NCBI RefSeq assembly: GCF_900113175.1
Contig: NZ_FOOK01000005.1
Location: 1 to 64,000 of the forward strand
DNA from: Planifilum fulgidum
Lineage (GTDB): Bacteria; Bacillota; Bacilli; Thermoactinomycetales; DSM-44946
Length of the DNA stretch: 64,000 bases
Direction of reading: 5' to 3'
Made by a program: the position numbers and the translations under genes. The notes beneath the pieces were generated by a model. The model did no database searches. It worked only from the letters and a program-made list of their open reading frames with translations, and was not told where the DNA came from. This document shows, piece after piece, positions 1 to 64,000 of this stretch (its first letter is position 1; every line of letters begins with the position of its first letter).

Positions 1-243
1 CTCAATGAGGCGTCTTTCCGAACGAATTCCGTACAAATAACCGATCAAAAGCATTTTGAACAGCATGACCGGATCGATGCAAGGACGCCCATTATCTTGA
101 CAATACAAGGGGCGGCATTTTTCCGCGATAAACGAAAAGTCGATGGTTTCATTGATTTTTCTAAGCAAGTGATCTTGGGGAACAAGGTCTTCTATGTTGA
201 CTGTTTCGGGTTGAAATTCCCTGGATGGGTTCGTCCTGAACAT
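1..243 (-). CDS. IS1182-family transposase, N-terminal part (cut by window edge)
   Basis: Reading the minus strand from ATG at 243 gives 81 residues before the window ends. They match the N-terminal domain (DUF772 type) of IS1182/IS5-like DDE transposases: an early segment like FSFIAEKCRPLYCQDNGRP, then IDPVMLFKMLLIGYLYGIRS, which is the hallmark of the family. A purine-rich ribosome binding site (GGAAGG, about 251-257) precedes the ATG. The catalytic DDE domain would lie beyond base 1, so intactness cannot be judged. The element sits just downstream of gyrA, where Bacillus relatives often carry rRNA or tRNA genes. Confidence 0.85.
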   Translation of the reverse strand, partial: MFRTNPSREFQPETVNIEDLVPQDHLLRKINETIDFSFIAEKCRPLYCQDNGRPCIDPVMLFKMLLIGYLYGIRSERRLIE

Positions 244-256
244 ATAAAAACCTTCC

Positions 257-278
257 TTCGGAATTGTTTTATTCCGAA
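257..278. repeat. Inverted repeat before the transposase gene
   Basis: TTCGGAAT at 257-264 and ATTCCGAA at 271-278 form a perfect 8-bp dyad with a 6-base loop, just upstream of the transposase ribosome binding site. It may be part of the element's terminal sequence or a hairpin that limits read-through into the transposase. The outer boundary of the element was not identified. Confidence 0.4.
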
Positions 279-284
279 TTCAAC

Positions 285-318
285 AAAAAAGGCTGTTGAC
301 CCTTCTTTGTCAACAGCC
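285..318 (-). terminator. Intrinsic terminator of gyrBA
   Basis: On the minus strand GGCTGTTGAC (300-291 region) pairs with GTCAACAGCC across an 8-base loop, and the stem is followed by six T (complement of AAAAAA at 285-290). A second hairpin lies closer to gyrA (322-330 with 339-347). Together they end the gyrase transcript before the insertion element. Confidence 0.85.
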
Positions 319-358
319 TCAAGCCGGAGAGAGTATCCTCTCCGGCTCAGATTGCCGA

Positions 359-2794
359 TCACTCTTCTTCCCCGTCGGCGATGTGCACCCGGGCGACGGT
401 GGCCACCTCTTCTCCCTCCCGCAGGGAGATCAGTTTGACCCCCTGGGTGTAGCGGCCCTGCTGGGAAATATCGGAGACGTTGAGGCGGATCACCATGCCG
501 CCGTTGGTGACCAGCATCAGATCCTCCCGGGGAGTCACCATCTTCAAACCGACGACGGGCCCGTTCTTTTCGGTGACGGTGAGGGTCTTGATCCCCTTGC
601 CGCCCCGGGACTGCTGCCGGTATTCCGAAAGGGGCGTCCGTTTTCCGTACCCCTTGGCGGTGACGATCATCACCTCGTGATCCGGATAAGCGATGTCCAT
701 GTCGATCACTTCGTCCCCTTCGCTCAGGGTGATCCCCTTCACCCCCGTCGCCGAACGGCCCATCTGCCGGACATCCTGTTCGGAGAAGCGGATCGACATC
801 CCGAAGCGCGTCCCCAGGATGATCTCCTGCTGGCCGTCGGTCAGGCGGACGCCGACCAGCTCGTCCCCCTCCCGGAGATTGATGGCGAAAAGGCCGTTCC
901 GCCGGATGTGCTCAAACTCCTCCAGGGCCGTCTTCTTGATCACCCCGTGCTTGGTGGCGAAGAAGAGCATTCTGTCCTGCGCGAACTCCTTCACCGGGAT
1001 GACCGCGTGGATGTACTCCCCGGGCTCAATCTGGATCAGGTTGATGATCGGGGTTCCCCGGGCCGTCCGGCTGAGCTCCGGCACCTCGTAGGCCTTCAAC
1101 CGGTACACCTTGCCCCGGTTGGAGAAAAAGAGCAGATAGTTGTGGGAATTGCAGACGAACAGGTGCTGGACGAAATCGTCCTCCCGGGTGCCCATCCCGG
1201 TGACGCCCCGTCCGCCGCGCCGCTGGGCCCGGTAGGAGGACAGGGGCATCCGCTTGATGTACCCGCGATGGGTGAGCAGGACCGCCACCTCTTCCTCGGG
1301 GATCAGGTCCTCCTCGTCAATCTCATCCGCATCCGGCTTGATCCGCGTTCTCCGCTCGTCGGCGAATTTCTCCCTGATCTCCAGAAGCTCGTCCCGGACC
1401 ACCCCGCGGATCCTCGCTTCGTCGGCGAGGATGGCCTTCAGTTCGGCGATCGTTTTGAGCAGCTCCCCGTACTCGTCCTCGATCTTCTCCCGCTCCAGGC
1501 CGGTCAGGCGCTGCAGCCGCATGTCCAGGATGGCCTGGGCCTGCTTTTCGGTCAGGCCGAAGCGCTCCATCAGGCCGGCCCTCGCCTCGTCCGCCGTCCG
1601 GGAGCCGCGGATCAGGTCGATCACTTCGTCGATGTGATCCAGGGCGATCCGCAGCCCCTCCAGAATATGGGCCCTCTCTTCCGCCTTGCGCAGGTCGAAC
1701 TGGGTTCTGCGGCGGATCACTTCGACCTGGTGTTCCAGGTAGTGGTGAAGGAGCTCCTTCAGGTTGAGCACCTGGGGCTGCCCTTTCACCAGGGCCAGCA
1801 TGATCACCCCGAAGCTCGTCTGGAGCGCCGTGTGCTTGTACAGGTTGTTCAACACCACCCGCGGGTTGACGTCGCGCCTAAGTTCGATCACGACGCGCAT
1901 CCCGTTCCGGTCCGATTCGTCCCGGAGGTCGGTGATGCCTTCCACCCGCTTTTCCCGGACCAGTTCGGCGATCTTCTCCACCAGCCTGGCCTTGTTGACC
2001 TGATAAGGGAGCTCCTCGACGACGATGCGCATCTTGCCGCCGGAGGCCTCTTCGATGCGCGTCTTGGCCCGGACCTGAAGGTTGCCCCGCCCCGTGCGAT
2101 AGGCCTTCCGGATTCCGTCCGTCCCCAGGATCACCCCGCCGGTGGGAAAATCGGGGCCCTTGATCGATTTCATCAACTCCTCCACCGTCACGTCGGGGTT
2201 TTCAATCAGCTTGACCAGGGCGTCGATCACTTCCCCGAGGTTGTGCGGAGGAATGTTGGTGGCCATGCCGACGGCGATCCCCGAGGCTCCGTTGATGAGC
2301 AGATTGGGGATGCGGGAGGGCAGCACCAGGGGCTCCTCCAGGCTGCCGTCGTAGTTGGGCCCGAAGTCGATGGTTTCCTTCTTGATGTCCCGGAGCATCT
2401 CCAGGGCGATGGGCGCAAGCCGCGCCTCGGTGTAACGCATCGCCGCCGGGGAATCGCCGTCGACGGAACCGAAGTTGCCGTGCCCGTCGATCAGCATGTA
2501 CCGGTAGGAAAAATCCTGGGCCATCCGGACCATCGAGTCATAGACCGCCGCATCGCCGTGGGGATGGTAGCGGGCCAGCACGTTTCCCACCACGTTGGCC
2601 GACTTCTTGTACGGCTTGTCCGGAGTGATCCCCAGTTCGAACATGGAATAAAGAATCCGCCGGTGAACCGGCTTCAGCCCGTCCCGCACGTCGGGCAGGG
2701 CGCGGCTGACGATCACGCTCATGGCGTAATCGAGAAAGGAGTTGCGCATCTCCTGGCTGATATTCACTTCCTGGATCCGTTCGGTATCTGGCAT
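359..2794 (-). CDS. gyrA: DNA gyrase subunit A
   Basis: GyrA (811 aa) is the breakage-reunion subunit of gyrase, which introduces negative supercoils with GyrB. The catalytic tyrosine is Y121 in AAMRYTEAR. The GyrA box QRRGGRG at 524-530, followed by the C-terminal beta-pinwheel repeats, shows that this is gyrase and not ParC. In the quinolone-resistance region the usual serine after HPHGD is alanine (A82, E. coli position 83), while the aspartate equivalent to D87 (D86) is kept. It follows gyrB by 53 bp on the same strand and runs away from oriC. The start ATG at 2794 has a purine-rich ribosome binding site (GGAGGGA). Confidence 0.98.
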
Positions 2795-2847
2795 CGGTTA
2801 GTCCCTCCGTCCGTTGATCCGGCCGCCTTCGGCCGACCGCGGCAGCG

Positions 2848-5057
<2,210 letters not shown>

Positions 5058-5061
5058 CCTC

Positions 5062-6180
5062 TCACCTCAGTTCCGTGAAGGTTCCGCCTTCCACCCGCCA
5101 GATCCGGGCCCGCTCCAGGGTCTCTTTCCCGATGCCCTCCAGGCTGGTGGCGGTGACGAAGGTTTGCACCCTGTCCCGGATCGTCTCCAACAGGTGTGTC
5201 TTCCGGTGGTCGTCCAGCTCGGAAAGAACATCATCCAACAAAAGGATGGGATAATGGCCGATTTCCCGATGGATCAACTCGATTTCCGCCAATTTGAGGG
5301 CCAGCGCCGCCGTTCGCTGCTGGCCCTGGGAGCCGTAAGCGAACAGATCGAACCCGTTGACGATGAGCCGGAGGTCGTCCCGATGGGGGCCGAGCAGGGT
5401 GCTTCCCCGCCGGATTTCCTGTTCCCGGATCCGGGGCAGCTCCCGGCGGAGCTGCTGTTTCCACGTCTCCGGAGAGCTTTTTTCGTCGAGGTCGACGGAA
5501 GGGGCGTAAAGGACCTTCAGCTCTTCCACTCCCCGGCTGATCGCCCGGTGAATCCGTCCGGCCCGCTCCGAAAGGGAGCGCACGAATTCGAAGCGCTTCT
5601 TCCACACCGGAACCGCCGTTTCGATCCACTGTTCGTCCAGCACTTCAAGCAGCGCCGCATCCGCCTGGCGGCGTCCCGACAGTTCCTTCAACAGGCTGTT
5701 TCGCTGGGAGACCAGTTGTTTGTAGCGGGTCAGATGATATACGTAAGCGGGGCTGATCTGACCGATCTCCGTATCGATGAACCGGCGCCGGACCTGAGGG
5801 CTTCCCTTGACGATGTCCAGATCCTCCGGCGCAAACAAGACGACGACCAATGTTCCGATGTATTCGCTGAGGCGGCGCTGTTCCACTCCGTTGCGGACGA
5901 CCTGTTTCCCCCGTTCCGAAAGGCGCACCTCCAGGCGGTGGAGTCGGTCCCCTCTCCGGATGCGCACGGCAAGCCGGGCGGCCGGTTGATTCCAACGAAT
6001 CAGCTCCCGGTGGGACCGTGCCCGGTGGGATTTTCCCAGCGCCAAAACGTAGAGGGATTCCAGCAAATTGGTCTTTCCCTGGGCGTTGGCCCCGATGAAC
6101 AGATGAAGGTCCCCCGGGCAGGCGAGGTTCAGCCGCTCGATGTTCCGAAATTGACTCACTTCCAATTCTTCGACGCGCAA
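5062..6180 (-). CDS. recF: DNA replication and repair protein RecF
   Basis: RecF (372 aa) is an SMC-like ATPase that helps load RecA at gapped DNA and stalled forks. It has a Walker A at 30-37 (GANAQGKT), an early Q-loop region, the ABC signature-like segment GSQGQQRTAALALKLAE and a Walker B LLLDDVLSELD near residue 320. Length is normal. I chose TTG at 6180 because GGAGGGG lies about 10 bases upstream. It follows rlbA closely on the same strand. Confidence 0.96.
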   Translation of the reverse strand: MRVEELEVSQFRNIERLNLACPGDLHLFIGANAQGKTNLLESLYVLALGKSHRARSHRELIRWNQPAARLAVRIRRGDRLHRLEVRLSERGKQVVRNGVEQRRLSEYIGTLVVVLFAPEDLDIVKGSPQVRRRFIDTEIGQISPAYVYHLTRYKQLVSQRNSLLKELSGRRQADAALLEVLDEQWIETAVPVWKKRFEFVRSLSERAGRIHRAISRGVEELKVLYAPSVDLDEKSSPETWKQQLRRELPRIREQEIRRGSTLLGPHRDDLRLIVNGFDLFAYGSQGQQRTAALALKLAEIELIHREIGHYPILLLDDVLSELDDHRKTHLLETIRDRVQTFVTATSLEGIGKETLERARIWRVEGGTFTELR

Positions 6181-6196
6181 CCGGCCACCCCTCCCG

Positions 6197-6412
6197 TCAG
6201 GAATGAATCACCCGGATGGGCTCATGTCCGGGGATTTCCACCGTGTCTCCCGGCACGAGCTTGCGGCCTCGGCGCGTCTCCCGCTCCCCGTTGACCTTCA
6301 CTTCGACGTCGAGCAGGAAGTGCTTTGCCTGTCCCCCGGTGGCGATGATTTCCGCCTTTTTCAGCAGCTGCCCCAGCTGGATGGTGGGCGTGTTGATCGC
6401 AATGTTCCGCAT
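6197..6412 (-). CDS. rlbA: S4-domain RNA-binding protein RlbA (YaaA)
   Basis: This is a 71-residue S4-domain protein, with LGQLLKKAEIIATGGQAKHF and VNGERETRRGRKL typical of the RNA-binding S4 fold. In Bacillus the yaaA/rlbA gene always sits between dnaN and recF and has been linked to ribosome assembly. An upstream GTG (6421) overlaps the GGGGGG ribosome binding site, so ATG at 6412 is the more likely start. That choice also gives the same length as in B. subtilis. Confidence 0.92.
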   Translation of the reverse strand: MRNIAINTPTIQLGQLLKKAEIIATGGQAKHFLLDVEVKVNGERETRRGRKLVPGDTVEIPGHEPIRVIHS

Positions 6413-6430
6413 GCGGGTCACCCCCCTGTG

Positions 6431-7567
6431 CTACCGGGTCCGGATCGGCACGATCAGGTGGAGGGAATCGTCGCTGTCCACCGGCCGGATCGAGAAGGGG
6501 GTCATCGGTCCGGTCAAAAGGATTCGGATTTCCTCGCTGTCCACCGCCCGAAGCGCTTCGATCATGTAGCGGGCGTTGAAGGAAATGCTCATCGGCTCTC
6601 CGCTCACCCGGGCCGAAACCTCTTCCGTGACGCTTCCCACGTCCTGGGCGGCGGAGCTCACTTCGACGCGTCCGTCGTCACTTACTACCCATTTTATCAC
6701 ATTATCCCGGCCGTCCCGACTGATCAGGGAGGCGCGATCCACGGACTCCAGCAATTCCTTGGTCGAAAGGACCAGTTCCGTCCTTCCTCCCCTGGGGATC
6801 ACCCGGTCGGTGTCCGGGTAATTGCCGCTCAAAAGCCGGGTGAAAAACTTCAGGTGCGTCGTCTCGATCAAGAGCTGGTTGTCCGATACGACGATGTCGA
6901 CCCAGCCGGACCGGTCGGCCAGGATTTTCCCCACCTCCGACAAGCTTTTCCCCGGAACGATCACGTTGGCCAGGGTCAGGCCCTCCGGGGCCTCCACCTC
7001 CGCTTCCCGGCGGGACAGGCGGTGGCTGTCGGTGGCGACGAGGCGCAGCCTGCCGCCCTCCAGCTGCCAAAGGACGCCCATCAGGACCCCCCGGGCCTCG
7101 GAGGTGGAGACGGCAAACACCGTCTGCCGGATCATCGTCTGCAGAAGATCGGCCGGAAGGCTGAACTTGCGGTCTTCCACAAGCTCCGGCAGCCGGGGAT
7201 ATTCCTCGGGATCCATGGCGTTCAGTTGGAACCGGGCCTGTCCGGAGCAGATCGTGGCCACCCGCCGCTCGTCCACTTCCCATTCCACTTCATCCTCCGG
7301 CAGCTTGCGAACCAATTCCCCGATGATGCGTCCGGGGAGAACGGTATTACCTATTCTTTCCAAGTGGACAATTTCCTTATCCTCCTCGCGCAGGGGAACC
7401 CGCACCTGGATGGTCAGATCGGCGTTGCTTCCGGTGAAGAAGATGCCTTCCTCGTCTGCCGTCACTTTGATTCCCGTCAGAATGGGAATGGTCGTTCTCG
7501 TGGAGACCGCCTTGGACACCTGGGAGACCGCATCCACCAAGGCGGAGCGGGCGATGCGGAACTTCAT
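6431..7567 (-). CDS. dnaN: DNA polymerase III sliding clamp (beta subunit)
   Basis: DnaN (378 aa) is the ring-shaped processivity clamp that tethers PolC and DnaE to DNA. Three repeated clamp domains are present: the first ends near residue 125, and the last carries FNARYMIEALRAVDSEEIRI and the closing LIVPIRTR, which forms the peptide-binding pocket. The ATG at 7567 has GGAGGG upstream. It lies downstream of dnaA with the origin unwinding region between them, as in Bacillus. Confidence 0.97.
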   Translation of the reverse strand: MKFRIARSALVDAVSQVSKAVSTRTTIPILTGIKVTADEEGIFFTGSNADLTIQVRVPLREEDKEIVHLERIGNTVLPGRIIGELVRKLPEDEVEWEVDERRVATICSGQARFQLNAMDPEEYPRLPELVEDRKFSLPADLLQTMIRQTVFAVSTSEARGVLMGVLWQLEGGRLRLVATDSHRLSRREAEVEAPEGLTLANVIVPGKSLSEVGKILADRSGWVDIVVSDNQLLIETTHLKFFTRLLSGNYPDTDRVIPRGGRTELVLSTKELLESVDRASLISRDGRDNVIKWVVSDDGRVEVSSAAQDVGSVTEEVSARVSGEPMSISFNARYMIEALRAVDSEEIRILLTGPMTPFSIRPVDSDDSLHLIVPIRTR

Positions 7568-7601
7568 GGGAAACCCTCCTCATTCCCGTATTTTTTCGAA
7601 A

Positions 7602-7608
7602 TGTCGAA
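7602..7608. promoter_or_regulatory. Possible Spo0A box in the dnaA-dnaN spacer
   Basis: TGTCGAA followed by AA matches the core of the Spo0A-binding 0A box (TTTGTCGAA type). In B. subtilis Spo0A binds near oriC and restrains initiation during sporulation. A single 7-mer can occur by chance several times in a window of this size, so the call is weak. Confidence 0.25.
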
Positions 7609-7660
7609 AAGATGGAATCCCCGGCCGTATGGGAGGAGAGAGTCATATTTTCGGGGATGG

Positions 7661-7724
7661 ATACATAGATTATTTATTTTTGAGCAGCAGCAGAAGTAAT
7701 AGGCCCTGTGAATGGTGTGGATAA
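7661..7724 (-). other. oriC basal unwinding system: DnaA box, DnaA-trios and AT-rich element
   Basis: Reading the minus strand: a perfect DnaA box TTATCCACA (7724-7716), a short spacer with CACAGGGC, then seven triplets CTA-TTA-CTT-CTG-CTG-CTG-CTC (7702-7682), then an AT-rich stretch (7681-7661). This order is the same as in the B. subtilis origin, where DnaA spreads from the box onto the trios and opens the AT-rich duplex. Weaker box-like sequences lie at 7740-7748 (complement TTATCCCAG) and near 7789-7797 (TTGTCCACA). This marks the likely start site of replication. Confidence 0.85.
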
Positions 7725-7815
7725 CCGGCCATAAGTCCGCTGGGATAAGGAATTCCGCTGTGGAAAGGGCTGTGCATGGGTTTGTCCGTTTTGTCCACAT
7801 GTGAAGAAAGGGGAC

Positions 7816-9159
7816 CTACCTCCTGTGACGAATCCGCTTTTTCAGCTCTTCGATCTCGTCCTTCAGCTGGGGATCCTTGGCCAGCAAACTGCTGATCTTC
7901 TCATGGGCGTGGATGACGGTGGTGTGATCCCGTCCCCCGAATTGTTCCCCGATCTTCGGCAGGGAGCTGTCGGTCATCTCCCGGCACAGATACATGGCGA
8001 TCTGCCTGGGAAAGGCGACGTTTTTGGTCCGCTTCTTCGCCTTCAGATCCTCGATGCTCAGGCGGTAGAAGGCGCAGACTTCCTGTTGAATGTCCTGGAT
8101 GCTGACGGCCCGTTCCCGGTGGTTCGGAACGATGTCCTTCAGGGCCTCCGCGGCCAGTTCCGGAGTGATCGGCTGGTTCATCAGCGCGGAATAGGCGACG
8201 ACGCGGATCAAGGCCCCTTCCAGTTCCCGGATGTTGGTGTCGATCCGGTCGGCGATGTAGGCCAGCACCTCGCCGGGGATGTCCAGATTGTCGGCGCTCG
8301 CTTTCTTGCGAAGGATGGCGAGGCGCGTTTCCAGGTCCGGCGGCTGAATGTCGGTGATCAGTCCCCATTCGAAGCGGGAGCGAAGGCGGTCTTCCAGCGT
8401 CGGGATCTCCTTGGGGGGCCGGTCGCTGGAGATGACGATCTGTTTGCTCTCTTCGTGAAGGGTATTAAAGGTATGGAAAAATTCCTCCTGGGTTTGTTCC
8501 TTTCCGGCCAAAAACTGAATGTCGTCGATCAACAGGATGTCCACATTCCGGTATTTGTTGCGGAAGTCGACCGTCTTGTTGTCGCGGATCGAATTGATGA
8601 ACTCGTTGGTGAACTTCTCCGAGGAGATGTAGACCACCCGGCTGCCGGGGTTGTGCTCCAGGACATAATGGCCGATGGCGTGCATCAGATGGGTTTTTCC
8701 CAGGCCCACCCCGCCGTAGATGAACAGGGGATTGTACGCCTTGGCCGGCGCTTCGGCCACGGCCAGGGACGCCGCGTGGGCGAAGCGGTTGCCGGAACCG
8801 ATGACGAAGCTGTCAAAGGTGTAGCGGGGATTCAGCATCGTCTTCGGGGGGTCGTCCGTTGCGGCCGGTTTTTTCTCCGGACCGGCAGCCCTTTGTTCCG
8901 CTTCCGCGGGCTGGGCGTTGACGATCCGCACCTCGATTTCCTTGCCGGTGATCTCCAGCAGGGTGTCGCGGATCAGATCGACATAGTGGGAGGCCAGCCA
9001 GTCGCGGGTGAAATCGTTGGGGGCGGAGATCACCAGGGTGTCATCATCATAATCCACGGCTTTTGTGGACATCAGCCACGTTTCAAAACTGGGCTTGCTC
9101 AGCTTCCCCCGGATCGATTCCAGGGCCCGGGACCACAGCTCCTGGATGGACATGTCCAC
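7816..9159 (-). CDS. dnaA: Chromosomal replication initiator DnaA
   Basis: DnaA (447 aa) binds DnaA boxes and melts oriC. Visible domains are: domain I (1-75, DnaD/DnaB-contact fold); a short linker at about 76-108; the AAA+ domain with Walker A GGVGLGKT (149-156), Walker [10 protein letters not shown] and the initiator-specific helix; and the C-terminal box-recognition helix-turn-helix with [14 protein letters not shown]. The start is GTG at 9159, seven bases after AAGGAGGT; an ATG six bases inside is spaced too far. The DnaA boxes immediately upstream imply autoregulation. Confidence 0.98.
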
Positions 9160-9192
9160 ATGGGAAACCTCCTTTCGGTGATGTCAACAGAT

Positions 9193-9529
9193 TTATGCAC
9201 AACATGAGGGCGGCCGGAACGAAGAGCGCAGGAAAGCGGAGGCGTTTTCCACACTGTCCACAGGGTGTCAGAGGAAAACATCCACAAGATCTTGTGGATT
9301 TCCACACAATTATCCACAAGCCGTGGATAAAGGAGGAAGCGATCGAAGTTATCCACTGGGGAAAACACAAACATGATACCAAATGATTCTAGCAATGACA
9401 ATGGGATTTGAGACATTTATCCACAGTTCACAGGGCCCGGGAATCCCCTTGTCCACAGGGAGGGGATGTGTGGACAACCGGAGGATAAGCTGGGGATTCC
9501 CCGGAATCGGACCGTCGGAGTTATCCACA
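9193..9529. other. oriC upstream DnaA-box array
   Basis: The 540-base gap between dnaA and rpmH is packed with DnaA boxes. Perfect TTATCCACA lies at 9310-9318, 9417-9425 and 9521-9529. One-mismatch forms are TTATGCACA 9193-9201, TTATCCACG (complement) 9322-9330, TTATCCACT 9349-9357, TTGTCCACA 9449-9457 and its complement TGTGGACAA 9469-9477. Further degenerate copies lie at 9250-9290. This corresponds to the incA/incB half of the bipartite Bacillus origin and also covers the dnaA promoter. Confidence 0.93.
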
Positions 9530-9549
9530 TGTGGACTTCTCCCCGTTCC

Positions 9550-9579
9550 TTGACAACCTTCTTTTTGGCCCGATATAAT
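9550..9579 (+). promoter_or_regulatory. Sigma-A promoter of rpmH
   Basis: TTGACA (9550-9555) and TATAAT (9574-9579) are both perfect consensus hexamers with an 18-bp spacer. This is the strongest promoter I see in the window. It drives rpmH-rnpA away from oriC. The leader of about 115 bases contains a possible long hairpin (GCGACC around 9656-9661 with GGTCGC around 9680-9685). Confidence 0.9.
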
Positions 9580-9699
9580 TAGAAAGACTGTCATCCCGAC
9601 GCCGGATGTCGATGGCGGAAACAGACGGAGAAGGGAGGGTACCGGGTTTTTGGGTGCGACCCTTCGGGGCTTTGCCTGCGGTCGCCCACCGGAAGCGAT

Positions 9700-9834
9700 A
9701 TGAAACGAACCTATCAGCCGAGCAGGCGGAAGCGGAAGAACGTGCATGGCTTCCGTAAGCGGATGAGCACGAAAAACGGACGCAAAGTGCTTCGAAACCG
9801 CCGGCGCAAGGGCAGAAAAGTGTTGTCCGCTTAA
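9700..9834 (+). CDS. rpmH: 50S ribosomal protein L34
   Basis: This is a 44-residue, strongly basic protein starting [19 protein letters not shown] and ending [10 protein letters not shown], the exact length and pattern of L34. It is the first gene to the right of oriC, as in nearly all bacteria, and is followed by a terminator and rnpA. The ribosome binding site before the ATG is weak (GGAAG). Reading frames on the opposite strand here are shadows. Confidence 0.97.
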
Positions 9835-9863
9835 GGCCACCGTCATGCAGCGTGGCCTTTTTT
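9835..9863 (+). terminator. Terminator/attenuator between rpmH and rnpA
   Basis: GGCCAC (9835-9840) pairs with GTGGCC (9852-9857), followed by six T. It starts at the rpmH stop, so it probably lets only part of the strong rpmH transcript continue into rnpA. Confidence 0.75.
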
Positions 9864-9955
9864 CCTATTTCCGGGACGAAAAGGGTTTATTTTCGGGATA
9901 ATCCGTTCCATACTGAAATTTGAGAGGCTTTCAGGTTCCGGAAGGAGGGGCGCCC

Positions 9956-10315
9956 TTGCAACGGGAACACCGCCTGAGGCGGAGGAACGATTTCCGACGG
10001 GTGTTCCGCGCCGGTTCCTCGACGGCCAACCGGCAATTTGTCGTGTACAGTTTGAGGCGGCTTGACGACGGACCGGTCCGGATCGGCGTCTCCGTCAGCC
10101 GCAAGGTGGGCAAGGCGGTTACGCGAAACCGGGTGAAGCGGCTGGTGAAGGAGGTTCTGCGCCAGAAGATCGAATCGCTGCCCGAAGGAACGGACCTGGT
10201 CATCATCGCCCGCGCTCCCGCCGCGACCATGAATTACCATCAGGTGAAGTCCAGCTTGCGACACGTGATGTCCAAAGGAAAATTGCTCAAGCAAAACGAA
10301 GAAAAAAAGAGGTGA
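9956..10315 (+). CDS. rnpA: Ribonuclease P protein component
   Basis: This is the basic protein subunit of RNase P (119 aa), which matures tRNA 5' ends together with the RnpB RNA. The RNR-type signature [20 protein letters not shown] is present, with [14 protein letters not shown] near the N terminus. I chose TTG at 9956 because GAAGGAGG (9941-9948) lies eight bases upstream; a longer in-frame extension from 9920 has no such site. It is followed closely by yidD. Confidence 0.95.
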
Positions 10316-10323
10316 GGGTGGCG

Positions 10324-10533
10324 ATGAAGGTCATCGCGTTGGGGGCGATCCGTTTCTACCGCCGTTTCATCTCCCCCCTGAAACCGCCGACCTGCCGGTT
10401 TTACCCCACCTGTTCCGAGTACGGATTGACGGCGATTTCCCGCTACGGCGTGCTGCGCGGGGGGTGGCTCACGGTGAAGCGGATCGCCAAGTGCCATCCC
10501 TTTCATCCGGGAGGCTACGATCCGGTTCCCTGA
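10324..10533 (+). CDS. yidD: Membrane protein insertion efficiency factor YidD
   Basis: This small YidD-family protein (69 aa) has the three conserved cysteine contexts [15 protein letters not shown] and [14 protein letters not shown]. YidD assists YidC-dependent membrane insertion, and the gene lies between rnpA and yidC as usual. ATG at 10324 follows GAGGTGAGGG; alternative GTG starts at 10312 and 10318 overlap that site and are less likely. Confidence 0.93.
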
Positions 10534-10642
10534 GGCCGGGCCGGTCGGGACTCGGCCGTCATACATATCCGCGTCTTTTCGATCACTGCTCGAAAAAGTT
10601 TCCGAACCTTTTTGAGTCGGAACCGTCAAGGGGGCGTTTTTA

Positions 10643-11389
10643 TTGCAAAAACGTCGCAGAAAATGGATCGGTCTTTTGCTTCTGGCCGCGGCGTTCGGCG
10701 CCCTGGCCGGTTGCGCGCCGGATCCCTCGCAATTCAAACCGGTCGATCCGAACGGCGGCATCTGGGACAGATTTTTTGTCTATCCCCTGACCGTCGCGTT
10801 GGATGCGTTCAATGAACTGATCGGCAGTTACGGTCTTTCCATCTTGGTGGTTACGGTTATCATCCGTTTGCTCCTGCTTCCTCTGACCATCAAGCAGATG
10901 AAGAGCTCCAAGGCGATGCAGGCCCTGCAGCCGGAGCTGAAGAGGCTTCAGGAGAAGTACAGGAACAATCAGCAAAAGCTGCAGGAAGAGACGATGAAGC
11001 TCTTCCAGAAACACAACGTCAATCCCATGTCCGGGTGTCTTCCGCTCCTGATCCAGTTGCCCGTCCTGATCGCGTTCTACCAGTCGATCATGCGCAATCA
11101 ACACATCGCCGAATCGGACTTTTTGTGGATGCAGCTCGGCCAGCCCGATCCCTGGATTGTGCTGCCCGCTCTGGCGGCGTTGACCACCTACCTGCAGTCC
11201 ATCGCCACGGGGATGGGGGACAATCCGCAGACACGGGTCATGCTCTTTGTGATGCCGGTCATGATTTTTGTCCTGGCCTACCAGTTTCCGGCGGCTCTGT
11301 CTTTGTACTGGGTGTACAGCAACCTGTTCTCCATGGTTCAGTATTACTTCCTGAGCGACAAATACCGTGCAAAAAAACAGGAGGGTTGA
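10643..11389 (+). CDS. yidC: Membrane protein insertase YidC (SpoIIIJ type), lipoprotein
   Basis: YidC/Oxa1 insertase (248 aa), which inserts membrane proteins alone or with SecYEG. The start TTG (10643) leads into a lipoprotein signal with lipobox LAGC (cysteine near residue 24). Four or five membrane spans follow, with the conserved basic loop after VIIRLLLLPLTIKQMK and the amphipathic segment QPELKRLQEKYRNN. In Bacillus the copy in this position is SpoIIIJ, which is needed for sigma-G activity in the forespore. It is followed four bases later by khpB. Confidence 0.95.
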   Translation: MQKRRRKWIGLLLLAAAFGALAGCAPDPSQFKPVDPNGGIWDRFFVYPLTVALDAFNELIGSYGLSILVVTVIIRLLLLPLTIKQMKSSKAMQALQPELKRLQEKYRNNQQKLQEETMKLFQKHNVNPMSGCLPLLIQLPVLIAFYQSIMRNQHIAESDFLWMQLGQPDPWIVLPALAALTTYLQSIATGMGDNPQTRVMLFVMPVMIFVLAYQFPAALSLYWVYSNLFSMVQYYFLSDKYRAKKQEG

Positions 11390-11393
11390 CCGG

Positions 11394-12023
11394 GTGAACA
11401 AGGTGATTGTTTCGGCGAAAACCGTGGAGGAGGCGGTGGAGGAAGCCCTCGGCCGCCTCAAGGCCACCCGGGACCAGGTGCGGATTTCGGTGCTGGAGGA
11501 GCCCCGCAGGGGATGGTTTGGCCTTTTCGGGGCCCGTCCGGCGAAGGTGCAGGTGGAACGGATCGCTTCCACGGTGAACCCGGTGGAACAGGGCCTCCGG
11601 TTTCTGAAGGAGGTGCTCTCCACCATGGGGCTTTCCCTGGAGGTGGAGGTGCGAAAGGAGCAGGAAAGCGTCACCTTTGATCTGCGCGGGGAACAGTTGG
11701 GACTTGTCATCGGACGGCGCGGACAAACCCTGGACGCCCTGCAGTATCTGGTCAACATCGTGGCAAACCGCGGCGCCGAAACACGCCAACGGATCATTCT
11801 GGATGCGGGGGGCTTTCGGGAACGCCGGCGGAAAACCCTCCAGGGGCTGGCGGACCGGCTGGCCCGTCAGGTGCTTCGGACCGGCAAGGAAGTGAGGCTG
11901 GAACCGATGAGTCCGGCGGACAGGAAGGTGATTCACACCCGGATCCAGGCGGTGGAAGGGCTCACCACTTACAGCGAGGGGGAGGAGCCCGAACGCCGCG
12001 TCGTCATTGCTCCGAAAAAATAG
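11394..12023 (+). CDS. khpB: RNA-binding protein KhpB (Jag; Jag-N, KH and R3H domains)
   Basis: KhpB/Jag (209 aa) has an N-terminal Jag domain (VIVSAKTVEEAVEEAL), the conserved GWFGLFGARPAKV motif, a KH domain with GLVIGRRGQTLDALQYLV and a C-terminal R3H domain with RKTLQGLADRLARQV. The family binds RNA and affects cell elongation and division in Firmicutes. GTG at 11394 has AGGAGGG eight bases upstream, so the longer frame starting inside yidC is not used. Confidence 0.94.
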   Translation: MNKVIVSAKTVEEAVEEALGRLKATRDQVRISVLEEPRRGWFGLFGARPAKVQVERIASTVNPVEQGLRFLKEVLSTMGLSLEVEVRKEQESVTFDLRGEQLGLVIGRRGQTLDALQYLVNIVANRGAETRQRIILDAGGFRERRRKTLQGLADRLARQVLRTGKEVRLEPMSPADRKVIHTRIQAVEGLTTYSEGEEPERRVVIAPKK

Positions 12024-12040
12024 GAGCGAAAACTTGGGAA

Positions 12041-12064
12041 GCTCTCCTGGGGAGGGCATTTTTT
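12041..12064 (+). terminator. Terminator after khpB
   Basis: GCTCTCC (12041-12047) pairs with GGAGGGC (12051-12057, one G-U pair) and is followed by A and six T. Confidence 0.6.
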
Positions 12065-12181
12065 GTTTGCGGAGGCGGTTTTCATTTCCATCGGCGGTAT
12101 GCTATCATGAAAACCCAGGATATCCTATGAATGTGCAATCTTTGGGGAGGATGCCAAAGAGGGCATCCGGGGTGAGTGCCT

Positions 12182-13558
12182 ATGGAAAATGATACGATTG
12201 CGGCCATTTCCACGCCCGTCGGCGAGGGAGGAATCGCCGTCATCCGGGTGAGCGGACCGGAGGCGGTGGAGGTGGTCGATCGGGTATATAAGGGGAAGCG
12301 GTCCTTGACGGAAGTGGACACCCATACGGTTCACTACGGCCACATTCTCCATCCGGAGACGAAAGAGGTTCTCGACGAGGTGCTGGTCACCGTCATGCGG
12401 GCTCCGCGCACCTTCACCCGGGAGGATGTGGTGGAGGTGAGCTGCCACGGCGGCGTGGTTCCGGTGCAAAAGGTGCTGGAAGCGCTCCTTACGGCGGGAG
12501 CCCGTCTGGCCGAGCCGGGGGAGTTTACCAAGCGGGCCTTTCTGAACGGGCGGATCGACCTTTCTCAGGCGGAGGCGGTCATCGATTTGATCCGTTCCAA
12601 GACGGACCGGGCCGCCCGCGTGGCGATGGATCAGGCCCGGGGCCGTCTCTCCCGGTTGATCCGGAAGCTGCGGCAGGAAATCCTGGAGACCCTGGCCCAC
12701 CTGGCGGTCAATGTGGATTATCCGGAATATGATGCGGAAGAGTTGACGGCGAAGACGCTTCTTTCCCGTTGCCGCCAGATCGAGGGGGAGATCCTCCGGC
12801 TGCTGGAGACCGCGCGGCAGGGAAAAATTTTGCGTGACGGAATCGCCACGGTCATCGTCGGGCGGCCCAACGTGGGCAAGTCGTCCCTGCTGAACGCCCT
12901 TTCCCAGGAAAACAAGGCGATCGTGACCGACATCCCCGGAACCACCCGGGATGTGATCGAGGAATATGTGAACGTGCGGGGCATTCCGCTTCGCCTGGTG
13001 GACACCGCCGGCATTCGCGAAACCGAAGACGTGGTGGAACGGATCGGTGTGGAGCGTTCCCGCCGGGCCCTCGAACAGGCGGACCTGGTGTTGCTCGTGC
13101 TCAATTACGCGGAACCGCTGACGGAGGATGACCGGAAACTGCTTGAGGCGGTGCGCTCTCATACGGCGATCGTTGTGGTGAACAAGACGGACCTGGAGCG
13201 GCGGATTGATCTGGAGGAAGTGCGCCGCCTGATCGGCGACACGCCGCTCGTCACCCTGTCCCTGAAGGAGGAGCGGGGGCTCGACCGGCTGGAGGAGGCG
13301 ATCGGCGAACTCTTCTTCGCCGGCAAAGTGGAGGGGACGGAGGCCACGTACGTGAGCAATGTGCGCCACATCCACCTTCTGGAGCGGGCCCTCGGCAATG
13401 TCCGGGACGCCATCGCGGGAATCGAGGGGAATATCCCCCTCGACATGGTGGAAATCGATCTGAAAAACGCGTGGCAGCACCTGGGGGAGATCATCGGCGA
13501 AGCGGTGTCCGAGGATTTGATCGATCAGATCTTTTCCCAATTCTGTCTGGGCAAGTGA
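12182..13558 (+). CDS. mnmE: tRNA uridine-34 modification GTPase MnmE
   Basis: MnmE (458 aa) works with MnmG to make cmnm5U/cmnm5s2U at the tRNA wobble position. It has an N-terminal folate-binding domain (about 1-118), a helical domain carrying an inserted GTPase domain with G1 [10 protein letters not shown]3 DTAGI and G4 NKTD, and the C-terminal FCLGK ending with the essential cysteine. ATG at 12182 follows GGGGTGAG. It starts the mnmE-mnmG-rsmG run. Confidence 0.97.
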
Positions 13559-13660
13559 AACTTCCAGGAGAGCGGGATGACATGACAGCTGTCCTGTGGC
13601 GGGCGGCCCACTTCCCGGACCCAGATGGTTTCACCGAGTTTCGAAAAAGGGGAGAAGAAA

Positions 13661-15547
13661 ATGAGTTATCGCGCTGGAGAGTACGATGTGATCGTCGTCG
13701 GCGCGGGGCATGCCGGTTGTGAGGCGGCTTTGGCCGCGGCGCGGATGGGTTGCCGGACGCTCCTGCTCACCCTGAGCCTGGACACCATCGCCTACATGCC
13801 CTGCAACCCTTCGATCGGCGGGCCGGCCAAGGGGCATGTGGTGCGGGAGATCGATGCCCTGGGCGGGGAAATGGCGCGAAATATCGACAAGACCCATATC
13901 CAGATGCGGATGCTCAACACCGGCAAGGGGCCGGCCGTCTACGCCCTGCGGGCCCAGGCGGACAAGGTGAAGTACCAGCAGGAGATGAAACGGACCCTGG
14001 AGGCGGAGCCCAATTTGGATCTCCATCAGGCGATGGTGGAGAAGCTGGTCGTCGAGGACGGGGTGTGCCGGGGGGTGATCACCCGCACCGGCGCCGAATA
14101 CCGCTCACGGGCCGTGGTGCTGACGACGGGGACCTATCTGCGCGGAAAAATTTTCATCGGCGATCTGTCCTACGAAAGCGGCCCGAACAACCTGCAGCCC
14201 TCCGTCAATCTGTCCTACAACCTGATGGATTTGGGCTTTGAGATGGTCCGATTCAAGACGGGGACTCCGCCCCGGGTGAACAGGCTGACCGTCGACACCG
14301 ACAAGATGGAGATCCAACCGGGGGATGAGGAGCCGCGGGCCTTCTCCTATGAGACCACCGAGTACATCACCGATCAGCTTCCCTGTTGGCTGACCTACAC
14401 CAATGAGCGGACCCATGAGGTGATCCGCCGCAATTTGCACCGGGCGCCGATGTATTCCGGAATGATCGAGGGGCGGGGCCCCCGCTACTGCCCCTCCATC
14501 GAGGACAAGATCGTCCGCTTTGCCGACAAGGCCCGCCACCAGATCTTCCTGGAGCCGGAGGGAAGAGACACCCTGGAGATGTATGTGCAGGGGTTGTCCA
14601 CCAGCTTGCCGGAGGATGTGCAGCGGGAGATGCTGCGGACGATCAGGGGCCTGGAAAAGGTGGAGATGATGCGCACCGGTTATGCCATCGAATACGACGC
14701 CATCGTCCCCACCCAGCTGTGGCCCAGCCTGGAGACGAAGCTGGTGGAGAACCTGTTTACGGCGGGGCAGATCAACGGCACCTCCGGCTATGAAGAAGCC
14801 GCCGGCCAGGGAATCATGGCCGGGATCAACGCCGCAAGGAAAGTGCAGGGGAAGGAGCCGGTGATCCTGGACCGTTCCCAGGCCTATATCGGCGTCATGA
14901 TCGACGATCTGGTGACCAAGGGAACGGAGGAGCCCTACCGCCTCCTCACCTCCCGGGCGGAATACCGCCTTCTCCTTCGCCATGACAACGCGGACCTCCG
15001 CTTGACGGAACTGGGTTATGAGATCGGATTGATCCCCGAGGAGCGGTACCGCCGGTTTGTCGCCAAAAAACAGGCGATCGAGCGGGAAATGGCGCGGCTG
15101 AGAGAGACGAGGGTGAAACCGACTCCCGAGGTTCAGCGGATCCTGCGGGAGGCCGGGTCCAGCGAATTGAACAGCGCCGTCGAGCTGGCCCAGCTGATCA
15201 AACGGCCCGAACTGGGGTACCGGGAGATCAGCCTCATCGCTCCGCCGCCGGAACCGGTTCCTCCGGAGGTGGCGGAACAGGTGGAGATCCAGCTGAAGTA
15301 TGAGGGATATATCCGGAAATCGCTGCAGCAGGTGGAAAAGATGAAGCGGATGGAGAACAAAAAGATTCCCTCGTGGGTGGACTATGACAAGATCCAGGGG
15401 ATTTCCTCGGAGTCCCGGGAAAAGCTGAAAAAGGTGCGCCCCCTGTCTCTCGGTCAGGCGTCGCGCATCTCGGGAGTCAATCCCGCGGACATCTCGATCC
15501 TGATGGTGTACATCGAACAGGGAGGAAAATCCTTCGCCAAGGCGTGA
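13661..15547 (+). CDS. mnmG: tRNA uridine-34 carboxymethylaminomethyl synthase MnmG (GidA)
   Basis: MnmG (628 aa) is the FAD/NADH-dependent partner of MnmE. The N-terminal FAD Rossmann motif is [18 protein letters not shown], followed by [18 protein letters not shown], the insertion domain, and the C-terminal helical domain with [18 protein letters not shown] chose ATG at 13661 with GGGGAG upstream over an in-frame start 36 bases earlier. A shortened relative of its FAD domain is encoded nearby at 16420-17793. Confidence 0.97.
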
Positions 15548-15637
15548 TGGACGAGCGCCGGGCCACGGAGAGGACCTTTGGCTATGGAAGGCCTTCCGGG
15601 TCCGGCTTTATTTCTGCCGATTGTGAAGGAGGATCTG

Positions 15638-16360
15638 ATGGTGGACATCCGGTCGCAGTTTCTGGGTCATGTGAAAAACCTGGGGTGGGAACTCTCCCCC
15701 GGGCAGTCGGAGCAGTTTGACCGCTATTTGCAGCTGTTGCTGTCAAAAAACCGGGTGATCAATCTGACGGCCCTCACCGAAGAGAGGGAAGTGTACATCA
15801 AGCATTTTTTCGATTCCCTTACGGTAGCCAAACCGGTGCCGATGGAGGAAATCAACACGGTGATCGATGTGGGGACGGGCGCCGGGTTTCCCGGCCTTCC
15901 GCTGAAAATCCTTTTTCCCCATCTCCGGATGGTCCTGGTGGATTCCCTGCGGAAACGGGTCGGTTTTCTGAGGGATGTGATCCGGGAGCTGAAGCTGGAT
16001 CAGACGGAGGCGATTCACGGACGGGCCGAGGAACTGGCGCGTCAGGAGAGCCATCGGGAACGGTTCGATCTGGCCGTGGCGCGGGCGGTGGCCCGCCTGC
16101 CGGTGTTGGCGGAACTGTGCTTGCCCTTTGTGCGCGTCGGCGGTTGGTTTGTGGCGATGAAGGGGCCGGATGCGGAGAGGGAACTGGAAGAGGCGGAGGG
16201 AGCCCTTCAAAGGTTGGGGGGCGGGGAAGTGAAACAAGAGGTGCTGTTCCTTCCGGAAGGGATGGGGGAGAGAAGGCTTTTGATCGTGAGGAAGCTGTCG
16301 CCCACTCCGGCCGCCTATCCGCGGCGACCGGGGATTCCGGCCAAAAATCCCCTTCGATGA
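15638..16360 (+). CDS. rsmG: 16S rRNA (guanine-527-N7)-methyltransferase RsmG
   Basis: RsmG (GidB, 240 aa) methylates G527 of 16S rRNA. The SAM-binding motif DVGTGAGFPGLPLKI, the following VDSLRKRVGFL and the ARAVARL segment are characteristic. ATG at 15638 has GAAGGAGG five to six bases upstream and gives the usual length; an earlier in-frame ATG (15578) has no good ribosome binding site. Loss of RsmG activity is known to give low-level streptomycin resistance in other bacteria. Confidence 0.95.
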   Translation: MVDIRSQFLGHVKNLGWELSPGQSEQFDRYLQLLLSKNRVINLTALTEEREVYIKHFFDSLTVAKPVPMEEINTVIDVGTGAGFPGLPLKILFPHLRMVLVDSLRKRVGFLRDVIRELKLDQTEAIHGRAEELARQESHRERFDLAVARAVARLPVLAELCLPFVRVGGWFVAMKGPDAERELEEAEGALQRLGGGEVKQEVLFLPEGMGERRLLIVRKLSPTPAAYPRRPGIPAKNPLR

Positions 16361-16381
16361 TCGGAAGGTCGAAAAAAGAAG

Positions 16382-16417
16382 AGGGCCGAATCATTTCCCG
16401 GGAAATGATTCGGCCCT
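16382..16417 (-). terminator. Long perfect hairpin between rsmG and the MnmG-like gene
   Basis: A 16-bp perfect stem (AGGGCCGAATCATTTC with its complement, loop CCGG) lies two bases past the minus-strand stop. On the minus strand it is followed by a T-rich run (complement of GAAAAAAGAAG), so it ends the leftward transcript. It can also block rsmG read-through. Confidence 0.85.
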
Positions 16418-16419
16418 GG

Positions 16420-17793
16420 TCATCCCAGATTGTTGATCAGGTTCCGCAGTCCGCGAAGGGCGATTTTTCTCTTTTCCGACGCGTCCAGCGTCGATTGGTT
16501 TTCTTTTCCCCTCGAAAAGGGCATGATATCTTCCCAGGCGTTGTAGCCGTAGGGATCCTCCAACTGGATCGCTTCCCGCTTCAGGGGGGTGCTGCCCGAC
16601 TGCTCCAGGATCTTTCGGGCTTGTTCCCGCTCGATGAAGGAGATCTTTCTTTTCTCCCGTTCCGGCTCGGAACTTGCCGGTCTGTTTCCCTGCCGGTTGA
16701 TTTGGCGCTGTTCGGAGGCCGGCCGTTGTTCAATGCGCTGCTCCTGCGGCGCCTTTTTGGGATGCAGAGGAGGGACGGACTGCGAATCGCCTTCCATCGG
16801 TTTTTTCTTTTCTGCCCCCCCGTCGGCAAACCTCATTTTCACCGTTTTGGGTTGAACCTTGGGTTTTGCTTCCTGTTCCGCCGCGGGGTCCTCCCCTTTG
16901 GAATCCTCCCATACCAAGGATTGAAAGCGGTTTTTGCCCGGCTTTTTTTCCTGGGTCGGACTTTCCCGGTAGATCAAGGGATGGACTTTGGCCGTGCCGT
17001 CGTTTCGCTGCTTTTTTCGGCGCGATCGGTCCATGCGAAGGAGCGGTTCCTGAGGCCCTGTGGCGCCCTTGGAGGTGAGGAGAGAGATGGGTGAGGCTTC
17101 TTGAGCGGCATGGGCGGAATTCCTTTTGGGCGCTTTGGTTCTTTCCTCCTCATCCTTTTGCCGAGGCTGCGGGGGGATTTGCACGGCTTTTTCCCGGCCG
17201 TTGGGACGGTCCAGCAGCTTACGTCTCAGGTAGTTGTTCCTCTGCCGATAGATGGAAGAGATCTCTTTCCTGACGGCTGGTTTGGCCTCCCTTTTTTCGC
17301 CGGCGGCATCCTTCTCTTCATCCTGTTCCGGATCCTGCTCCGGGTGGCGGCTGGTTCGGCGGAGCAGTTTTTCCCGGATCCGCATCTCCCGCTCCCGCAG
17401 GCTTTTGCTTGGACCGGAAGAAGGCGTCCGGGGATTGCCGATCTGCAACGCAGCGGGCTCGTCGGAGCCGGGAGGATGCTCATTGCGCTGGACCTGGGCC
17501 TGCAGGACATAGATGGACGAGTCCCGATCCGGTTGGTTGAGGGTGGTTTGGATGGTGATGGACGGCTGCTTTTTGTTCTTGTGTTCGCTGCCGGAGGGGA
17601 TAAATGCCTGGATCAGCTCTTGTTTTAACGGAGACTCGTCGGAGGTGCTCCACATCATTGAAGCGATGGTTCCCGGGGAGAGGGAGATCAACAGGGTGGA
17701 GCACCCTTCGCGGGTGGCAGCCAATGCTGTTTCGCGTCCCGAACGGCCAGAGCCTATGACGATCACGTCAAATTCTCCACCTGTAAGCTGCAC
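16420..17793 (-). CDS. MnmG-derived N-terminal FAD-fold fragment fused to a long charged disordered tail; function unknown
   Basis: 457 residues from GTG at 17793, which has a very good ribosome binding site (GAAGGAGGG, 6-7 bases upstream). Residues 8-46 copy the MnmG dinucleotide-binding start: FDVIVIGSGRSGRETALAA, then GCSTLLISLSPGTIASM. Residues 81-100 line up without gaps with MnmG around YALRAQ (here YVLQAQ). The part of MnmG between these blocks, including CNPSIGG, is replaced or lost, so a complete FAD site and enzyme activity are unlikely. From about 110 to 390 the chain is low complexity, rich in Lys, Arg, Glu, Gln and Pro. The last ~70 residues look ordered again (EREQARKILEQSG, DPYGYNAWEDIMPF) and end in a basic helix, ALRGLRNLINNLG. 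It lies downstream of the ParM-like gene on the same strand. I do not recognise a named family. Confidence 0.75.
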   Translation of the reverse strand: MQLTGGEFDVIVIGSGRSGRETALAATREGCSTLLISLSPGTIASMMWSTSDESPLKQELIQAFIPSGSEHKNKKQPSITIQTTLNQPDRDSSIYVLQAQVQRNEHPPGSDEPAALQIGNPRTPSSGPSKSLREREMRIREKLLRRTSRHPEQDPEQDEEKDAAGEKREAKPAVRKEISSIYRQRNNYLRRKLLDRPNGREKAVQIPPQPRQKDEEERTKAPKRNSAHAAQEASPISLLTSKGATGPQEPLLRMDRSRRKKQRNDGTAKVHPLIYRESPTQEKKPGKNRFQSLVWEDSKGEDPAAEQEAKPKVQPKTVKMRFADGGAEKKKPMEGDSQSVPPLHPKKAPQEQRIEQRPASEQRQINRQGNRPASSEPEREKRKISFIEREQARKILEQSGSTPLKREAIQLEDPYGYNAWEDIMPFSRGKENQSTLDASEKRKIALRGLRNLINNLG

Positions 17794-18104
17794 AGTCGTC
17801 CCTCCTTCGCAATGAAATTCCCCGCCGGGTCCGGACAAGAAAAAACGGCGATGCTGCGGAATCGGCCCGGTTGCGGGAGATGGGGAAGCCCGCCGTTCAG
17901 GCCGGGACAAAGCCGGAACGAAGGGATGACGGCTTTGCCGATTTCCGCAGCCACCTCCGGGCTCCGAACCATGATGGGGAACCATGTTCCCCGGGAACAC
18001 GTAACGATCCGGCCAGGGATTGGTTGTGGCGGTTTTTGGGGCGGAATCCCCCCGAAGTGGTCTCCGGGAGGATCAGCCCGCCTTTGATCGGAGGATGGGC
18101 GAAA
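17794..18104. other. 311-base spacer between the ParM-like and MnmG-like genes
   Basis: No convincing reading frame lies here. It holds the MnmG-like gene's ribosome binding site (17800-17808), a dyad CAAAGCCG/CGGCTTTG around 17910-17940, and the compact dyad cluster at 17976-17998. No clear sigma-A promoter was seen, so the downstream gene may be co-transcribed with the ParM-like gene. Confidence 0.5.
17976..17998. repeat. Clustered inverted repeats GGGGAAC/GTTCCCC
   Basis: GGGGAAC (17976-17982), CAT, GTTCCCC (17986-17992) form a perfect dyad. A third arm GGGAAC (17993-17998) follows at once, so GTTCCC/GGGAAC is a second perfect dyad sharing the middle arm. This looks like overlapping operator half-sites or a switchable hairpin. 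It resembles parS in the GTTCC...GGAAC arms but lacks the CACGTG core. Confidence 0.55.
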
Positions 18105-19271
18105 TCACTTTTTCTCCGTTTCTTCTTTCTTTTCGGGAACCGTAAATTCTTCCTGAATGGTGGCGGCCACTTCCTGTTCGCTTTTGACCGGAACCGATTT
18201 GGATTTGGATTGGGAGAATTTGCAGAGTCCGAAGGCGTTGGCAAATTGCGCTTCGATTCCGTAGTCTTCCGCAAAGATGAGCTTGTCTCCGAAGCGCTCG
18301 CGATAATAGGGCTTGAAGGGAATGGATGCGCCGCCGGTCAGGATGATGTAGGTGATGTCGTCCGCGTAATCGAGGCGATGCCACACCTCATCCACCATCG
18401 CTTGACCCACTTCCTGGATGCAGCTCTGGACGATTTCCGACACGTTGTACACTTTTCCTTTGAAGCTGATTTCTCCCGAATGGATGACGCGGTTGAGGCT
18501 CCAAATCTGATACTCTTTGCCGGTCTTGTCGGGATCGATTTCCCGGGTGAACTCCAGCAGCCGCTTGGACAGGAGCTGATACACGCTCAGCATGGCGTGG
18601 CGAGAGGAAAAGCTCTGCCGCTTGATGATCGTTTCGCCGTGAAGGGTTTCCACATCGGAGGTGCCGAACCCGAGATCGTTGATGCTCACCTTTTGGATGA
18701 ACAGGTCTTCGTTGAGGAGCTGGCCGTCCCGGTCGAGGGCGATGTGGAACAGGGTGGCCATCGGCTGGCTGATGACGTACAGGTTTTCCCGCTTGATTTC
18801 GAATTCGATCCTTCTGTAGGGGAGGTTCCCCTGTTTGACCTCAAAGCTGTGCTTGCCGATCAGACGGCGTTTCAATTCTTCCTTGTAGTCGATGTAACTG
18901 TCCGTGGGAAGGGCGACGGACACGATCGGCTCTTTGCATCCCTGGAGCATCAGACCGGTGCTGACGCGGAACATGATCAGGTATTCCTTTTCGCGGAACC
19001 AGGTGGGGCTGAACAGCCGGCGCTCGTGGGAATCAAAGAGTTCGTCGTCCCCGGATTGCTCGATGGCCAGCTTCCCCACGAACCATTCCCGATCCCCTTC
19101 CGACTCCCGGTACATGATGTTGTGGGGATCGTTGTTGTAGGTGATCTCTCCCACCCGATTGGGAACGACCATGTTGCGAATAAAAAGTTTGTAAAATTTG
19201 TCCCCGTGACGGCAGACCACTTTGGTGCCGTAATATCCCTGGTCGTTTCCTATGTAGACCGGTGTTACCAT
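18105..19271 (-). CDS. ParM/StbA-like actin-type ATPase (chromosomal)
   Basis: 388 residues of the actin/Hsp70 fold. The phosphate-1 loop is GNDQGYYGTK near the N terminus, phosphate-2 is DLGFGTSDVE near residue 210, and the adenosine motif is ILTGGAS near residue 325. This arrangement matches ParM/StbA/Alp proteins that form dynamic filaments for plasmid segregation. The C-terminal ~35 residues are charged and probably unstructured. I chose ATG at 19271 because it follows GGGGGG and because the promoter places the transcript start near 19315, too close to the earlier ATG at 19310. No small DNA-binding adaptor (ParR) follows directly; the next gene on this strand is the MnmG-derived protein. 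Confidence 0.85.
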   Translation of the reverse strand: MVTPVYIGNDQGYYGTKVVCRHGDKFYKLFIRNMVVPNRVGEITYNNDPHNIMYRESEGDREWFVGKLAIEQSGDDELFDSHERRLFSPTWFREKEYLIMFRVSTGLMLQGCKEPIVSVALPTDSYIDYKEELKRRLIGKHSFEVKQGNLPYRRIEFEIKRENLYVISQPMATLFHIALDRDGQLLNEDLFIQKVSINDLGFGTSDVETLHGETIIKRQSFSSRHAMLSVYQLLSKRLLEFTREIDPDKTGKEYQIWSLNRVIHSGEISFKGKVYNVSEIVQSCIQEVGQAMVDEVWHRLDYADDITYIILTGGASIPFKPYYRERFGDKLIFAEDYGIEAQFANAFGLCKFSQSKSKSVPVKSEQEVAATIQEEFTVPEKKEETEKK

Positions 19272-19321
19272 TTTGTCATTTCCCCCCATACCTCGCTGAT
19301 AGTCAGCCATCTCTTAAAATG

Positions 19322-19351
19322 ATTCTATCAGCCCTTGTGGATAAGGGTCAA
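19322..19351 (-). promoter_or_regulatory. Promoter of the ParM-like gene with a DnaA box in its spacer
   Basis: On the minus strand TTGACC (complement of 19346-19351) and TAGAAT (complement of 19322-19327) are separated by 18 bp. The spacer contains a perfect DnaA box TTATCCACA (complement of 19336-19344). DnaA bound here would cover the RNA polymerase contact region and should repress or modulate transcription. Confidence 0.7.
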
Positions 19352-19476
19352 CAAAAAATGACTTGATGTGACAAAAATCAAGGGACCCTTTTTCACCGCT
19401 TCATATTTCCCGGTGCAAAAAATTTTTAAGGAAAGAGGGGGGTAAAACACCTGTTCGAAAAGCGGTGTCTCCCCCC

Positions 19477-20613
19477 TCACAGGGATATCCGGGCCTTTCT
19501 TTTTTGGAAATCGGTTTCCGGATAATAGGTGTCCGCCACGATGACATTGGGTCCCGTGCAGCGGGCGGCCGGGCAGTAGCAGTGGAGGCGCCTGGCGACG
19601 GGGTGTCCGAGCCAGCGGTCAAAGGCGTCGCTCAGCCGGTCCCTCCGGATGTTCCCCAGGGGAGGAATGTCGCCGAAATCGGTGACGATGATGTCCCCGG
19701 TGAAGATGTTGACGTTGAGCCGGTTGCGTCCGTCCGGGTCGTGCCTGACGGTCACGCCCTCTTCCCGGTGGAGATCCCGCCACAATTCGACATCTTCCTC
19801 CCGGCTGCTGCAGGGGTAGAAGGGAAGGGTTCCGAACAGGATCCAGACGTCCGGGACCCGGGCCTTCAGCAGTCGGCGGACCGCATCCCGGTATTCATCC
19901 AGGGAGATCAGCTCCATGTCCCGGGCGAAATCGCTGGGGTACAGGGGGTGGATTTCGTGCCGGAGACATCCCATGGATGCCACGTCCCGGTGGATCGACT
20001 CAATGTGGGGGACGGTGAAGGGGCTGAGAAAGGTTTCGGCGGAGACGAACACCCCCGCTTTGGAAAGGGTTTTTGCGTTCTCCACCATTTGGACGAACAA
20101 CTTTTCCGCGGCGGCGGGGGAAACGTCCCGTTTGTGCCTGGCAAAGGCGATCCGGTGGAAATCCGAGGCATCCCTGTAATTGTAGGAGATATGGAGCACG
20201 TCCACATCCTCCACCCATCCCTCGTACCTGGAAAGGGGGAGGGTCAGATTGGTGTTGAGCTGGGTGTATAGCCCCCGCTCCCGGGCGTAGCGGAGGAGGG
20301 GCCGAATGATTTCCCTGACCGTTTTCGGATTGAAGACGGGTTCCCCGCCGGTGATGCTGAGGGTTTGCAGGGTGTCCACTTCTTCCAGGCGGCGGATCAG
20401 CTGTTCGACGGGAATCGGTTCTGCTTCCACCTCGGTGAGCATTTCCCCCACGGCGCAATGTTCGCAGCGAAGATTGCAAAGATGAGTGACGGTGAATTCC
20501 ACGCTGGTCAATTCGTAACGCCCCTTGGTGCTGCGGGTGTGCCAGGGGTCCCAAGGATCCCATTGGGGGGACAAGGGGCGTTTGCTTGTCTGTTGATCCA
20601 TGGCGGGATTCAC
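19477..20613 (-). CDS. yfkAB: Radical SAM protein of the YfkAB (CxCxxxxC) family
   Basis: 378 residues. The radical SAM cluster is CNLRCEHC (C46, C50, C53), followed by the SAM-binding GGEP in SITGGEPVFNP. Near the C terminus lies CYCPAARC, the CxCxxxxC motif that names the YfkAB group. The biochemical role of the family is not established. GTG at 20613 has AGGAGGTG five bases upstream; the longer frame to 20658 would start before that site. The gene diverges from noc, with a parS site in the gap. It is upstream of and parallel to the ParM-like gene, which has its own promoter. Confidence 0.88.
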   Translation of the reverse strand: MNPAMDQQTSKRPLSPQWDPWDPWHTRSTKGRYELTSVEFTVTHLCNLRCEHCAVGEMLTEVEAEPIPVEQLIRRLEEVDTLQTLSITGGEPVFNPKTVREIIRPLLRYARERGLYTQLNTNLTLPLSRYEGWVEDVDVLHISYNYRDASDFHRIAFARHKRDVSPAAAEKLFVQMVENAKTLSKAGVFVSAETFLSPFTVPHIESIHRDVASMGCLRHEIHPLYPSDFARDMELISLDEYRDAVRRLLKARVPDVWILFGTLPFYPCSSREEDVELWRDLHREEGVTVRHDPDGRNRLNVNIFTGDIIVTDFGDIPPLGNIRRDRLSDAFDRWLGHPVARRLHCYCPAARCTGPNVIVADTYYPETDFQKRKARISL

Positions 20614-20946
20614 GTTTTCACCTCCTGGGTGTCGGAGATACGGGCCCTGTTGGATCAAGGACCCATCGTATCATATCCAACCTTGTTGTGACATTCAAGC
20701 AGGGGCGGATGGAGGGAATGCCTCCTTTCATTCTATCGTATGTTTCGGGATGCCGCTTTTCCGCGCATCGGGAAATTCGGGGATTGTTCAAATTTGCAAC
20801 CCGAAGGCTTTTCGCTTTGTTTCCCGGATGTTTCACGTGGAACATCCGGGGCGGATTCTATTTAAAGGGGAGGTGGCTTCCGGTACAATGATGAATATAG
20901 GAGTATATGGCAGCGGATAGATTTGAATCAGGTGGTGTCCGATGCG
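20614..20946. other. Divergent spacer between the radical SAM gene and noc
   Basis: The 333 bases hold one parS site (20829-20844) and a possible noc promoter (TTTAAA 20861-20866, 17 bp, TACAAT 20884-20889). Nothing else was recognised. Confidence 0.5.
20829..20844. other. parS centromere site upstream of noc
   Basis: TGTTTCACGTGGAACA differs from the B. subtilis parS consensus TGTTCCACGTGGAACA at one position, a variant commonly found in real parS sites. Flanking CCGGA and TCCGG extend the dyad. ParB (22716-23582) would load here and slide as a CTP-dependent clamp. Noc recognises a related but different site. Confidence 0.92.
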
Positions 20947-21762
20947 ATGAAAGAGCCGTTGGCACGCTTTTTCGGGTTGGCGGAGAAAAAGGGGCAGGAG
21001 GTGGTTCGACGGATTCCGGTGGATTCCGTGCTCCCCAATCCGTATCAGCCGCGGACGGTCTTTGACGACGAGCGGATCGAAGAGCTGTGCCACACGATCC
21101 GTACCCACGGGATCATCCAGCCGATCGTCGTGAGGAAGCGGGAAGGGGGATACGAGCTGATCGCGGGCGAACGCAGGCTCCGGGCCGCCAAAAAATTGGG
21201 GATGGAGCGGATTCCCGCGGTGGTCCGGGAGATGTCCGACACGGAGGCAGCATCGGCGGCACTGATTGAAAACCTGCAGCGGGAAGGGCTGACGGCGATT
21301 GAAGAGGCGGCCGCCTATCAGAAGCTGATCAAACTCCACGGATTGACCCAGGAAAGTCTGGCCCAACGGCTGGGGAAAAGCCAGTCGACCATCGCCAACA
21401 AACTGCGTTTGCTCACCCTGCCCGAAGAAATCCAGCGGGCGTTGTTGGAGCGGAAGATCACGGAACGGCACGCCCGGGCCTTTCTCTCCCTGGAAAACTC
21501 CGAGGATCAGATTCGGCTGCTGGGAGAAATCCTGGAAAAGGGATTGAACGTGAAACAGACGGAGGAGAGAGTGCGACGGCTGTTGGAGAAAAAGCCCTCC
21601 CAGCGGAAGGCGCGCCGCAAATCCGTATCCCGCGACATTCGCATCGCCCTCAATACGATCCGTCAATCCGTGAACATGGTCCAGAAATCGGGGATGAACG
21701 TGATTGCCGATGAACAGGACAAGGGGAATTATTATGAAGTGATCATCCGGATCCCGAAATAA
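20947..21762 (+). CDS. noc: Nucleoid occlusion protein Noc
   Basis: 271 residues with the ParB/Noc fold. The N-terminal RFFGL segment is the membrane-targeting amphipathic part of Noc. It is followed by NPYQPRTVF, the CTP-binding [12 protein letters not shown], and the central helix-turn-helix with [15 protein letters not shown]. Noc blocks Z-ring assembly over the nucleoid. I chose ATG at 20947 by comparison with the Bacillus N terminus (M-K-x-x-x-x-RFFGL) and the upstream AGGTGGTG; TTG at 20923 is possible. It is followed by parA and parB, its paralogue. Confidence 0.93.
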
Positions 21763-21961
21763 AAAAGAGGAAAGTTCCCACTGGGAAGGCGCGGAAGACA
21801 TCGATTTTCACGCCCGGAGGAGTGGCGCACGGCGAAGCCTTGTGGGGTTGCCCGCGGAGGGCCCGAACGGCAGGATTCGGAAGAATGCGGTGTCGGTGCG
21901 GTGGCTTATCGGTGAGGTCGGATGCCCCGGTGATTCAACAGAGAAAGAAGAGGTGACAAGA

Positions 21962-22723
21962 GTGGGAAAAGTGATCGCGATCGCCAACCAGAAGGGCGGA
22001 GTCGGAAAAACGACCACATCCATCAATCTGGCTGCGGGTCTGGCCATGGAGGGGAGAAAGGTGCTGGTGGTGGACAGCGATCCCCAGGGGAACACCACCA
22101 GCGGGTTTGGAATCAACAAAGCGGACGTGAAACAGTGCATTTATGATGTGATGATCAATGAGGTGCCCATCGTCGACGTCATCGTGCGGACGGGGATTGA
22201 GAACCTGGATCTGGTCCCCGCCACCATTCAATTGGCCGGTGCCGAAATCGAGCTGGTTCAGGTGATTTCCCGCGAATATCGCCTGAAGCGCGCTCTGCAG
22301 CCGGTCCTCGACCGGTATGACTATGTGCTGATCGATTGTCCGCCTTCCCTGGGGGTTTTGACCGTCAATTCCCTGACCGCCGCCAATTCGGTGTTGATTC
22401 CCATCCAGTGCGAATTTTACGCCCTCGAGGGCTTGGGACAGTTGCTCAACACGATCCGCATCGTCCAGAAACATTTGAACAAGCGGCTGGAGATCGAGGG
22501 CGTCCTCTTGACGATGTTTGACGCCCGTACCAATCTGTCCGTCCAGGTGATGGAAGAAGTGAAGAAGTACTTCCAGCACAAGGTGTACAAGACGGTGATC
22601 CCCCGCAATGTTCGGCTGAGCGAGGCGCCCAGCCACGGCTTGCCGATTCTCCTCTACGACCCCCGCTCCCGCGGAGCGGAATGTTACATCGAGCTGGCGA
22701 AGGAAGTGATTCACAATGGGTAG
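21962..22723 (+). CDS. parA: Chromosome-partitioning ATPase ParA (Soj)
   Basis: 253 residues, the same length as B. subtilis Soj. The deviant Walker A is [10 protein letters not shown], followed by VDSDPQGN and [13 protein letters not shown]. Soj interacts with ParB-parS and also regulates DnaA. GTG at 21962 has GAGGTG six bases upstream; the 40-codon upstream extension is not supported. The stop overlaps parB by eight bases. Confidence 0.97.
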
Positions 22724-23582
22724 CAAGCGGTTGGGAAAAGGACTCGGAGCGCTTCTTCCCTCGATCGATGTCACGGAAGACGACGTCGTCAACGAGGTGG
22801 ACGTCTCCGAACTCAGGGCGAATCCCTATCAGCCCAGGAAACAATTTGATCCCGATTCCCTGGAGGAGCTGGCGGAGTCGATCAAGGAGCACGGGATCAT
22901 TCAGCCCCTCGTCGTTCGGAAAAGCATCCACGGGTACGAGATCGTGGCGGGGGAGCGGCGTTTCCGGGCGGGAAAAAAGGCGGGGCTGACCAAGTTTCCG
23001 GTGGTGATCCGGGAATTTACCGATGAACAGATGATGGAGATCGCCCTGATCGAAAATCTGCAGCGGGAAGATCTCAATCCGATGGAAATCGCCAATGCCT
23101 ACAAGAAGTTGATGGATCACTTTTCGCTGACCCAGGAAGAGCTGGCGGCGCGGGTGGGGAAAAGCCGCCCCCATGTCGCCAATTTCCTGCGCTTGCTTCA
23201 GCTTCCCCCGGCGATTCAGGAGGATGTTTCACGTGGAACACTCTCGATGGGACATGCCCGGGCGCTGCTGGGAGTGAAGGAGCCGGAGGTGCAGATGAAG
23301 CTGGCGGAAAAGGTGAAAAGGGAAGGAGCCAGCGTCCGGCAGTTGGAGGAGTGGGTCCAACAGATCCATCAAAGCGGCGTCAAGAAGAAAAAGCCGAAGA
23401 AAGCGGAGAAGGTGGATCCGCAGATCAGACGGTACGAGGAGATGCTTCAGGAATCCCTGAACACGCCGGTGCGGATTCGTCACGGAAAGCGAAAGGGAAA
23501 GATCGAGATCGAATACTTCTCGCAGAGCGAGCTGGAACGGCTCCTGGAATTGCTCCAGCGGGATCCCCTGATCGGGGGGTGA
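22716..23582 (+). CDS. parB: Chromosome-partitioning protein ParB (Spo0J)
   Basis: 288 residues. The start [13 protein letters not shown] is the ParA-stimulating N terminus. It is followed by NPYQPRKQF, the CTPase motif [22 protein letters not shown], the helix-turn-helix [13 protein letters not shown] and a C-terminal dimerisation domain. It binds parS, spreads and recruits SMC to the origin. A parS site is embedded in its own coding sequence. Confidence 0.97.
23225..23240. other. parS site inside parB
   Basis: TGTTTCACGTGGAACA, identical to the site at 20829-20844, lies within the parB reading frame as it does in B. subtilis spo0J. Two identical 16-mers 2.4 kb apart beside parAB support the centromere call. 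Confidence 0.93.
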
Positions 23583-23657
23583 AGCCGGAACGGATGCGAT
23601 GGCTGAGGAGATCGCACGGGCTTTTTGGAAAAATGGTCGCAAAAGTGGTGAACCGAC

Positions 23658-24803
23658 GTGATTTACTTGGATAATGCCGCTTCCACGTGGCCGAAGCCGG
23701 AGAGCGTCGTCCAGGCGGTGAAGCGTTGTCTGGAGGAGACCGGCGCCAATCCGGGCCGGTCCGGCCACCGATTGGCCGCACAGGCGGCGGGCATCCTGGC
23801 GGAGGCCCGCCGGGAATTGGCCGAGCTGTTCGGGATTCGCGATCCCGACAACATCTTTTTTTTCGCCAATGCCACCCAGGCGATCAATCAGGCCCTCAAG
23901 GGGTTTTTGCGGCCGGGGGACCATGTGGTCACCACCTGTTGGGAGCACAACGCGGTGGCCCGTCCCCTGGAGGCGCTGAAACGGGAACGGGGGATCACCG
24001 TGTCGGTGGTCCCCGCTTCTCCCGACGGGTCGGTGGATCCGGCGCAGGTGGAACGGGCGATCCGGCCGGAAACCCGCCTCATCGCGGCAACCCACGGCTC
24101 CAATGTGACCGGGGCGGTGATGCCGGTGGAGGAGATCGGCGCCATCGCCCGGAAAAAGGGGGTCCGCTTTCTGGTGGATGCCGCCCAGACTGCCGGCAAT
24201 CTGCCCATCGATGTGGAAGCGCTGGGGATCGACATGCTCGCCTTTCCCGGCCACAAGGGTTTGTACGGTCCCCAGGGAACGGGGGGATTGTACGCAAGTC
24301 CCGATATTCCCCTGATTCCTCTGATTCAGGGGGGGACGGGGAGCCGCTCGGAACAACTGGAGCATCCCGGCGAGAGACCGGAGGGGTTTGAAAGCGGAAC
24401 ACCCAACACGCCGGGAATTGCCGGGCTCGCGGCGGGGGTTCGCTTTGTCCGGGAGACGGGGGTCGGGAAGATCCACCGGAAAGAGATGCACTTGGCCGAA
24501 ACCGTCCGATCCGCCCTTTCCGAGATGGAGGGAGTGACGGTGTATACGCCCCGAGGCCCGCGGTTGCCGGTGGTGGCCTTCAATCTCGCCGGGCTGGACA
24601 GCCAGGAAGTGGCGGCCATCCTGGACGCCCATTACGGCATTGCCGTGCGCGCCGGCTATCACTGCGCCGCGCTGGCTCACAAGAGTCTCGGAACGGAGGA
24701 GACGGGAGCCGTCCGGGCCAGTTTCGGATATTTCAATGAGGAAAAGGATGCGGAAGCATTGATCATTGCCATCGGGGAGATACGGAAAGCCTTCGATTGG
24801 TAG
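23658..24803 (+). CDS. Cysteine desulfurase-like PLP enzyme (class V aminotransferase family)
   Basis: 381 residues of the NifS/SufS fold: N-terminal YLDNAASTWPKPESV, HGSNVTG, DAAQTAGNLPIDV and the PLP lysine in FPGHKGLYGPQG. A cysteine in RAGYHCAALAHKSLG near residue 335 is placed like the SufS catalytic loop. This subgroup is usually annotated as class V aminotransferase or cysteine desulfurase family, and sulfur transfer is inferred. The GTG start (23658) has only a weak ribosome binding site. No isc or suf partner lies nearby. Confidence 0.85.
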   Translation: MIYLDNAASTWPKPESVVQAVKRCLEETGANPGRSGHRLAAQAAGILAEARRELAELFGIRDPDNIFFFANATQAINQALKGFLRPGDHVVTTCWEHNAVARPLEALKRERGITVSVVPASPDGSVDPAQVERAIRPETRLIAATHGSNVTGAVMPVEEIGAIARKKGVRFLVDAAQTAGNLPIDVEALGIDMLAFPGHKGLYGPQGTGGLYASPDIPLIPLIQGGTGSRSEQLEHPGERPEGFESGTPNTPGIAGLAAGVRFVRETGVGKIHRKEMHLAETVRSALSEMEGVTVYTPRGPRLPVVAFNLAGLDSQEVAAILDAHYGIAVRAGYHCAALAHKSLGTEETGAVRASFGYFNEEKDAEALIIAIGEIRKAFDW

Positions 24804-24829
24804 GGGAATAATGGGAGGTAGAACCATTC

Positions 24830-25534
24830 ATGGCTTTGTTGGGAACGGTGGTCAACGCTTTGGCGGTGGTCCTCGGCTCCCTGCTTGGCTTTGTCCTGCC
24901 CCGTCTTCGGGAGGAAATGAGAGTTCAGGTGATGCAGGGCGTCGGCTTGGTGGTGGCGGTGATGGGGATCTCCATGGCGATGCGTTCCGAAAACATTATC
25001 GTCGTCCTCGTTTCCCTGGTGTTGGGAGGGGCCGTCGGCGGCTGGATGCACCTGGATGACCAGCTGAAGCGGTTCGGCCGGTGGATGGAATCGCGCTTGA
25101 ACAAACAAGACGGGTTCGCCTCCGGTTTCATCACCGCAACGCTGGTGTTCTGCGTCGGTCCGATGGCCGTCTTGGGAGCATTGGCGGGAGGATTGAAGGG
25201 AGAGCACGAGTTGCTGTTCACCAAAGCGATGCTGGACGGATTCACCGCCATCATCTTCACTTCTTCCCTGGGCGTGGGCGTTCTTTTTTCCGCCGTCCCC
25301 GTTTTTCTCTATCAGGGGGCGATTGCCCTCTCCGCCGAATGGATCACCCGGCTGTTTAAGGGACCTTTATTGGACCGGATCCTGGAGGATCTGACCGCCG
25401 TCGGCGGAATCATGATCATCGCCATCGGCCTCAACCTGCTCAACCTGACCCGCATCCGCGTCGCCGACTGGCTGCCCGCCCTGCCGATCGCCGTTGTCGT
25501 CGCCGCTGTCTATGACGCGATACCGTTTTTGTAG
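24830..25534 (+). CDS. DUF554 family membrane protein
   Basis: 234 residues with about six hydrophobic spans and the glycine-rich loops typical of DUF554 (YdfK/YqgA type): GTVVNALAVVLGSLLG at the start, then GSLLGFVLPRL and FCVGPMAVLGAL. It is an integral membrane protein of unknown function, possibly a transporter. It starts at ATG 24830 and lies 26 bases after the preceding gene on the same strand. Confidence 0.85.
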   Translation: MALLGTVVNALAVVLGSLLGFVLPRLREEMRVQVMQGVGLVVAVMGISMAMRSENIIVVLVSLVLGGAVGGWMHLDDQLKRFGRWMESRLNKQDGFASGFITATLVFCVGPMAVLGALAGGLKGEHELLFTKAMLDGFTAIIFTSSLGVGVLFSAVPVFLYQGAIALSAEWITRLFKGPLLDRILEDLTAVGGIMIIAIGLNLLNLTRIRVADWLPALPIAVVVAAVYDAIPFL

Positions 25535-25658
25535 AAAATTGTTGGAGATTGTCGAAGGACCGGTTGGGAAAAGACTTCATAAAAGAGCGGGAAGCTGGCC
25601 GCCGCCTGCCGGCGCCGGGGAGTCTTCCCGCGATTCGCCGAGAAAGGGGAAAATCCGC

Positions 25659-26528
25659 GTGCGGTATTTCATTGTCAACAGGGTGTCCGGCAACGGCCGG
25701 GGCCTTGCCCGTTGGTCCCGGATTGAGCCGGTGCTGAAGGAGAGGGGGATTCCCTACAGGGTGGCCTTCACCGAACGTCCCGGCCATGCCACGGAACTGG
25801 CCCGGGAGGCGGCGAAGACGGGGGTTCGGGCGGTGGTGGCCGTCGGCGGGGACGGCACCGTCAACGAGGTGGGAAACGGGCTGATCGGGACGGACGTCCC
25901 CTTTGGATACATACCGGCCGGATCGGGAAATGATTTCGCCACGGCCCAGGGGATTCCCAAGGATCCGGTCAAAGCCCTTGACCGGGTGTTGAAGCACTCT
26001 CCCCGCCGTGTGGACACGGCCGACTTTGGCGGACGGGTGATGGTCAGCTCCATCGGCATCGGCTTTGACGGACAGGTGGCAAAAACGGTGAATGAATCCA
26101 AGTGGAAACAAAGGTGGGGGAAGGGTTCCTACGCCATCGGCGTGCTGAAGGAACTCCGGCGCTTTCAGCCGACCCGCGTCACCCTGGAAGTGGATGGGCA
26201 AGTCATCCGGGAAGAGGGGGTCTGGCTGATCGCCGTCGCCAACGTTTCCTGTTACGGGGGAGGAATGAAGATCTGCCCCGAGGCGAAAAACGATGACGGC
26301 CTTCTGGACATCTGTCTGGTCCGGGGGATTTCCCGCTGGAAACTGCTCCGGCTGTTTCCCCTGGTTTTCAGCGGCAAGCACGTCAATTATCCCTATGTGG
26401 TGATGCTGAGGGGGGCGGAGATCCGGGTGTCCGCCGAACGTCCCTTGGTGGTTCACGCCGACGGGGAAATTGTCGGGGAAACGCCCGTGATCATATCCGT
26501 CCGCCCCCAATCGCTGACCCTTCTCTGA
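25659..26528 (+). CDS. Diacylglycerol/lipid kinase family protein
   Basis: 289 residues with the DAGK catalytic domain: NRVSGNGRG at the N terminus, the nucleotide loop VAVGGDGTVNEVGNGL, PAGSGNDFA and the C-terminal HADGE. The Bacillus relatives include the diacylglycerol kinase DgkB and YegS-like lipid kinases; the exact substrate cannot be read from sequence. GTG at 25659 follows AAGGGGA. The longer in-frame opening that overlaps the DUF554 gene is probably not translated. Confidence 0.9.
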   Translation: MRYFIVNRVSGNGRGLARWSRIEPVLKERGIPYRVAFTERPGHATELAREAAKTGVRAVVAVGGDGTVNEVGNGLIGTDVPFGYIPAGSGNDFATAQGIPKDPVKALDRVLKHSPRRVDTADFGGRVMVSSIGIGFDGQVAKTVNESKWKQRWGKGSYAIGVLKELRRFQPTRVTLEVDGQVIREEGVWLIAVANVSCYGGGMKICPEAKNDDGLLDICLVRGISRWKLLRLFPLVFSGKHVNYPYVVMLRGAEIRVSAERPLVVHADGEIVGETPVIISVRPQSLTLL

Positions 26529-26602
26529 AGAAGCGGTCACCGGTCCGGGATCGGTGATGCGGTTCAGCCGCCCCTTCCCCGCTTTCGAAGGCATCCCCCG
26601 GG

Positions 26603-27190
26603 TCACGTCGCTTCCCGGTGCAGACGGGTAACGACGGATTGGATGGAGCGGGAGATGATGTCCGCCATTTTCATGACGATGCTGAGCCGGGTGTTCTGCA
26701 GGACGAAATATTCCATGAAACCGGCGACGTTGACGATCCCGGTGATGTGAACCTCGCCCACTTCGGGCAGATTTTTGTTCACGCCCGCCCCCGGTTTGAG
26801 GGGGCCCATCCCCACCTGGATCGAGCCGACGCTGTGCAGATTTCCCAAACAGGCATCCACCGCGATGATCCGCGGATTTTTCAAATTCCTCCGCATTTCC
26901 TCCAGCGTCGCGCGGAGATTGACGGCATGAACGGGCTCGTCCAATGTTCCGTAAATGCGGAGGGAAGGGGACGCCATTTTTTCCAGCATCGTGCCGACCA
27001 GGGGACCGAGGGAGTCGCCGGTGGAACGGTCGGTGCCGATACAGAGGCAGACCAGCTCGGAGCCGGGGGGAAGCGCGCCCAGCGCCAGCGTGAGCTTTTC
27101 CGCACACATCTCCACAGCCCGGGGGTGGGTGTAGTCCACCCGGTAAGGGAAGGTGAAAGCCGCAGAATCGGAATGGAACAGCTCACGCAT
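26603..27190 (-). CDS. yyaC: Sporulation protein YyaC (DUF1256, Gpr-protease-like fold)
   Basis: 195 residues with CIGTDRSTGDSLGPLVG near the N-terminal third and AVDACLGNLHSVGSI, the acidic motifs shared with the spore protease superfamily. B. subtilis yyaC is expressed in sporulation. ATG at 27190 has GGAGG nine bases upstream; a TTG three codons earlier touches the site. It faces left between two rightward operons, which fits a separate sporulation-specific transcript. Confidence 0.9.
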   Translation of the reverse strand: MRELFHSDSAAFTFPYRVDYTHPRAVEMCAEKLTLALGALPPGSELVCLCIGTDRSTGDSLGPLVGTMLEKMASPSLRIYGTLDEPVHAVNLRATLEEMRRNLKNPRIIAVDACLGNLHSVGSIQVGMGPLKPGAGVNKNLPEVGEVHITGIVNVAGFMEYFVLQNTRLSIVMKMADIISRSIQSVVTRLHREAT

Positions 27191-27223
27191 GTCCGACAAC
27201 CTCCGAAATTTTTGATCCTTACC

Positions 27224-27253
27224 AGTATACGGGAAAAAGAGAGTAAATATACA
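27224..27253 (-). promoter_or_regulatory. Possible forespore (sigma-F/G) promoter of yyaC
   Basis: On the minus strand TGTATA (complement 27248-27253) and CGTATACT (complement 27224-27231) are 16 bp apart. This resembles the forespore pattern with a TNTATA-type -35 and CATACTA-type -10. It could also be read as a weak sigma-A promoter. Confidence 0.35.
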
Positions 27254-27291
27254 TGTAGGGACAACCCGTATGCGGGTGGGGATGGTGAGCG

Positions 27292-28335
27292 ATGCGGATC
27301 GATCTCGGACAATCCTTCCGAATCGGCATGACGATTGTCGGCACGACCATCGGCGCGGGCTTCGCTTCCGGGAGGGAAATCTGGGAGTTCTTCGGATCCT
27401 ACGGGGAAGAGGGCCGGTTCGGGATCCTCCTTTCGATGGCGCTATACTTTGCCGTGAGCGTCATCATCCTTCACATCGGCTGGAAAAAGCGGACACAACA
27501 TTACTCGGAAGTGCTCCGTGCGGTGATCGGCCCCAGAATGGCCCGCTATTTTGACGGCTATGTCATCCTGTCCCTGTTGACGAGCGTGTTGGTGATGGTG
27601 GCGGGGAGCGGGGCCACCCTGGAGCAGTGGAACGGCTCCTTCACGCTGGGAACGCTGCTGATGGCGGCGGCGGTGGTGCTGGTCCTCTTTTTCGACCTGA
27701 AGGGGATCCTGTCTCTCAATACGGCATTGATGCCGACGCTGGCGGCGATATTGATCATCGTCTGCCTTCAGGCCCTGTGGTCGGGCGGTGAAACGGCCGG
27801 GCTGATCGAAAACGAGCCGGAAAATCCCCTGTTGCCGGTGTGGCCCTCGGCCATCACCTACGCCGCCTTCAACATGGTTTCCCTGCTCGCCGTCCTGTCC
27901 ACCATGGGTTCCCAGATCCGTCATCCGGCGGAGATATGGATCGCCTGTCTGCTGGGGGTCTCCTGCCTCGCGGTGCTCGCAGGGCTTTACAACGCGTCGC
28001 TTCTTCAGGTGTCCCATCTCATATCCCAGTACAACATTCCCTTGTTCGCCCTGATCCGAGATTATTCGACAATCTGGAACCTGACCATTTCCCTGGTCCT
28101 CTGGTTTGCCATCTACACGACCGCCGTCAGCAACATGCACGGGCTGGTCTTTCGCCTCGCCGACCGCTTCCCCTTGCCCCGGTGGGCGGCCGGCCTCGTC
28201 ATCATGGCGGTCTTGGTTCCGCTCAGCCAATGGGGGTTTGTCCCCCTGGTGCAGTTTCTTTACCCCCTTTACGGAGTTTTGAACCTGTTTCTTTTCACTC
28301 TATTTTTGCTTTATCCCTTTTCGGAGGAACGTTGA
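27292..28335 (+). CDS. YkvI family membrane protein (amino-acid-permease-like)
   Basis: 347 residues with about ten membrane spans. The first span TIVGTTIGAGFASGREIWEFF has the conserved TIGAGFASGRE signature of the YkvI family, distant relatives of the APC/NSS amino-acid transporters. The substrate is unknown. ATG at 27292 lies in a divergent gap with yyaC. Confidence 0.85.
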   Translation: MRIDLGQSFRIGMTIVGTTIGAGFASGREIWEFFGSYGEEGRFGILLSMALYFAVSVIILHIGWKKRTQHYSEVLRAVIGPRMARYFDGYVILSLLTSVLVMVAGSGATLEQWNGSFTLGTLLMAAAVVLVLFFDLKGILSLNTALMPTLAAILIIVCLQALWSGGETAGLIENEPENPLLPVWPSAITYAAFNMVSLLAVLSTMGSQIRHPAEIWIACLLGVSCLAVLAGLYNASLLQVSHLISQYNIPLFALIRDYSTIWNLTISLVLWFAIYTTAVSNMHGLVFRLADRFPLPRWAAGLVIMAVLVPLSQWGFVPLVQFLYPLYGVLNLFLFTLFLLYPFSEER

Positions 28336-28426
28336 TTTCCATGTCGAATGGAGAAGAAAAGGAAAAATCGTCATTCGGGATCGGAACGTGATCGCGAGCG
28401 GTTGGAGATGAAGGAGGGAACCCAAC

Positions 28427-29056
28427 ATGTTTCTGTATCACACCCTTCAACCCGTCGTTCGGTGTTTGATTCGAATCTACCACCGGGCCCGCGTGGAAGG
28501 GATGGATCGGGTCCCGGCGGAGGGGCCCCTCATTTTGGTCGGCAATCATCTCAGCCTTCTCGACCCCTTTTATATCGGGGCCTTTTTTCCGCGAAAGATC
28601 CGTTTCATGGCGAAAAAGGAATCCTTCCGCCATCCGGTGGCCCGGTGGTTTCTGAACCATTTCCGCGCCTTTCCCGTGGATCGCGGCAAGGCGGACCTGA
28701 AGTCCTTGAAGACCGCCATCGGCGTGCTCCGAAACGGTGAGGTGCTGGGCATGTTTCCCGAGGGGGGGAGGCGGGAAAACGCCCCGATGCGCGAGCTGAA
28801 ACAGGGAGCCGCCTACCTGGCGCTCAAGACCGGCGCGCCCATTCTCCCCGTTTATATCGAGGGGACGGATCGTTCGCTGCCCCGGAATGCGGTGTGGATT
28901 CGCCCCCATCGGATTCGGATCGTCGTCGGGGAATGCATCAGGCCCGGCGCGGAGAAAACGGGACGGCAAAGCGAGGAGCAGATCAGCGAAGAAATTCTCC
29001 GCGTCTGGCGCCGGATGGCGGCGGAAGGAAGGGAGGAAGGGCGCCAACGCGGTTGA
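28427..29056 (+). CDS. plsC: 1-acyl-glycerol-3-phosphate acyltransferase (PlsC family)
   Basis: 209 residues with the acyltransferase motifs NHLSLLD (motif I, near residue 40), FPVDRGKADLKSLKTA (motif II), FPEGGRRE (motif III) and PVYIEGTDR (motif IV). It acylates lysophosphatidic acid to phosphatidic acid at the membrane. The neighbouring lipid kinase suggests a loose phospholipid cluster. The ATG follows GGAGGGAACC. Other family members with different acyl acceptors look the same. Confidence 0.88.
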   Translation: MFLYHTLQPVVRCLIRIYHRARVEGMDRVPAEGPLILVGNHLSLLDPFYIGAFFPRKIRFMAKKESFRHPVARWFLNHFRAFPVDRGKADLKSLKTAIGVLRNGEVLGMFPEGGRRENAPMRELKQGAAYLALKTGAPILPVYIEGTDRSLPRNAVWIRPHRIRIVVGECIRPGAEKTGRQSEEQISEEILRVWRRMAAEGREEGRQRG

Positions 29057-29111
29057 ATTGTGGCAAGACGCCTCCTATAATGGAGGCAAGCGAGCGGGAG
29101 TGTGATCATCG

Positions 29112-29342
29112 GTGCAACGGAAAGTTTTCAATCTGGGTGACATCGTGGAGATGAAAAAGCCGCATCCCTGCGGGACCAATGCTTGGAAGGTCATCCGAAT
29201 GGGCATGGACATCCGGATGAAGTGCACCGGATGTGGTCACAGCGTGCTCCTCCCCCGATCCCGCTTTGAAAAGCGGATGAAGCGGGTCCTGATCCCCGCC
29301 GAATCAAACGGAGATGAAAATTCCCGTCCCGGATCCCTCTGA
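29112..29342 (+). CDS. yyzM: DUF951 domain protein (YyzM type)
   Basis: 76 residues with LGDIVEMKKPHPCGTNAWKV and DIRMKCTGCGHSVLLPR, the constant core of DUF951. The HPCG and CTGCG cysteines suggest metal binding. In Bacillus yyzM lies beside ychF, as here. The start is GTG at 29112. The role is unknown. The C-terminal ~15 residues are extra compared with the core family. Confidence 0.9.
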   Translation: MQRKVFNLGDIVEMKKPHPCGTNAWKVIRMGMDIRMKCTGCGHSVLLPRSRFEKRMKRVLIPAESNGDENSRPGSL

Positions 29343-29348
29343 AGTGTT

Positions 29349-29382
29349 CCCGACGGAACCTTTCCCTGTCGGGTTCTTTTTT
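29349..29382 (+). terminator. Terminator after the DUF951 gene
   Basis: CCCGAC (29349-29354) pairs with GTCGGG (29368-29373), followed by TTCTTTTTT. Confidence 0.75.
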
Positions 29383-29465
29383 GCATGAGACAGGGGGATC
29401 CGGATCCGCTATAATGGATGAGGATCTCTGCAAACTTGCGCTTCATGCACAGGGAGTGGACGGAT

Positions 29466-30566
<1,101 letters not shown>

Positions 30567-30737
30567 AGGATTTCATGGCGGGTGGACAGGACATCCAGAA
30601 TCCGGTAAAATCGAACATATGAGCGGTATCCTGTCCGGCGGCAGGATGCCGATCGGAACAGCCTGTCCGCGATGTTCTCCGCCCCGCGTTCCGCCATGAT
30701 AGCTTCCAATTTCCAGGGGAGGAAGCGGGAACAACCC

Positions 30738-30766
30738 TTGCCTTGCCTTCAAGTCTCTGATACAAT
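30738..30766 (+). promoter_or_regulatory. Promoter of the rpsF-ssb-rpsR operon
   Basis: TTGCCT (30738-30743) and TACAAT (30761-30766) with a 17-bp spacer. Transcription would start near 30773, just before the structured leader. Confidence 0.65.
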
Positions 30767-30791
30767 CTATCGTTGTCAGTCGAGAAATGCT

Positions 30792-30825
30792 GACTCCTTG
30801 CTCCCGTAAGGGGGCCGCTTGAGTC
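30792..30825 (+). promoter_or_regulatory. S6:S18-binding leader hairpin of rpsF
   Basis: GACTC (30792-30796) pairs with GAGTC (30821-30825); inside it CTCCC (30801-30805) pairs with GGGGG (30810-30814), loop GTAA. The trinucleotide CCG (30815-30817) is unpaired in the asymmetric internal loop. This is the arrangement known for the S6:S18 autoregulatory motif, in which the CCG mimics the 16S rRNA site and excess S6:S18 lowers operon expression. Confidence 0.7.
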
Positions 30826-30843
30826 CAGAAGGAGGTGGAACCG

Positions 30844-31134
30844 TTGCGGAAGTACGAGTTGATGTACATCACCCGCCCCGATCTCGACGAGGAATCCCTG
30901 AAAAACAACCGGGAAAAGGTGCAATCCGTCATCACCCAAAACGGCGGGAAAATTCTGGAGACCCAGGATATGGGGAAACGTCGTCTGGCCTACCCCATCC
31001 AGCGGCTGCGGGAAGGGGTTTATACCGTCGTCCAGTTCCAGTCCGAGGGGGACATCGTGAAGGAACTGGAGCGGAACCTGCGGCTCGACGACAACGTGAT
31101 CCGGCACATGGTCATCCGAATCGATGAGCGGTAA
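30844..31134 (+). CDS. rpsF: 30S ribosomal protein S6
   Basis: 96 residues with KYELMYITRPDLDEE at the start and MGKRRLAYPIQRLREGVY in the middle, typical of S6. TTG at 30844 lies seven bases after AAGGAGGT, whereas the GTG at 30835 overlaps that site. It is the first gene of the conserved rpsF-ssb-rpsR operon. Confidence 0.96.
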   Translation: MRKYELMYITRPDLDEESLKNNREKVQSVITQNGGKILETQDMGKRRLAYPIQRLREGVYTVVQFQSEGDIVKELERNLRLDDNVIRHMVIRIDER

Positions 31135-31177
31135 AGGGGATCGTCGCGGATAGAGAAACCCAAAGGGAGAGGTTCTT

Positions 31178-31618
31178 ATGATCAATCGGGTGATTTTGGT
31201 CGGTCGTCTCGCGCAGGATCCCGAACTCCGGTACACGCCGAACGGTGTGGCCGTCACCACCTTCACCCTGGCGGTGAATCGGCGGTTCACCAATCAACAG
31301 GGAGAACGGGAAGCCGATTTCATCAACATCGTCACCTGGAGGCAGCTGGCCGAAACCTGCGCCAACTACCTGAAAAAGGGACGCCTGGTCGGCGTGGACG
31401 GACGGCTGCAGATCCGGAGCTACGAAAACAGCGAAGGGCGTCGGATCAAGGTGGCTGAAGTGGTGGCGGACACGGTCCAGTTTCTCGAACCGGCCGGAGC
31501 GCGTTCCGGGACGGCCGCCGAGGGAGATCCGTTCGGAAAAGGTCGGAACGAGATGGACGATCCCTTTGCGGACGACGGAAAACCGATTGACATCTCCGAC
31601 GACGATCTGCCCTTTTAA
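31178..31618 (+). CDS. ssb: Single-stranded DNA-binding protein
   Basis: 146 residues. The OB fold is [20 protein letters not shown] to about residue 105, followed by a short acidic linker and the conserved C-terminal tip DISDDDLPF that recruits partner proteins. It has the usual place between rpsF and rpsR. The ATG is preceded by GGGAGAGG. Confidence 0.97.
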
Positions 31619-31657
31619 CCGATACGGCGGAAAATCCGGAAGGAAGGAGGGATTTCC

Positions 31658-31885
31658 ATGGCGCGCCGTCGTGGACACAAGCGGCGGAAGGTCTGCTACT
31701 TTACGGTCAACAAGATCGAATACATCGATTACAAAGATGTGGACTTGCTGCGCAAGTTCATCAGCGAGCGGGGGAAAATCCTGCCGCGCCGGGTGACGGG
31801 CACGTCTTCCAAGTATCAACGGCAGCTGACCCGGGCCATCAAACGAGCCAGACAAATGGCGCTTCTGCCCTATACCACCGACTGA
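31658..31885 (+). CDS. rpsR: 30S ribosomal protein S18
   Basis: 75 residues, basic, with [20 protein letters not shown] and the signature [21 protein letters not shown] single cysteine (C13) is present. The ATG follows AAGGAGGG. It ends the operon. Confidence 0.97.
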
Positions 31886-31892
31886 ATCCTTC

Positions 31893-31911
31893 GGCCTTCG
31901 GGCCTTTTTTT
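31893..31911 (+). terminator. Terminator of the rpsF operon
   Basis: GGCC-TTCG-GGCC, a short stem closed by a stable TTCG tetraloop, followed by seven T. Confidence 0.75.
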
Positions 31912-32112
31912 CTTGCGCGGATGGCAAAGGAGGAAAATGCCGGGGATTTGTTGAACATACCTCGTGACGGCTTTCTCCTCGTCCTTTTGGAGATGGCCTT
32001 TTACGGGGGAGCGTGAGAATCCGGAGGGTGCCGGAAGGCATTCGCAGGCGGCCCCGCATCAATTCCGACGCACGCCTCACCTCCCTTGAACGCATCGGAG
32101 GAGGACGCGTCC

Positions 32113-32424
32113 ATGAGCCATCCGGAGCGAGGGATGCAGATCGCAAAGAATTTGAAAGTGATTGACTGGTTGAAGACCGAAATCCTGGATCAGATCGCCA
32201 ACCTGTTCAAGGGACTTCATCACGCCAACCAGCATCTGATCCTGGACAGCCTGGCCAGTCTGGTCGTGGTCAGCTATGTGCTGGCCCGAAGGGTCGGGAT
32301 CTCCTTCCGCGAACTGGATCAGGCGGTGGTGAGCAAACTGAGGGAACACATCCGGGAAGGACATCAGTTGGAAAATTGGTACGGCGATTTGTCCTCTCTG
32401 GAGCAGCACATGAACAAGAGGTGA
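32113..32424 (+). CDS. MazG-like family protein
   Basis: 103 all-helical residues: NLKVIDWLKTEILDQIANLF, then LDSLASLVVVSYVLARRVGI and LENWYGDLSSLEQHM. The pattern resembles the MazG-like protein found in this place in Bacillales. The full EExxE nucleotide-pyrophosphohydrolase signature is not obvious, so activity is uncertain. ATG at 32113 has GGAGGAGGA upstream, so the TTG at 32086 is not needed. It is followed eight bases later by yybS. Confidence 0.65.
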   Translation: MSHPERGMQIAKNLKVIDWLKTEILDQIANLFKGLHHANQHLILDSLASLVVVSYVLARRVGISFRELDQAVVSKLREHIREGHQLENWYGDLSSLEQHMNKR

Positions 32425-32431
32425 AGCCGAC

Positions 32432-33337
32432 TTGACGGGACCGAACGGCAAGGTCCGCGACGGGGTGATCCTCTGTGGCGTTTTCACGGTGTTGATCGCC
32501 TCGCTCTTCACTCCCTTTTCCCTTGTGACGATCTGGTTTTTGCCGCTTCCTTTCTTCCTGTATACGGTTAGACATTCCTGGCCCTCCGCCCTTTTCCCTG
32601 CCGCGGTGCTCGGCGCTCTCGCCTTGATCCTGCTTCACCCTTTGTGGATTTTCGGGGTCCTTTTTGCCGCGGCGACGGGGATGGCGATGGGGGCGTTTTA
32701 TCGTTCTACCGCCGCATCGGGAACCGATGTGGTTCTGGCCGGATTGGTCGTCGGCGCCGCCGTGTTGCTTTTGGGGTTGGCGGCGGCCCAGTACGGTTTT
32801 GGATTGCTTTCGGAATTCCAGCGGCTCTGGCAGGAGCAATGGGACCTGGTGGCGGAGATGGTCCAAAATTCCGTTCCGGAGGCTTCTGTTCCTCCCCTTC
32901 CGCCCCTTTCAGCCGTACTCCCTCTTTTTTTGTCCGTTCTGACCGTTCCGACCGTTCTTCTCAGCGCCTGGGCGGGGAGGAGGTTCCTCGTCCGCTCCGG
33001 TTTTCCCGAAAAGCGGTTGCCTCCGTTTCACCGGTGGCGTTTTCCCAAGTCCTTTCTCTTCTATTACCTGGTGTCGTGCGTCGCCGCTTTTCTGTTTGAT
33101 GCGGAGAGCTGGGCCTATTCCTTTTTCGCGGGCTCCTTCATGATCCTCGATATCCTGTTCGCGGTGCAGGGCTTGTCCTTTCTTTCCTTTCTTCTTCACC
33201 GCAAGGGATTGAGCCGGGGATGGCTGTGGCTTGCCGTTTTCGCGCTGTTTCTTCCGCCGGCGGCCTTTCTGCTGCTCGTTTTGGGAATAATGGATGTGGG
33301 AACCCGGATGAGGGAGCGGCTGGAAGAAGGGTCATGA
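32432..33337 (+). CDS. yybS: YybS family membrane protein (DUF2232)
   Basis: 301 residues with about eight hydrophobic spans and a Pro-rich loop near 150-160. The yybS-gdpP-rplI-dnaB order is conserved in Bacillales, which supports the call more than any single motif. TTG at 32432 follows AGGTGAAG. The function is unknown; a distant relation to energy-coupling S components has been noted for the family. Confidence 0.85.
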   Translation: MTGPNGKVRDGVILCGVFTVLIASLFTPFSLVTIWFLPLPFFLYTVRHSWPSALFPAAVLGALALILLHPLWIFGVLFAAATGMAMGAFYRSTAASGTDVVLAGLVVGAAVLLLGLAAAQYGFGLLSEFQRLWQEQWDLVAEMVQNSVPEASVPPLPPLSAVLPLFLSVLTVPTVLLSAWAGRRFLVRSGFPEKRLPPFHRWRFPKSFLFYYLVSCVAAFLFDAESWAYSFFAGSFMILDILFAVQGLSFLSFLLHRKGLSRGWLWLAVFALFLPPAAFLLLVLGIMDVGTRMRERLEEGS

Positions 33338-33428
33338 CTTGAGGCAAAGGGAATTTCACCGTCGTTTGCCTTTTTCTCCGAAGCGGCATACGCTGAATAA
33401 ACGGTGGCGGTTTTGAGGGGATGGAATT

Positions 33429-35381
33429 ATGCCGAATTTTATCTTGCAGCGATGGCATGGAAAACACATGGTCTGGGCCATGTGTTTCCATTTGGTCCTG
33501 ATCGCCCTGCTCGCCTCCTTCGATTGGATCCTCGGGGTGGGAGGGCTTGTCGTTTTTTTCCTTCTGGCCATCCACCTGTTCCGGGCGGAACGGGCGTTTC
33601 GCAGGGAGTTCATCCAATACGTCATGACGTTGACGGATCGGATCAAGGGGGCCAACCAGCGGGCGATGGATCAGATGCCCCTGGGGATCCTTCTCTACAA
33701 CAAGGATCGCCGGATTGAGTGGCACAATCCCTTTGTCCGCGGAATGACCGATGAGGAGGAACTGGTGGGAAAGGCGCTGGATGAGGTCTTTCCCGGCCTC
33801 AAGGACTTGGGGAACGGAGAGGATCCGGTTCGGATCGCGGTGGGGGACCGCACCTTCGAGGTGATGCACCGGGCCGAGGAGCGGCTCGTCTATTTCCGGG
33901 AAGTGACCCGGCTGGCCCGGATTGAACGCCGCTATGAACAGGATCAGGTGGTTTTCGGGATCCTGCACATGGACAATTATGAGGAGGCGGGCCAGGGACT
34001 GAGCGATCAGAGCCGCACCCTTCTCCTTTCGAACGTGACCGGAGCGATCACCCGTTGGGCGGAGAAGCACGACATCTGCCTGCGCCGCTTGGAATCCGAC
34101 AAGTTTTTTCTCATTTTGAGGCGGGAAACCCTGGATGAAGTGATGGGCAGCCGTTTCGGCATTCTGGACGAGGTCCGGGAGATGACCCGCCACAATCCGA
34201 TTCCCATCACCCTGAGCATCGGTGTGTCCGCCGTGGGGCGCACGCTGCCGGAACGGGCGGAAAACGCCCAGGGGGCCCTGGAAATGGCGCTGGCCCGGGG
34301 CGGCGATCAGGCGGTGGTGCAGAGCGGAGAGCGGATGTTGTTTTTCGGCGGAAAAATGGGGGCCGTCGAGAAACGAACCCGGGTGCGCGCCCGGGTCATT
34401 TCCCATGCCCTCGGCAATCTGATCCGGGACAGCGAACGGGTGCTGATCATGGGCCATGCCAAACCGGACATGGATGCGATGGGGGCCGCCATCGGCGTCC
34501 TGAAGGCCGTTCGGCTTCAGCAACGGCCGGGATATATCGTGCTGGATGACCGGAATCCCTCCATTGAGCTCCTGATGGAGGCCGTGTCCAACCACGACGA
34601 GTTGAAGGACCGGATCATCAGCCCGGAGCGGGCCCTCCAGCTGGCGGACCCGGGAACCCTGCTCGTTATCGTGGACACCCACAAGCCTTCGCTTACCGTC
34701 GAGCCCCGGCTTTTGGACAAAGCGAAGCGGGTGGTGGTGATCGATCACCACCGGCGCGGGGAGGAGTTTGTGCGGGATCCGGTGCTGGTGTATCTGGAAT
34801 CCTATGCCTCCTCCACCAGCGAACTGGTGACGGAACTGCTGCAATACCAGGGGAACCGCATCTCCCTCGACACTCTGGAAGCCACCGCCCTCTTGGCCGG
34901 GATGGTGGTGGACACGCGCCATTTCATGGTCCGCGCGGGTTCCCGCACCTTTGAGGCGGCTTCCTTCCTGAGGCGGCACGGGGCCGATTTGACCATGGTG
35001 CAAACCCTGCTCAAGGAAGATTTGCAGCAATTTGTAAAACGGGCCGAGATTGTCAAAAACACCGAAGTGGTATACGATAAAATTGCCATTGCTGTTGCCG
35101 AGGAAGATGAACGGTACGGACAACTGCTCATCGCCCAGGCGGCCGATACCCTGCTCAACATGCAAGGGATCACCGCCTCCTTCGTCATCGGCACCCTTGA
35201 AGACGGGCGGGTGGCGATCAGCGCCCGCTCCCAGGGAGATCTGAATGTCCAGTTGGTGATGGAAGCCCTGGGCGGCGGTGGGCACCTGACGGATGCCGCC
35301 GTTCAGCTGAGGGGCGTGACGCTGGCGGAAGCCCGGGAGCGGCTGTTGAAGACCCTGGAGGAAGGAGGCTTTGTCGAATGA
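33429..35381 (+). CDS. gdpP: Cyclic-di-AMP phosphodiesterase GdpP
   Basis: 650 residues. There are two N-terminal membrane spans (about 15-60), a PAS domain, a degenerate GGDEF domain (about 170-305) and then the DHH/DHHA1 phosphodiesterase. The latter has [21 protein letters not shown], the DHH motif [12 protein letters not shown] and the terminal [10 protein letters not shown]. It hydrolyses c-di-AMP to pApA and so affects osmotic balance and cell-wall stress. The stop overlaps the rplI start by four bases. Confidence 0.96.
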
Positions 35382-35824
35382 AAGTCATTTTTAAACAGGA
35401 CGTCAAGGGTCACGGCAAAAAGGGAGAAGTGAAGGAAGTGGCGGAAGGGTTCGCCCGCAATTACCTGTTTCCCCGCAAGCTGGCCGTCGAGGCCTCGCCC
35501 GCCAATCTGAACGCCCTGAAGGATCAACAGCGCAGGGAGCGCCTCCGCAGGGAGCGGGAACGGGCCGAGGCGCAGGAACTGGCGGAACGCCTCAAAGATC
35601 TCCGCATCGTGATCCCCGCCAAGGCCGGTGAGGGGGGACGCCTGTTCGGAGCCGTCACCTCCAAGCAGATCAGCCGCCATTTGAAGGAAGCGCACGGAAT
35701 CCAGATCGAAAAGAAAAAGATTCAATTGGAGGAACCCATCCGTTCCCTCGGGGTCACCCGGGTTCCGGTCAAACTCCATCCCGAGGTGACAGTCACGATT
35801 CCGGTGCAAGTCGTGGAAGAATGA
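35378..35824 (+). CDS. rplI: 50S ribosomal protein L9
   Basis: 148 residues. The N domain is [20 protein letters not shown] with [12 protein letters not shown], followed by the long connecting helix (about 42-75) and the C domain. Its start codon overlaps the gdpP stop, implying translational coupling. Confidence 0.97.
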
Positions 35825-35866
35825 TCGGCGCGCGGAGGAAGTTTATCCATTCCGGCGGCGAGGCGC

Positions 35867-35889
35867 ACGCTCTGGTGGAGCGTTTTTTT
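35867..35889 (+). terminator. Terminator after rplI
   Basis: ACGCTC (35867-35872) pairs with GAGCGT (35878-35883), followed by a run of T. It separates the gdpP-rplI transcript from dnaB. Confidence 0.75.
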
Positions 35890-35924
35890 GTTGAAGGGTT
35901 GAAATGCGCGGAGGCTGATGGACC

Positions 35925-37274
35925 ATGAGTGAGCTGTTTGCGGACCGCCTGCCCCCGCACAGCCTGGAGGCGGAACGGGCCGTGTTGGGGGCCATTCTCA
36001 TGGATCCCCAGGCGTTGACGCTGGTGGCGGAACGGCTGAGACCCGACGATTTCTACCGCCAGGGACACCAGCGGCTCTTCCAGGCGATGCTCAACGTCGC
36101 CGAGCGGGGAGAGCCGATCGATCTGGTGACGGTGACGGAAGAGCTGCAGAAAACCAAACAGCTGGAGGAAGTGGGAGGCGTCACCTACCTGACGGAATTG
36201 GCCGATTCCGTCCCCACCTCCGCCCATGTGGACCATTACGCCCGAATCGTCGAGGAGAAGGCGATTCTCCGCCGCTTGATCCGCACCGCGACCCAGATCG
36301 CCTCCGCCGGTTACGCCGGCGGGGATGACGTGGCGGAAATCATCGACGAAGCGGAACGAAAAATTCTGGATATTTCCCAACGGCGGATCCGCAAGGCTTT
36401 TCTTCCGATCCGGGATCTTTTGATGGATACCTACGAGCGGATCGAGCAGATGCATGAAAACCGGGGCGGGTTGACGGGGATTCCCACGGGGTTCCCCGAT
36501 CTGGACCGGATGACCTCCGGACTGCAGCGTTCGGATCTGATCATCCTGGCGGCCCGCCCCAGCATGGGAAAAACGGCATTTGCCCTCAATCTCGCTCAAA
36601 ACGTGGCCCTCCACGCCGGTGAGACGGTGGCCATCTTCAACATGGAGATGCCGGCCATCCAGCTGGTGCAGCGGATGCTTTCCGCCGAGGGAAACATCGA
36701 CGCCCAGGTGTTTCGCACCGGAAACCTGGGGGAAGAGGATTGGGAAAAGCTGACGATGGCCATCGGCACCCTGGCGGAAGTCCCCATCTTCATCGACGAC
36801 ACTCCCGGCCTCACCGTTTTCGACATCCGGGCCAAATTGCGCCGGCTTCAGGCGGAACACGGCCTGGGGCTGGTGGTGATCGATTACCTCCAGTTGATCC
36901 GGGGCCGGGGCGGGGAGAGTCGGCAGCAGGAGATCTCCGAAATTTCCCGTTCCCTGAAACTCCTCGCCCGGGAGCTGAACGTGCCGGTCATCGCCCTTTC
37001 CCAGTTGTCCCGGGCGGTGGAACAGCGCCAGGACAAGCGGCCCATGTTGTCGGACCTCCGGGAATCGGGGTCGATTGAACAGGATGCGGACATCGTCGCC
37101 TTTTTGTACCGGGACGATTATTACAACGAGGAGTCGGAAAGAAAGAATATCATGGAAGTGATTATCGGAAAGCACCGGAACGGTCCCGTCGGAAAGGTGG
37201 AACTCCTCTTCCTCAAGAACTACAACAAATTTTTGAGCCTCGACCTGAAGCACGACGAACCTCCCCCCCAATGA
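35925..37274 (+). CDS. dnaB: Replicative DNA helicase
   Basis: 449 residues (called DnaC in B. subtilis). The N-terminal helical domain is LPPHSLEAERAVLGAILMDP. The RecA-like domain has Walker A ARPSMGKTAFAL, Walker B LVVIDYLQLIRG and arginine-finger region SDLRESGSIEQDAD. No intein is present. It unwinds DNA at the fork and is loaded at oriC by DnaA-dependent loaders. The ATG at 35925 follows GGAGG. Confidence 0.97.
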   Translation: MSELFADRLPPHSLEAERAVLGAILMDPQALTLVAERLRPDDFYRQGHQRLFQAMLNVAERGEPIDLVTVTEELQKTKQLEEVGGVTYLTELADSVPTSAHVDHYARIVEEKAILRRLIRTATQIASAGYAGGDDVAEIIDEAERKILDISQRRIRKAFLPIRDLLMDTYERIEQMHENRGGLTGIPTGFPDLDRMTSGLQRSDLIILAARPSMGKTAFALNLAQNVALHAGETVAIFNMEMPAIQLVQRMLSAEGNIDAQVFRTGNLGEEDWEKLTMAIGTLAEVPIFIDDTPGLTVFDIRAKLRRLQAEHGLGLVVIDYLQLIRGRGGESRQQEISEISRSLKLLARELNVPVIALSQLSRAVEQRQDKRPMLSDLRESGSIEQDADIVAFLYRDDYYNEESERKNIMEVIIGKHRNGPVGKVELLFLKNYNKFLSLDLKHDEPPPQ

Positions 37275-37394
37275 GAATCCCTCCCCCTCCCGAAAGGGCC
37301 CGCCGGCGGCGCTTACCCCCGGCGATGCTTCCGGGGCTTATTTCTCGCGCATTTTTGGACAAGACGAATATACATCCCTTTTCGTATGGATAAT

Positions 37395-37452
37395 GTTCGT
37401 GTTTTTGTTGACACATCCGAAAATCTGCAGTTAAAATGTTGTTGGTGTTCGG
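37395..37452 (+). promoter_or_regulatory. purA promoter with PurR-box-like sites
   Basis: TTGACA (37408-37413), an 18-bp spacer and TAAAAT (37432-37437) form a sigma-A promoter. Around it lie CGAAC-type cores: GTTCG 37395-37399, CCGAA 37417-37421 and GTTCGG 37447-37452 in alternating orientation. These resemble the B. subtilis PurBox (AWWWCCGAACWWT). Two match at about 11 of 13 positions, so PurR control is plausible but unproven. Confidence 0.5.
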
Positions 37453-37476
37453 ATTTTGGTCAGAGGAGGCAAGCCC

Positions 37477-38763
37477 ATGTCAACGGTGGTCGTCGTCGGA
37501 ACCCAGTGGGGGGATGAGGGAAAAGGGAAGATCACCGATTTTCTCGCTGAAAGCGCGGAAGTGATCGCCCGTTATCAGGGAGGAAACAATGCGGGGCACA
37601 CGATCGTGTTCGGCGGAAACCGCTACAAGTTGCACCTGATTCCTTCCGGCATTTTTTATCGGGACAAGATCTGCGTCCTGGGAAACGGAATGGTGCTCAA
37701 TCCGGAGGCGCTGGTGGAGGAGCTGGAATATCTGAAAAGCCACGGCATATCGCCGGAAAACCTGCGCATCTCCGACCGGGCCCATCTCATCCTGCCCTAT
37801 CACATCAAGCTGGACATGGTGGAGGAGGCCCGGAAGGGTGAAGGAAAAATCGGGACGACCGGAAAGGGGATCGGCCCCGCTTATATGGATAAAGCGGCCA
37901 GGATCGGCATCCGCGTCGGCGATTTGATGGACCCGGATCTTTTCGCCGAGAAGCTGAAGCGGAATCTGGAGGAAAAGAACCGGCTGTTGGAGCGGGTCTA
38001 CGATACCGGCGGATTCTCCTTCGACGAGATCTACGACAAGTATCTCGCGCTGGGGGAGAAGTTTCGCGCCTACGTGACGGATACCTCCGTGGTGCTGAAC
38101 GATGCCATCGACCAGGGGCGGCGCGTCCTCTTTGAGGGGGCCCAGGGCGTCATGCTGGACATCGACCAGGGCACCTATCCCTTCGTCACTTCCTCCAACC
38201 CGGTCGCCGGAGGGGTGTGCATCGGAAGCGGCGTGGGCCCGACAAAAATTCATCAGGTGATCGGGGTGGCGAAAGCCTACACCACCCGCGTGGGTGACGG
38301 CCCGTTCCCCTCGGAGATGAAGGATTCCGTCGGCGACTACATTCGGGAAAAGGGCCGGGAATACGGAACCACCACCGGGCGTCCCCGCCGCATCGGCTGG
38401 TTTGACAGCGTGGTGGTGCGCCACGCCCGGCGGGTCAGCGGCATCACCGGCCTTTCCCTCAACTCCCTGGACGTGCTGACGGGATTGCCGACGGTCAAAA
38501 TTTGCACCGCCTATCGCTGGCGCGGAAAGATCCTGGAGAATGTTCCCGCAAGCCTGAAGATCCTCTCCGAATGCGAGCCGGTCTATGAGGAACTGCCCGG
38601 CTGGAAAGAGGACATCACCGGCGTGCGCCGCCTGGACGATCTGCCCCTGGAAGCCCAGCACTATGTGGAGAGAATCACCCAGCTGACGGGAATTCCCTTG
38701 ACGCTGTTCTCCGTCGGTCCGGATCGGGAGCAGACCATCCAGGTCCGGCCCGCCTATGCCTGA
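37477..38763 (+). CDS. purA: Adenylosuccinate synthetase
   Basis: 428 residues. GTP-binding [11 protein letters not shown] lies at the start, followed by [23 protein letters not shown] and the C-terminal [12 protein letters not shown]. It joins IMP and aspartate with GTP in AMP synthesis. ATG at 37477 has AGGAGG seven bases upstream; the ORF extends seven codons farther without support. It is a single-gene transcript between its own promoter and terminator. Confidence 0.97.
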
Positions 38764-38776
38764 TCGCGGATAAGGA

Positions 38777-38808
38777 TTGCGCGCCCTTTAAGGGCGCGCA
38801 ACTTTTTT
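38777..38808 (+). terminator. Terminator after purA
   Basis: A GC-rich stem (TTGCGCGCCC with GGGCGCGCAA, loop TTTA) followed by C and six T. Confidence 0.85.
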
Positions 38809-38826
38809 GGGCGGCGGCGTGCCCCG

Positions 38827-39306
38827 TCATTTGTGGTAGGTTTCCCCCCGGATGATCTTGAAGGAGCGGTACAGCTGCTCCAGCAGGATCAATCGCATCA
38901 GCTGGTGGGGAAAGGTCATCCGGGAAAAGGAGAGCAAGAGGTCGGAAGACCGGAGGACCCGGGGGGAGAGACCGACGGATCCCCCGATGACGAAGGCGAC
39001 GCGGCTTTTTCCGTAGGTGGCAAGGCGGCGGATGTATTCCGCCAACTCTTCCGAGGAAAGGGATTTCCCTTCAATCGCCAGAGCGATCACATGGGCCTCG
39101 GGGTGGAGGCGGTTTATGATCCGCTCCCCTTCCCTTTCCCGGATCCGGTCTTCCTCCGCCGCGTGAAGGGAACCCGCGGGCTTTTCCTCGGGGATTTCCA
39201 CCACATCCACACGGGCGTAGGGCTTCAGCCGCTTCAGGTATTCCTCCACTCCCTGTTTCAGATAGCGTTCCTTCAGTTTACCCACCGCCACAATCTCCAG
39301 ATGCAC
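38827..39306 (-). CDS. rlmH: 23S rRNA (pseudouridine-1915-N3)-methyltransferase RlmH
   Basis: 159 residues, the exact family length. It has VHLEIVAVGKLKERYLKQG, the knotted SPOUT SAM site FVIGGSVGLSP and the C-terminal SFSRMTFPHQLMRLILLEQ. It methylates pseudouridine 1915 of 23S rRNA. GTG at 39306 lies nine bases after GGAGG. The N terminus overlaps the end of the upstream CxxH/CxxC gene by 29 bases. Confidence 0.96.
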   Translation of the reverse strand: MHLEIVAVGKLKERYLKQGVEEYLKRLKPYARVDVVEIPEEKPAGSLHAAEEDRIREREGERIINRLHPEAHVIALAIEGKSLSSEELAEYIRRLATYGKSRVAFVIGGSVGLSPRVLRSSDLLLSFSRMTFPHQLMRLILLEQLYRSFKIIRGETYHK

Positions 39307-39499
39307 CGGTTGCATCCTCCTCCCGTTCGAAAAAGAACACCCGATCGGCGGGCCGGCCGCACATGCGGCAGCGGGCGGATCCGGGAGGGGAAACCGCATC
39401 GATGGAAGGGGCGGTCCGGAATTTTTCCACAAAATCATCCAGTACCCATTCGGCATGTTCGTCACAGGCGAACCAGCGATGGCGGGCGGTTTGATCCAT
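39278..39499 (-). CDS. yyzF: CxxH/CxxC zinc-finger-like protein (YyzF family)
   Basis: 73 residues. FACDEHAEWVLDDFV near the start and CRMCGRPADRVFFF near residue 47 give the CxxH and CxxC metal-ligand pairs of the small YyzF family, which lies just upstream of rlmH in Bacillales. The C-terminal ~15 residues are Gly and Asp rich. ATG at 39499 has AGGGGAGG about 12 bases upstream. The function is unknown. Confidence 0.85.
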   Translation of the reverse strand: MDQTARHRWFACDEHAEWVLDDFVEKFRTAPSIDAVSPPGSARCRMCGRPADRVFFFEREEDATGASGDCGGG

Positions 39500-39536
39500 C
39501 CTCTTCCATTCCTCCCCTCGGCCGGAGGGATTCCTG

Positions 39537-39554
39537 TTATCCACATTATCCACA
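39537..39554. other. Tandem perfect DnaA boxes upstream of yyzF-rlmH
   Basis: TTATCCACATTATCCACA contains two consensus DnaA boxes directly head to tail, about 30 kb from the origin. In B. subtilis one of the few DnaA-box clusters outside oriC that bind DnaA in vivo lies at yydA, the rlmH orthologue, so the placement appears conserved. Confidence 0.85.
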
Positions 39555-39566
39555 AAGTTACACACA

Positions 39567-39600
39567 GGGGGAACCCGCCTGTGCACAGGGCGGGTTCCCC
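39567..39600 (-). terminator. Hairpin after htrA
   Basis: GGGGAACCCGCC (39567-39578) pairs with GGCGGGTTCCCC (39589-39600), directly after the htrA stop. There is no T-run on the minus strand, so termination may be incomplete or depend on other factors. Confidence 0.6.
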
Positions 39601-39601
39601 G

Positions 39602-40789
39602 TCAACGGAAGATTTCCACAGGTTGTTGAATCAATGTGGTGGTGACGGTTTCCTTGGATCCGTCCCGGTAGAAGGTGATGCGGATCTCGTCACCGATCTT
39701 TTTCTCCTTGTACAGGTATTTGCGCAGCTCGGAGCCGGAGTGGATCGGCTGATCGTCCAGGGCGACGATCACGTCCCGGGAGCGGAGGCCCGCTTTGGCG
39801 GCGGGAGTCCCGGACATCACATCCCTCACCACGACACCGGCGTTGACCGAGCTGGGGAGATCCAGTTCCGTGGCCCAGTATTCCTGGGGAATCGCCTGCA
39901 GGTCTATCAGGGTGATTCCCAGATAGGGCCTGAGCACCCGTCCGTGCCGGATCAGGTCGTTGATGATGGGCAGGGCATCATTGACCGGAATGGCAAAGCC
40001 GAGCCCTTCCACCCCCTGTTCCGCGATTTTCAGGCTGTTGATTCCGATCACCTGTCCGGCGACATTGACCAGGGCACCGCCGCTGTTGCCGGGGTTGATG
40101 GCCGCATCCGTCTGGATGACATCCATGGACATGCTTTCCGCCACGTCGATGGATCGTTTCGGCGAGCTGATCACGCCCACCGTGACCGACTGGGAAAATT
40201 CCAACCCCAGGGGGTTGCCGATCGCGATGGCGGGTTCTCCCGCCTTGATGGCATCGGAATTGCCGAAGTCGGCCACCGCCTTTACGTGGTTGTCGGGGAT
40301 CTCCAGGACGGCCAGATCCGAAATGTCATCGCTGCCCAACACCTTGGCGGTCACATGTTTCGCATTGTCCCCGTTTGAAATGACCACTTGAACGTGATCC
40401 GCTCCGGCGATCACGTGGTGGTTGGTGACAATCCGCGCTTTTCCGTTTTCCTTGTCAAAAATGATTCCGGATCCGGTGCCCCGCTGCAGGGCTTCCGGTT
40501 GAAAGGGGTTGTCCCGCTGCAGGTTGACGACGCCGACCACCGCCGGTTGCACCCGCTCCACGGCCTTGGTGATGTCGGTCGTCACATCGACGGTGATCGA
40601 CTTCTTTTCCGCAAAGCGGTTATTCGCCGCTTCCCCACCGGGGGACGCCGGAAGGAGGCCGGCCCGTGACAGGGCGGGAGTGAGCAGAAGGACGATCAAT
40701 CCTCCGATGACGGCCGAGATCAAAGAGGTGAAAAGAAGGGAGGCTAGTCCCCTTCCCCTGGACCCTGTTTGGTCGTCGTAGTAACCCAC
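39602..40789 (-). CDS. htrA: HtrA/DegP-like serine protease (membrane-anchored, one PDZ domain)
   Basis: 395 residues. There is one N-terminal membrane anchor (about 16-40), then a trypsin-like domain with catalytic His in TNHHVIAG, Asp in SDLAVLEI and Ser in GNSGGAL, and a C-terminal PDZ domain (about 300-385). It degrades misfolded proteins at the outer face of the membrane. In Bacillus this copy (YyxA/HtrC) follows the wal operon, as seen here. The ATG at 40789 is preceded by AAGGAGG. Confidence 0.94.
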   Translation of the reverse strand: MGYYDDQTGSRGRGLASLLFTSLISAVIGGLIVLLLTPALSRAGLLPASPGGEAANNRFAEKKSITVDVTTDITKAVERVQPAVVGVVNLQRDNPFQPEALQRGTGSGIIFDKENGKARIVTNHHVIAGADHVQVVISNGDNAKHVTAKVLGSDDISDLAVLEIPDNHVKAVADFGNSDAIKAGEPAIAIGNPLGLEFSQSVTVGVISSPKRSIDVAESMSMDVIQTDAAINPGNSGGALVNVAGQVIGINSLKIAEQGVEGLGFAIPVNDALPIINDLIRHGRVLRPYLGITLIDLQAIPQEYWATELDLPSSVNAGVVVRDVMSGTPAAKAGLRSRDVIVALDDQPIHSGSELRKYLYKEKKIGDEIRITFYRDGSKETVTTTLIQQPVEIFR

Positions 40790-41144
40790 CGCTTCCGCCT
40801 CCTTGATGATGAGGAGATAGACACTACTTCATTATTTGAATGGCCCAACCATATTATACTTAGTCTTTTGTGTCCGGAAAATGTCGAGGGAGATTCCTGA
40901 AGAATAAAACTGGTCATAATTGGAAAAGAGGAATTGAAACCGGTTTAATAGAAGAAAGAGAGCAAGAAAGAGACATATAAGAAAAACACCCACGCGTTTG
41001 CCGCCGTGGACTTTCGGCGGACCGGAAACAGAGGGAGAGGATTTCAACCTGAAAAAAATAGAGCGAGGATTGCCGATGGCGGGACTCCGACCGTCGGGTA
41101 TGGGGGGGTTGAACCATGGTTGACGGAATGAAGGGGGTAGAACG
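40790..41144. other. 355-base divergent gap between htrA and a small unknown gene
   Basis: It is AT-rich near htrA, with a minus-strand TATAAT -10 element (complement of 40853-40858) and no good -35. From 40980 to 41110 it is GC-rich with an imperfect repeat CGCCGTGGACTTTCGGCGGA. No credible reading frame was found. Confidence 0.4.
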
Positions 41145-41453
41145 ATGACTGGCGGCGACAGGTCGCGTCGCGTGAATCCCTCCGAACGTGGGCCCGACGC
41201 TTGGTCGGAAGTGAATTGGGGCGCGCAGTTGGCCGATTTCAAACAGATGCAATACCACCAATCCGTCCTGTGGTTGGCGCTGGTGGAATTGCTGGTGGAA
41301 AAGGGGATCATCAGCCGGGAAGAATTGCGGAATGTCGCCCGGGAATTGGACCGAAAACTGGCGATCAGGGCGATTCCGGGGGGCTCTGCGGAAAAAAGGG
41401 AATCCGGGCCTTCCCCGGACCGCTCCGAAAAGCGGGAAAAGAAAGGGAAATAA
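41145..41453 (+). CDS. Small protein of unknown function
   Basis: 102 residues with no domain that I recognise. A basic N terminus is followed by a helical core (WGAQLADFKQMQYHQSVLWL, then ALVELLVEKGIISREELRNV) and a charged Lys/Glu/Arg tail. The helical core resembles subunit-interface segments (VEKGIISREEL is common in nitrile-hydratase-like and other helical proteins), but no enzyme residues are visible. ATG at 41145 has AAGGGGG eight bases upstream, and a strong hairpin follows the stop, so it is a real single-gene unit. Confidence 0.7.
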   Translation: MTGGDRSRRVNPSERGPDAWSEVNWGAQLADFKQMQYHQSVLWLALVELLVEKGIISREELRNVARELDRKLAIRAIPGGSAEKRESGPSPDRSEKREKKGK

Positions 41454-41460
41454 AGAATAG

Positions 41461-41500
41461 GAGAGCGCTTTTTCGCACCCTTCGGCGAAAAAGCGCTCTC
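41461..41500. terminator. Bidirectional hairpin between the small gene and walJ
   Basis: A 16-bp perfect stem (41461-41476 with 41485-41500) with an 8-base loop lies between convergent genes and can end both transcripts. The stem itself holds T- and A-runs. Confidence 0.8.
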
Positions 41501-41522
41501 TCATTGTCAGTGGGAAGCCCCT

Positions 41523-42329
41523 TCAGGATCTGCCTGTGGCCTTGACGGAGCGCAGCGGAGTGGGGCGGTCCGGATAGGTTTCCCACAGATGGACGTCCCT
41601 CCCCACGTTCAGATCCGCTTCCTCCAGAAATTGGCGGACGGTCATGTGGGCCAGTTCCATCAGATTGTTTTCCTGGCTCAGGTGGGCCAGGGAGACCTGT
41701 TCGCCGTTGCCGGCGAGGATTTCGGCGAGGGCTTCGCCGGCGTCCTCATTGGAAAGGTGGCCGACGTCGCTCAGGATGCGTCGCTTGACGTTCCAGGGGT
41801 AAGAACCCATGCGGAGCATGTTGACGTCGTGATTGCTTTCGAAAATGAGGGCATCGACGCCGGAGACCCGATCGATGATCCTTCGGCTGACATAGCCGAG
41901 ATCGGTGACCAGGGCCAAGGATTCGTTGCCGCGCTGGAAGCGGAATCCGATCGGTTCCGCCGCGTCGTGGGAGACTTCGAAGGTTTCGATTTTCAGGTCC
42001 CCGATTTCCAGAACGGCCCCGCTTTCCAACACGTTGCGGCAAGCCTCGTTGATCGCCCCCACGGAGGAGGGGAGGGCCGACCAGGTGGCTTCGTTCATGT
42101 AGACGGGGATATTGTACCGGCGCGCGAACACTCCCAGCCCCTTGACATGGTCGATGTGTTCATGGGAGATGAGGATGGCGGTCAGCGTCTTCGGATCCAC
42201 TCCGATGCTTCGCAGATGCTGTTCCAACTGTTTGCCGGAAAGGCCGGCATCCACCAGGAGGCGCACCTGATCCGTTTCGATATACAGGGCGTTCCCGGTG
42301 CTGCCGCTGGCGAGGACACTGTATTTCAT
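41523..42329 (-). CDS. walJ: Metallo-beta-lactamase-fold hydrolase WalJ (YycJ)
   Basis: 268 residues. It has SVLASGSTGNALYIET at the N terminus, the metal motif HEHIDHVKG, later VSHDAAEPIGF and HLSNEDAGEAL. Family members act on DNA (exonuclease-like) and coordinate cell division with replication. It is the last gene of walRKHIJ. The ATG at 42329 follows GGGGAAG. Confidence 0.94.
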   Translation of the reverse strand: MKYSVLASGSTGNALYIETDQVRLLVDAGLSGKQLEQHLRSIGVDPKTLTAILISHEHIDHVKGLGVFARRYNIPVYMNEATWSALPSSVGAINEACRNVLESGAVLEIGDLKIETFEVSHDAAEPIGFRFQRGNESLALVTDLGYVSRRIIDRVSGVDALIFESNHDVNMLRMGSYPWNVKRRILSDVGHLSNEDAGEALAEILAGNGEQVSLAHLSQENNLMELAHMTVRQFLEEADLNVGRDVHLWETYPDRPTPLRSVKATGRS

Positions 42330-42374
42330 CGGCGATCTTCCCCTTTTTTCAGAGGCGTGCGTTGTTTGGCGTTT

Positions 42375-43097
42375 TTAGGGCTGCAGGGCGCCCGTCAGCG
42401 CATTGACGTAATAGGTCCGGCCGTCTGCGGCCGCAAATTTCCAGACGGGAGAAAGCACGCGGGTTTTGGCGTCATAGGACTGCCCGTGGTAACCCAGTTC
42501 GATGCGGGTGAAAACCGTCCCCTTGGGAACTTTCCCGCTTTCCACCAGATTGAGCAGCGCGAAGGAGGCGGGAACGGGGGTTTGGGCGTCGGTTCCCTCT
42601 TTGATGGACAAGCGAATCAATCGGATGGATTGAAGGGCCCCTCCCTCCGACAGTTTCACTTCCAGGCGGCTCCCGTAGAGGGGCCGCTCTTTCCAATACT
42701 GAAGGTATGTCCGGCTCCGCCCCTTCCGGGAGATCAGCCGGTACTCCCCGAAAGAGGGAACATGCTTTTTGAGCAGGGCATGGAGATGATCCTCCCCGGA
42801 AAGGCCGAGGGAGGGATGAAAGGTTTTTACGTAGCTGCCGTCCGGCTGCGACTTCCAGCCCTCCCCCGGAGATGCGATCCGCGCTTCCAGGACGGAAACC
42901 AGCGGCGGATTCTGCGGGATGTCGGGCGTTTTGATCTTCTTTTCCTTGAGGATCTGGGTCAGCTCCCGGCGGATCGAATCGTTTCCGTTTTGCATTTGCG
43001 ATTTTTCCACCCAGGCCTGGATCAGCTGCACGGTCAAAAACAGGTTGAGTAAGACGAAGGCGATGATCAGCAGGGTTTTGGCGCGGCTCCAGTCCAT
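42375..43097 (-). CDS. walI: WalRK regulatory membrane protein WalI (YycI)
   Basis: 240 residues. A single N-terminal membrane helix (about 8-27, TLLIIAFVLLNLFLTVQLI) anchors an extracytoplasmic domain. Its mixed alpha/beta repeats include the C-terminal SPVWKFAAADGRTYYVNAL that is typical of YycI. With WalH it forms a membrane complex that tunes the WalK kinase. It lies 15 bases after walH. Confidence 0.92.
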   Translation of the reverse strand: MDWSRAKTLLIIAFVLLNLFLTVQLIQAWVEKSQMQNGNDSIRRELTQILKEKKIKTPDIPQNPPLVSVLEARIASPGEGWKSQPDGSYVKTFHPSLGLSGEDHLHALLKKHVPSFGEYRLISRKGRSRTYLQYWKERPLYGSRLEVKLSEGGALQSIRLIRLSIKEGTDAQTPVPASFALLNLVESGKVPKGTVFTRIELGYHGQSYDAKTRVLSPVWKFAAADGRTYYVNALTGALQP

Positions 43098-43112
43098 GAC
43101 CGACCCTCCCGG

Positions 43113-44450
43113 TTACGGATTGAGAAGGATGCTCTCTCCGTTTTTCTTCAGGGCGATCCACACCGGGGACAGGCGGACGTGATCCTTGAGCATCTTCACC
43201 TGGTACCCCGGGATGAGACGGCGCAGCTGATTCAAGGAGAGGCCGCGGTCGGCTAGCTCCCGGATCACCGTGTCCCGACCGGGAAGCAGCGCGTCCCGGG
43301 AGTCGGAGGGTTTCGAAGAGAGGTAGCGGAGGGAACGATGGTATTCCGCCACCCTGTCGGAGGAGACCTTCAGCCGGATCGTGTCGGGCCGCACCTCTTC
43401 CTTGTCTTCCTCCCCGGACCAGTAAACCGGGAGCCCGCCGACCGTCAGGCGAAAAATGTAGAGGTGGATGTGGTCTTCCTTGATCCGCCGGTCCAGGGAA
43501 TAGGAGCCCGTCCACCCGTTGTGGGTCTTCATGAACTGGTTCAGGATTTCCAGCTCGATCGCCGCCGAGGAGGGCTGCGGCTCCGCTCTCAAGTCCCTGT
43601 ACACCACCGTCTGCTTCTGCTGGTTGTGTTGCAGCATCCGGTTTCCGTCGGTGTAGGTGTCTCCCTCTTCAGAGGGAAGGGTCCAGATTTGGTTCGGATC
43701 GGTGAAGAGCCATTTGATGTCCTCCACCTTGATTTGTTTCAAGGGATAGGTAAAACTGCGGACGGTCGGCGGCAGATCGGGAAGATACACCGCCAGGGGA
43801 AAAGCGGAAATTTTTTCGTCCTTTTCCTCGTCCAGGGGGATCTTCCCGGTGACGAAGTGGGGCTTGACCGGCTGGGCTTTCCGCTCCATCTCCTGAAACC
43901 ACTTGCTGAAGTCCGGGAAGTCGATCTCGCTCTCCAGCACTTTCCGCTCCCGGTCGGATATCAGCCAGAGGCGCACGTTTTGTCCCCGCGAATCGCTGCG
44001 GATCCAGATCCTGCTGATCAGGTTGATGCCGGAGGCGGAAATCTCCTCTTCGTTCATCACGTCGATGGCGTCGGCGGGCAGATCATTGATGAACTGCAGT
44101 TCCACTCCCGCGGCTTTTTGGTACAGATGGTTCCACTCCTCCGGCCGGGGAACCACCGGTTCCGGATCGTCCCACGAGGCCTTATAAAGCCGGTTGAGAA
44201 AGTCCCGGTGCGCCGGCTCATTGGGTAGGATCCAACCCTGTTGTCCGTCCCGGTGGACGATGACGGGAACGGAAGCCACCCGTTCGTGCAGGGGGATCTG
44301 GTTGTACTGCTCGTTGCCGATCAGCGGGGGTTGGATATAGGACGGCTTATTTTCCTGATAGGAGGGGGAGCTGTACCACAGCATCCCCGTCTGCAGAATG
44401 CTGAGGACGATCAGCAGAAAGAGCGCCGCCGACTTGATCCGTTCCTTCAT
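43113..44450 (-). CDS. walH: WalRK regulatory membrane protein WalH (YycH)
   Basis: 445 residues with one N-terminal membrane helix (about 6-26) and a large outside domain. The start ATG overlaps the walK stop by four bases, so translation is coupled. Sequence conservation is low in this family, so the identification rests partly on gene order, length and topology. It works with WalI to restrain or activate WalK. Confidence 0.92.
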   Translation of the reverse strand: MKERIKSAALFLLIVLSILQTGMLWYSSPSYQENKPSYIQPPLIGNEQYNQIPLHERVASVPVIVHRDGQQGWILPNEPAHRDFLNRLYKASWDDPEPVVPRPEEWNHLYQKAAGVELQFINDLPADAIDVMNEEEISASGINLISRIWIRSDSRGQNVRLWLISDRERKVLESEIDFPDFSKWFQEMERKAQPVKPHFVTGKIPLDEEKDEKISAFPLAVYLPDLPPTVRSFTYPLKQIKVEDIKWLFTDPNQIWTLPSEEGDTYTDGNRMLQHNQQKQTVVYRDLRAEPQPSSAAIELEILNQFMKTHNGWTGSYSLDRRIKEDHIHLYIFRLTVGGLPVYWSGEEDKEEVRPDTIRLKVSSDRVAEYHRSLRYLSSKPSDSRDALLPGRDTVIRELADRGLSLNQLRRLIPGYQVKMLKDHVRLSPVWIALKKNGESILLNP

Positions 44451-46276
44451 CGGATCACCTCCGGCTCCCAGGGGGGCAGGGTGAAGGTGACGGTCGTTCC
44501 GCGGCGGTATACGCTATCGATCCCGATGTCTCCGCCGTGGGCCAGGACGATCTCCCGGGCGATGGACAGGCCGAGGCCGGTTCCCCCCATTTGGCGGGAA
44601 CGGGCCTTATCCACCCGGTAAAACCGCTCAAAAATGCGTCCCAAATCCTTCTTGGGGATGCCGATGCCGGTGTCCGACACCGATACCTCCGCCATTCCGT
44701 CCTTCTGCCGGCGGGCGCGGATCGTGATGGCGCCCCCTTCGGGTGTGAATTTGACCGCGTTGGAGAGGAGGTTGTCCAGCACCTGGTCGATCTGATCCCG
44801 GTCCACGTAGACCCGGGGGAGCGGTCCGGACACCTGAAGCGCAAGGCGGATTCCCTTCTTTTCGCAGGGAATGGAAAAGCGGTCCGCCACCTCCTCCAGC
44901 ATTTCCCTCAGATCGACGGCTTGTTTGTGGAAACGGGTTTCCTTGGCATCCAACCGGGAGAGCAGGAGCAGGTCGTTGATCAGCCGGTTCATGCGCTCCG
45001 CCTCCTGAAGGGTGACCCGCAGAAAGCGGGACGCCAGTTCCGGATCGCCGATGGCCCCGTCCTCCAGGGATTCCAGATAGCTTTTGATGGTGGTGAGCGG
45101 CGTGCGCAGCTCGTGGGAGACATTGGCGACGAACTCTTTCCTTTGCCGGTCCAGCTTGGCCTCTTCCGTCACATCCTTGAGGACGGCGATCAATCCCACC
45201 ATTTCCTGCCCGTGACGTTTGATCGGCGTGAAGGTGATTTTGATGACGGAGTGCTCTTCCTTGTCCTCCGCGTTTTGTTCCAGGTGGATCTGCGTCTCTT
45301 CCGCCAGGGGCAGGGGCAGCGGTTCGGAAAGGGGCAACACCTCCTCCAGCGGTTCGCCGAGGGCGATCTCCCGGTCCAGGATCTCCTCGGCCCGGCGGTT
45401 GCGAACGATCACCCGCCCCTTTCCGTCCGTGGCCAGCACGCCGTCGCTCATGTTGGCCAGCACGGACTCCAATTTCTCCTTTTCCTCCTCGTTCTGGGAC
45501 AGGGCCTCCCTCAGCCGCTCCGCCAAATGGTTGAAGGCGGCGGCCAGCCGGCCGATTTCGTCACCGCTTTTCACATCCACCTGCCGGTCGAAATCCCCTT
45601 CCGCCATCGCCGTCGCCTGGCGGGTGATCTCCTTCACCGGATTGGCGATGGTGCGGGCCAGGATCACGCCGAGAAGGGCGGTCAGCCCCAGGGCGAGGAG
45701 GGTGATGCGGATCAGGTTTTTGCTGATGCGGCGGATCGTCGCGTACATCTCCTCCATCGACGCTTCGATGTATACGGCGCCCACCGCCTGGCCGTCACTG
45801 TTCTTGATGGGACGGATGAGCAGTTTCATCCGGTAACCGGTCGCCGGGTCGACGCGGAACTGTTTGTCGGTGGTGAAGGATTGCAGGGCCTGCGTGACCC
45901 GCACGTTTTTTTGCCCGATGACGTTGCGGTTTTTGGTGGAGGACGTGCTCAGCACGATGCCGTCGGAGTCCACCACCTGAACCGTGTCGGTTCCCTTGTC
46001 CAGGATGAACAACTGTTGGACGAGGTTTTCAATCTCCTTGGTGCGATCCGATCGTTCGGCGGTTTTTTGGTCGAGGATTTCCGCCAGCGAGCTGCTGGCC
46101 AGAAGAGCCGCCTGTTTTTCCAGCTTTTCGTCGAAGTCCTGCTCGTAATAATCTCCCAGCCAATCGAAAAAATAGACCCCGATCAGCTGGATGGCGATCA
46201 GGATGAGGGAAAAGTAGATCACCATCAGCTTCCACTGGATGCTGTTCAGCAGTTCCCGGAGTTTTGAAACGAACAT
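44447..46276 (-). CDS. walK: Essential cell-wall sensor histidine kinase WalK (YycG)
   Basis: 609 residues. TM1 is at about 16-38, an extracytoplasmic Cache-like domain follows to about 180, then TM2 (185-205), HAMP, PAS (about 265-370), the HisKA box with the phosphorylated His in NVSHELRTPLTTIKS, and the HATPase with DQVLDNLLSNAVKFTP and GGTGLGLSIAREIV. It phosphorylates WalR to control autolysins. ATG at 46276 has AGGTG six bases upstream and starts five bases after the walR stop. Confidence 0.96.
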   Translation of the reverse strand: MFVSKLRELLNSIQWKLMVIYFSLILIAIQLIGVYFFDWLGDYYEQDFDEKLEKQAALLASSSLAEILDQKTAERSDRTKEIENLVQQLFILDKGTDTVQVVDSDGIVLSTSSTKNRNVIGQKNVRVTQALQSFTTDKQFRVDPATGYRMKLLIRPIKNSDGQAVGAVYIEASMEEMYATIRRISKNLIRITLLALGLTALLGVILARTIANPVKEITRQATAMAEGDFDRQVDVKSGDEIGRLAAAFNHLAERLREALSQNEEEKEKLESVLANMSDGVLATDGKGRVIVRNRRAEEILDREIALGEPLEEVLPLSEPLPLPLAEETQIHLEQNAEDKEEHSVIKITFTPIKRHGQEMVGLIAVLKDVTEEAKLDRQRKEFVANVSHELRTPLTTIKSYLESLEDGAIGDPELASRFLRVTLQEAERMNRLINDLLLLSRLDAKETRFHKQAVDLREMLEEVADRFSIPCEKKGIRLALQVSGPLPRVYVDRDQIDQVLDNLLSNAVKFTPEGGAITIRARRQKDGMAEVSVSDTGIGIPKKDLGRIFERFYRVDKARSRQMGGTGLGLSIAREIVLAHGGDIGIDSVYRRGTTVTFTLPPWEPEVIR

Positions 46277-46281
46277 GGCGC

Positions 46282-46983
46282 TCACCTGTCGGCGGAGGGA
46301 TCGCGCATGGTGTATCCCAGTCCCCGGCGGGTGATGATGTATTCGGGGTTGCTCGGATCATCCTCGATTTTTTCGCGCAGCCTCCTTATGGCCACGTCCA
46401 CCGTCCGCATGTCGCCGAAGTAGTCGTATCCCCAAACGGATCGGAGCAAGTGTTCCCGGGTCAGCACCTGGCCGACGTGCTTGGCCATGTAGGAGAGCAA
46501 TTCAAACTCCCGGTGGGAAAGTTCCACCGTCGTCCCCTTCTTGGTCACCAGGTACCTGTTCAAATCGATCACCAAATCGCCGATGCGCAGGAGGTTGGAG
46601 GGGGATCCTCCCTCCGGCTGCTGGACGCGGCGGAGGTTCGCCTTGATCCGCGCCAGCAGCTCCCGGTTGCTGAAGGGTTTGGTCACGTAATCGTCGGCTC
46701 CCATCTCGAGACCCAGCACCTTGTCCACTTCCGAGTCCTTGGCCGTCACCATGATGATCGGCATTTGGAAGGACTGGCGCACCCGGCGACACACTTCGAT
46801 TCCGTCCATTTTGGGCAGCATCAGGTCCAGCAGGATCAGGTCCGGAGGATCGGCGAAAACGCGGCGGAGCGCTTCCTCCCCGTCGTGGACGCATTCCACC
46901 TGGAAACCTTCCCGCTCCAGGTTGAACTGCAGGATGTCTGCGATGGGCTTTTCGTCTTCCACCACCAGGATTTTTGCGGACAT
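46282..46983 (-). CDS. walR: Essential cell-wall response regulator WalR (YycF)
   Basis: 233 residues. The receiver domain has the phospho-acceptor Asp in [13 protein letters not shown], acidic [10 protein letters not shown] and the switch Lys in [10 protein letters not shown]. The OmpR-type winged helix has [20 protein letters not shown]. Two consecutive ATG codons (46986 and 46983) follow GGGGGG; I chose the second by spacing. It heads the walRKHIJ operon. Confidence 0.97.
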
Positions 46984-46997
46984 CATCAACCCCCCTT

Positions 46998-47876
46998 TTA
47001 GCGGAAACGAGCGGTGATCGTGGCCTGTTGCCACTTGTGGAACGACTGTTCCACGGACTCGTCAAAGGCCCGTTTCCAAGCCTTTTCAAAGGAGCGCCCC
47101 CTTGCCAGCTCCCGGTGAAGCCTGCGCATGGCTTTCCAGCCCCGTTCATCCAGTTGATGAGAGAAAAAGAGAAAGGACTGGCGGTAGGCCATGGCCTTGT
47201 TGGGCAAAAGGTCAAACCGGTCTCTCAGGTCCGGATAGCCGTAGATCGGATTTCGGTCGAGATCGTTTTCGGGAACCCGCCACTCATATCCCACCGCCCG
47301 GTACTCCACCCACTGGGCGAAGGCCTCGTTGTACCATCTCGGTACGTTGCCCCGGGTCGCCGCATCCAGATAAAGATGGGCGAATTCGTGATACAAAGGC
47401 CCTTCTTCATGGAAGCGGCGCCGCCACTTTTCCCGGCGCGGGTCAAGGGGTTCCCCCATCCATTCTTCGGGATCGAGGAGATAGATTCCTCCGGCGTAGT
47501 AGACGCCGGTGGCGCTTTGATCCGGCGGCCAGGAAAAGCGCTTTTGCATTGTCTTGCGGTCGGGAAACAGGTAGACGGGAACGGGTTTTTTCAGGCGGAA
47601 ACCGAACATCCGTTCGAAATCGGACGCCACCCGCTCCGCCTCCCGGAGGATCGCCTCCGCTTTCCCTTTCATCGACGGGGGATAATGGAGGATGAACCGC
47701 TCCGTTTCAAGCTTCGCGCTGTCCCGGAACCGCCATCCTTCCAGCCATTCGCTCCCCTCGTACATCACGGGTCGCGCCGCCGCCGGCACATTGATGGGCA
47801 GGGCGGGCAGAAGAAGCCCCGCCAGGAAAAGGACAAGCGGGATCAACCCGCGAATCGGCTTTCCGTTCGACATCAT
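46998..47876 (-). CDS. Secreted gluzincin-type metallopeptidase (peptidase MA family)
   Basis: 292 residues. A signal peptide (about 8-30, [17 protein letters not shown]) is followed by a domain with the zinc motif in [11 protein letters not shown] and the downstream acidic ligand region [12 protein letters not shown]. This fits the peptidase MA/DUF2268-like gluzincins that act outside the cell. The natural substrate is unknown. It ends 14 bases before the walR start, so it may share a transcript with the wal operon. ATG at 47876 (or 47873) follows GGAAGG. Confidence 0.8.
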
Positions 47877-48051
47877 TGTCGCACAATCCTTCCACTGAAA
47901 CAATCTTTCCGCCTTCAGTGTAACATGGGGAAAGACCGGGCCCCTTTGGGAGATGGAGGAAAATATGAGCTTCTTTTTTGGGCGAACATCTTGCTCCCGG
48001 CGGACGGAAAAGGCATAAACTGAGGAAAGCGATGGTACAGGGGGGCGAAGC

Positions 48052-48810
48052 ATGACCAAGAGGAAAATCCGCCGTTACCAGCAGATCGCCAGCAAAATGT
48101 TGAAAACCAGGGTGCTTCAGCAGGATCCTTCCCTTCGGGGGGTGATTCCCGAGACCCGGTGGTATACCCGCCCGAATCTGGAGGAGATGCTGGAGAGGCA
48201 CGCGGTCGTTTTTGTCAAGCCGGACAAAGGCGGCGGCGGCGCGGGCATCCTTCGGATCGAGAAGCGGGATGCGGGGCGCTTTCGCGTCTGTTTCCGGACG
48301 CGCTGCAGGGAAGTGGAACGCATGCGCCTTTTTTCCGCCGTGGAATCCTGCTTTTCCCCCGCAAAGCATTATCTGATCCAGCAGGGAATTTCCCTCTCCC
48401 TTTACCGCGGCTCTCCCTTTGATCTCCGGATCCTGCTGCAAAGGCCGGGCCGCCGGTGGATCGTGTCGGGCATGGTGGCCAAAGTGGCCGCGTCCGGGAG
48501 GTTTGTGACCAACTATTGCCGGGGAGGTCATCCCCTGCCGGTGGAGACCGCTTTGAAGGCGGTGGTTCGCGAACCGGCGGAAAGGGAACGGATGATCAGA
48601 AACCTTCATCACATGGCCGAGCGGGTTGCGGAGGTGTTGAATGAGCGCTTTCCGGGGCTTCGGGAGCTGGGAATCGATGTCGGACTGGATCGGCACGGCC
48701 ATCCGTGGATCTTTGAGGTGAACACGAGACCACAATTTAAAATGTTCTCTAAAATCGGCAGAAGGGATCTCTTCGCAAAAATACTGAAGTATCATCGCAT
48801 GATTGTATGA
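48052..48810 (+). CDS. YheC/YheD family protein (ATP-grasp fold)
   Basis: 252 residues. FVKPDKGGGGAGILRI is the ATP-grasp nucleotide loop. LIQQGISLSLYRGSPFDLRI and the terminal GIDVGLDRHGHPWIFEVNTR, with acidic metal ligands and NTRP, match the YheC/D group of endospore-coat-associated proteins. It probably ligates or modifies a coat or envelope component, but the substrate is unknown. The ATG follows GGGGCGAAGC. It diverges from the MA peptidase gene. Confidence 0.85.
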   Translation: MTKRKIRRYQQIASKMLKTRVLQQDPSLRGVIPETRWYTRPNLEEMLERHAVVFVKPDKGGGGAGILRIEKRDAGRFRVCFRTRCREVERMRLFSAVESCFSPAKHYLIQQGISLSLYRGSPFDLRILLQRPGRRWIVSGMVAKVAASGRFVTNYCRGGHPLPVETALKAVVREPAERERMIRNLHHMAERVAEVLNERFPGLRELGIDVGLDRHGHPWIFEVNTRPQFKMFSKIGRRDLFAKILKYHRMIV

Positions 48811-48820
48811 TCCGCCGCAT

Positions 48821-48900
48821 TTCGACATAAAAATTATATCAAAATTTCTGTATTTTCGACAAAATATCCGGTTGACGGCCGGGCGGGCTCCTGATAGTAT
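48821..48900 (+). promoter_or_regulatory. Promoter with two Spo0A-box-like sites
   Basis: TTGACG (48872-48877), a 17-bp spacer and TAGTAT (48895-48900) form a sigma-A promoter. Upstream lie TTCGACA at 48821-48827 and 48855-48861. The second, in the context TTTTCGACAAAAT, is a near-perfect complement of the 0A box TTTTGTCGAAA. The region is AT-rich compared with its surroundings. Confidence 0.5.
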
Positions 48901-48928
48901 CGGTAATAACGAAAGGTTCAGAACAATC

Positions 48929-49024
48929 TTGGTAAAACATCAGAGATTCTTCGGCAAAAGCAAGAATCATCTCCGGGTGGACAAGCCGATCCCGGAACCA
49001 AAAAAACGCGTGTGGATGGGGTGA
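48929..49024 (+). CDS. Possible 31-residue basic leader peptide
   Basis: TTG at 48929 opens a frame that begins VKHQRFFGKSKNHLR and ends KKRVWMG; its stop lies seven bases before the next gene's ATG. The ribosome binding site (GAAAGG) is weakly spaced. It lies wholly downstream of the promoter at 48872-48900, so if translated it would be a coupled leader. I could not assign it to a family. Confidence 0.3.
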   Translation: MVKHQRFFGKSKNHLRVDKPIPEPKKRVWMG

Positions 49025-49030
49025 AATCGG

Positions 49031-49600
49031 ATGTCGATCACCGTCGGCGTGTATATCGGGAAGAAGGACCGGATCATTCGCTATTGGTACGAGACGCTGC
49101 CCCGGGGGCAGTTTCCCGTATTGGTCAAGTTCTGCATCCTTTCGTATCTGAAGGGAACGGTGTTTCCCCTGGACACCGTCTGCGAAGTGTCCGCTTTCCG
49201 GGAACAGCTGAAAAACATGCCCAGCCTTCCTCCGACCCAGCGAAACGTGACGTTTACGGAAGACGACGGTTCCGTCTACGATTGGGTCATGCGGCTGGAA
49301 CCCGGTTTTCGGAGCGAAGAGATCAAAAACGTGCTGCAGCGGACCATCAGCCACACCTTGATGTCTCCTCGGCGCCCTGTTTTCCATTCTTCGGCATATG
49401 CGGTACATAATTCCGACCCGGGCGTGGAGCGCCGTGACGAATCCCGTACCCCGGTCTGGGCAGGCGTCGGGAACATGATCTGGGAAGGCGGCTCTCCGGG
49501 GGCGTTTCCTGCGTCGGGAACGATCAAGGATTCCTACGGTTGGGAGGATCTGGTGGCGACGGGAAGGGGCCGTTCGCTGGAAAACGGCAAGAGAAGCTGA
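49031..49600 (+). CDS. Unknown protein with a possible ribbon-helix-helix N terminus (ParR-like shape)
   Basis: 189 residues. The first ~40 look like a ribbon-helix-helix unit: a beta strand ITVGVYIGKKD, a helix DRIIRYWYETLP, the turn RGQFP, and a second helix VLVKFCILSYL. The LPxGxxxxxLxxxAL spacing resembles plasmid ParR proteins. The middle (55-120) is mixed, and the last 60 residues are Gly/Ser/Arg-rich with no predicted fold. ATG at 49031 has GGGGTGA six bases upstream. No partner gene is adjacent; the only actin-like ATPase in the window is 30 kb away. I do not recognise a named family. Confidence 0.7.
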   Translation: MSITVGVYIGKKDRIIRYWYETLPRGQFPVLVKFCILSYLKGTVFPLDTVCEVSAFREQLKNMPSLPPTQRNVTFTEDDGSVYDWVMRLEPGFRSEEIKNVLQRTISHTLMSPRRPVFHSSAYAVHNSDPGVERRDESRTPVWAGVGNMIWEGGSPGAFPASGTIKDSYGWEDLVATGRGRSLENGKRS

Positions 49601-49987
49601 GGCGAAGACGGGAAGCGGCGATTCCGCGGGGGGTTGGAATTTTCAGTGGAATGCCGGGGATTTGATCGGGGCGTAAAATGAGGAGGAGGGAGGCGTCACA
49701 AGGCTTTTGCCCCTCTCCTCCTCCGCTGCATGCGGGATCGGTGGGATCGAAAGCGTCATCCATCCGGCCTCTTGGAGATCTTCCAGATGGCCGTGGATGA
49801 TTTTTTGTTTCGCGGGCAATGAGGCCGATGCGGGTCTTCGCACCGCGGAAAACGTCGGCGCCCCCTCCGAATCTTTCCGGGATGCCGGATGCGCGAGGCA
49901 GTCCGGGGGAAGCGGCGGAGGGGCCGCTTGTTTTGCGCGGCGAACCCTCCGCAACTTCTCCGCTTTGGGCGCTGAGGGGGGAAGACG
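49601..49987. other. 387-base gap between convergent genes
   Basis: The leftmost part holds a hairpin-like pairing of GAGGAGG and CCTCCTC around 49680-49730. A minus-strand frame of about 100 codons (49643-49954) has no ribosome binding site or recognisable domain. One stretch, KIIHGHLEDLQEAGWMTLS, looks more protein-like than the rest, so it may be a gene remnant. Confidence 0.35.
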
Positions 49988-51355
49988 TCATGCCCCGATG
50001 CGCTGGGATTCGTAGTTCCGGTCCATTTCCCTGCGGAATCCGAACAGGTAGGTGAAGGCGAAACCGGCGGCGTAGGCGATCAACACCCCCAGCAAGTATA
50101 GAAGGCTCTGCCCCGGCTGCATCAGGAGGACGGCGGGAATCCCGGATATGCCGATGGCGACGGTGGCGGTGTCCATCGCCGCCTGGTAGGCCCCGCCCAC
50201 CGCCGCTCCGAGGCAAGCGGTTACAAAGGGGCGTCCAAGGGGCAGGGTGACGCCGAAGATGAGGGGTTCGCCGATTCCCAGCATGCCGACGGGAACGGCG
50301 CCCTTGATGACGTCTTTGAGGAGTTGGCTGCGGGTCTTCACGTAGACGGCCAGCGCGGCTCCCACCTGGCCCGCTCCGGCCATGGCCAGAATCGTCCACA
50401 GCGGATCCAGCCCCGTCTTGTTGAGGAGTTCCATGTGAATGGGGATGAGGCCGTGGTGAAGGCCCGTCATGACCAGGGGCAGAAAGGTGCCGGCAAGCAC
50501 CGCCCCGGCGACGATTCCCCCTTTGTCCATCAAGGCGGTCAGTCCCTGGGTGATTCCGTCCGAAATCCATCCCCCGACCGGTTGCAACACCAGATAAGTG
50601 ATCACGCCCGTCACCAGCAGGGCCAGCGGCGGGGTCACCATGATATCGATCACTTTGGGGACGAAGCGGCGGATGTTCCGCTCCGCCACGCTGATGAACC
50701 AGGCGGCGAGCAGCGCCCCGATCAATCCACCGCGCCCCGGGACGAGGGCCGTGCCGAACAGGGTGATGTCCGCGATTTCGGGCAGGATGATCAATCCCCC
50801 GGCCACGCCTCCCAAAGCCGGCGTCCCGCCGAACTCCCGGGCGGTGTTGATGCCGACAAAGACGGCGAGGTAGGTGAAGATCACCTTGCTGATGGCGTTC
50901 AACAGCAGGACCAGGGTGCTCTCCTGGTTAAGATCGAAGGAATAGACTACCGTGTTGGTCAGTCCCATGATGATCCCGCCGGCGATGATCGCCGGAATCA
51001 GCGGGACGAAGATGTTGGCGAGCTTTCGCAGAAAGCGCTGGACCGGCCCGCGGCTGCGATCCTGTTTCTCCGCCTCCGGATCGCGGACTTCCCCGAGTTG
51101 GAGTCCCGTTTCCTCGGAGATCTCCCGGGCGACTTGAGCGGCGGTTCCCGGACCCAGAATGATTTGGAGCTGATTGGATGAGTGCACGATTCCGGCCACT
51201 TTGGGAATCGCCCGGATTTTGTCTTCGTTTACCTTTTCCGGGTTGCGCAGGGTCAACCGGATGCGCGTCATGCAGTGTTGGAGTGTGTCGATGTTGGTCA
51301 CCCCGCCCACCTGCTCCAGAATCGACCGGGCGATTTCCCGCTCCTTTTCGGCCAA
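49988..51355 (-). CDS. PTS permease EIIBC, MurP-like (N-acetylmuramic acid/sugar)
   Basis: 455 residues. The N-terminal EIIB domain has the phosphorylated cysteine in TLQHCMTRIRL. The EIIC domain with about ten spans ends in GIGEPLIFGVTLPLGRPFV, the substrate-site loop of the glucose superfamily. There is no EIIA domain. Length and layout fit MurP of the N-acetylmuramic acid system, but no murQ or murR lies beside it, so sucrose or trehalose specificity is also possible. TTG at 51355 has AAGGGGGG seven bases upstream. Confidence 0.82.
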   Translation of the reverse strand: MAEKEREIARSILEQVGGVTNIDTLQHCMTRIRLTLRNPEKVNEDKIRAIPKVAGIVHSSNQLQIILGPGTAAQVAREISEETGLQLGEVRDPEAEKQDRSRGPVQRFLRKLANIFVPLIPAIIAGGIIMGLTNTVVYSFDLNQESTLVLLLNAISKVIFTYLAVFVGINTAREFGGTPALGGVAGGLIILPEIADITLFGTALVPGRGGLIGALLAAWFISVAERNIRRFVPKVIDIMVTPPLALLVTGVITYLVLQPVGGWISDGITQGLTALMDKGGIVAGAVLAGTFLPLVMTGLHHGLIPIHMELLNKTGLDPLWTILAMAGAGQVGAALAVYVKTRSQLLKDVIKGAVPVGMLGIGEPLIFGVTLPLGRPFVTACLGAAVGGAYQAAMDTATVAIGISGIPAVLLMQPGQSLLYLLGVLIAYAAGFAFTYLFGFRREMDRNYESQRIGA

Positions 51356-51489
51356 TGCCGTTCCCCCCTTGGAAAATGATTGAAGGCAATACCCTAAGTA
51401 CCCGATTTTGGGATCGTTTAATCGTGGGTTTCCTCCCTTTTCATTATATTCCGTCCGGTCGCATTTTTGGGTCACAAATTGAAATATTT

Positions 51490-51559
51490 TGTCGAATTGC
51501 TTATTCTTAGAAGGAAATTCGGTGCAAACAATGGAAAGATGATGAGAGGGACTTCGACA
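51490..51559. promoter_or_regulatory. Two Spo0A-box-like sites before the GGDEF-kinase gene
   Basis: TGTCGAA (51490-51496, in TTTTGTCGAATT) and TTCGACA (51553-51559) lie in opposite orientation in the gap between the PTS gene and the kinase gene. Both fit the 0A-box core. No clear -35/-10 pair was assigned here. Confidence 0.35.
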
Positions 51560-51591
51560 ACGGGGACAAAATTCGGGGTGCTGAGGTGGTG

Positions 51592-53442
51592 ATGCTCGTG
51601 TGGGAATGGACGGATCGGCTGGATGCTCTGATCATCCCCCTGACAGCGTTGACCGATCCGTCGACGCGATGGGCCGTGTTCGGCGGGGTCCTTCTCTTTC
51701 TGATCCTGTGGCTGTCGCTGTTTCGAAAGCTTCCTCCCTCTCTCTATCTGGCGGCCGCTCTGTGCGCACTCATTTTTCTTCGAGCGCTGTTCCCTGAAGG
51801 CTGGCTCCCCCTTTTGTGGGTGTTTCTGCTCACTCAAGCGGCGGTTTCCCTCCGCTTTTCCAGGGAATGCACCTTTCTGCTCGCTTCGCTGCTGTTTTTG
51901 GTGTACCAGGGAATGCCCTGGATGGATGAGGTGTTGGCGGGAAGCTTTCACCCCGGGATGCTCTACGAAAATTTTCCCGAAATCATTGAAGTCGGCCTCT
52001 ATTTTGTCCTCAACGCCTGCCTTATCCGTTCCCTCCGGAAGGTCCGGCAGGAGAACGCTCAATTGAAGCGGGAAAACCGGCAGCTGATCGAGCGGGTGAA
52101 CGAAGCTCACCGATCGCTGCACGAGTACATCGTCCAGCTGGAGGAGATGTCCCGGCGCGATTATCTGACCGGGCTCTACAATTTCAGCGGGTTTCAGGAG
52201 CAGTTGACGCGCAGCCTGGCCCGGTGCGCTCCGGACCAGTCCTATCACGTCATCTGCATCGATCTGGTGGATTTTCAGCAAATCAACCTGCAGGAAGGGA
52301 CCGATGCCGGGGATCAGCTTTTGGTCACCATCGCCCGGCGTCTGAAGCGGAGCCTTCCTTCCTACGCCCAGGTGGCCCGGTACGAAGGGGATCAGTTTGC
52401 CGTGGGGTTGATCGGCGACGATTCGGACCTGCGCCATGCGCTGGAGGCCATCGAGTCGGTGTTTTCCGAACTGCGGGAGGAGCGGAGCTTCATCCACTTC
52501 TGCTGGGCGACGGCCAGCTATCCCCGGGAGGCGCAGAGCGCCGCCGAACTGCTTCGCCTGGCGGAGCACCGGCTTTCCATCGAGCAGCGGCGGATCCGGC
52601 ACGAGGAGGAGGAGCGCCAGCGCCACTTGGAAAAACTGTCGGCGATCGGTCAACTGGCGGCGGGCCTCGCCCACGAGATCCGCAATCCCCTCACCTCCAT
52701 CCGCGGATTCATCCAGATTTCCATGATGGAATCCGAGGAGATGAAAAAATGGGAGTCGATCATCCTCCCCGAAATCGATCGGATCAACGATCTCTTGAAG
52801 CAGTTTCTGGACCTCAGCGACACAAGGCCCTCCCAGTTTGTCCGGTTTGAGTTGGACGGGCTGATCGCCGACGTGCTCCGACTGCTGGAACCGAAGGCCA
52901 TCCTGGACGGCCATCAGCTGACGGCGGAACCTCCCCCCTCCCCGGTGGTGGTGGAAGGGGATCCGGAAAAGTTGAAGCAGGTGCTGATCAATTTGATCAA
53001 GAACGGCCTGGAGTCCCTCGGAGAAAAGGGACAGGTGTGGATTCGGTGGAGAAAGCTGCGCGACCGGATTCATATCCGCGTGCAGGATAACGGATGCGGA
53101 ATCCAGCCGGAACACATGTCCCGGATCTTCGATCCCTTCTTCACCACCAAGGGAGATGGAACGGGAATGGGTCTGTCCATCTGCCACCGCATCATCTCCG
53201 ATCACGGCGGACAAATCCATGTCACCAGCCAGCCGGGCCGCGGCACGATCTTTAACATCCATCTTCCGATCCAGCAGTTCCACGCTTATCCGGTCGCCAT
53301 CCCCCCGGTGGCGGGAAAGGATGAAGGAACCCGCCGGCAGGGCGGGTGCGCCGAAGGGGAGCCTCCGGCGCGGTCCGGAGAAGACAAGGAAAAGCCGGTG
53401 GCGGAGGAGACCCTCCTGGCTTTGCGCCCCCCCTCGTTGTGA
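51592..53442 (+). CDS. Membrane sensor kinase fusing a degenerate GGDEF domain to a Spo0A-pathway-type histidine kinase
   Basis: 616 residues. About four or five membrane spans (to about 150) lead into a coiled coil (153-185). A GGDEF domain follows (about 190-335), with the signature decayed to RYEGDQFA, so cyclase activity is unlikely. The HisKA box AAGLAHEIRNPLTSIRGFIQ and HATPase with QVLINLIKNGLESLG and GTGMGLSICHRII come next. The HisKA sequence is of the type found in KinA-KinE, which feed the sporulation phosphorelay. The last ~55 residues are low complexity. No response regulator gene is adjacent, which fits a phosphorelay kinase. The start is ATG 51592 or GTG 51586. Confidence 0.85.
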   Translation: MLVWEWTDRLDALIIPLTALTDPSTRWAVFGGVLLFLILWLSLFRKLPPSLYLAAALCALIFLRALFPEGWLPLLWVFLLTQAAVSLRFSRECTFLLASLLFLVYQGMPWMDEVLAGSFHPGMLYENFPEIIEVGLYFVLNACLIRSLRKVRQENAQLKRENRQLIERVNEAHRSLHEYIVQLEEMSRRDYLTGLYNFSGFQEQLTRSLARCAPDQSYHVICIDLVDFQQINLQEGTDAGDQLLVTIARRLKRSLPSYAQVARYEGDQFAVGLIGDDSDLRHALEAIESVFSELREERSFIHFCWATASYPREAQSAAELLRLAEHRLSIEQRRIRHEEEERQRHLEKLSAIGQLAAGLAHEIRNPLTSIRGFIQISMMESEEMKKWESIILPEIDRINDLLKQFLDLSDTRPSQFVRFELDGLIADVLRLLEPKAILDGHQLTAEPPPSPVVVEGDPEKLKQVLINLIKNGLESLGEKGQVWIRWRKLRDRIHIRVQDNGCGIQPEHMSRIFDPFFTTKGDGTGMGLSICHRIISDHGGQIHVTSQPGRGTIFNIHLPIQQFHAYPVAIPPVAGKDEGTRRQGGCAEGEPPARSGEDKEKPVAEETLLALRPPSL

Positions 53443-53474
53443 GATAAAATAAAAAAAACAGGGGGAACGCAAGC

Positions 53475-53984
53475 ATGAAAACGGGAAAAAAGGGTTTCAA
53501 CATCATCTCTCGTTCCGGCGATTTCACCACCCATGGGGGATATGTGACCGGCACGCTCAACCTGAGCAATCTTTCCTCCATATTGATCCACGGGGATGAA
53601 GCCAAGATCGACTTGGGCCTCATCCACGCCAAGAGTTCCGTGGAACGGGGAATCAAATTTTCCACCAACAAGGAGGACGTCCCCAACGGCGAGCTTTATT
53701 GGGTGGTGTGGGTGACGGTGGACCAAAATGAGAAGGGGCCGTATTACGCCGGTGTGGCGGCTTGCCCGATGTTGATCGACCGGGAAGCCCGTCGGGGATG
53801 GAAAATCCTCCCGCATCACGTGAACCGCATGGACGATGCCCTGAAACGGCGCATTCGCGTCAGCGAGCTGGGGCCTGTGGAGAAAAAGGCCCTCCGAAAT
53901 CTGTTGATCAGCCACGATGAAAAAATGTGGGAGAATTCTTCGGAGGAATTGAAGCAGGCGCTGGCCGTCGACGAGGAAAAATGA
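53475..53984 (+). CDS. ywhD: YwhD family protein
   Basis: 169 residues matching the YwhD family: an N-terminal FNIISRSGDFTTHGGYVTGT and central NGELYWVVWVTVDQ are conserved features. The ywhD-pbpG-speE-speB order of Bacillus is kept here with two genes inserted. The function is unknown. The ATG follows AGGGGGAAC. Confidence 0.88.
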   Translation: MKTGKKGFNIISRSGDFTTHGGYVTGTLNLSNLSSILIHGDEAKIDLGLIHAKSSVERGIKFSTNKEDVPNGELYWVVWVTVDQNEKGPYYAGVAACPMLIDREARRGWKILPHHVNRMDDALKRRIRVSELGPVEKKALRNLLISHDEKMWENSSEELKQALAVDEEK

Positions 53985-53990
53985 ACGCTG

Positions 53991-54005
53991 TGTGAACAAT
54001 TCACA
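53991..54005. promoter_or_regulatory. Perfect dyad TGTGAA-CAA-TTCACA
   Basis: A 6-bp perfect inverted repeat lies just after the ywhD stop and eight bases upstream of the possible promoter of the RNA at 54048. It has the shape of an operator for a dimeric regulator. Confidence 0.45.
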
Positions 54006-54012
54006 AGTCGCC

Positions 54013-54041
54013 TTGTTTCCGTCCGCGATGGGCAGTACACT
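54013..54041 (+). promoter_or_regulatory. Possible promoter of the small RNA
   Basis: TTGTTT (54013-54018), a 17-bp spacer and TACACT (54036-54041). The -35 is poor, so activity is uncertain. Confidence 0.35.
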
Positions 54042-54047
54042 GTGTAT

Positions 54048-54203
54048 AGGTTGGCGTGGCGTTTCCGTTTTTGAAAGCGGAAACCAACCGTTTCAACAAG
54101 GGCTCCGCCGAAGTTCGGCGGAAGCGGAAGCCAGGTCACCGGAACACCATCAAGCTAGGACACCGAAGCGGCGGGCATTGGGCCCGCCGCTTCGGTTTTT
54201 TTT
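54048..54203 (+). ncRNA. Possible structured small RNA (or ywhD 3' UTR)
   Basis: About 155 bases without a convincing reading frame hold three stems. The first is GGTTG/CAACC enclosing GTTTCCG/CGGAAAC (54049-54089), the second CCGCCGAA/TTCGGCGG (54105-54121), and the third the 15-bp terminator stem (54162-54176 with 54182-54196) ending in eight T. A promoter-like pair and an operator-like dyad lie just upstream. It does not match RNase P, SRP, 6S or tmRNA features that I know. It could equally be the long 3' end of the ywhD mRNA. Confidence 0.45.
54162..54203 (+). terminator. Strong intrinsic terminator
   Basis: ACCGAAGCGGCGGGC pairs perfectly with its complement over a 5-base loop (ATTGG) and is followed by eight T. 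It ends either the small RNA or the ywhD transcript. Confidence 0.9.
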
Positions 54204-54467
54204 GCCTTGTAACCCATCGGATCCGATGAACCGAAAGATGTGACGAGCGGGGGGGTCCCCCGCGCCCGTTTCGGGCGGCAGTGGAGGATTGTTCGCGGGG
54301 GAAGCCGGGGGCATTTCAGACCCGGGGCGGACGTAAAATCGGACTTTGGCACGATGGATCGGAGGGAAGGGGCTTGTAAGATAAAGGCAGTTCGGCGGAA
54401 CCCGTGGCGATCCGGCCGGTTCTGCCGCTTCTTTCCGACACGCCCGGCTGAAGGAGCCCTTAGCCCC
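54204..54467. other. Gap before the papain-like gene
   Basis: 264 bases with several short GC-rich dyads (for example GGGGG-GT-CCCCC around 54250) and no clear promoter or gene. An in-frame upward extension of the next gene covers it but has no start signal. Confidence 0.4.
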
Positions 54468-55103
54468 ATGAATCATAAGGAAATATACTTGGTTTTTACG
54501 AGAACAGGAACCTGGCTTTCAAGGTTGATTTGCATATTTTCGCGCATAAAATATCCCCATGTCTCCATCAGCTTCGACGACAGCTTCACCCGGATGTACT
54601 CCTTCGGGCGGCGAAGCCCTGACAATCCCTTTTCCGGAGGTCTTGTGGAAGAGAACCTGCAGGATGGTGTTTTCCGGAAGTTTCCCGACAGCCAATGCCG
54701 GATATACCGAATCGAAGTGAGTGAGGAACAGTTCCGCTTGATTCGGGCGCAGATAAAGGCATTCCTGAAGGAAAAGGAAAAATACCGGTACAATTTCCTG
54801 GGGCTGTTCGGAGTGATCACGAATAGGCCCGTCAAAAGGAAGAACCGCTATTTTTGTTCCCAATTTGTCTCCCACATCCTGATGAACGCCGGTGTCTTTC
54901 ACGGCAATAAGGCGCCCGAACTGACGCGGCCGGATGACCTTCTCGCCATCGATAACAAACGGCTTGTTTACGAGGGACCTGTTATGGGGTTCCGGAATGT
55001 GCCGTCGTTTCGATCCGGCGGGAGACCGCATCGATTTCCCCGGGAAAATGCGGATGACATTCCCTTCCTCCCCCATAAACCGGGGTCTTTTCGCACAATC
55101 TAA
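54468..55103 (+). CDS. Possible permuted papain-like (NlpC/P60-type) protein
   Basis: 211 residues. A histidine in KYPHVSISFDD near residue 30 is followed, late in the chain, by a cysteine in KNRYFCSQFVSHILMNAG near residue 127. This His-then-Cys order with a Cys-Ser-Gln-Phe-Val helix is typical of permuted NlpC/P60 (YiiX/C92-like) cysteine peptidases or acyltransferases. No signal peptide is seen. The part between 54470 and 54950 is more AT-rich than its neighbours, and the gene splits the ywhD-pbpG pair, so it may have been acquired. ATG at 54468 follows GAAGGAG. Confidence 0.6.
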   Translation: MNHKEIYLVFTRTGTWLSRLICIFSRIKYPHVSISFDDSFTRMYSFGRRSPDNPFSGGLVEENLQDGVFRKFPDSQCRIYRIEVSEEQFRLIRAQIKAFLKEKEKYRYNFLGLFGVITNRPVKRKNRYFCSQFVSHILMNAGVFHGNKAPELTRPDDLLAIDNKRLVYEGPVMGFRNVPSFRSGGRPHRFPRENADDIPFLPHKPGSFRTI

Positions 55104-55126
55104 GGGGGGAAAGGAGGGAGGGACCG

Positions 55127-55351
55127 ATGCCGGAACGGCAGGAGCATTTTGCCCGCCACGGGGGGGTTCATTTCTCCAACCGGGTTCCGCCCGAAGAGAT
55201 CAACCGGTTTGTCCGCGAGCTTCCGCCCGAAAAGAGGGAAAGCCTGTTTGAGGTGCTGAAGGAGCTGGAACAGGCGGGGATGATCGTCATTCACAACGAC
55301 GGGATTTGGGCCGACGGCGAAGGGAAAGTCGGCGGCAGCCGGGAGTGCTGA
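55127..55351 (+). CDS. Small protein of unknown function
   Basis: 74 residues, mostly helical: VPPEEINRFVRELPPEKRES, then a helix FEVLKELEQAGMIVIHNDG. No cysteine pair, membrane span or domain is recognised. The ribosome binding site GGAGGGAGGG before the ATG is strong, and a terminator follows, so translation is likely. It may form a unit with the papain-like gene 23 bases upstream. Confidence 0.65.
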   Translation: MPERQEHFARHGGVHFSNRVPPEEINRFVRELPPEKRESLFEVLKELEQAGMIVIHNDGIWADGEGKVGGSREC

Positions 55352-55382
55352 GCTCTCCGTGAAGATCCCGGAAGGTCAAATG

Positions 55383-55420
55383 GCAAACCCTGGGGCGTAC
55401 GCCCCAGGGTTTGCTTTTTT
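55383..55420 (+). terminator. Terminator between the small gene and pbpG
   Basis: A 32-base perfect palindrome (GCAAACCCTGGGGCGT and its complement) followed by six T. It ends the plus-strand transcript and, as a hairpin, touches the convergent pbpG stop. Confidence 0.88.
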
Positions 55421-57471
55421 CAGAGACCCGGAAGCCATTTTCTGATCCAATCCCAGAGGGATCCTCCGCCTTTCTTTTCCGCCTCCGGCGAGGGATGAAG
55501 GGGGCAGTATTCCTTCGGTTCGGTGCCGGAGACAAAATACTCCCAGCGCACCTTGGGGCATCGCTTTGTGGCCAGATGCCCCGTCTCCGGATCCACATAC
55601 GCTCCCTTCACCCCGTCCGGGACGGAGAAGGTGCGGACGGATTTCCCGGCGAGGGACCTCTGCATGAAGGTTCCCCAGATCATTTGGGCGAGGCGTCCCT
55701 CTTCATGGGGAAGTTTTTTGGCGCGGTCGTATCCGACCCAGACGGTTGCGGCCAGATCGGGCGTGTATCCCGCCAGCCATCCGTCCCAGTCCGTCGAGCC
55801 GGTTTTGCCGGCGCTCGGATGCGGAAAAATCTGCTTGACCCGGTGTCCCGTTCCCCCGGATTCGAAGACGCTTCGAAGCAGGTGAGTCAGCACGAAGGTT
55901 TCCGCTTCCGAAGCCACGCGCCGCCGGTCGGGACGGCTTTCGGCGATCGTGTTGCCTTCGGCGTCTTCGATCCGCAGGATGGCCACCGGTTCCGTGAGGA
56001 CGCCCCCGGCGGCCAGGGCGGCGTAGGCCCGGGTCATCTCATAGGGCGATACCGGAATGCTGCCCAGGGCGAGGGAGGGAACGGGCTTGAGGGGGGAAGT
56101 GAACCCCAAACGGCGCGCCGTCTCCATGAGGCGATCCCGCCCGATCAGAAAATGGGTGTGCACGGCGTACACGTTGTCCGACCGGGCGATCGCTTCCCTT
56201 AAGGTGATCGGCCGCCCCGCGTATTGGTTTCGGAAGTTGGCCGGACGATAGATCCCTCCTTCATAGGGAAAGGCGGTCGGCTTGCTCTCCAGGCGGGTGA
56301 CGGGAGTGAACCCCTTTTCCAGGGCGGCCAGATAGAGAAACGGTTTGAAGGCGGATCCGGGTTGCCGGCGAGCAAAAACCCGGTTGTATTGGGACTTTTG
56401 ATAATCCTTTCCGCCGACCATCGCCCGGATGTGTCCGTTTTTCGGATCGATCGCCAAAAGCGCCCCTTGAAGCCCGTCCTTGTTTCCCAGATACTTCTTT
56501 ACGGCTTTCTCCGCCTGGCGCTGCATCTTTATGTCCAGTGTCGTGTAGATGCGGAGTCCGCCCCCCCTCAGTTCGGACTCCCTCAATCCGTATCGGTTGA
56601 TCGCCGTTTGGATGATGTAGTCCCGAAAATACGGGGCCTTGGAGGGGGAGGGTTTCGGCCTGGGGGCCAGGGCAATTGGCTGGGCCTTTGCCCGGGCGGC
56701 CTGGGAGGGCGTAATCCAGCCGGCCCGGACCATCGTGTCCAGGATGGCGTGTTGTCGACGCTTGGCCCGTTCCATCGACGTATAGGGGGAATACAACTTG
56801 GGACCCCGGGGCAGGCCGGCCAGAAAGGCGCTTTCCCCCAGGGTGAGGCGCTTCGCCGGTTTTCCGAAATAGGTTTGCGCCGCCCGCTGGATGCCGTAGG
56901 CCCCGTTGCCGTAATACACTTCGTTCAGGTACATCTCCAGGATTTTGTCCTTGGAGAAATGCAGTTCCAGCTGGACGGCGAGCACGGCCTCTTTCCACTT
57001 GCGGGACCAGGTCCGGTCGCTGGTCAAATACAGGTTTCTCGCCAGCTGCTGGGTGATCGTGCTCGCTCCCTGGACGATCCGCATTTCCCGCAGATTGACC
57101 AGCGCGGCCCGGGCGATGCCGCGGAGGGAGAGCCCGAAATGGTCGTAAAAGGTTTGGTCCTCGGCGGCGAGGGTGGCCAGGATCAGATGCCGGGGAACCT
57201 CCCCGAGCTGGACGGGATCCCGGTGTTCCCCCCTGTCCAGCTGGTCGATCAGGTTCCCGCGGATATCGTACACCTTGGTGGTCATCGGGATGTCCGGCGG
57301 CGGGAGGGGGCGGGATTTGAGATAAAGGAGGGTGACCAACAGGGTGCCCCCCAGGAAAAGCAGGAGGATTCCCGCGATTTTCAGAAGCCGTTTTCCCCGG
57401 ACCAGCCATCGCCAGGCGGGAATTTCCTCCAGCGTCGGGTCCGGGGGAAGTTGGTTCATGCCGTCGCCCAT
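55420..57471 (-). CDS. pbpG: Class A penicillin-binding protein, PBP 2d/PbpG type
   Basis: 683 residues. One N-terminal membrane helix (about 30-52) is followed by a glycosyltransferase-51 domain with the catalytic Glu in AAEDQTFYDHFG and QGASTITQQLARN. The transpeptidase domain has the active Ser in PGSAFKPF, SDN, and KTG in AGKTGSTDW. It polymerises and crosslinks peptidoglycan. B. subtilis PbpG lies beside ywhD and speE and serves spore-wall synthesis. ATG at 57471 has AGGGAG nine bases upstream; the ORF opens 16 codons earlier at TTG. Confidence 0.93.
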   Translation of the reverse strand: MGDGMNQLPPDPTLEEIPAWRWLVRGKRLLKIAGILLLFLGGTLLVTLLYLKSRPLPPPDIPMTTKVYDIRGNLIDQLDRGEHRDPVQLGEVPRHLILATLAAEDQTFYDHFGLSLRGIARAALVNLREMRIVQGASTITQQLARNLYLTSDRTWSRKWKEAVLAVQLELHFSKDKILEMYLNEVYYGNGAYGIQRAAQTYFGKPAKRLTLGESAFLAGLPRGPKLYSPYTSMERAKRRQHAILDTMVRAGWITPSQAARAKAQPIALAPRPKPSPSKAPYFRDYIIQTAINRYGLRESELRGGGLRIYTTLDIKMQRQAEKAVKKYLGNKDGLQGALLAIDPKNGHIRAMVGGKDYQKSQYNRVFARRQPGSAFKPFLYLAALEKGFTPVTRLESKPTAFPYEGGIYRPANFRNQYAGRPITLREAIARSDNVYAVHTHFLIGRDRLMETARRLGFTSPLKPVPSLALGSIPVSPYEMTRAYAALAAGGVLTEPVAILRIEDAEGNTIAESRPDRRRVASEAETFVLTHLLRSVFESGGTGHRVKQIFPHPSAGKTGSTDWDGWLAGYTPDLAATVWVGYDRAKKLPHEEGRLAQMIWGTFMQRSLAGKSVRTFSVPDGVKGAYVDPETGHLATKRCPKVRWEYFVSGTEPKEYCPLHPSPEAEKKGGGSLWDWIRKWLPGL

Positions 57472-57519
57472 CCCGTCACTCTCCCTTTTCGCGCCTGCCG
57501 GCTGTGAATGGTTCGTCAA

Positions 57520-57550
57520 CAGTATGGGAGAAGGGATGGAAGATTATACC
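57520..57550 (-). promoter_or_regulatory. Possible forespore (sigma-F/G) promoter of pbpG
   Basis: On the minus strand GGTATAA (complement 57544-57550), a 17-bp spacer and CATACTG (complement 57520-57526) fit the forespore consensus. This agrees with the known sigma-F control of B. subtilis pbpG. Confidence 0.5.
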
Positions 57551-57665
57551 TTCCGGGAAGGTGACGGGTTTTTCATTGAGGTTGGAAGAGAGTTGCATTA
57601 TTCTAAGGATGACGTTGGAAAAATATCAGAGATCTTGACACCTGAAGGGATGGAAGGAGAGCTTT

Positions 57666-58508
57666 ATGGATAAGCTTCAGATGGAATTGTGGTTTACGGA
57701 AAAACAAACGCCCGATCACGGGATCACCAGCAAAGTGGTTCGCACCCTTCATCACGAAGAGACGGAATACCAGACCGTCGATGTGATCGAAACCCGGCAG
57801 TTCGGCAACATGCTTCTGCTGGACGGCATGGTGATGACCACCGACAAGGATGAGTTCGTCTATCACGAAATGATCGCCCACGTGGCGATGAACACCCATC
57901 CCGAGCCGAAGGACGTGTTGGTGATCGGCGGCGGGGACGGAGGGGCGATCCGTGAAGTGCTCAAATATCCCACGGTGGAAACGGCCACCCTGGTGGAGAT
58001 CGACGAACGGGTGATCGAGGTGGCCAAAACCTACTTTCCGTCCATCGCCGGCGCGTTGGATGATCCCCGGGTGCGGATCCGGATCGAGGACGGCATCCGG
58101 TACGTGGAAAAAGCGGAGAACGCCTACGACGTGATTCTCGTGGATTCGACGGAGCCGATCGGGCCGGCGGTGGGATTGTTCAAACGGGAGTTCTACGAGC
58201 GGATCTTCCACGCCCTGCGCCGGGACGGCATCATGGTGGCGCAGACGGAATCCCCCTGGTTCAACCGGGATCTGATCGCCCGCGTCTATCGCGATATTGC
58301 CGATCTTTTCCCGATCGCCAGGCTCTACACCGCCAGCGTTCCCACCTATCCCAGCGGGCTGTGGAGCTTCACCCTGGGTTCCAAGGTGTATGATCCCCTG
58401 GAGGTGGACGAAATCAAGCTGCACCGTCCGGAAACGAAGTACTACACTCCGGAAATCCACAAGGCCCTGTTTGCCCTGCCCAAATACGTGGCCGAGCTGA
58501 CGAAATGA
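57666..58508 (+). CDS. speE: Spermidine synthase
   Basis: 280 residues. It moves an aminopropyl group from decarboxylated SAM to putrescine. The SAM-site motif is [14 protein letters not shown], followed by [24 protein letters not shown] and WSFTLGS. ATG at 57666 has GAAGGAG upstream. It is followed nine bases later by speB, so both enzymes are made together. Confidence 0.97.
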
Positions 58509-58517
58509 GGTGGTTGG

Positions 58518-59393
58518 ATGCGCGCGGAGGAAGCCTATTCCGGGAACGTGTTCATCGCCGCCAAGGCGGACCTGGAGGAGGCCCGGGCGGTGATTTACGG
58601 CATGCCGATGGACTGGACCGCCAGCTTTCGTCCGGGATCGCGGTTCGGCCCGCGCCGAATCCGCGAGGTTTCGTTGGTCCTGGAGGAATACAGTCCCCAC
58701 CTCGGCCGGGAACTTGGGGAGGTTCCCTTTTATGACGCCGGGGACATTCCCCTCCCCTTCGGGAACCCGGGGCGGAGCCTGGAGAAAATCGGACGGTTTG
58801 TCGCCGAGGTGCTTCAGCGGGACAAGATGCCGATCGGTCTCGGGGGAGAACACCTGGTCACCTGGCCGGTGGTGCGGGAAGTGTACAAGCACTTTCCGGA
58901 TCTGGCCGTCATCCACATGGACGCCCACGCCGATCTGCGGACCGAATACGAAGGGGAAACGCTCTCCCATGCCACTCCCCTGCGGAAAATCGCCGAGCTG
59001 ATCGGTCCGGAAAACGTCATCCAGCTGGGCATCCGCTCGGGAACCCGGGAAGAGTTTGAATACGCCGCCTCTTCCGGCATCCGCTTTCACCCCTTCGAGG
59101 TGTTGAAGCCGCTTGTGGAGGAGCTTCCCGCCCTGGCGGGCCGCCCGGTCTACGTGACCGTGGACATTGACGTCCTGGACCCGGCCTTCGCTCCCGGCAC
59201 CGGGACGCCGGAGCCGGCGGGCATCACGTCCCGGGAGCTGATGGAATCGCTTCATGCCATCGCCCGCTCCGAAGTGAAGGTGGTGGGAGCCGACCTGGTG
59301 GAGGTGGCACCCGCCTACGATCCGACGGATCAGACGGCGGTGGCGGCCGCCAAGATGGTGCGGGAGATGCTCCTGGGTTTTGTCCCGGCCTGA
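58518..59393 (+). CDS. speB: Agmatinase
   Basis: 291 residues of the ureohydrolase family. The manganese motifs are GGEHLVTWP, DAHADLR and DIDVLDPAFAPGTGTPEP. It hydrolyses agmatine to putrescine and urea, feeding SpeE. ATG at 58518 lies close behind speE with GAGGTGGTTGG. Confidence 0.96.
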   Translation: MRAEEAYSGNVFIAAKADLEEARAVIYGMPMDWTASFRPGSRFGPRRIREVSLVLEEYSPHLGRELGEVPFYDAGDIPLPFGNPGRSLEKIGRFVAEVLQRDKMPIGLGGEHLVTWPVVREVYKHFPDLAVIHMDAHADLRTEYEGETLSHATPLRKIAELIGPENVIQLGIRSGTREEFEYAASSGIRFHPFEVLKPLVEELPALAGRPVYVTVDIDVLDPAFAPGTGTPEPAGITSRELMESLHAIARSEVKVVGADLVEVAPAYDPTDQTAVAAAKMVREMLLGFVPA

Positions 59394-59424
59394 AGGGACA
59401 ACGGAAAAAAGAGGGGAGGCGCCG

Positions 59425-59880
59425 ATGGTTCCGGTCAGGGTGCGGGTTTTTTCCACCATCACCGGTGAGGCGGGGGTGGATCGGATCCGCCGGGAAGCGA
59501 AGGGACGGTTTGCGGAAAAGATGGGCGAATGGGTGCTCAGGTATGTGGAAAGCGGCGAAGAGGACGGGGAAATGCGGACGACGGTGAGGGCGAGGGAGGA
59601 CTCGATCACCGTCATCCGCAGCGGCGGGTTGGATTTCCGCCACACTTACCGTCCCGGAAGAAGGGATGCCAGCCGGGTACATACCCCGGCGGGGGAGGCG
59701 GAAATGGAAGTGAAAACCCTGGATTACCGCCGCCGCAGGTGGGAGGGGGGCGGAGAATTCCGCTTTTCCTATGAGCTGCGGTTGGGCGGGGAACACTTGG
59801 GGACTTACGCGTTGCATATCCAATGGAGGGAGGAGCCGTGGGATGACCGTGCTGATGAAAATACGGGAGACACTCCGTGA
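59425..59880 (+). CDS. ywiB: DUF1934 family beta-barrel protein (YwiB)
   Basis: 151 residues of beta-rich sequence (alternating Arg/Glu strands, [11 protein letters not shown] near the start, ending [18 protein letters not shown]), the DUF1934/YwiB calycin-like fold. In Bacillus ywiB lies directly before argS, and here the genes overlap by 38 bases. The function is unknown. ATG at 59425 follows GAGGGGAGG. Confidence 0.88.
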
Positions 59881-61513
59881 GGAAATCCGCAAGGCGGTGC
59901 TTTCCGCCGGCCTGGCCTCGGAAGAAAACATGCCGGAGGTGGAGTTGGAGACCCCCCGGGAAAAGGCCCACGGGGATCTGGCCACCAATGTGGCGATGAG
60001 ACTGACCCGCATCGCCCGCTCCAATCCCCGGGAGATCGCCGCGCGGATCGTGGAGGGGATCGATCGGAAAAGGGCTCACGTCCGCGACATCCAAGTGGCG
60101 GGGCCCGGGTTTATCAACTTTTTCCTCGACCGCTCCTTTCTGACGAAGGTGCTGGAGGAGATTCAGAGCGCCGGCGACCGCTACGGAAGGTCGGAAGCGG
60201 GACGTGGTCAGCGGGTCAACGTGGAGTTCGTCAGCGCCAACCCGACGGGCAGCCTGCATCTCGGCCATGCCCGCGGGGCCGCCGTCGGGGATGCCCTGTG
60301 CAATATCCTGGAGGCCGCCGGTTATGATGTAACCAGGGAGTACTACATCAACGATGCGGGCAACCAGATCCGGCTGCTCGCCCTTTCCCTGGAGGCCCGC
60401 TATCTGGAGGCCCTCGGCAGGGAATCCTCCTTTCCCGAGGACGGCTATCGGGGGCAGGACATCATCGACATCGCCCGGGAACTGGCGGAACGGGAGGGCG
60501 ATTCGCTCCTTTCCCTCGACCGGGAGGAACGGCTCGCCCGGCTGAGGGAGTACGGATTGAAGCGGATGCTGGACAAGATCCGCCGGGATCTGGAGCGGTA
60601 CCGGGTCCGCTTCGACGTGTGGTTCAGCGAGCGCTCCCTCTATGAATCCGGTGCGGTGGAGCGGGTGCTGAAGGAGCTGGGCGAACGGGGGTACACCTAC
60701 GAGAAGGACGGCGCCCTGTGGTTGAAGTCGACCGCCTTCGGCGATGACAAGGATCGCGTCCTGGTCAAAAGCGACGGCTCGTACACCTACCTCACCCCGG
60801 ACATCGCCTACCACCGCGACAAACTGAACCGCGGTTTCGACCGGCTCATCAACATCTGGGGCGCCGATCACCACGGTTACATTCCCCGCATGAAGGCGGC
60901 CATCGCCGCCCAGGGGTACGATCCGGAGCGCCTGACGGTGCTGGTGACCCAGATGGTCAAGCTGTACCAGGGCGGGGAATTGGTCAAGATGTCCAAACGG
61001 ACGGGGAAAGCCGTCACCCTGGAGGAACTGATGGACGAGGTGGGGGTGGACGCCGTCCGCTATTTCTTCGTCATGCGCAGTCCCGACAGCCATCTGGACT
61101 TCGACATGGACCTGGCGATTTCCCGTTCCAACGAGAACCCGGTCTACTATGTCCAATACGCCCACGCCCGGATTCAGAGCGTCTTCCGCCAGGCCCGGGA
61201 GAGAGGGCTTGCTCCCGCCGCCGACCCGGAAACCCTCTCCCTGCTCGCGGAGGAACAGGAGTACGATCTGATGAAGGCCTTGGCCGCTTTTCCCGATGAA
61301 GTGGCCGGCGCGGCCGAGCAGCTGGCGCCTCAGCGGGTGGTGAGATACCTGCATGATCTGGCCGCCCTGTTCCACAGCTACTACAGGGCCTATCGGGTGA
61401 TCGGCGATGACGAGAACCTGTCGCGGGCGAGACTGGCCCTTCTCTCGGGGGTGGCCCAGGTGATCCGAAACGGCCTGTCCCTGATCGGCGTGAGCGCCCC
61501 GGATCACATGTAA
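59843..61513 (+). CDS. argS: Arginyl-tRNA synthetase
   Basis: 556 residues, class I. An N-terminal Add-1 domain (to about 110) is followed by the HIGH-like motif in [12 protein letters not shown], and a KMSK motif in [14 protein letters not shown]. The C-terminal anticodon-binding DALR domain ends [16 protein letters not shown] at 59843 has GGAGGAG about nine bases upstream. No T-box leader is visible. Confidence 0.97.
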
Positions 61514-61586
61514 GCGGAGGTTTGTCACGGGTGGGGCCCGGGGCCTCCCATCCCCCTAATCGTTCGCCCTGGGAGGCGATGCCATC

Positions 61587-61751
61587 GTGAGGTTGATCTT
61601 GCTTTCCACCTTCACCGGTTTCATCGCCGGGTTTGTCTTTTCCCTTCTCCGATTGCCGATCCCGGCCCCGCCGGCCCTGGCGGGCATTTTCGGCATCATC
61701 GGAATCTACCTGGGATACCAGGCGTACCAGTGGGTGAGCCGGTTTTTCTGA
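61587..61751 (+). CDS. XapX domain protein (small membrane protein)
   Basis: 54 residues, two membrane helices: TGFIAGFVFSLLRLPIPAPP followed by LAGIFGIIGIYLGYQ. The PIPAPPALAG turn and LGYQ are characteristic of the XapX (DUF1427) family. GTG at 61587 follows GGGAGG. The function is unknown. It lies between argS and the APH-fold gene. Confidence 0.85.
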   Translation: MRLILLSTFTGFIAGFVFSLLRLPIPAPPALAGIFGIIGIYLGYQAYQWVSRFF

Positions 61752-61756
61752 ATCGG

Positions 61757-61789
61757 GCGGGTCTCCTCCCATCGGGAGGGGCCCGCTTT
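61757..61789 (+). terminator. Terminator-like hairpin after the XapX gene
   Basis: GCGGG/CCCGC and CTCCC/GGGAG stack with a bulge, followed by TTTC. The weak T-run makes efficiency uncertain. Confidence 0.5.
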
Positions 61790-61821
61790 CATGTGTCTCA
61801 TCGAAAAGGCGGTGTTTTTTC

Positions 61822-62751
61822 GTGACCGTTTTTAAGGAGAATAAGGCCTTCGCAGAGGTGGTCCGGAAAATCGATCCGCTCCGCCGGCTGCTTTCCTTCC
61901 AGGAGCTTTCGGGGGGCGTGTCGGCCCGGACGGCGCTTTTGGAGACGGAAGGGCCGGACGGCCGCAGGGAAAAGCTGCTCTTCCGCCAGCACGGAGCTCG
62001 GGATCTTCGGAGGAATCCCCGGATTGCCGCCGACGAGTACCGCCTCCTGGGCATCCTCCGCTCCGCCGGATTGCCCGTTCCCAAGCCGTATGCCCTGGAC
62101 ACCTCCCGCCGCCTGTTTCCCGCGCCCTATCTGGTGATGGAATTCATCGAAGGCGAGGCGGTGGATGATCCGGCGGATCCAAGGACATACCTCCACCAGA
62201 CCGCCTGCCATCTGTCCCGGATCCACCGGGTGGACGCTTCCCGGCACGATTTGTCCTTTCTGCCGAAACAGGAGGCGCTGGCCCGCAAAATCCTGGAAAG
62301 GCGCCCCGCCTCCCCGAAGGACGCCTGGAACGAGGGGAGGATTCGGAGGGCTCTGGAGCGGGTGTGGCCGTTTCCGCGGTCCAATCCGGATGTCCTGCTG
62401 CACGGGGACTTCTGGCCGGGGAATCTCCTGTGGAAGGAGGGGGGGCTGGTGGCCGTCATCGACTGGGAGGATGCGGCCCTGGGGGATCCGCTCGCCGATG
62501 TGGCCAATGCACGCCTGGAAATCCTGTGGGCCTTCGGAGCGGAAGCGATGCGGCGGTTCACGGAGGAGTACCGATCCATGATGCCACACGTCGATTTCAC
62601 CCATCTTCCCCGTTGGGACCTGTATGCGGCACTGCGGCCGGTATCGACGATTTCCGGATGGGGATTGGGAGATGCCCGGGAAAGCGTCATGCGCAAGCGG
62701 CACCGCTTGTTTGTCGCCCAGGCCCTGGAGAAGCTGGGGTTTGAGCCGTGA
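61822..62751 (+). CDS. Aminoglycoside phosphotransferase (APH)-fold kinase
   Basis: 309 residues. The catalytic loop is LLHGDFWPGNLLW and the metal site VIDWEDAALGDPLAD, as in APH/choline-kinase-like enzymes. An N-terminal lobe has the expected lysine-bearing strands. The substrate is unknown; most members of this broad family are not drug-resistance enzymes. GTG at 61822 is the best start. Confidence 0.85.
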   Translation: MTVFKENKAFAEVVRKIDPLRRLLSFQELSGGVSARTALLETEGPDGRREKLLFRQHGARDLRRNPRIAADEYRLLGILRSAGLPVPKPYALDTSRRLFPAPYLVMEFIEGEAVDDPADPRTYLHQTACHLSRIHRVDASRHDLSFLPKQEALARKILERRPASPKDAWNEGRIRRALERVWPFPRSNPDVLLHGDFWPGNLLWKEGGLVAVIDWEDAALGDPLADVANARLEILWAFGAEAMRRFTEEYRSMMPHVDFTHLPRWDLYAALRPVSTISGWGLGDARESVMRKRHRLFVAQALEKLGFEP

Positions 62752-62794
62752 GGCGCCCGGATCCCTGTGACTTAAGAAAGACAACGCCCCGACG

Positions 62795-62827
62795 AAAAAA
62801 GGGTGAAGGGAATCCCTCCCTTCACCC
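62795..62827 (-). terminator. Terminator of the cytochrome oxidase subunit IV gene
   Basis: GGGTGAAGGGA (62801-62811) pairs with TCCCTTCACCC (62817-62827). On the minus strand the stem is followed by six T (complement of 62795-62800). Confidence 0.88.
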
Positions 62828-62839
62828 GTACGCCTTCGC

Positions 62840-63154
62840 CTACACCCACAGGGTCAGTGCCAGGATGCAGACGATGGCGCCGACGATGCCGCAGATCACG
62901 AACAGAACGGGAAAAAAGCTCCCCTTTTGATCCAGGTGCATGAAGGTGAACAGCTGCACCACGACCTGGACGGACGCCAATAGCAACAGGACCGGAATCA
63001 CCACTTCGGCGGCGACGGAGCCGGTGCCGACGAGGATAAAGGCGGCGGCGGTCAGGATCATCATCAAGGCGAAGGCTTTCACATGCTTGCCGGCGCTCTC
63101 CGGCTTTTCCCGCCTTTCGGGTCTGGCCGTCGACGGATCGATTTTCGGTTCCAC
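62840..63154 (-). CDS. ctaF: Cytochrome c oxidase subunit IV family protein (CtaF-like)
   Basis: 104 residues with three membrane helices; VVVQLFTFMHLDQKG with FTFMHL is the family signature. In Bacillus ctaF closes the ctaCDEF operon, but no ctaCDE is seen here and the gene has its own promoter region and terminator. GTG at 63154 lies six bases after AAGGAGGT. It may be an orphan paralogue or a subunit of an alternative oxidase. Confidence 0.85.
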   Translation of the reverse strand: MEPKIDPSTARPERREKPESAGKHVKAFALMMILTAAAFILVGTGSVAAEVVIPVLLLLASVQVVVQLFTFMHLDQKGSFFPVLFVICGIVGAIVCILALTLWV

Positions 63155-63233
63155 GACCGAACCTCCTTTTTGAAGGAGAAGGAACTGAAACAATTATCCG
63201 AATGATAATGAATATTATGACATAAGGATGAAT

Positions 63234-63255
63234 ATTTGTCAATTTTGCGACAAAT
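63234..63255. promoter_or_regulatory. Operator-like dyad ATTTGTC-N8-GACAAAT
   Basis: Perfect 7-bp arms separated by AATTTTGC lie between the divergent subunit IV gene and the sigma-54 activator gene. AT-rich flanks at 63198-63220 also hold an imperfect ATAAT/ATTAT dyad. Either gene could be the target. Confidence 0.5.
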
Positions 63256-63394
63256 GAACACGCGGTGAATTTCCGCGGGTACAAGGCAAATGATTCCTTC
63301 CGGTCGATAAGTTTTAATTTTTCGCTTAAAATGGGAGTGACGAATTTTCGGCACAATCCGCCGGCTTTTCGGCGGGATGTCCGGGGGATGATTC

Positions 63395-64000
63395 ATGAAA
63401 CAGACGCAGATTACGGAAGAATTGCTGCAGGAAGTGCTTCGTTCCATCGACGAGGGCATCCATGTGGTGGATGTCCGGGGGATCACCATTTTTTACAACC
63501 ATGTCGCGGCCTCCCTCGACGGGATGGCGGTGGAGGAGGTCTTGGGAACCCATGTGCTGGAGGCGTTTCCCTCGCTCACCAGCAAGACGAGCACGCTGAT
63601 GCAGGTGATCCGGACCGGCAAGCCCCTCTACAACCAGCGGCAGACCTACACCAACCGATACGGCAAAAGGATCGTGACGGTCAATTCCACCGTCCCCCTC
63701 CGGGTGGGCGGCCGGCTGGTGGGAGCGTTGGAAGTGTCCAAGGATGTGACCCGCATCCAGGAGCTGGCGGAGCAGGTGATCGATCTGAGGAAAAGGATCC
63801 GGAAGCCGGTTCGGAAACCGCCGGCGACGGAGCCGCGCCTGTTCCGGTTCGAGCAGATTCTCACGCGGAACCCGGAGATGATGAAGGCCATCGAGCGGGC
63901 GAAGCGGGCCGCCGCCACCCGCTCCCCGGTCCTGGTCGTGGGGGAAACGGGCACGGGAAAGGAACTGATTGTCCAGTCGATTCACAGCGCCTCCCCCCGC
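63395..64000 (+). CDS. RocR-like sigma-54-dependent transcriptional activator (cut by window edge)
   Basis: 202 residues up to the window end. An N-terminal PAS domain (SIDEGIHVVDVRGITIFYN near residue 16) is followed by EVSKDVTRIQ and the AAA+ domain with Walker A VVGETGTGKEL. The layout and the PAS wording are close to Bacillus RocR, which activates arginine and ornithine catabolism. The DNA-binding domain and target are outside the window. ATG at 63395 follows GGGGGA. Confidence 0.88.
   Translation, partial: MKQTQITEELLQEVLRSIDEGIHVVDVRGITIFYNHVAASLDGMAVEEVLGTHVLEAFPSLTSKTSTLMQVIRTGKPLYNQRQTYTNRYGKRIVTVNSTVPLRVGGRLVGALEVSKDVTRIQELAEQVIDLRKRIRKPVRKPPATEPRLFRFEQILTRNPEMMKAIERAKRAAATRSPVLVVGETGTGKELIVQSIHSASPR

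Follow-up and report, generated by a model that had tools for sequence, protein, structure and literature searches.

In type II plasmid partition (ParM-ParR-parC), the adaptor ParR has a ribbon-helix-helix (RHH) head, and its conserved, unstructured tail binds to the actin-like ParM in a hydrophobic pocket (PMC5016525). ParM systems are found on plasmids and occasionally on chromosomes, and a 2025 paper describing chromosomal ParMs with an adjacent ParR (cParMR; Desulfitobacterium, C. botulinum and others) holds that no part in chromosome segregation has yet been demonstrated for them (PMC12270681). Thermoactinomycetaceae are absent from the main text of that paper (PMC12270681). The RHH fold can also occur as a single-chain double RHH, as in F-plasmid TraY, a single polypeptide with the complete RHH dimer fold (PMC12117103).

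Here we analyse a 64,000-nt stretch of DNA (the window, meaning this whole stretch) from an order that corresponds to Thermoactinomycetaceae in NCBI terms. A ParM-like actin (Alp) is encoded there next to X, our name for the 457-aa product of the open reading frame at 16420-17793, and a further gene, Y, encodes a predicted RHH protein whose relatives carry the same C-terminal tail as X. As in type II plasmid partition, Alp is a ParM-like actin, and in Y a disordered linker joins a predicted RHH head to a conserved terminal tail. In contrast to the plasmid systems, this one is chromosomal and fixed across an order, has two putative adaptors with a common tail, one of which (X) carries an MnmG-derived head, and has as its RHH protein a predicted single-chain double RHH encoded ~31 kb off, not beside parM. 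Iterons were not found either: a search for parC-like repeats upstream of Alp gave no excess of repeated 8-mers over shuffles. Alp shares with the cParMs its being chromosomal and ParM-like, but cParR is mostly encoded next to cParM, unlike Y and Alp, and the main-text description of those systems contains no MnmG-derived partner and no shared tail (PMC12270681). X, whose head is an MnmG-derived beta-alpha-beta unit and not a ribbon-helix-helix, lies outside the ParR family. No paper on an X/Y/Alp system was found in the open-access literature, and we found no precedent there for a second ParM-type adaptor of the kind that X would be. The locus is of interest as a ParM-like actin that is chromosomally fixed in a whole order of mostly filamentous bacteria, beside noc-soj-spo0J, and conserved about as strongly as MnmG.

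The order was sampled with 42 genomes, 40 of them outside the basal family f2; presence counts refer to a single genome for each species, and statements of absence beyond the order to evenly drawn samples, not complete scans. The features of X and its presumed donor are as follows.

16420..17793, minus strand: X, from its GTG start through the stop codon; head derived from MnmG, charged and disordered middle, conserved tail
17801..17807, minus strand: X ribosome binding site AAGGAGG; AAGGAGG/GGAGG-type sites in nearly all relatives
16382..16417, minus strand: X terminator hairpin, 16 perfect pairs plus T-run; convergent with rsmG
17482..17793, minus strand: X head (residues ~1-104); aligns collinearly to MnmG residues 1-102
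16603..17481, minus strand: X middle, low-complexity and charged (39% K/R/E/D)
16420..16602, minus strand: X tail, last 60 residues; bipartite conserved motif up to the C-terminus, common to Y relatives
13667..15547, plus strand: mnmG, intact, probable donor of the X head (Pfam GIDA 1.2e-176)

A full X frame with its head is open in 38 of the 40 genomes outside f2, a count that includes G041, in which the X start runs off the contig. The X of G038 has 227 residues, with the tail present and the MnmG head absent, and G001 is a partial assembly whose contig stops just past mnmG, before the position of X. Between the window and its congener, dN/dS was 0.17 for the X head, 0.34 for the middle and 0.06 for the 60-residue tail; the tail came to 0-0.04 in the other computable pairs and hence to 0-0.06 over all of them, the head at 0.09-0.21 in five of seven pairs (0.39-0.54 in two f5 pairs), and X overall at 0.1-0.4. 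These ratios place X under purifying selection, strongest in the tail, and by frame retention and selection together X is a genuine gene. An earlier note on this DNA had taken X for a real gene, and open frames in all relatives having the locus, with dN/dS well below 1, bear this out; the check it had named, for decay of the frame or stops in relatives, was run and returned retained frames, with no neutral decay by dN/dS. The strong ribosome binding site that it had pointed out also recurs. Its dedicated terminator is a 16-pair hairpin with a T-run that sits between convergent rsmG and X and has as its core a perfect palindrome, ATTTCCCGGGAAAT (16393-16406), which we take to be a Noc-binding site.

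The head of X matched Pfam GIDA with an E-value of 6.2e-7, above the gathering score and confined to profile positions 1-61, with no C-terminal domain, and profile-profile comparison (hhalign) with MnmG gave a probability of 98.2 and an E-value of 3.6e-14 over MnmG residues 1-102. The resemblance to MnmG (GidA; PF01134, TIGR00136) that the note had described is hence well above chance, and the origin from mnmG that it had proposed is supported; on these alignments the head evidently derives from the mnmG N-terminus. The stretch between the two MnmG matches, which had been called changed or lost, is changed and strongly diverged but not lost, since the head is collinear throughout. The reported loss of CNPSIGG holds for all 38 members. 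GxGxxG is kept in 18 of the 38, the X of the window among them, and lost in 20, and together with the general loss of CNPSIGG this indicates that FAD binding is not the conserved function of X. AlphaFold2 (AF2) predicts a beta-alpha-beta start of the head (pLDDT 84-90 at residues 10-40). X also lacks ~80% of the enzyme and has neither the full catalytic body (whole PF01134) nor the C-terminal helical domains PF21680 and PF13932. Judged by the missing CNPSIGG and body, and by GxGxxG failing as a family feature, X falls outside the MnmG family. The lost catalytic motifs and the purifying selection support the non-enzymatic role suggested earlier, and MnmG catalysis by X is not plausible. The idea that the FAD fold was the reused part fared less well: GxGxxG has gone in half of the members and one lineage is headless, with tail and actin kept, which makes the tail the core of X. 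Purifying selection on the head in most pairs argues that the head has some specific function.

The middle of X is mostly disordered and very variable in length (whole members have 227 to 871 residues). Arg islands around residues 129-146, 178-194 and 263 are conserved in it, and its basic islands fall in two predicted helices. AF2 confidence was low outside the head core and the terminal helix, the latter reaching a pLDDT of about 89, and a fold search with the whole X model returned nothing usable because most of the model is disordered. The tail ends at the very C-terminus with the consensus LKRDxIEFEDAYGYxSWEEFxTPFS...EKRKIALRGLHNLINNLG and contains 13 of the 15 invariant columns of the X alignment, so that by alignment the last ~60 residues are the best conserved part of the protein. 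The charged, low-complexity remainder ending in a basic helix that the note had seen thus holds for the middle and the terminal helix, but misses that these last residues are the most conserved feature.

Alp, encoded immediately before X, is preceded by a promoter with no other perfect match in the genome of the window.

18105..19310, minus strand: Alp, ParM-like actin; first gene upstream of X (Pfam ALP_N, MreB-like_C)
19321..19351, minus strand: Alp extended -10 promoter, TTGACCC-N14-TGATAGAAT, conserved in 30/38 loci

X starts 311 bp downstream of Alp on the same strand. Both actin-like domains of Alp, N- and C-terminal, are present (PF17989, 6e-9; PF21522, 1.8e-8), and further matches were to the NCBIfam models ParM (E 8.5e-15) and PRTRC_D, both at about 1e-14 and both below their cut-offs (for ParM, the equivalog cut-off), and to PHROG 691 'partition protein' (1.6e-35). 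Against the PDB, the only sensible sequence match of the Alp profile was Dh-cParM1, and it was weak (E 0.015). By these profile matches Alp belongs to the ParM group. Copies across the order are 76-97% identical to that of the window, and the nearest plasmid and phage relatives are below 28% identity. Alp families form clades that match the genome families, so inheritance looks vertical; the Alp of G038 is nested inside f6, and the absent X head in that genome would therefore most simply be a loss.

Y lies in the same window and was missed in the earlier note; its relatives carry the X tail.

49031..49600, plus strand: Y, predicted tandem ribbon-helix-helix protein; tail end lost in this genus, complete in most relatives
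48855-48861, plus strand: Spo0A-box-like TTCGACA, 10 bp upstream of the Y -35 hexamer TTGACG (48872-48877)

A tail profile run over 399 Bacilli genomes retrieved the X proteins and, in a few genomes, Y, ~30 kb from X. Searches with Y as the query found it in 40 genomes of the order, two partial assemblies included, and in neither of the two basal genomes; among the 399 Bacilli it occurred in 36 and no other, all of them from the order and identical to the set with the X tail, and a sample of 397 further genomes of the phylum had none. AF2 modelled the head of Y (residues 1-112) with pLDDT mostly above 90, as strand-helix-helix twice. Its six best structural matches were all F-plasmid relaxosome chains (Z 5.0-7.0, rmsd 3.5-4.4), which we take to be TraY; the top match had a middling Z of 7.0 (rmsd 3.6 over 84 residues, 8% identity). 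These matches came from a second aligner, Foldseek alone giving no significant match for Y, and Pfam gave no RHH match in Y. With so middling a Z, a tandem ribbon-helix-helix head as in TraY is a strong lead from the predicted fold, short of proof. TraY is part of the conjugation relaxosome, and Y adds a linker and a tail. After the linker, most Y proteins end in LKRDxxxxEExYxxWEK...KGFSHLVNYLG. This tail is conserved in family f5 and most of f6, while f1 and part of f3 have a degenerate tail or none; in the genus of the window its last part is lost.

The core motif of Spo0A is TGTCGAA (PMC3485338), and TTCGACA is this motif read on the other strand. It precedes Y in 39 of 40 loci, where shuffled sequences gave 1.3, and lies 10-11 bp upstream of the -35 hexamer wherever this is readable, but such boxes are not generally conserved upstream of Alp (8/38) or X (6/39). 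The conserved site hints at sporulation control of Y.

The tails of X and Y align over their whole length (hhalign probability 96.3, E 2e-9), with a score of 46 against a maximum of 15 among the completed column shuffles, and this alignment shows that the tail is shared. A combined tail profile run over the 42 genomes retrieved X, and Y wherever its tail persists, and no convincing third protein; weak matches appeared at E 0.05-0.06, one of them the Y of G019. The X tail profile had no match in the basal family and, in the rest of the 399 Bacilli, only four partial matches (E 0.002-0.003).

X tail, Alp and Y co-occur exactly, with identical genome distributions, and all three are absent from f2 (two genomes, G003 and G008). 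The order mnmE-mnmG-rsmG-X-Alp-noc-soj-spo0J runs order-wide, being kept as far as soj wherever the contig reaches, local insertions aside; upstream of X, the window has Alp, a radical-SAM gene, noc, soj and spo0J. In f2, and in the outgroup loci where fully visible (L153, L157), rsmG is followed directly by noc, and f2 branches first in the order when MnmG, MnmE and RsmG are placed in a tree together with six outgroups, which argues for one gain. On the simplest reading, X and Alp would have entered the rsmG-noc interval by a single insertion, in the common ancestor of the non-f2 families, and the X head would have been taken from nearby mnmG. Two parS-like sites, TGTTTCACGTGGAACA, lie at 20829-20844 and 23225-23240, and parS is found near noc in most loci of the order; a place beside noc-soj-spo0J with parS is consistent with an origin-region role, without being evidence of one.

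We consider it probable that X is a non-enzymatic adaptor of the neighbouring Alp and Y a second adaptor, the tails of both docking on Alp. The X tail would dock on Alp filaments as the ParR tail does on ParM, and the Y tail would do the same, Y acting as a ParR-like adaptor that holds DNA through its predicted tandem RHH head. In X, a long flexible linker would present the MnmG-derived head and the basic islands, and X may either tie Alp filaments to a different partner or compete with Y for the filament. The process served could be segregation or positioning of the origin region, perhaps during sporulation, given the conserved Spo0A box of Y. Tail-Alp binding (by analogy with ParR), DNA binding by Y, the cargo of X and the process served are all inferred, and binding of both tails to Alp is the most economical model. 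The adaptor role for the ParM-like protein that the earlier note had put forward gains from the tail being common to an RHH protein, as ParR tails serve ParM, and from the confinement of the X, Y and Alp genes to the same genomes. Against the model, the Y tail is truncated or degenerate in the genus of the window and part of f3, which is unlike the prediction of an essential Y-Alp contact, Y lies 31 kb from Alp, unlike plasmid parMR operons, and the search upstream of Alp found no repeated iterons.

Alternatively, the shared tail could bind another partner (the membrane, a divisome protein or the ParB/Noc machinery), with X, Y and Alp merely serving the same process. The co-occurrence with Alp is genomic only, parS and presumed Noc-binding sites flank the locus, and the tail ends in a predicted helix, all of which would suit such a partner; we nevertheless regard it as unlikely, as the architecture of an RHH head and a conserved terminal tail fits the logic of ParR (PMC5016525) and Alp is the sole other gene found with an equally restricted distribution, in a search for others that was not systematic. 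Quite unlikely, in our estimate, is that only Y is the true ParR, whereas X, with no cargo, would be an anti-adaptor and tune filament dynamics by capping or titrating Alp. Two proteins with one tail, the long flexible linker of X with no recognisable cargo domain, and the known action of a ParR as a depolymerisation factor for Cb-cParM (PMC12270681) are all in keeping with this, but purifying selection on the X head in most pairs tested implies some specific function. If X instead regulated or scaffolded tRNA modification, its head mimicking MnmG and binding MnmE or an MnmG partner, the adjacency to Alp would be an insertion point only. The source of the head and the nearness of the gene to mnmE-mnmG speak for this reading, which we hold to be very improbable given that G038 lost the head and kept tail and Alp, that the strongest constraint is on a tail shared by a distant RHH protein, and that X tail, Alp and Y have equal genome distributions. 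Taking X for a duplicate of mnmG in decay, joined to a low-complexity frame by chance, would accord with a head only ~37% identical to MnmG, a FAD motif gone in half of the members and a low-complexity middle, yet this pseudogene reading is so improbable as to be negligible, being refuted by retained frames (38 genomes, open and full-length) and purifying selection (dN/dS 0.1-0.4 overall), with invariant tail residues and a conserved ribosome binding site also against it.

With the adaptor reading preferred, a wider scenario may be sketched, which we offer tentatively and think rather doubtful as a whole: an order-wide chromosomal actin system, acquired a single time close to the replication origin when the basal family split off or later, and having two adaptors whose unrelated heads, one of them from a tRNA-modification enzyme, carry the same actin-binding tail, would serve chromosome or origin distribution in hyphae and in sporulation, with Y under Spo0A. 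T. mirandus grows as a branching mycelium (PMC7840651). All 25 loci taken from the named genome collection, of which 24 carry a genus or species name, belong to the NCBI family Thermoactinomycetaceae, and it is our conjecture, resting on these named positives, that presence of the system goes with mycelial growth. If true, the system would be a candidate explanation of mycelial growth in these Bacilli. It poses sharp questions on tail-actin binding, the partner of the MnmG-derived head, origin positioning, hyphal growth and sporulation, and X offers a clear example of an enzyme fragment turned into an apparent cytoskeletal adaptor part.

Several smaller observations concern the loci themselves. 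The congener (L057), L074 and the three f5 genomes likewise have the palindrome ATTTCCCGGGAAAT downstream of X or of rsmG. The radical-SAM gene between Alp and noc (19477-20658) occurs, among the loci examined, only in the window and the congener. In the three f5 genomes (L061, L065, L069), ~1.6 kb of extra sequence lies between X and rsmG. The G038 locus (L094) is very divergent, with MnmE about 50% and MnmG about 65% identical, and keeps Alp, Y and a headless X. Besides a normal Y, G016 has three identical, tailless Y-like heads of 159 residues on separate contigs (L148, L149, L150), perhaps carried by a mobile element. Y is adjoined in the window by a predicted ATP-grasp gene (48052-48810; YheC/YheD-like, by eye), and related frames adjoin it in four other loci that were read (L106-L109).
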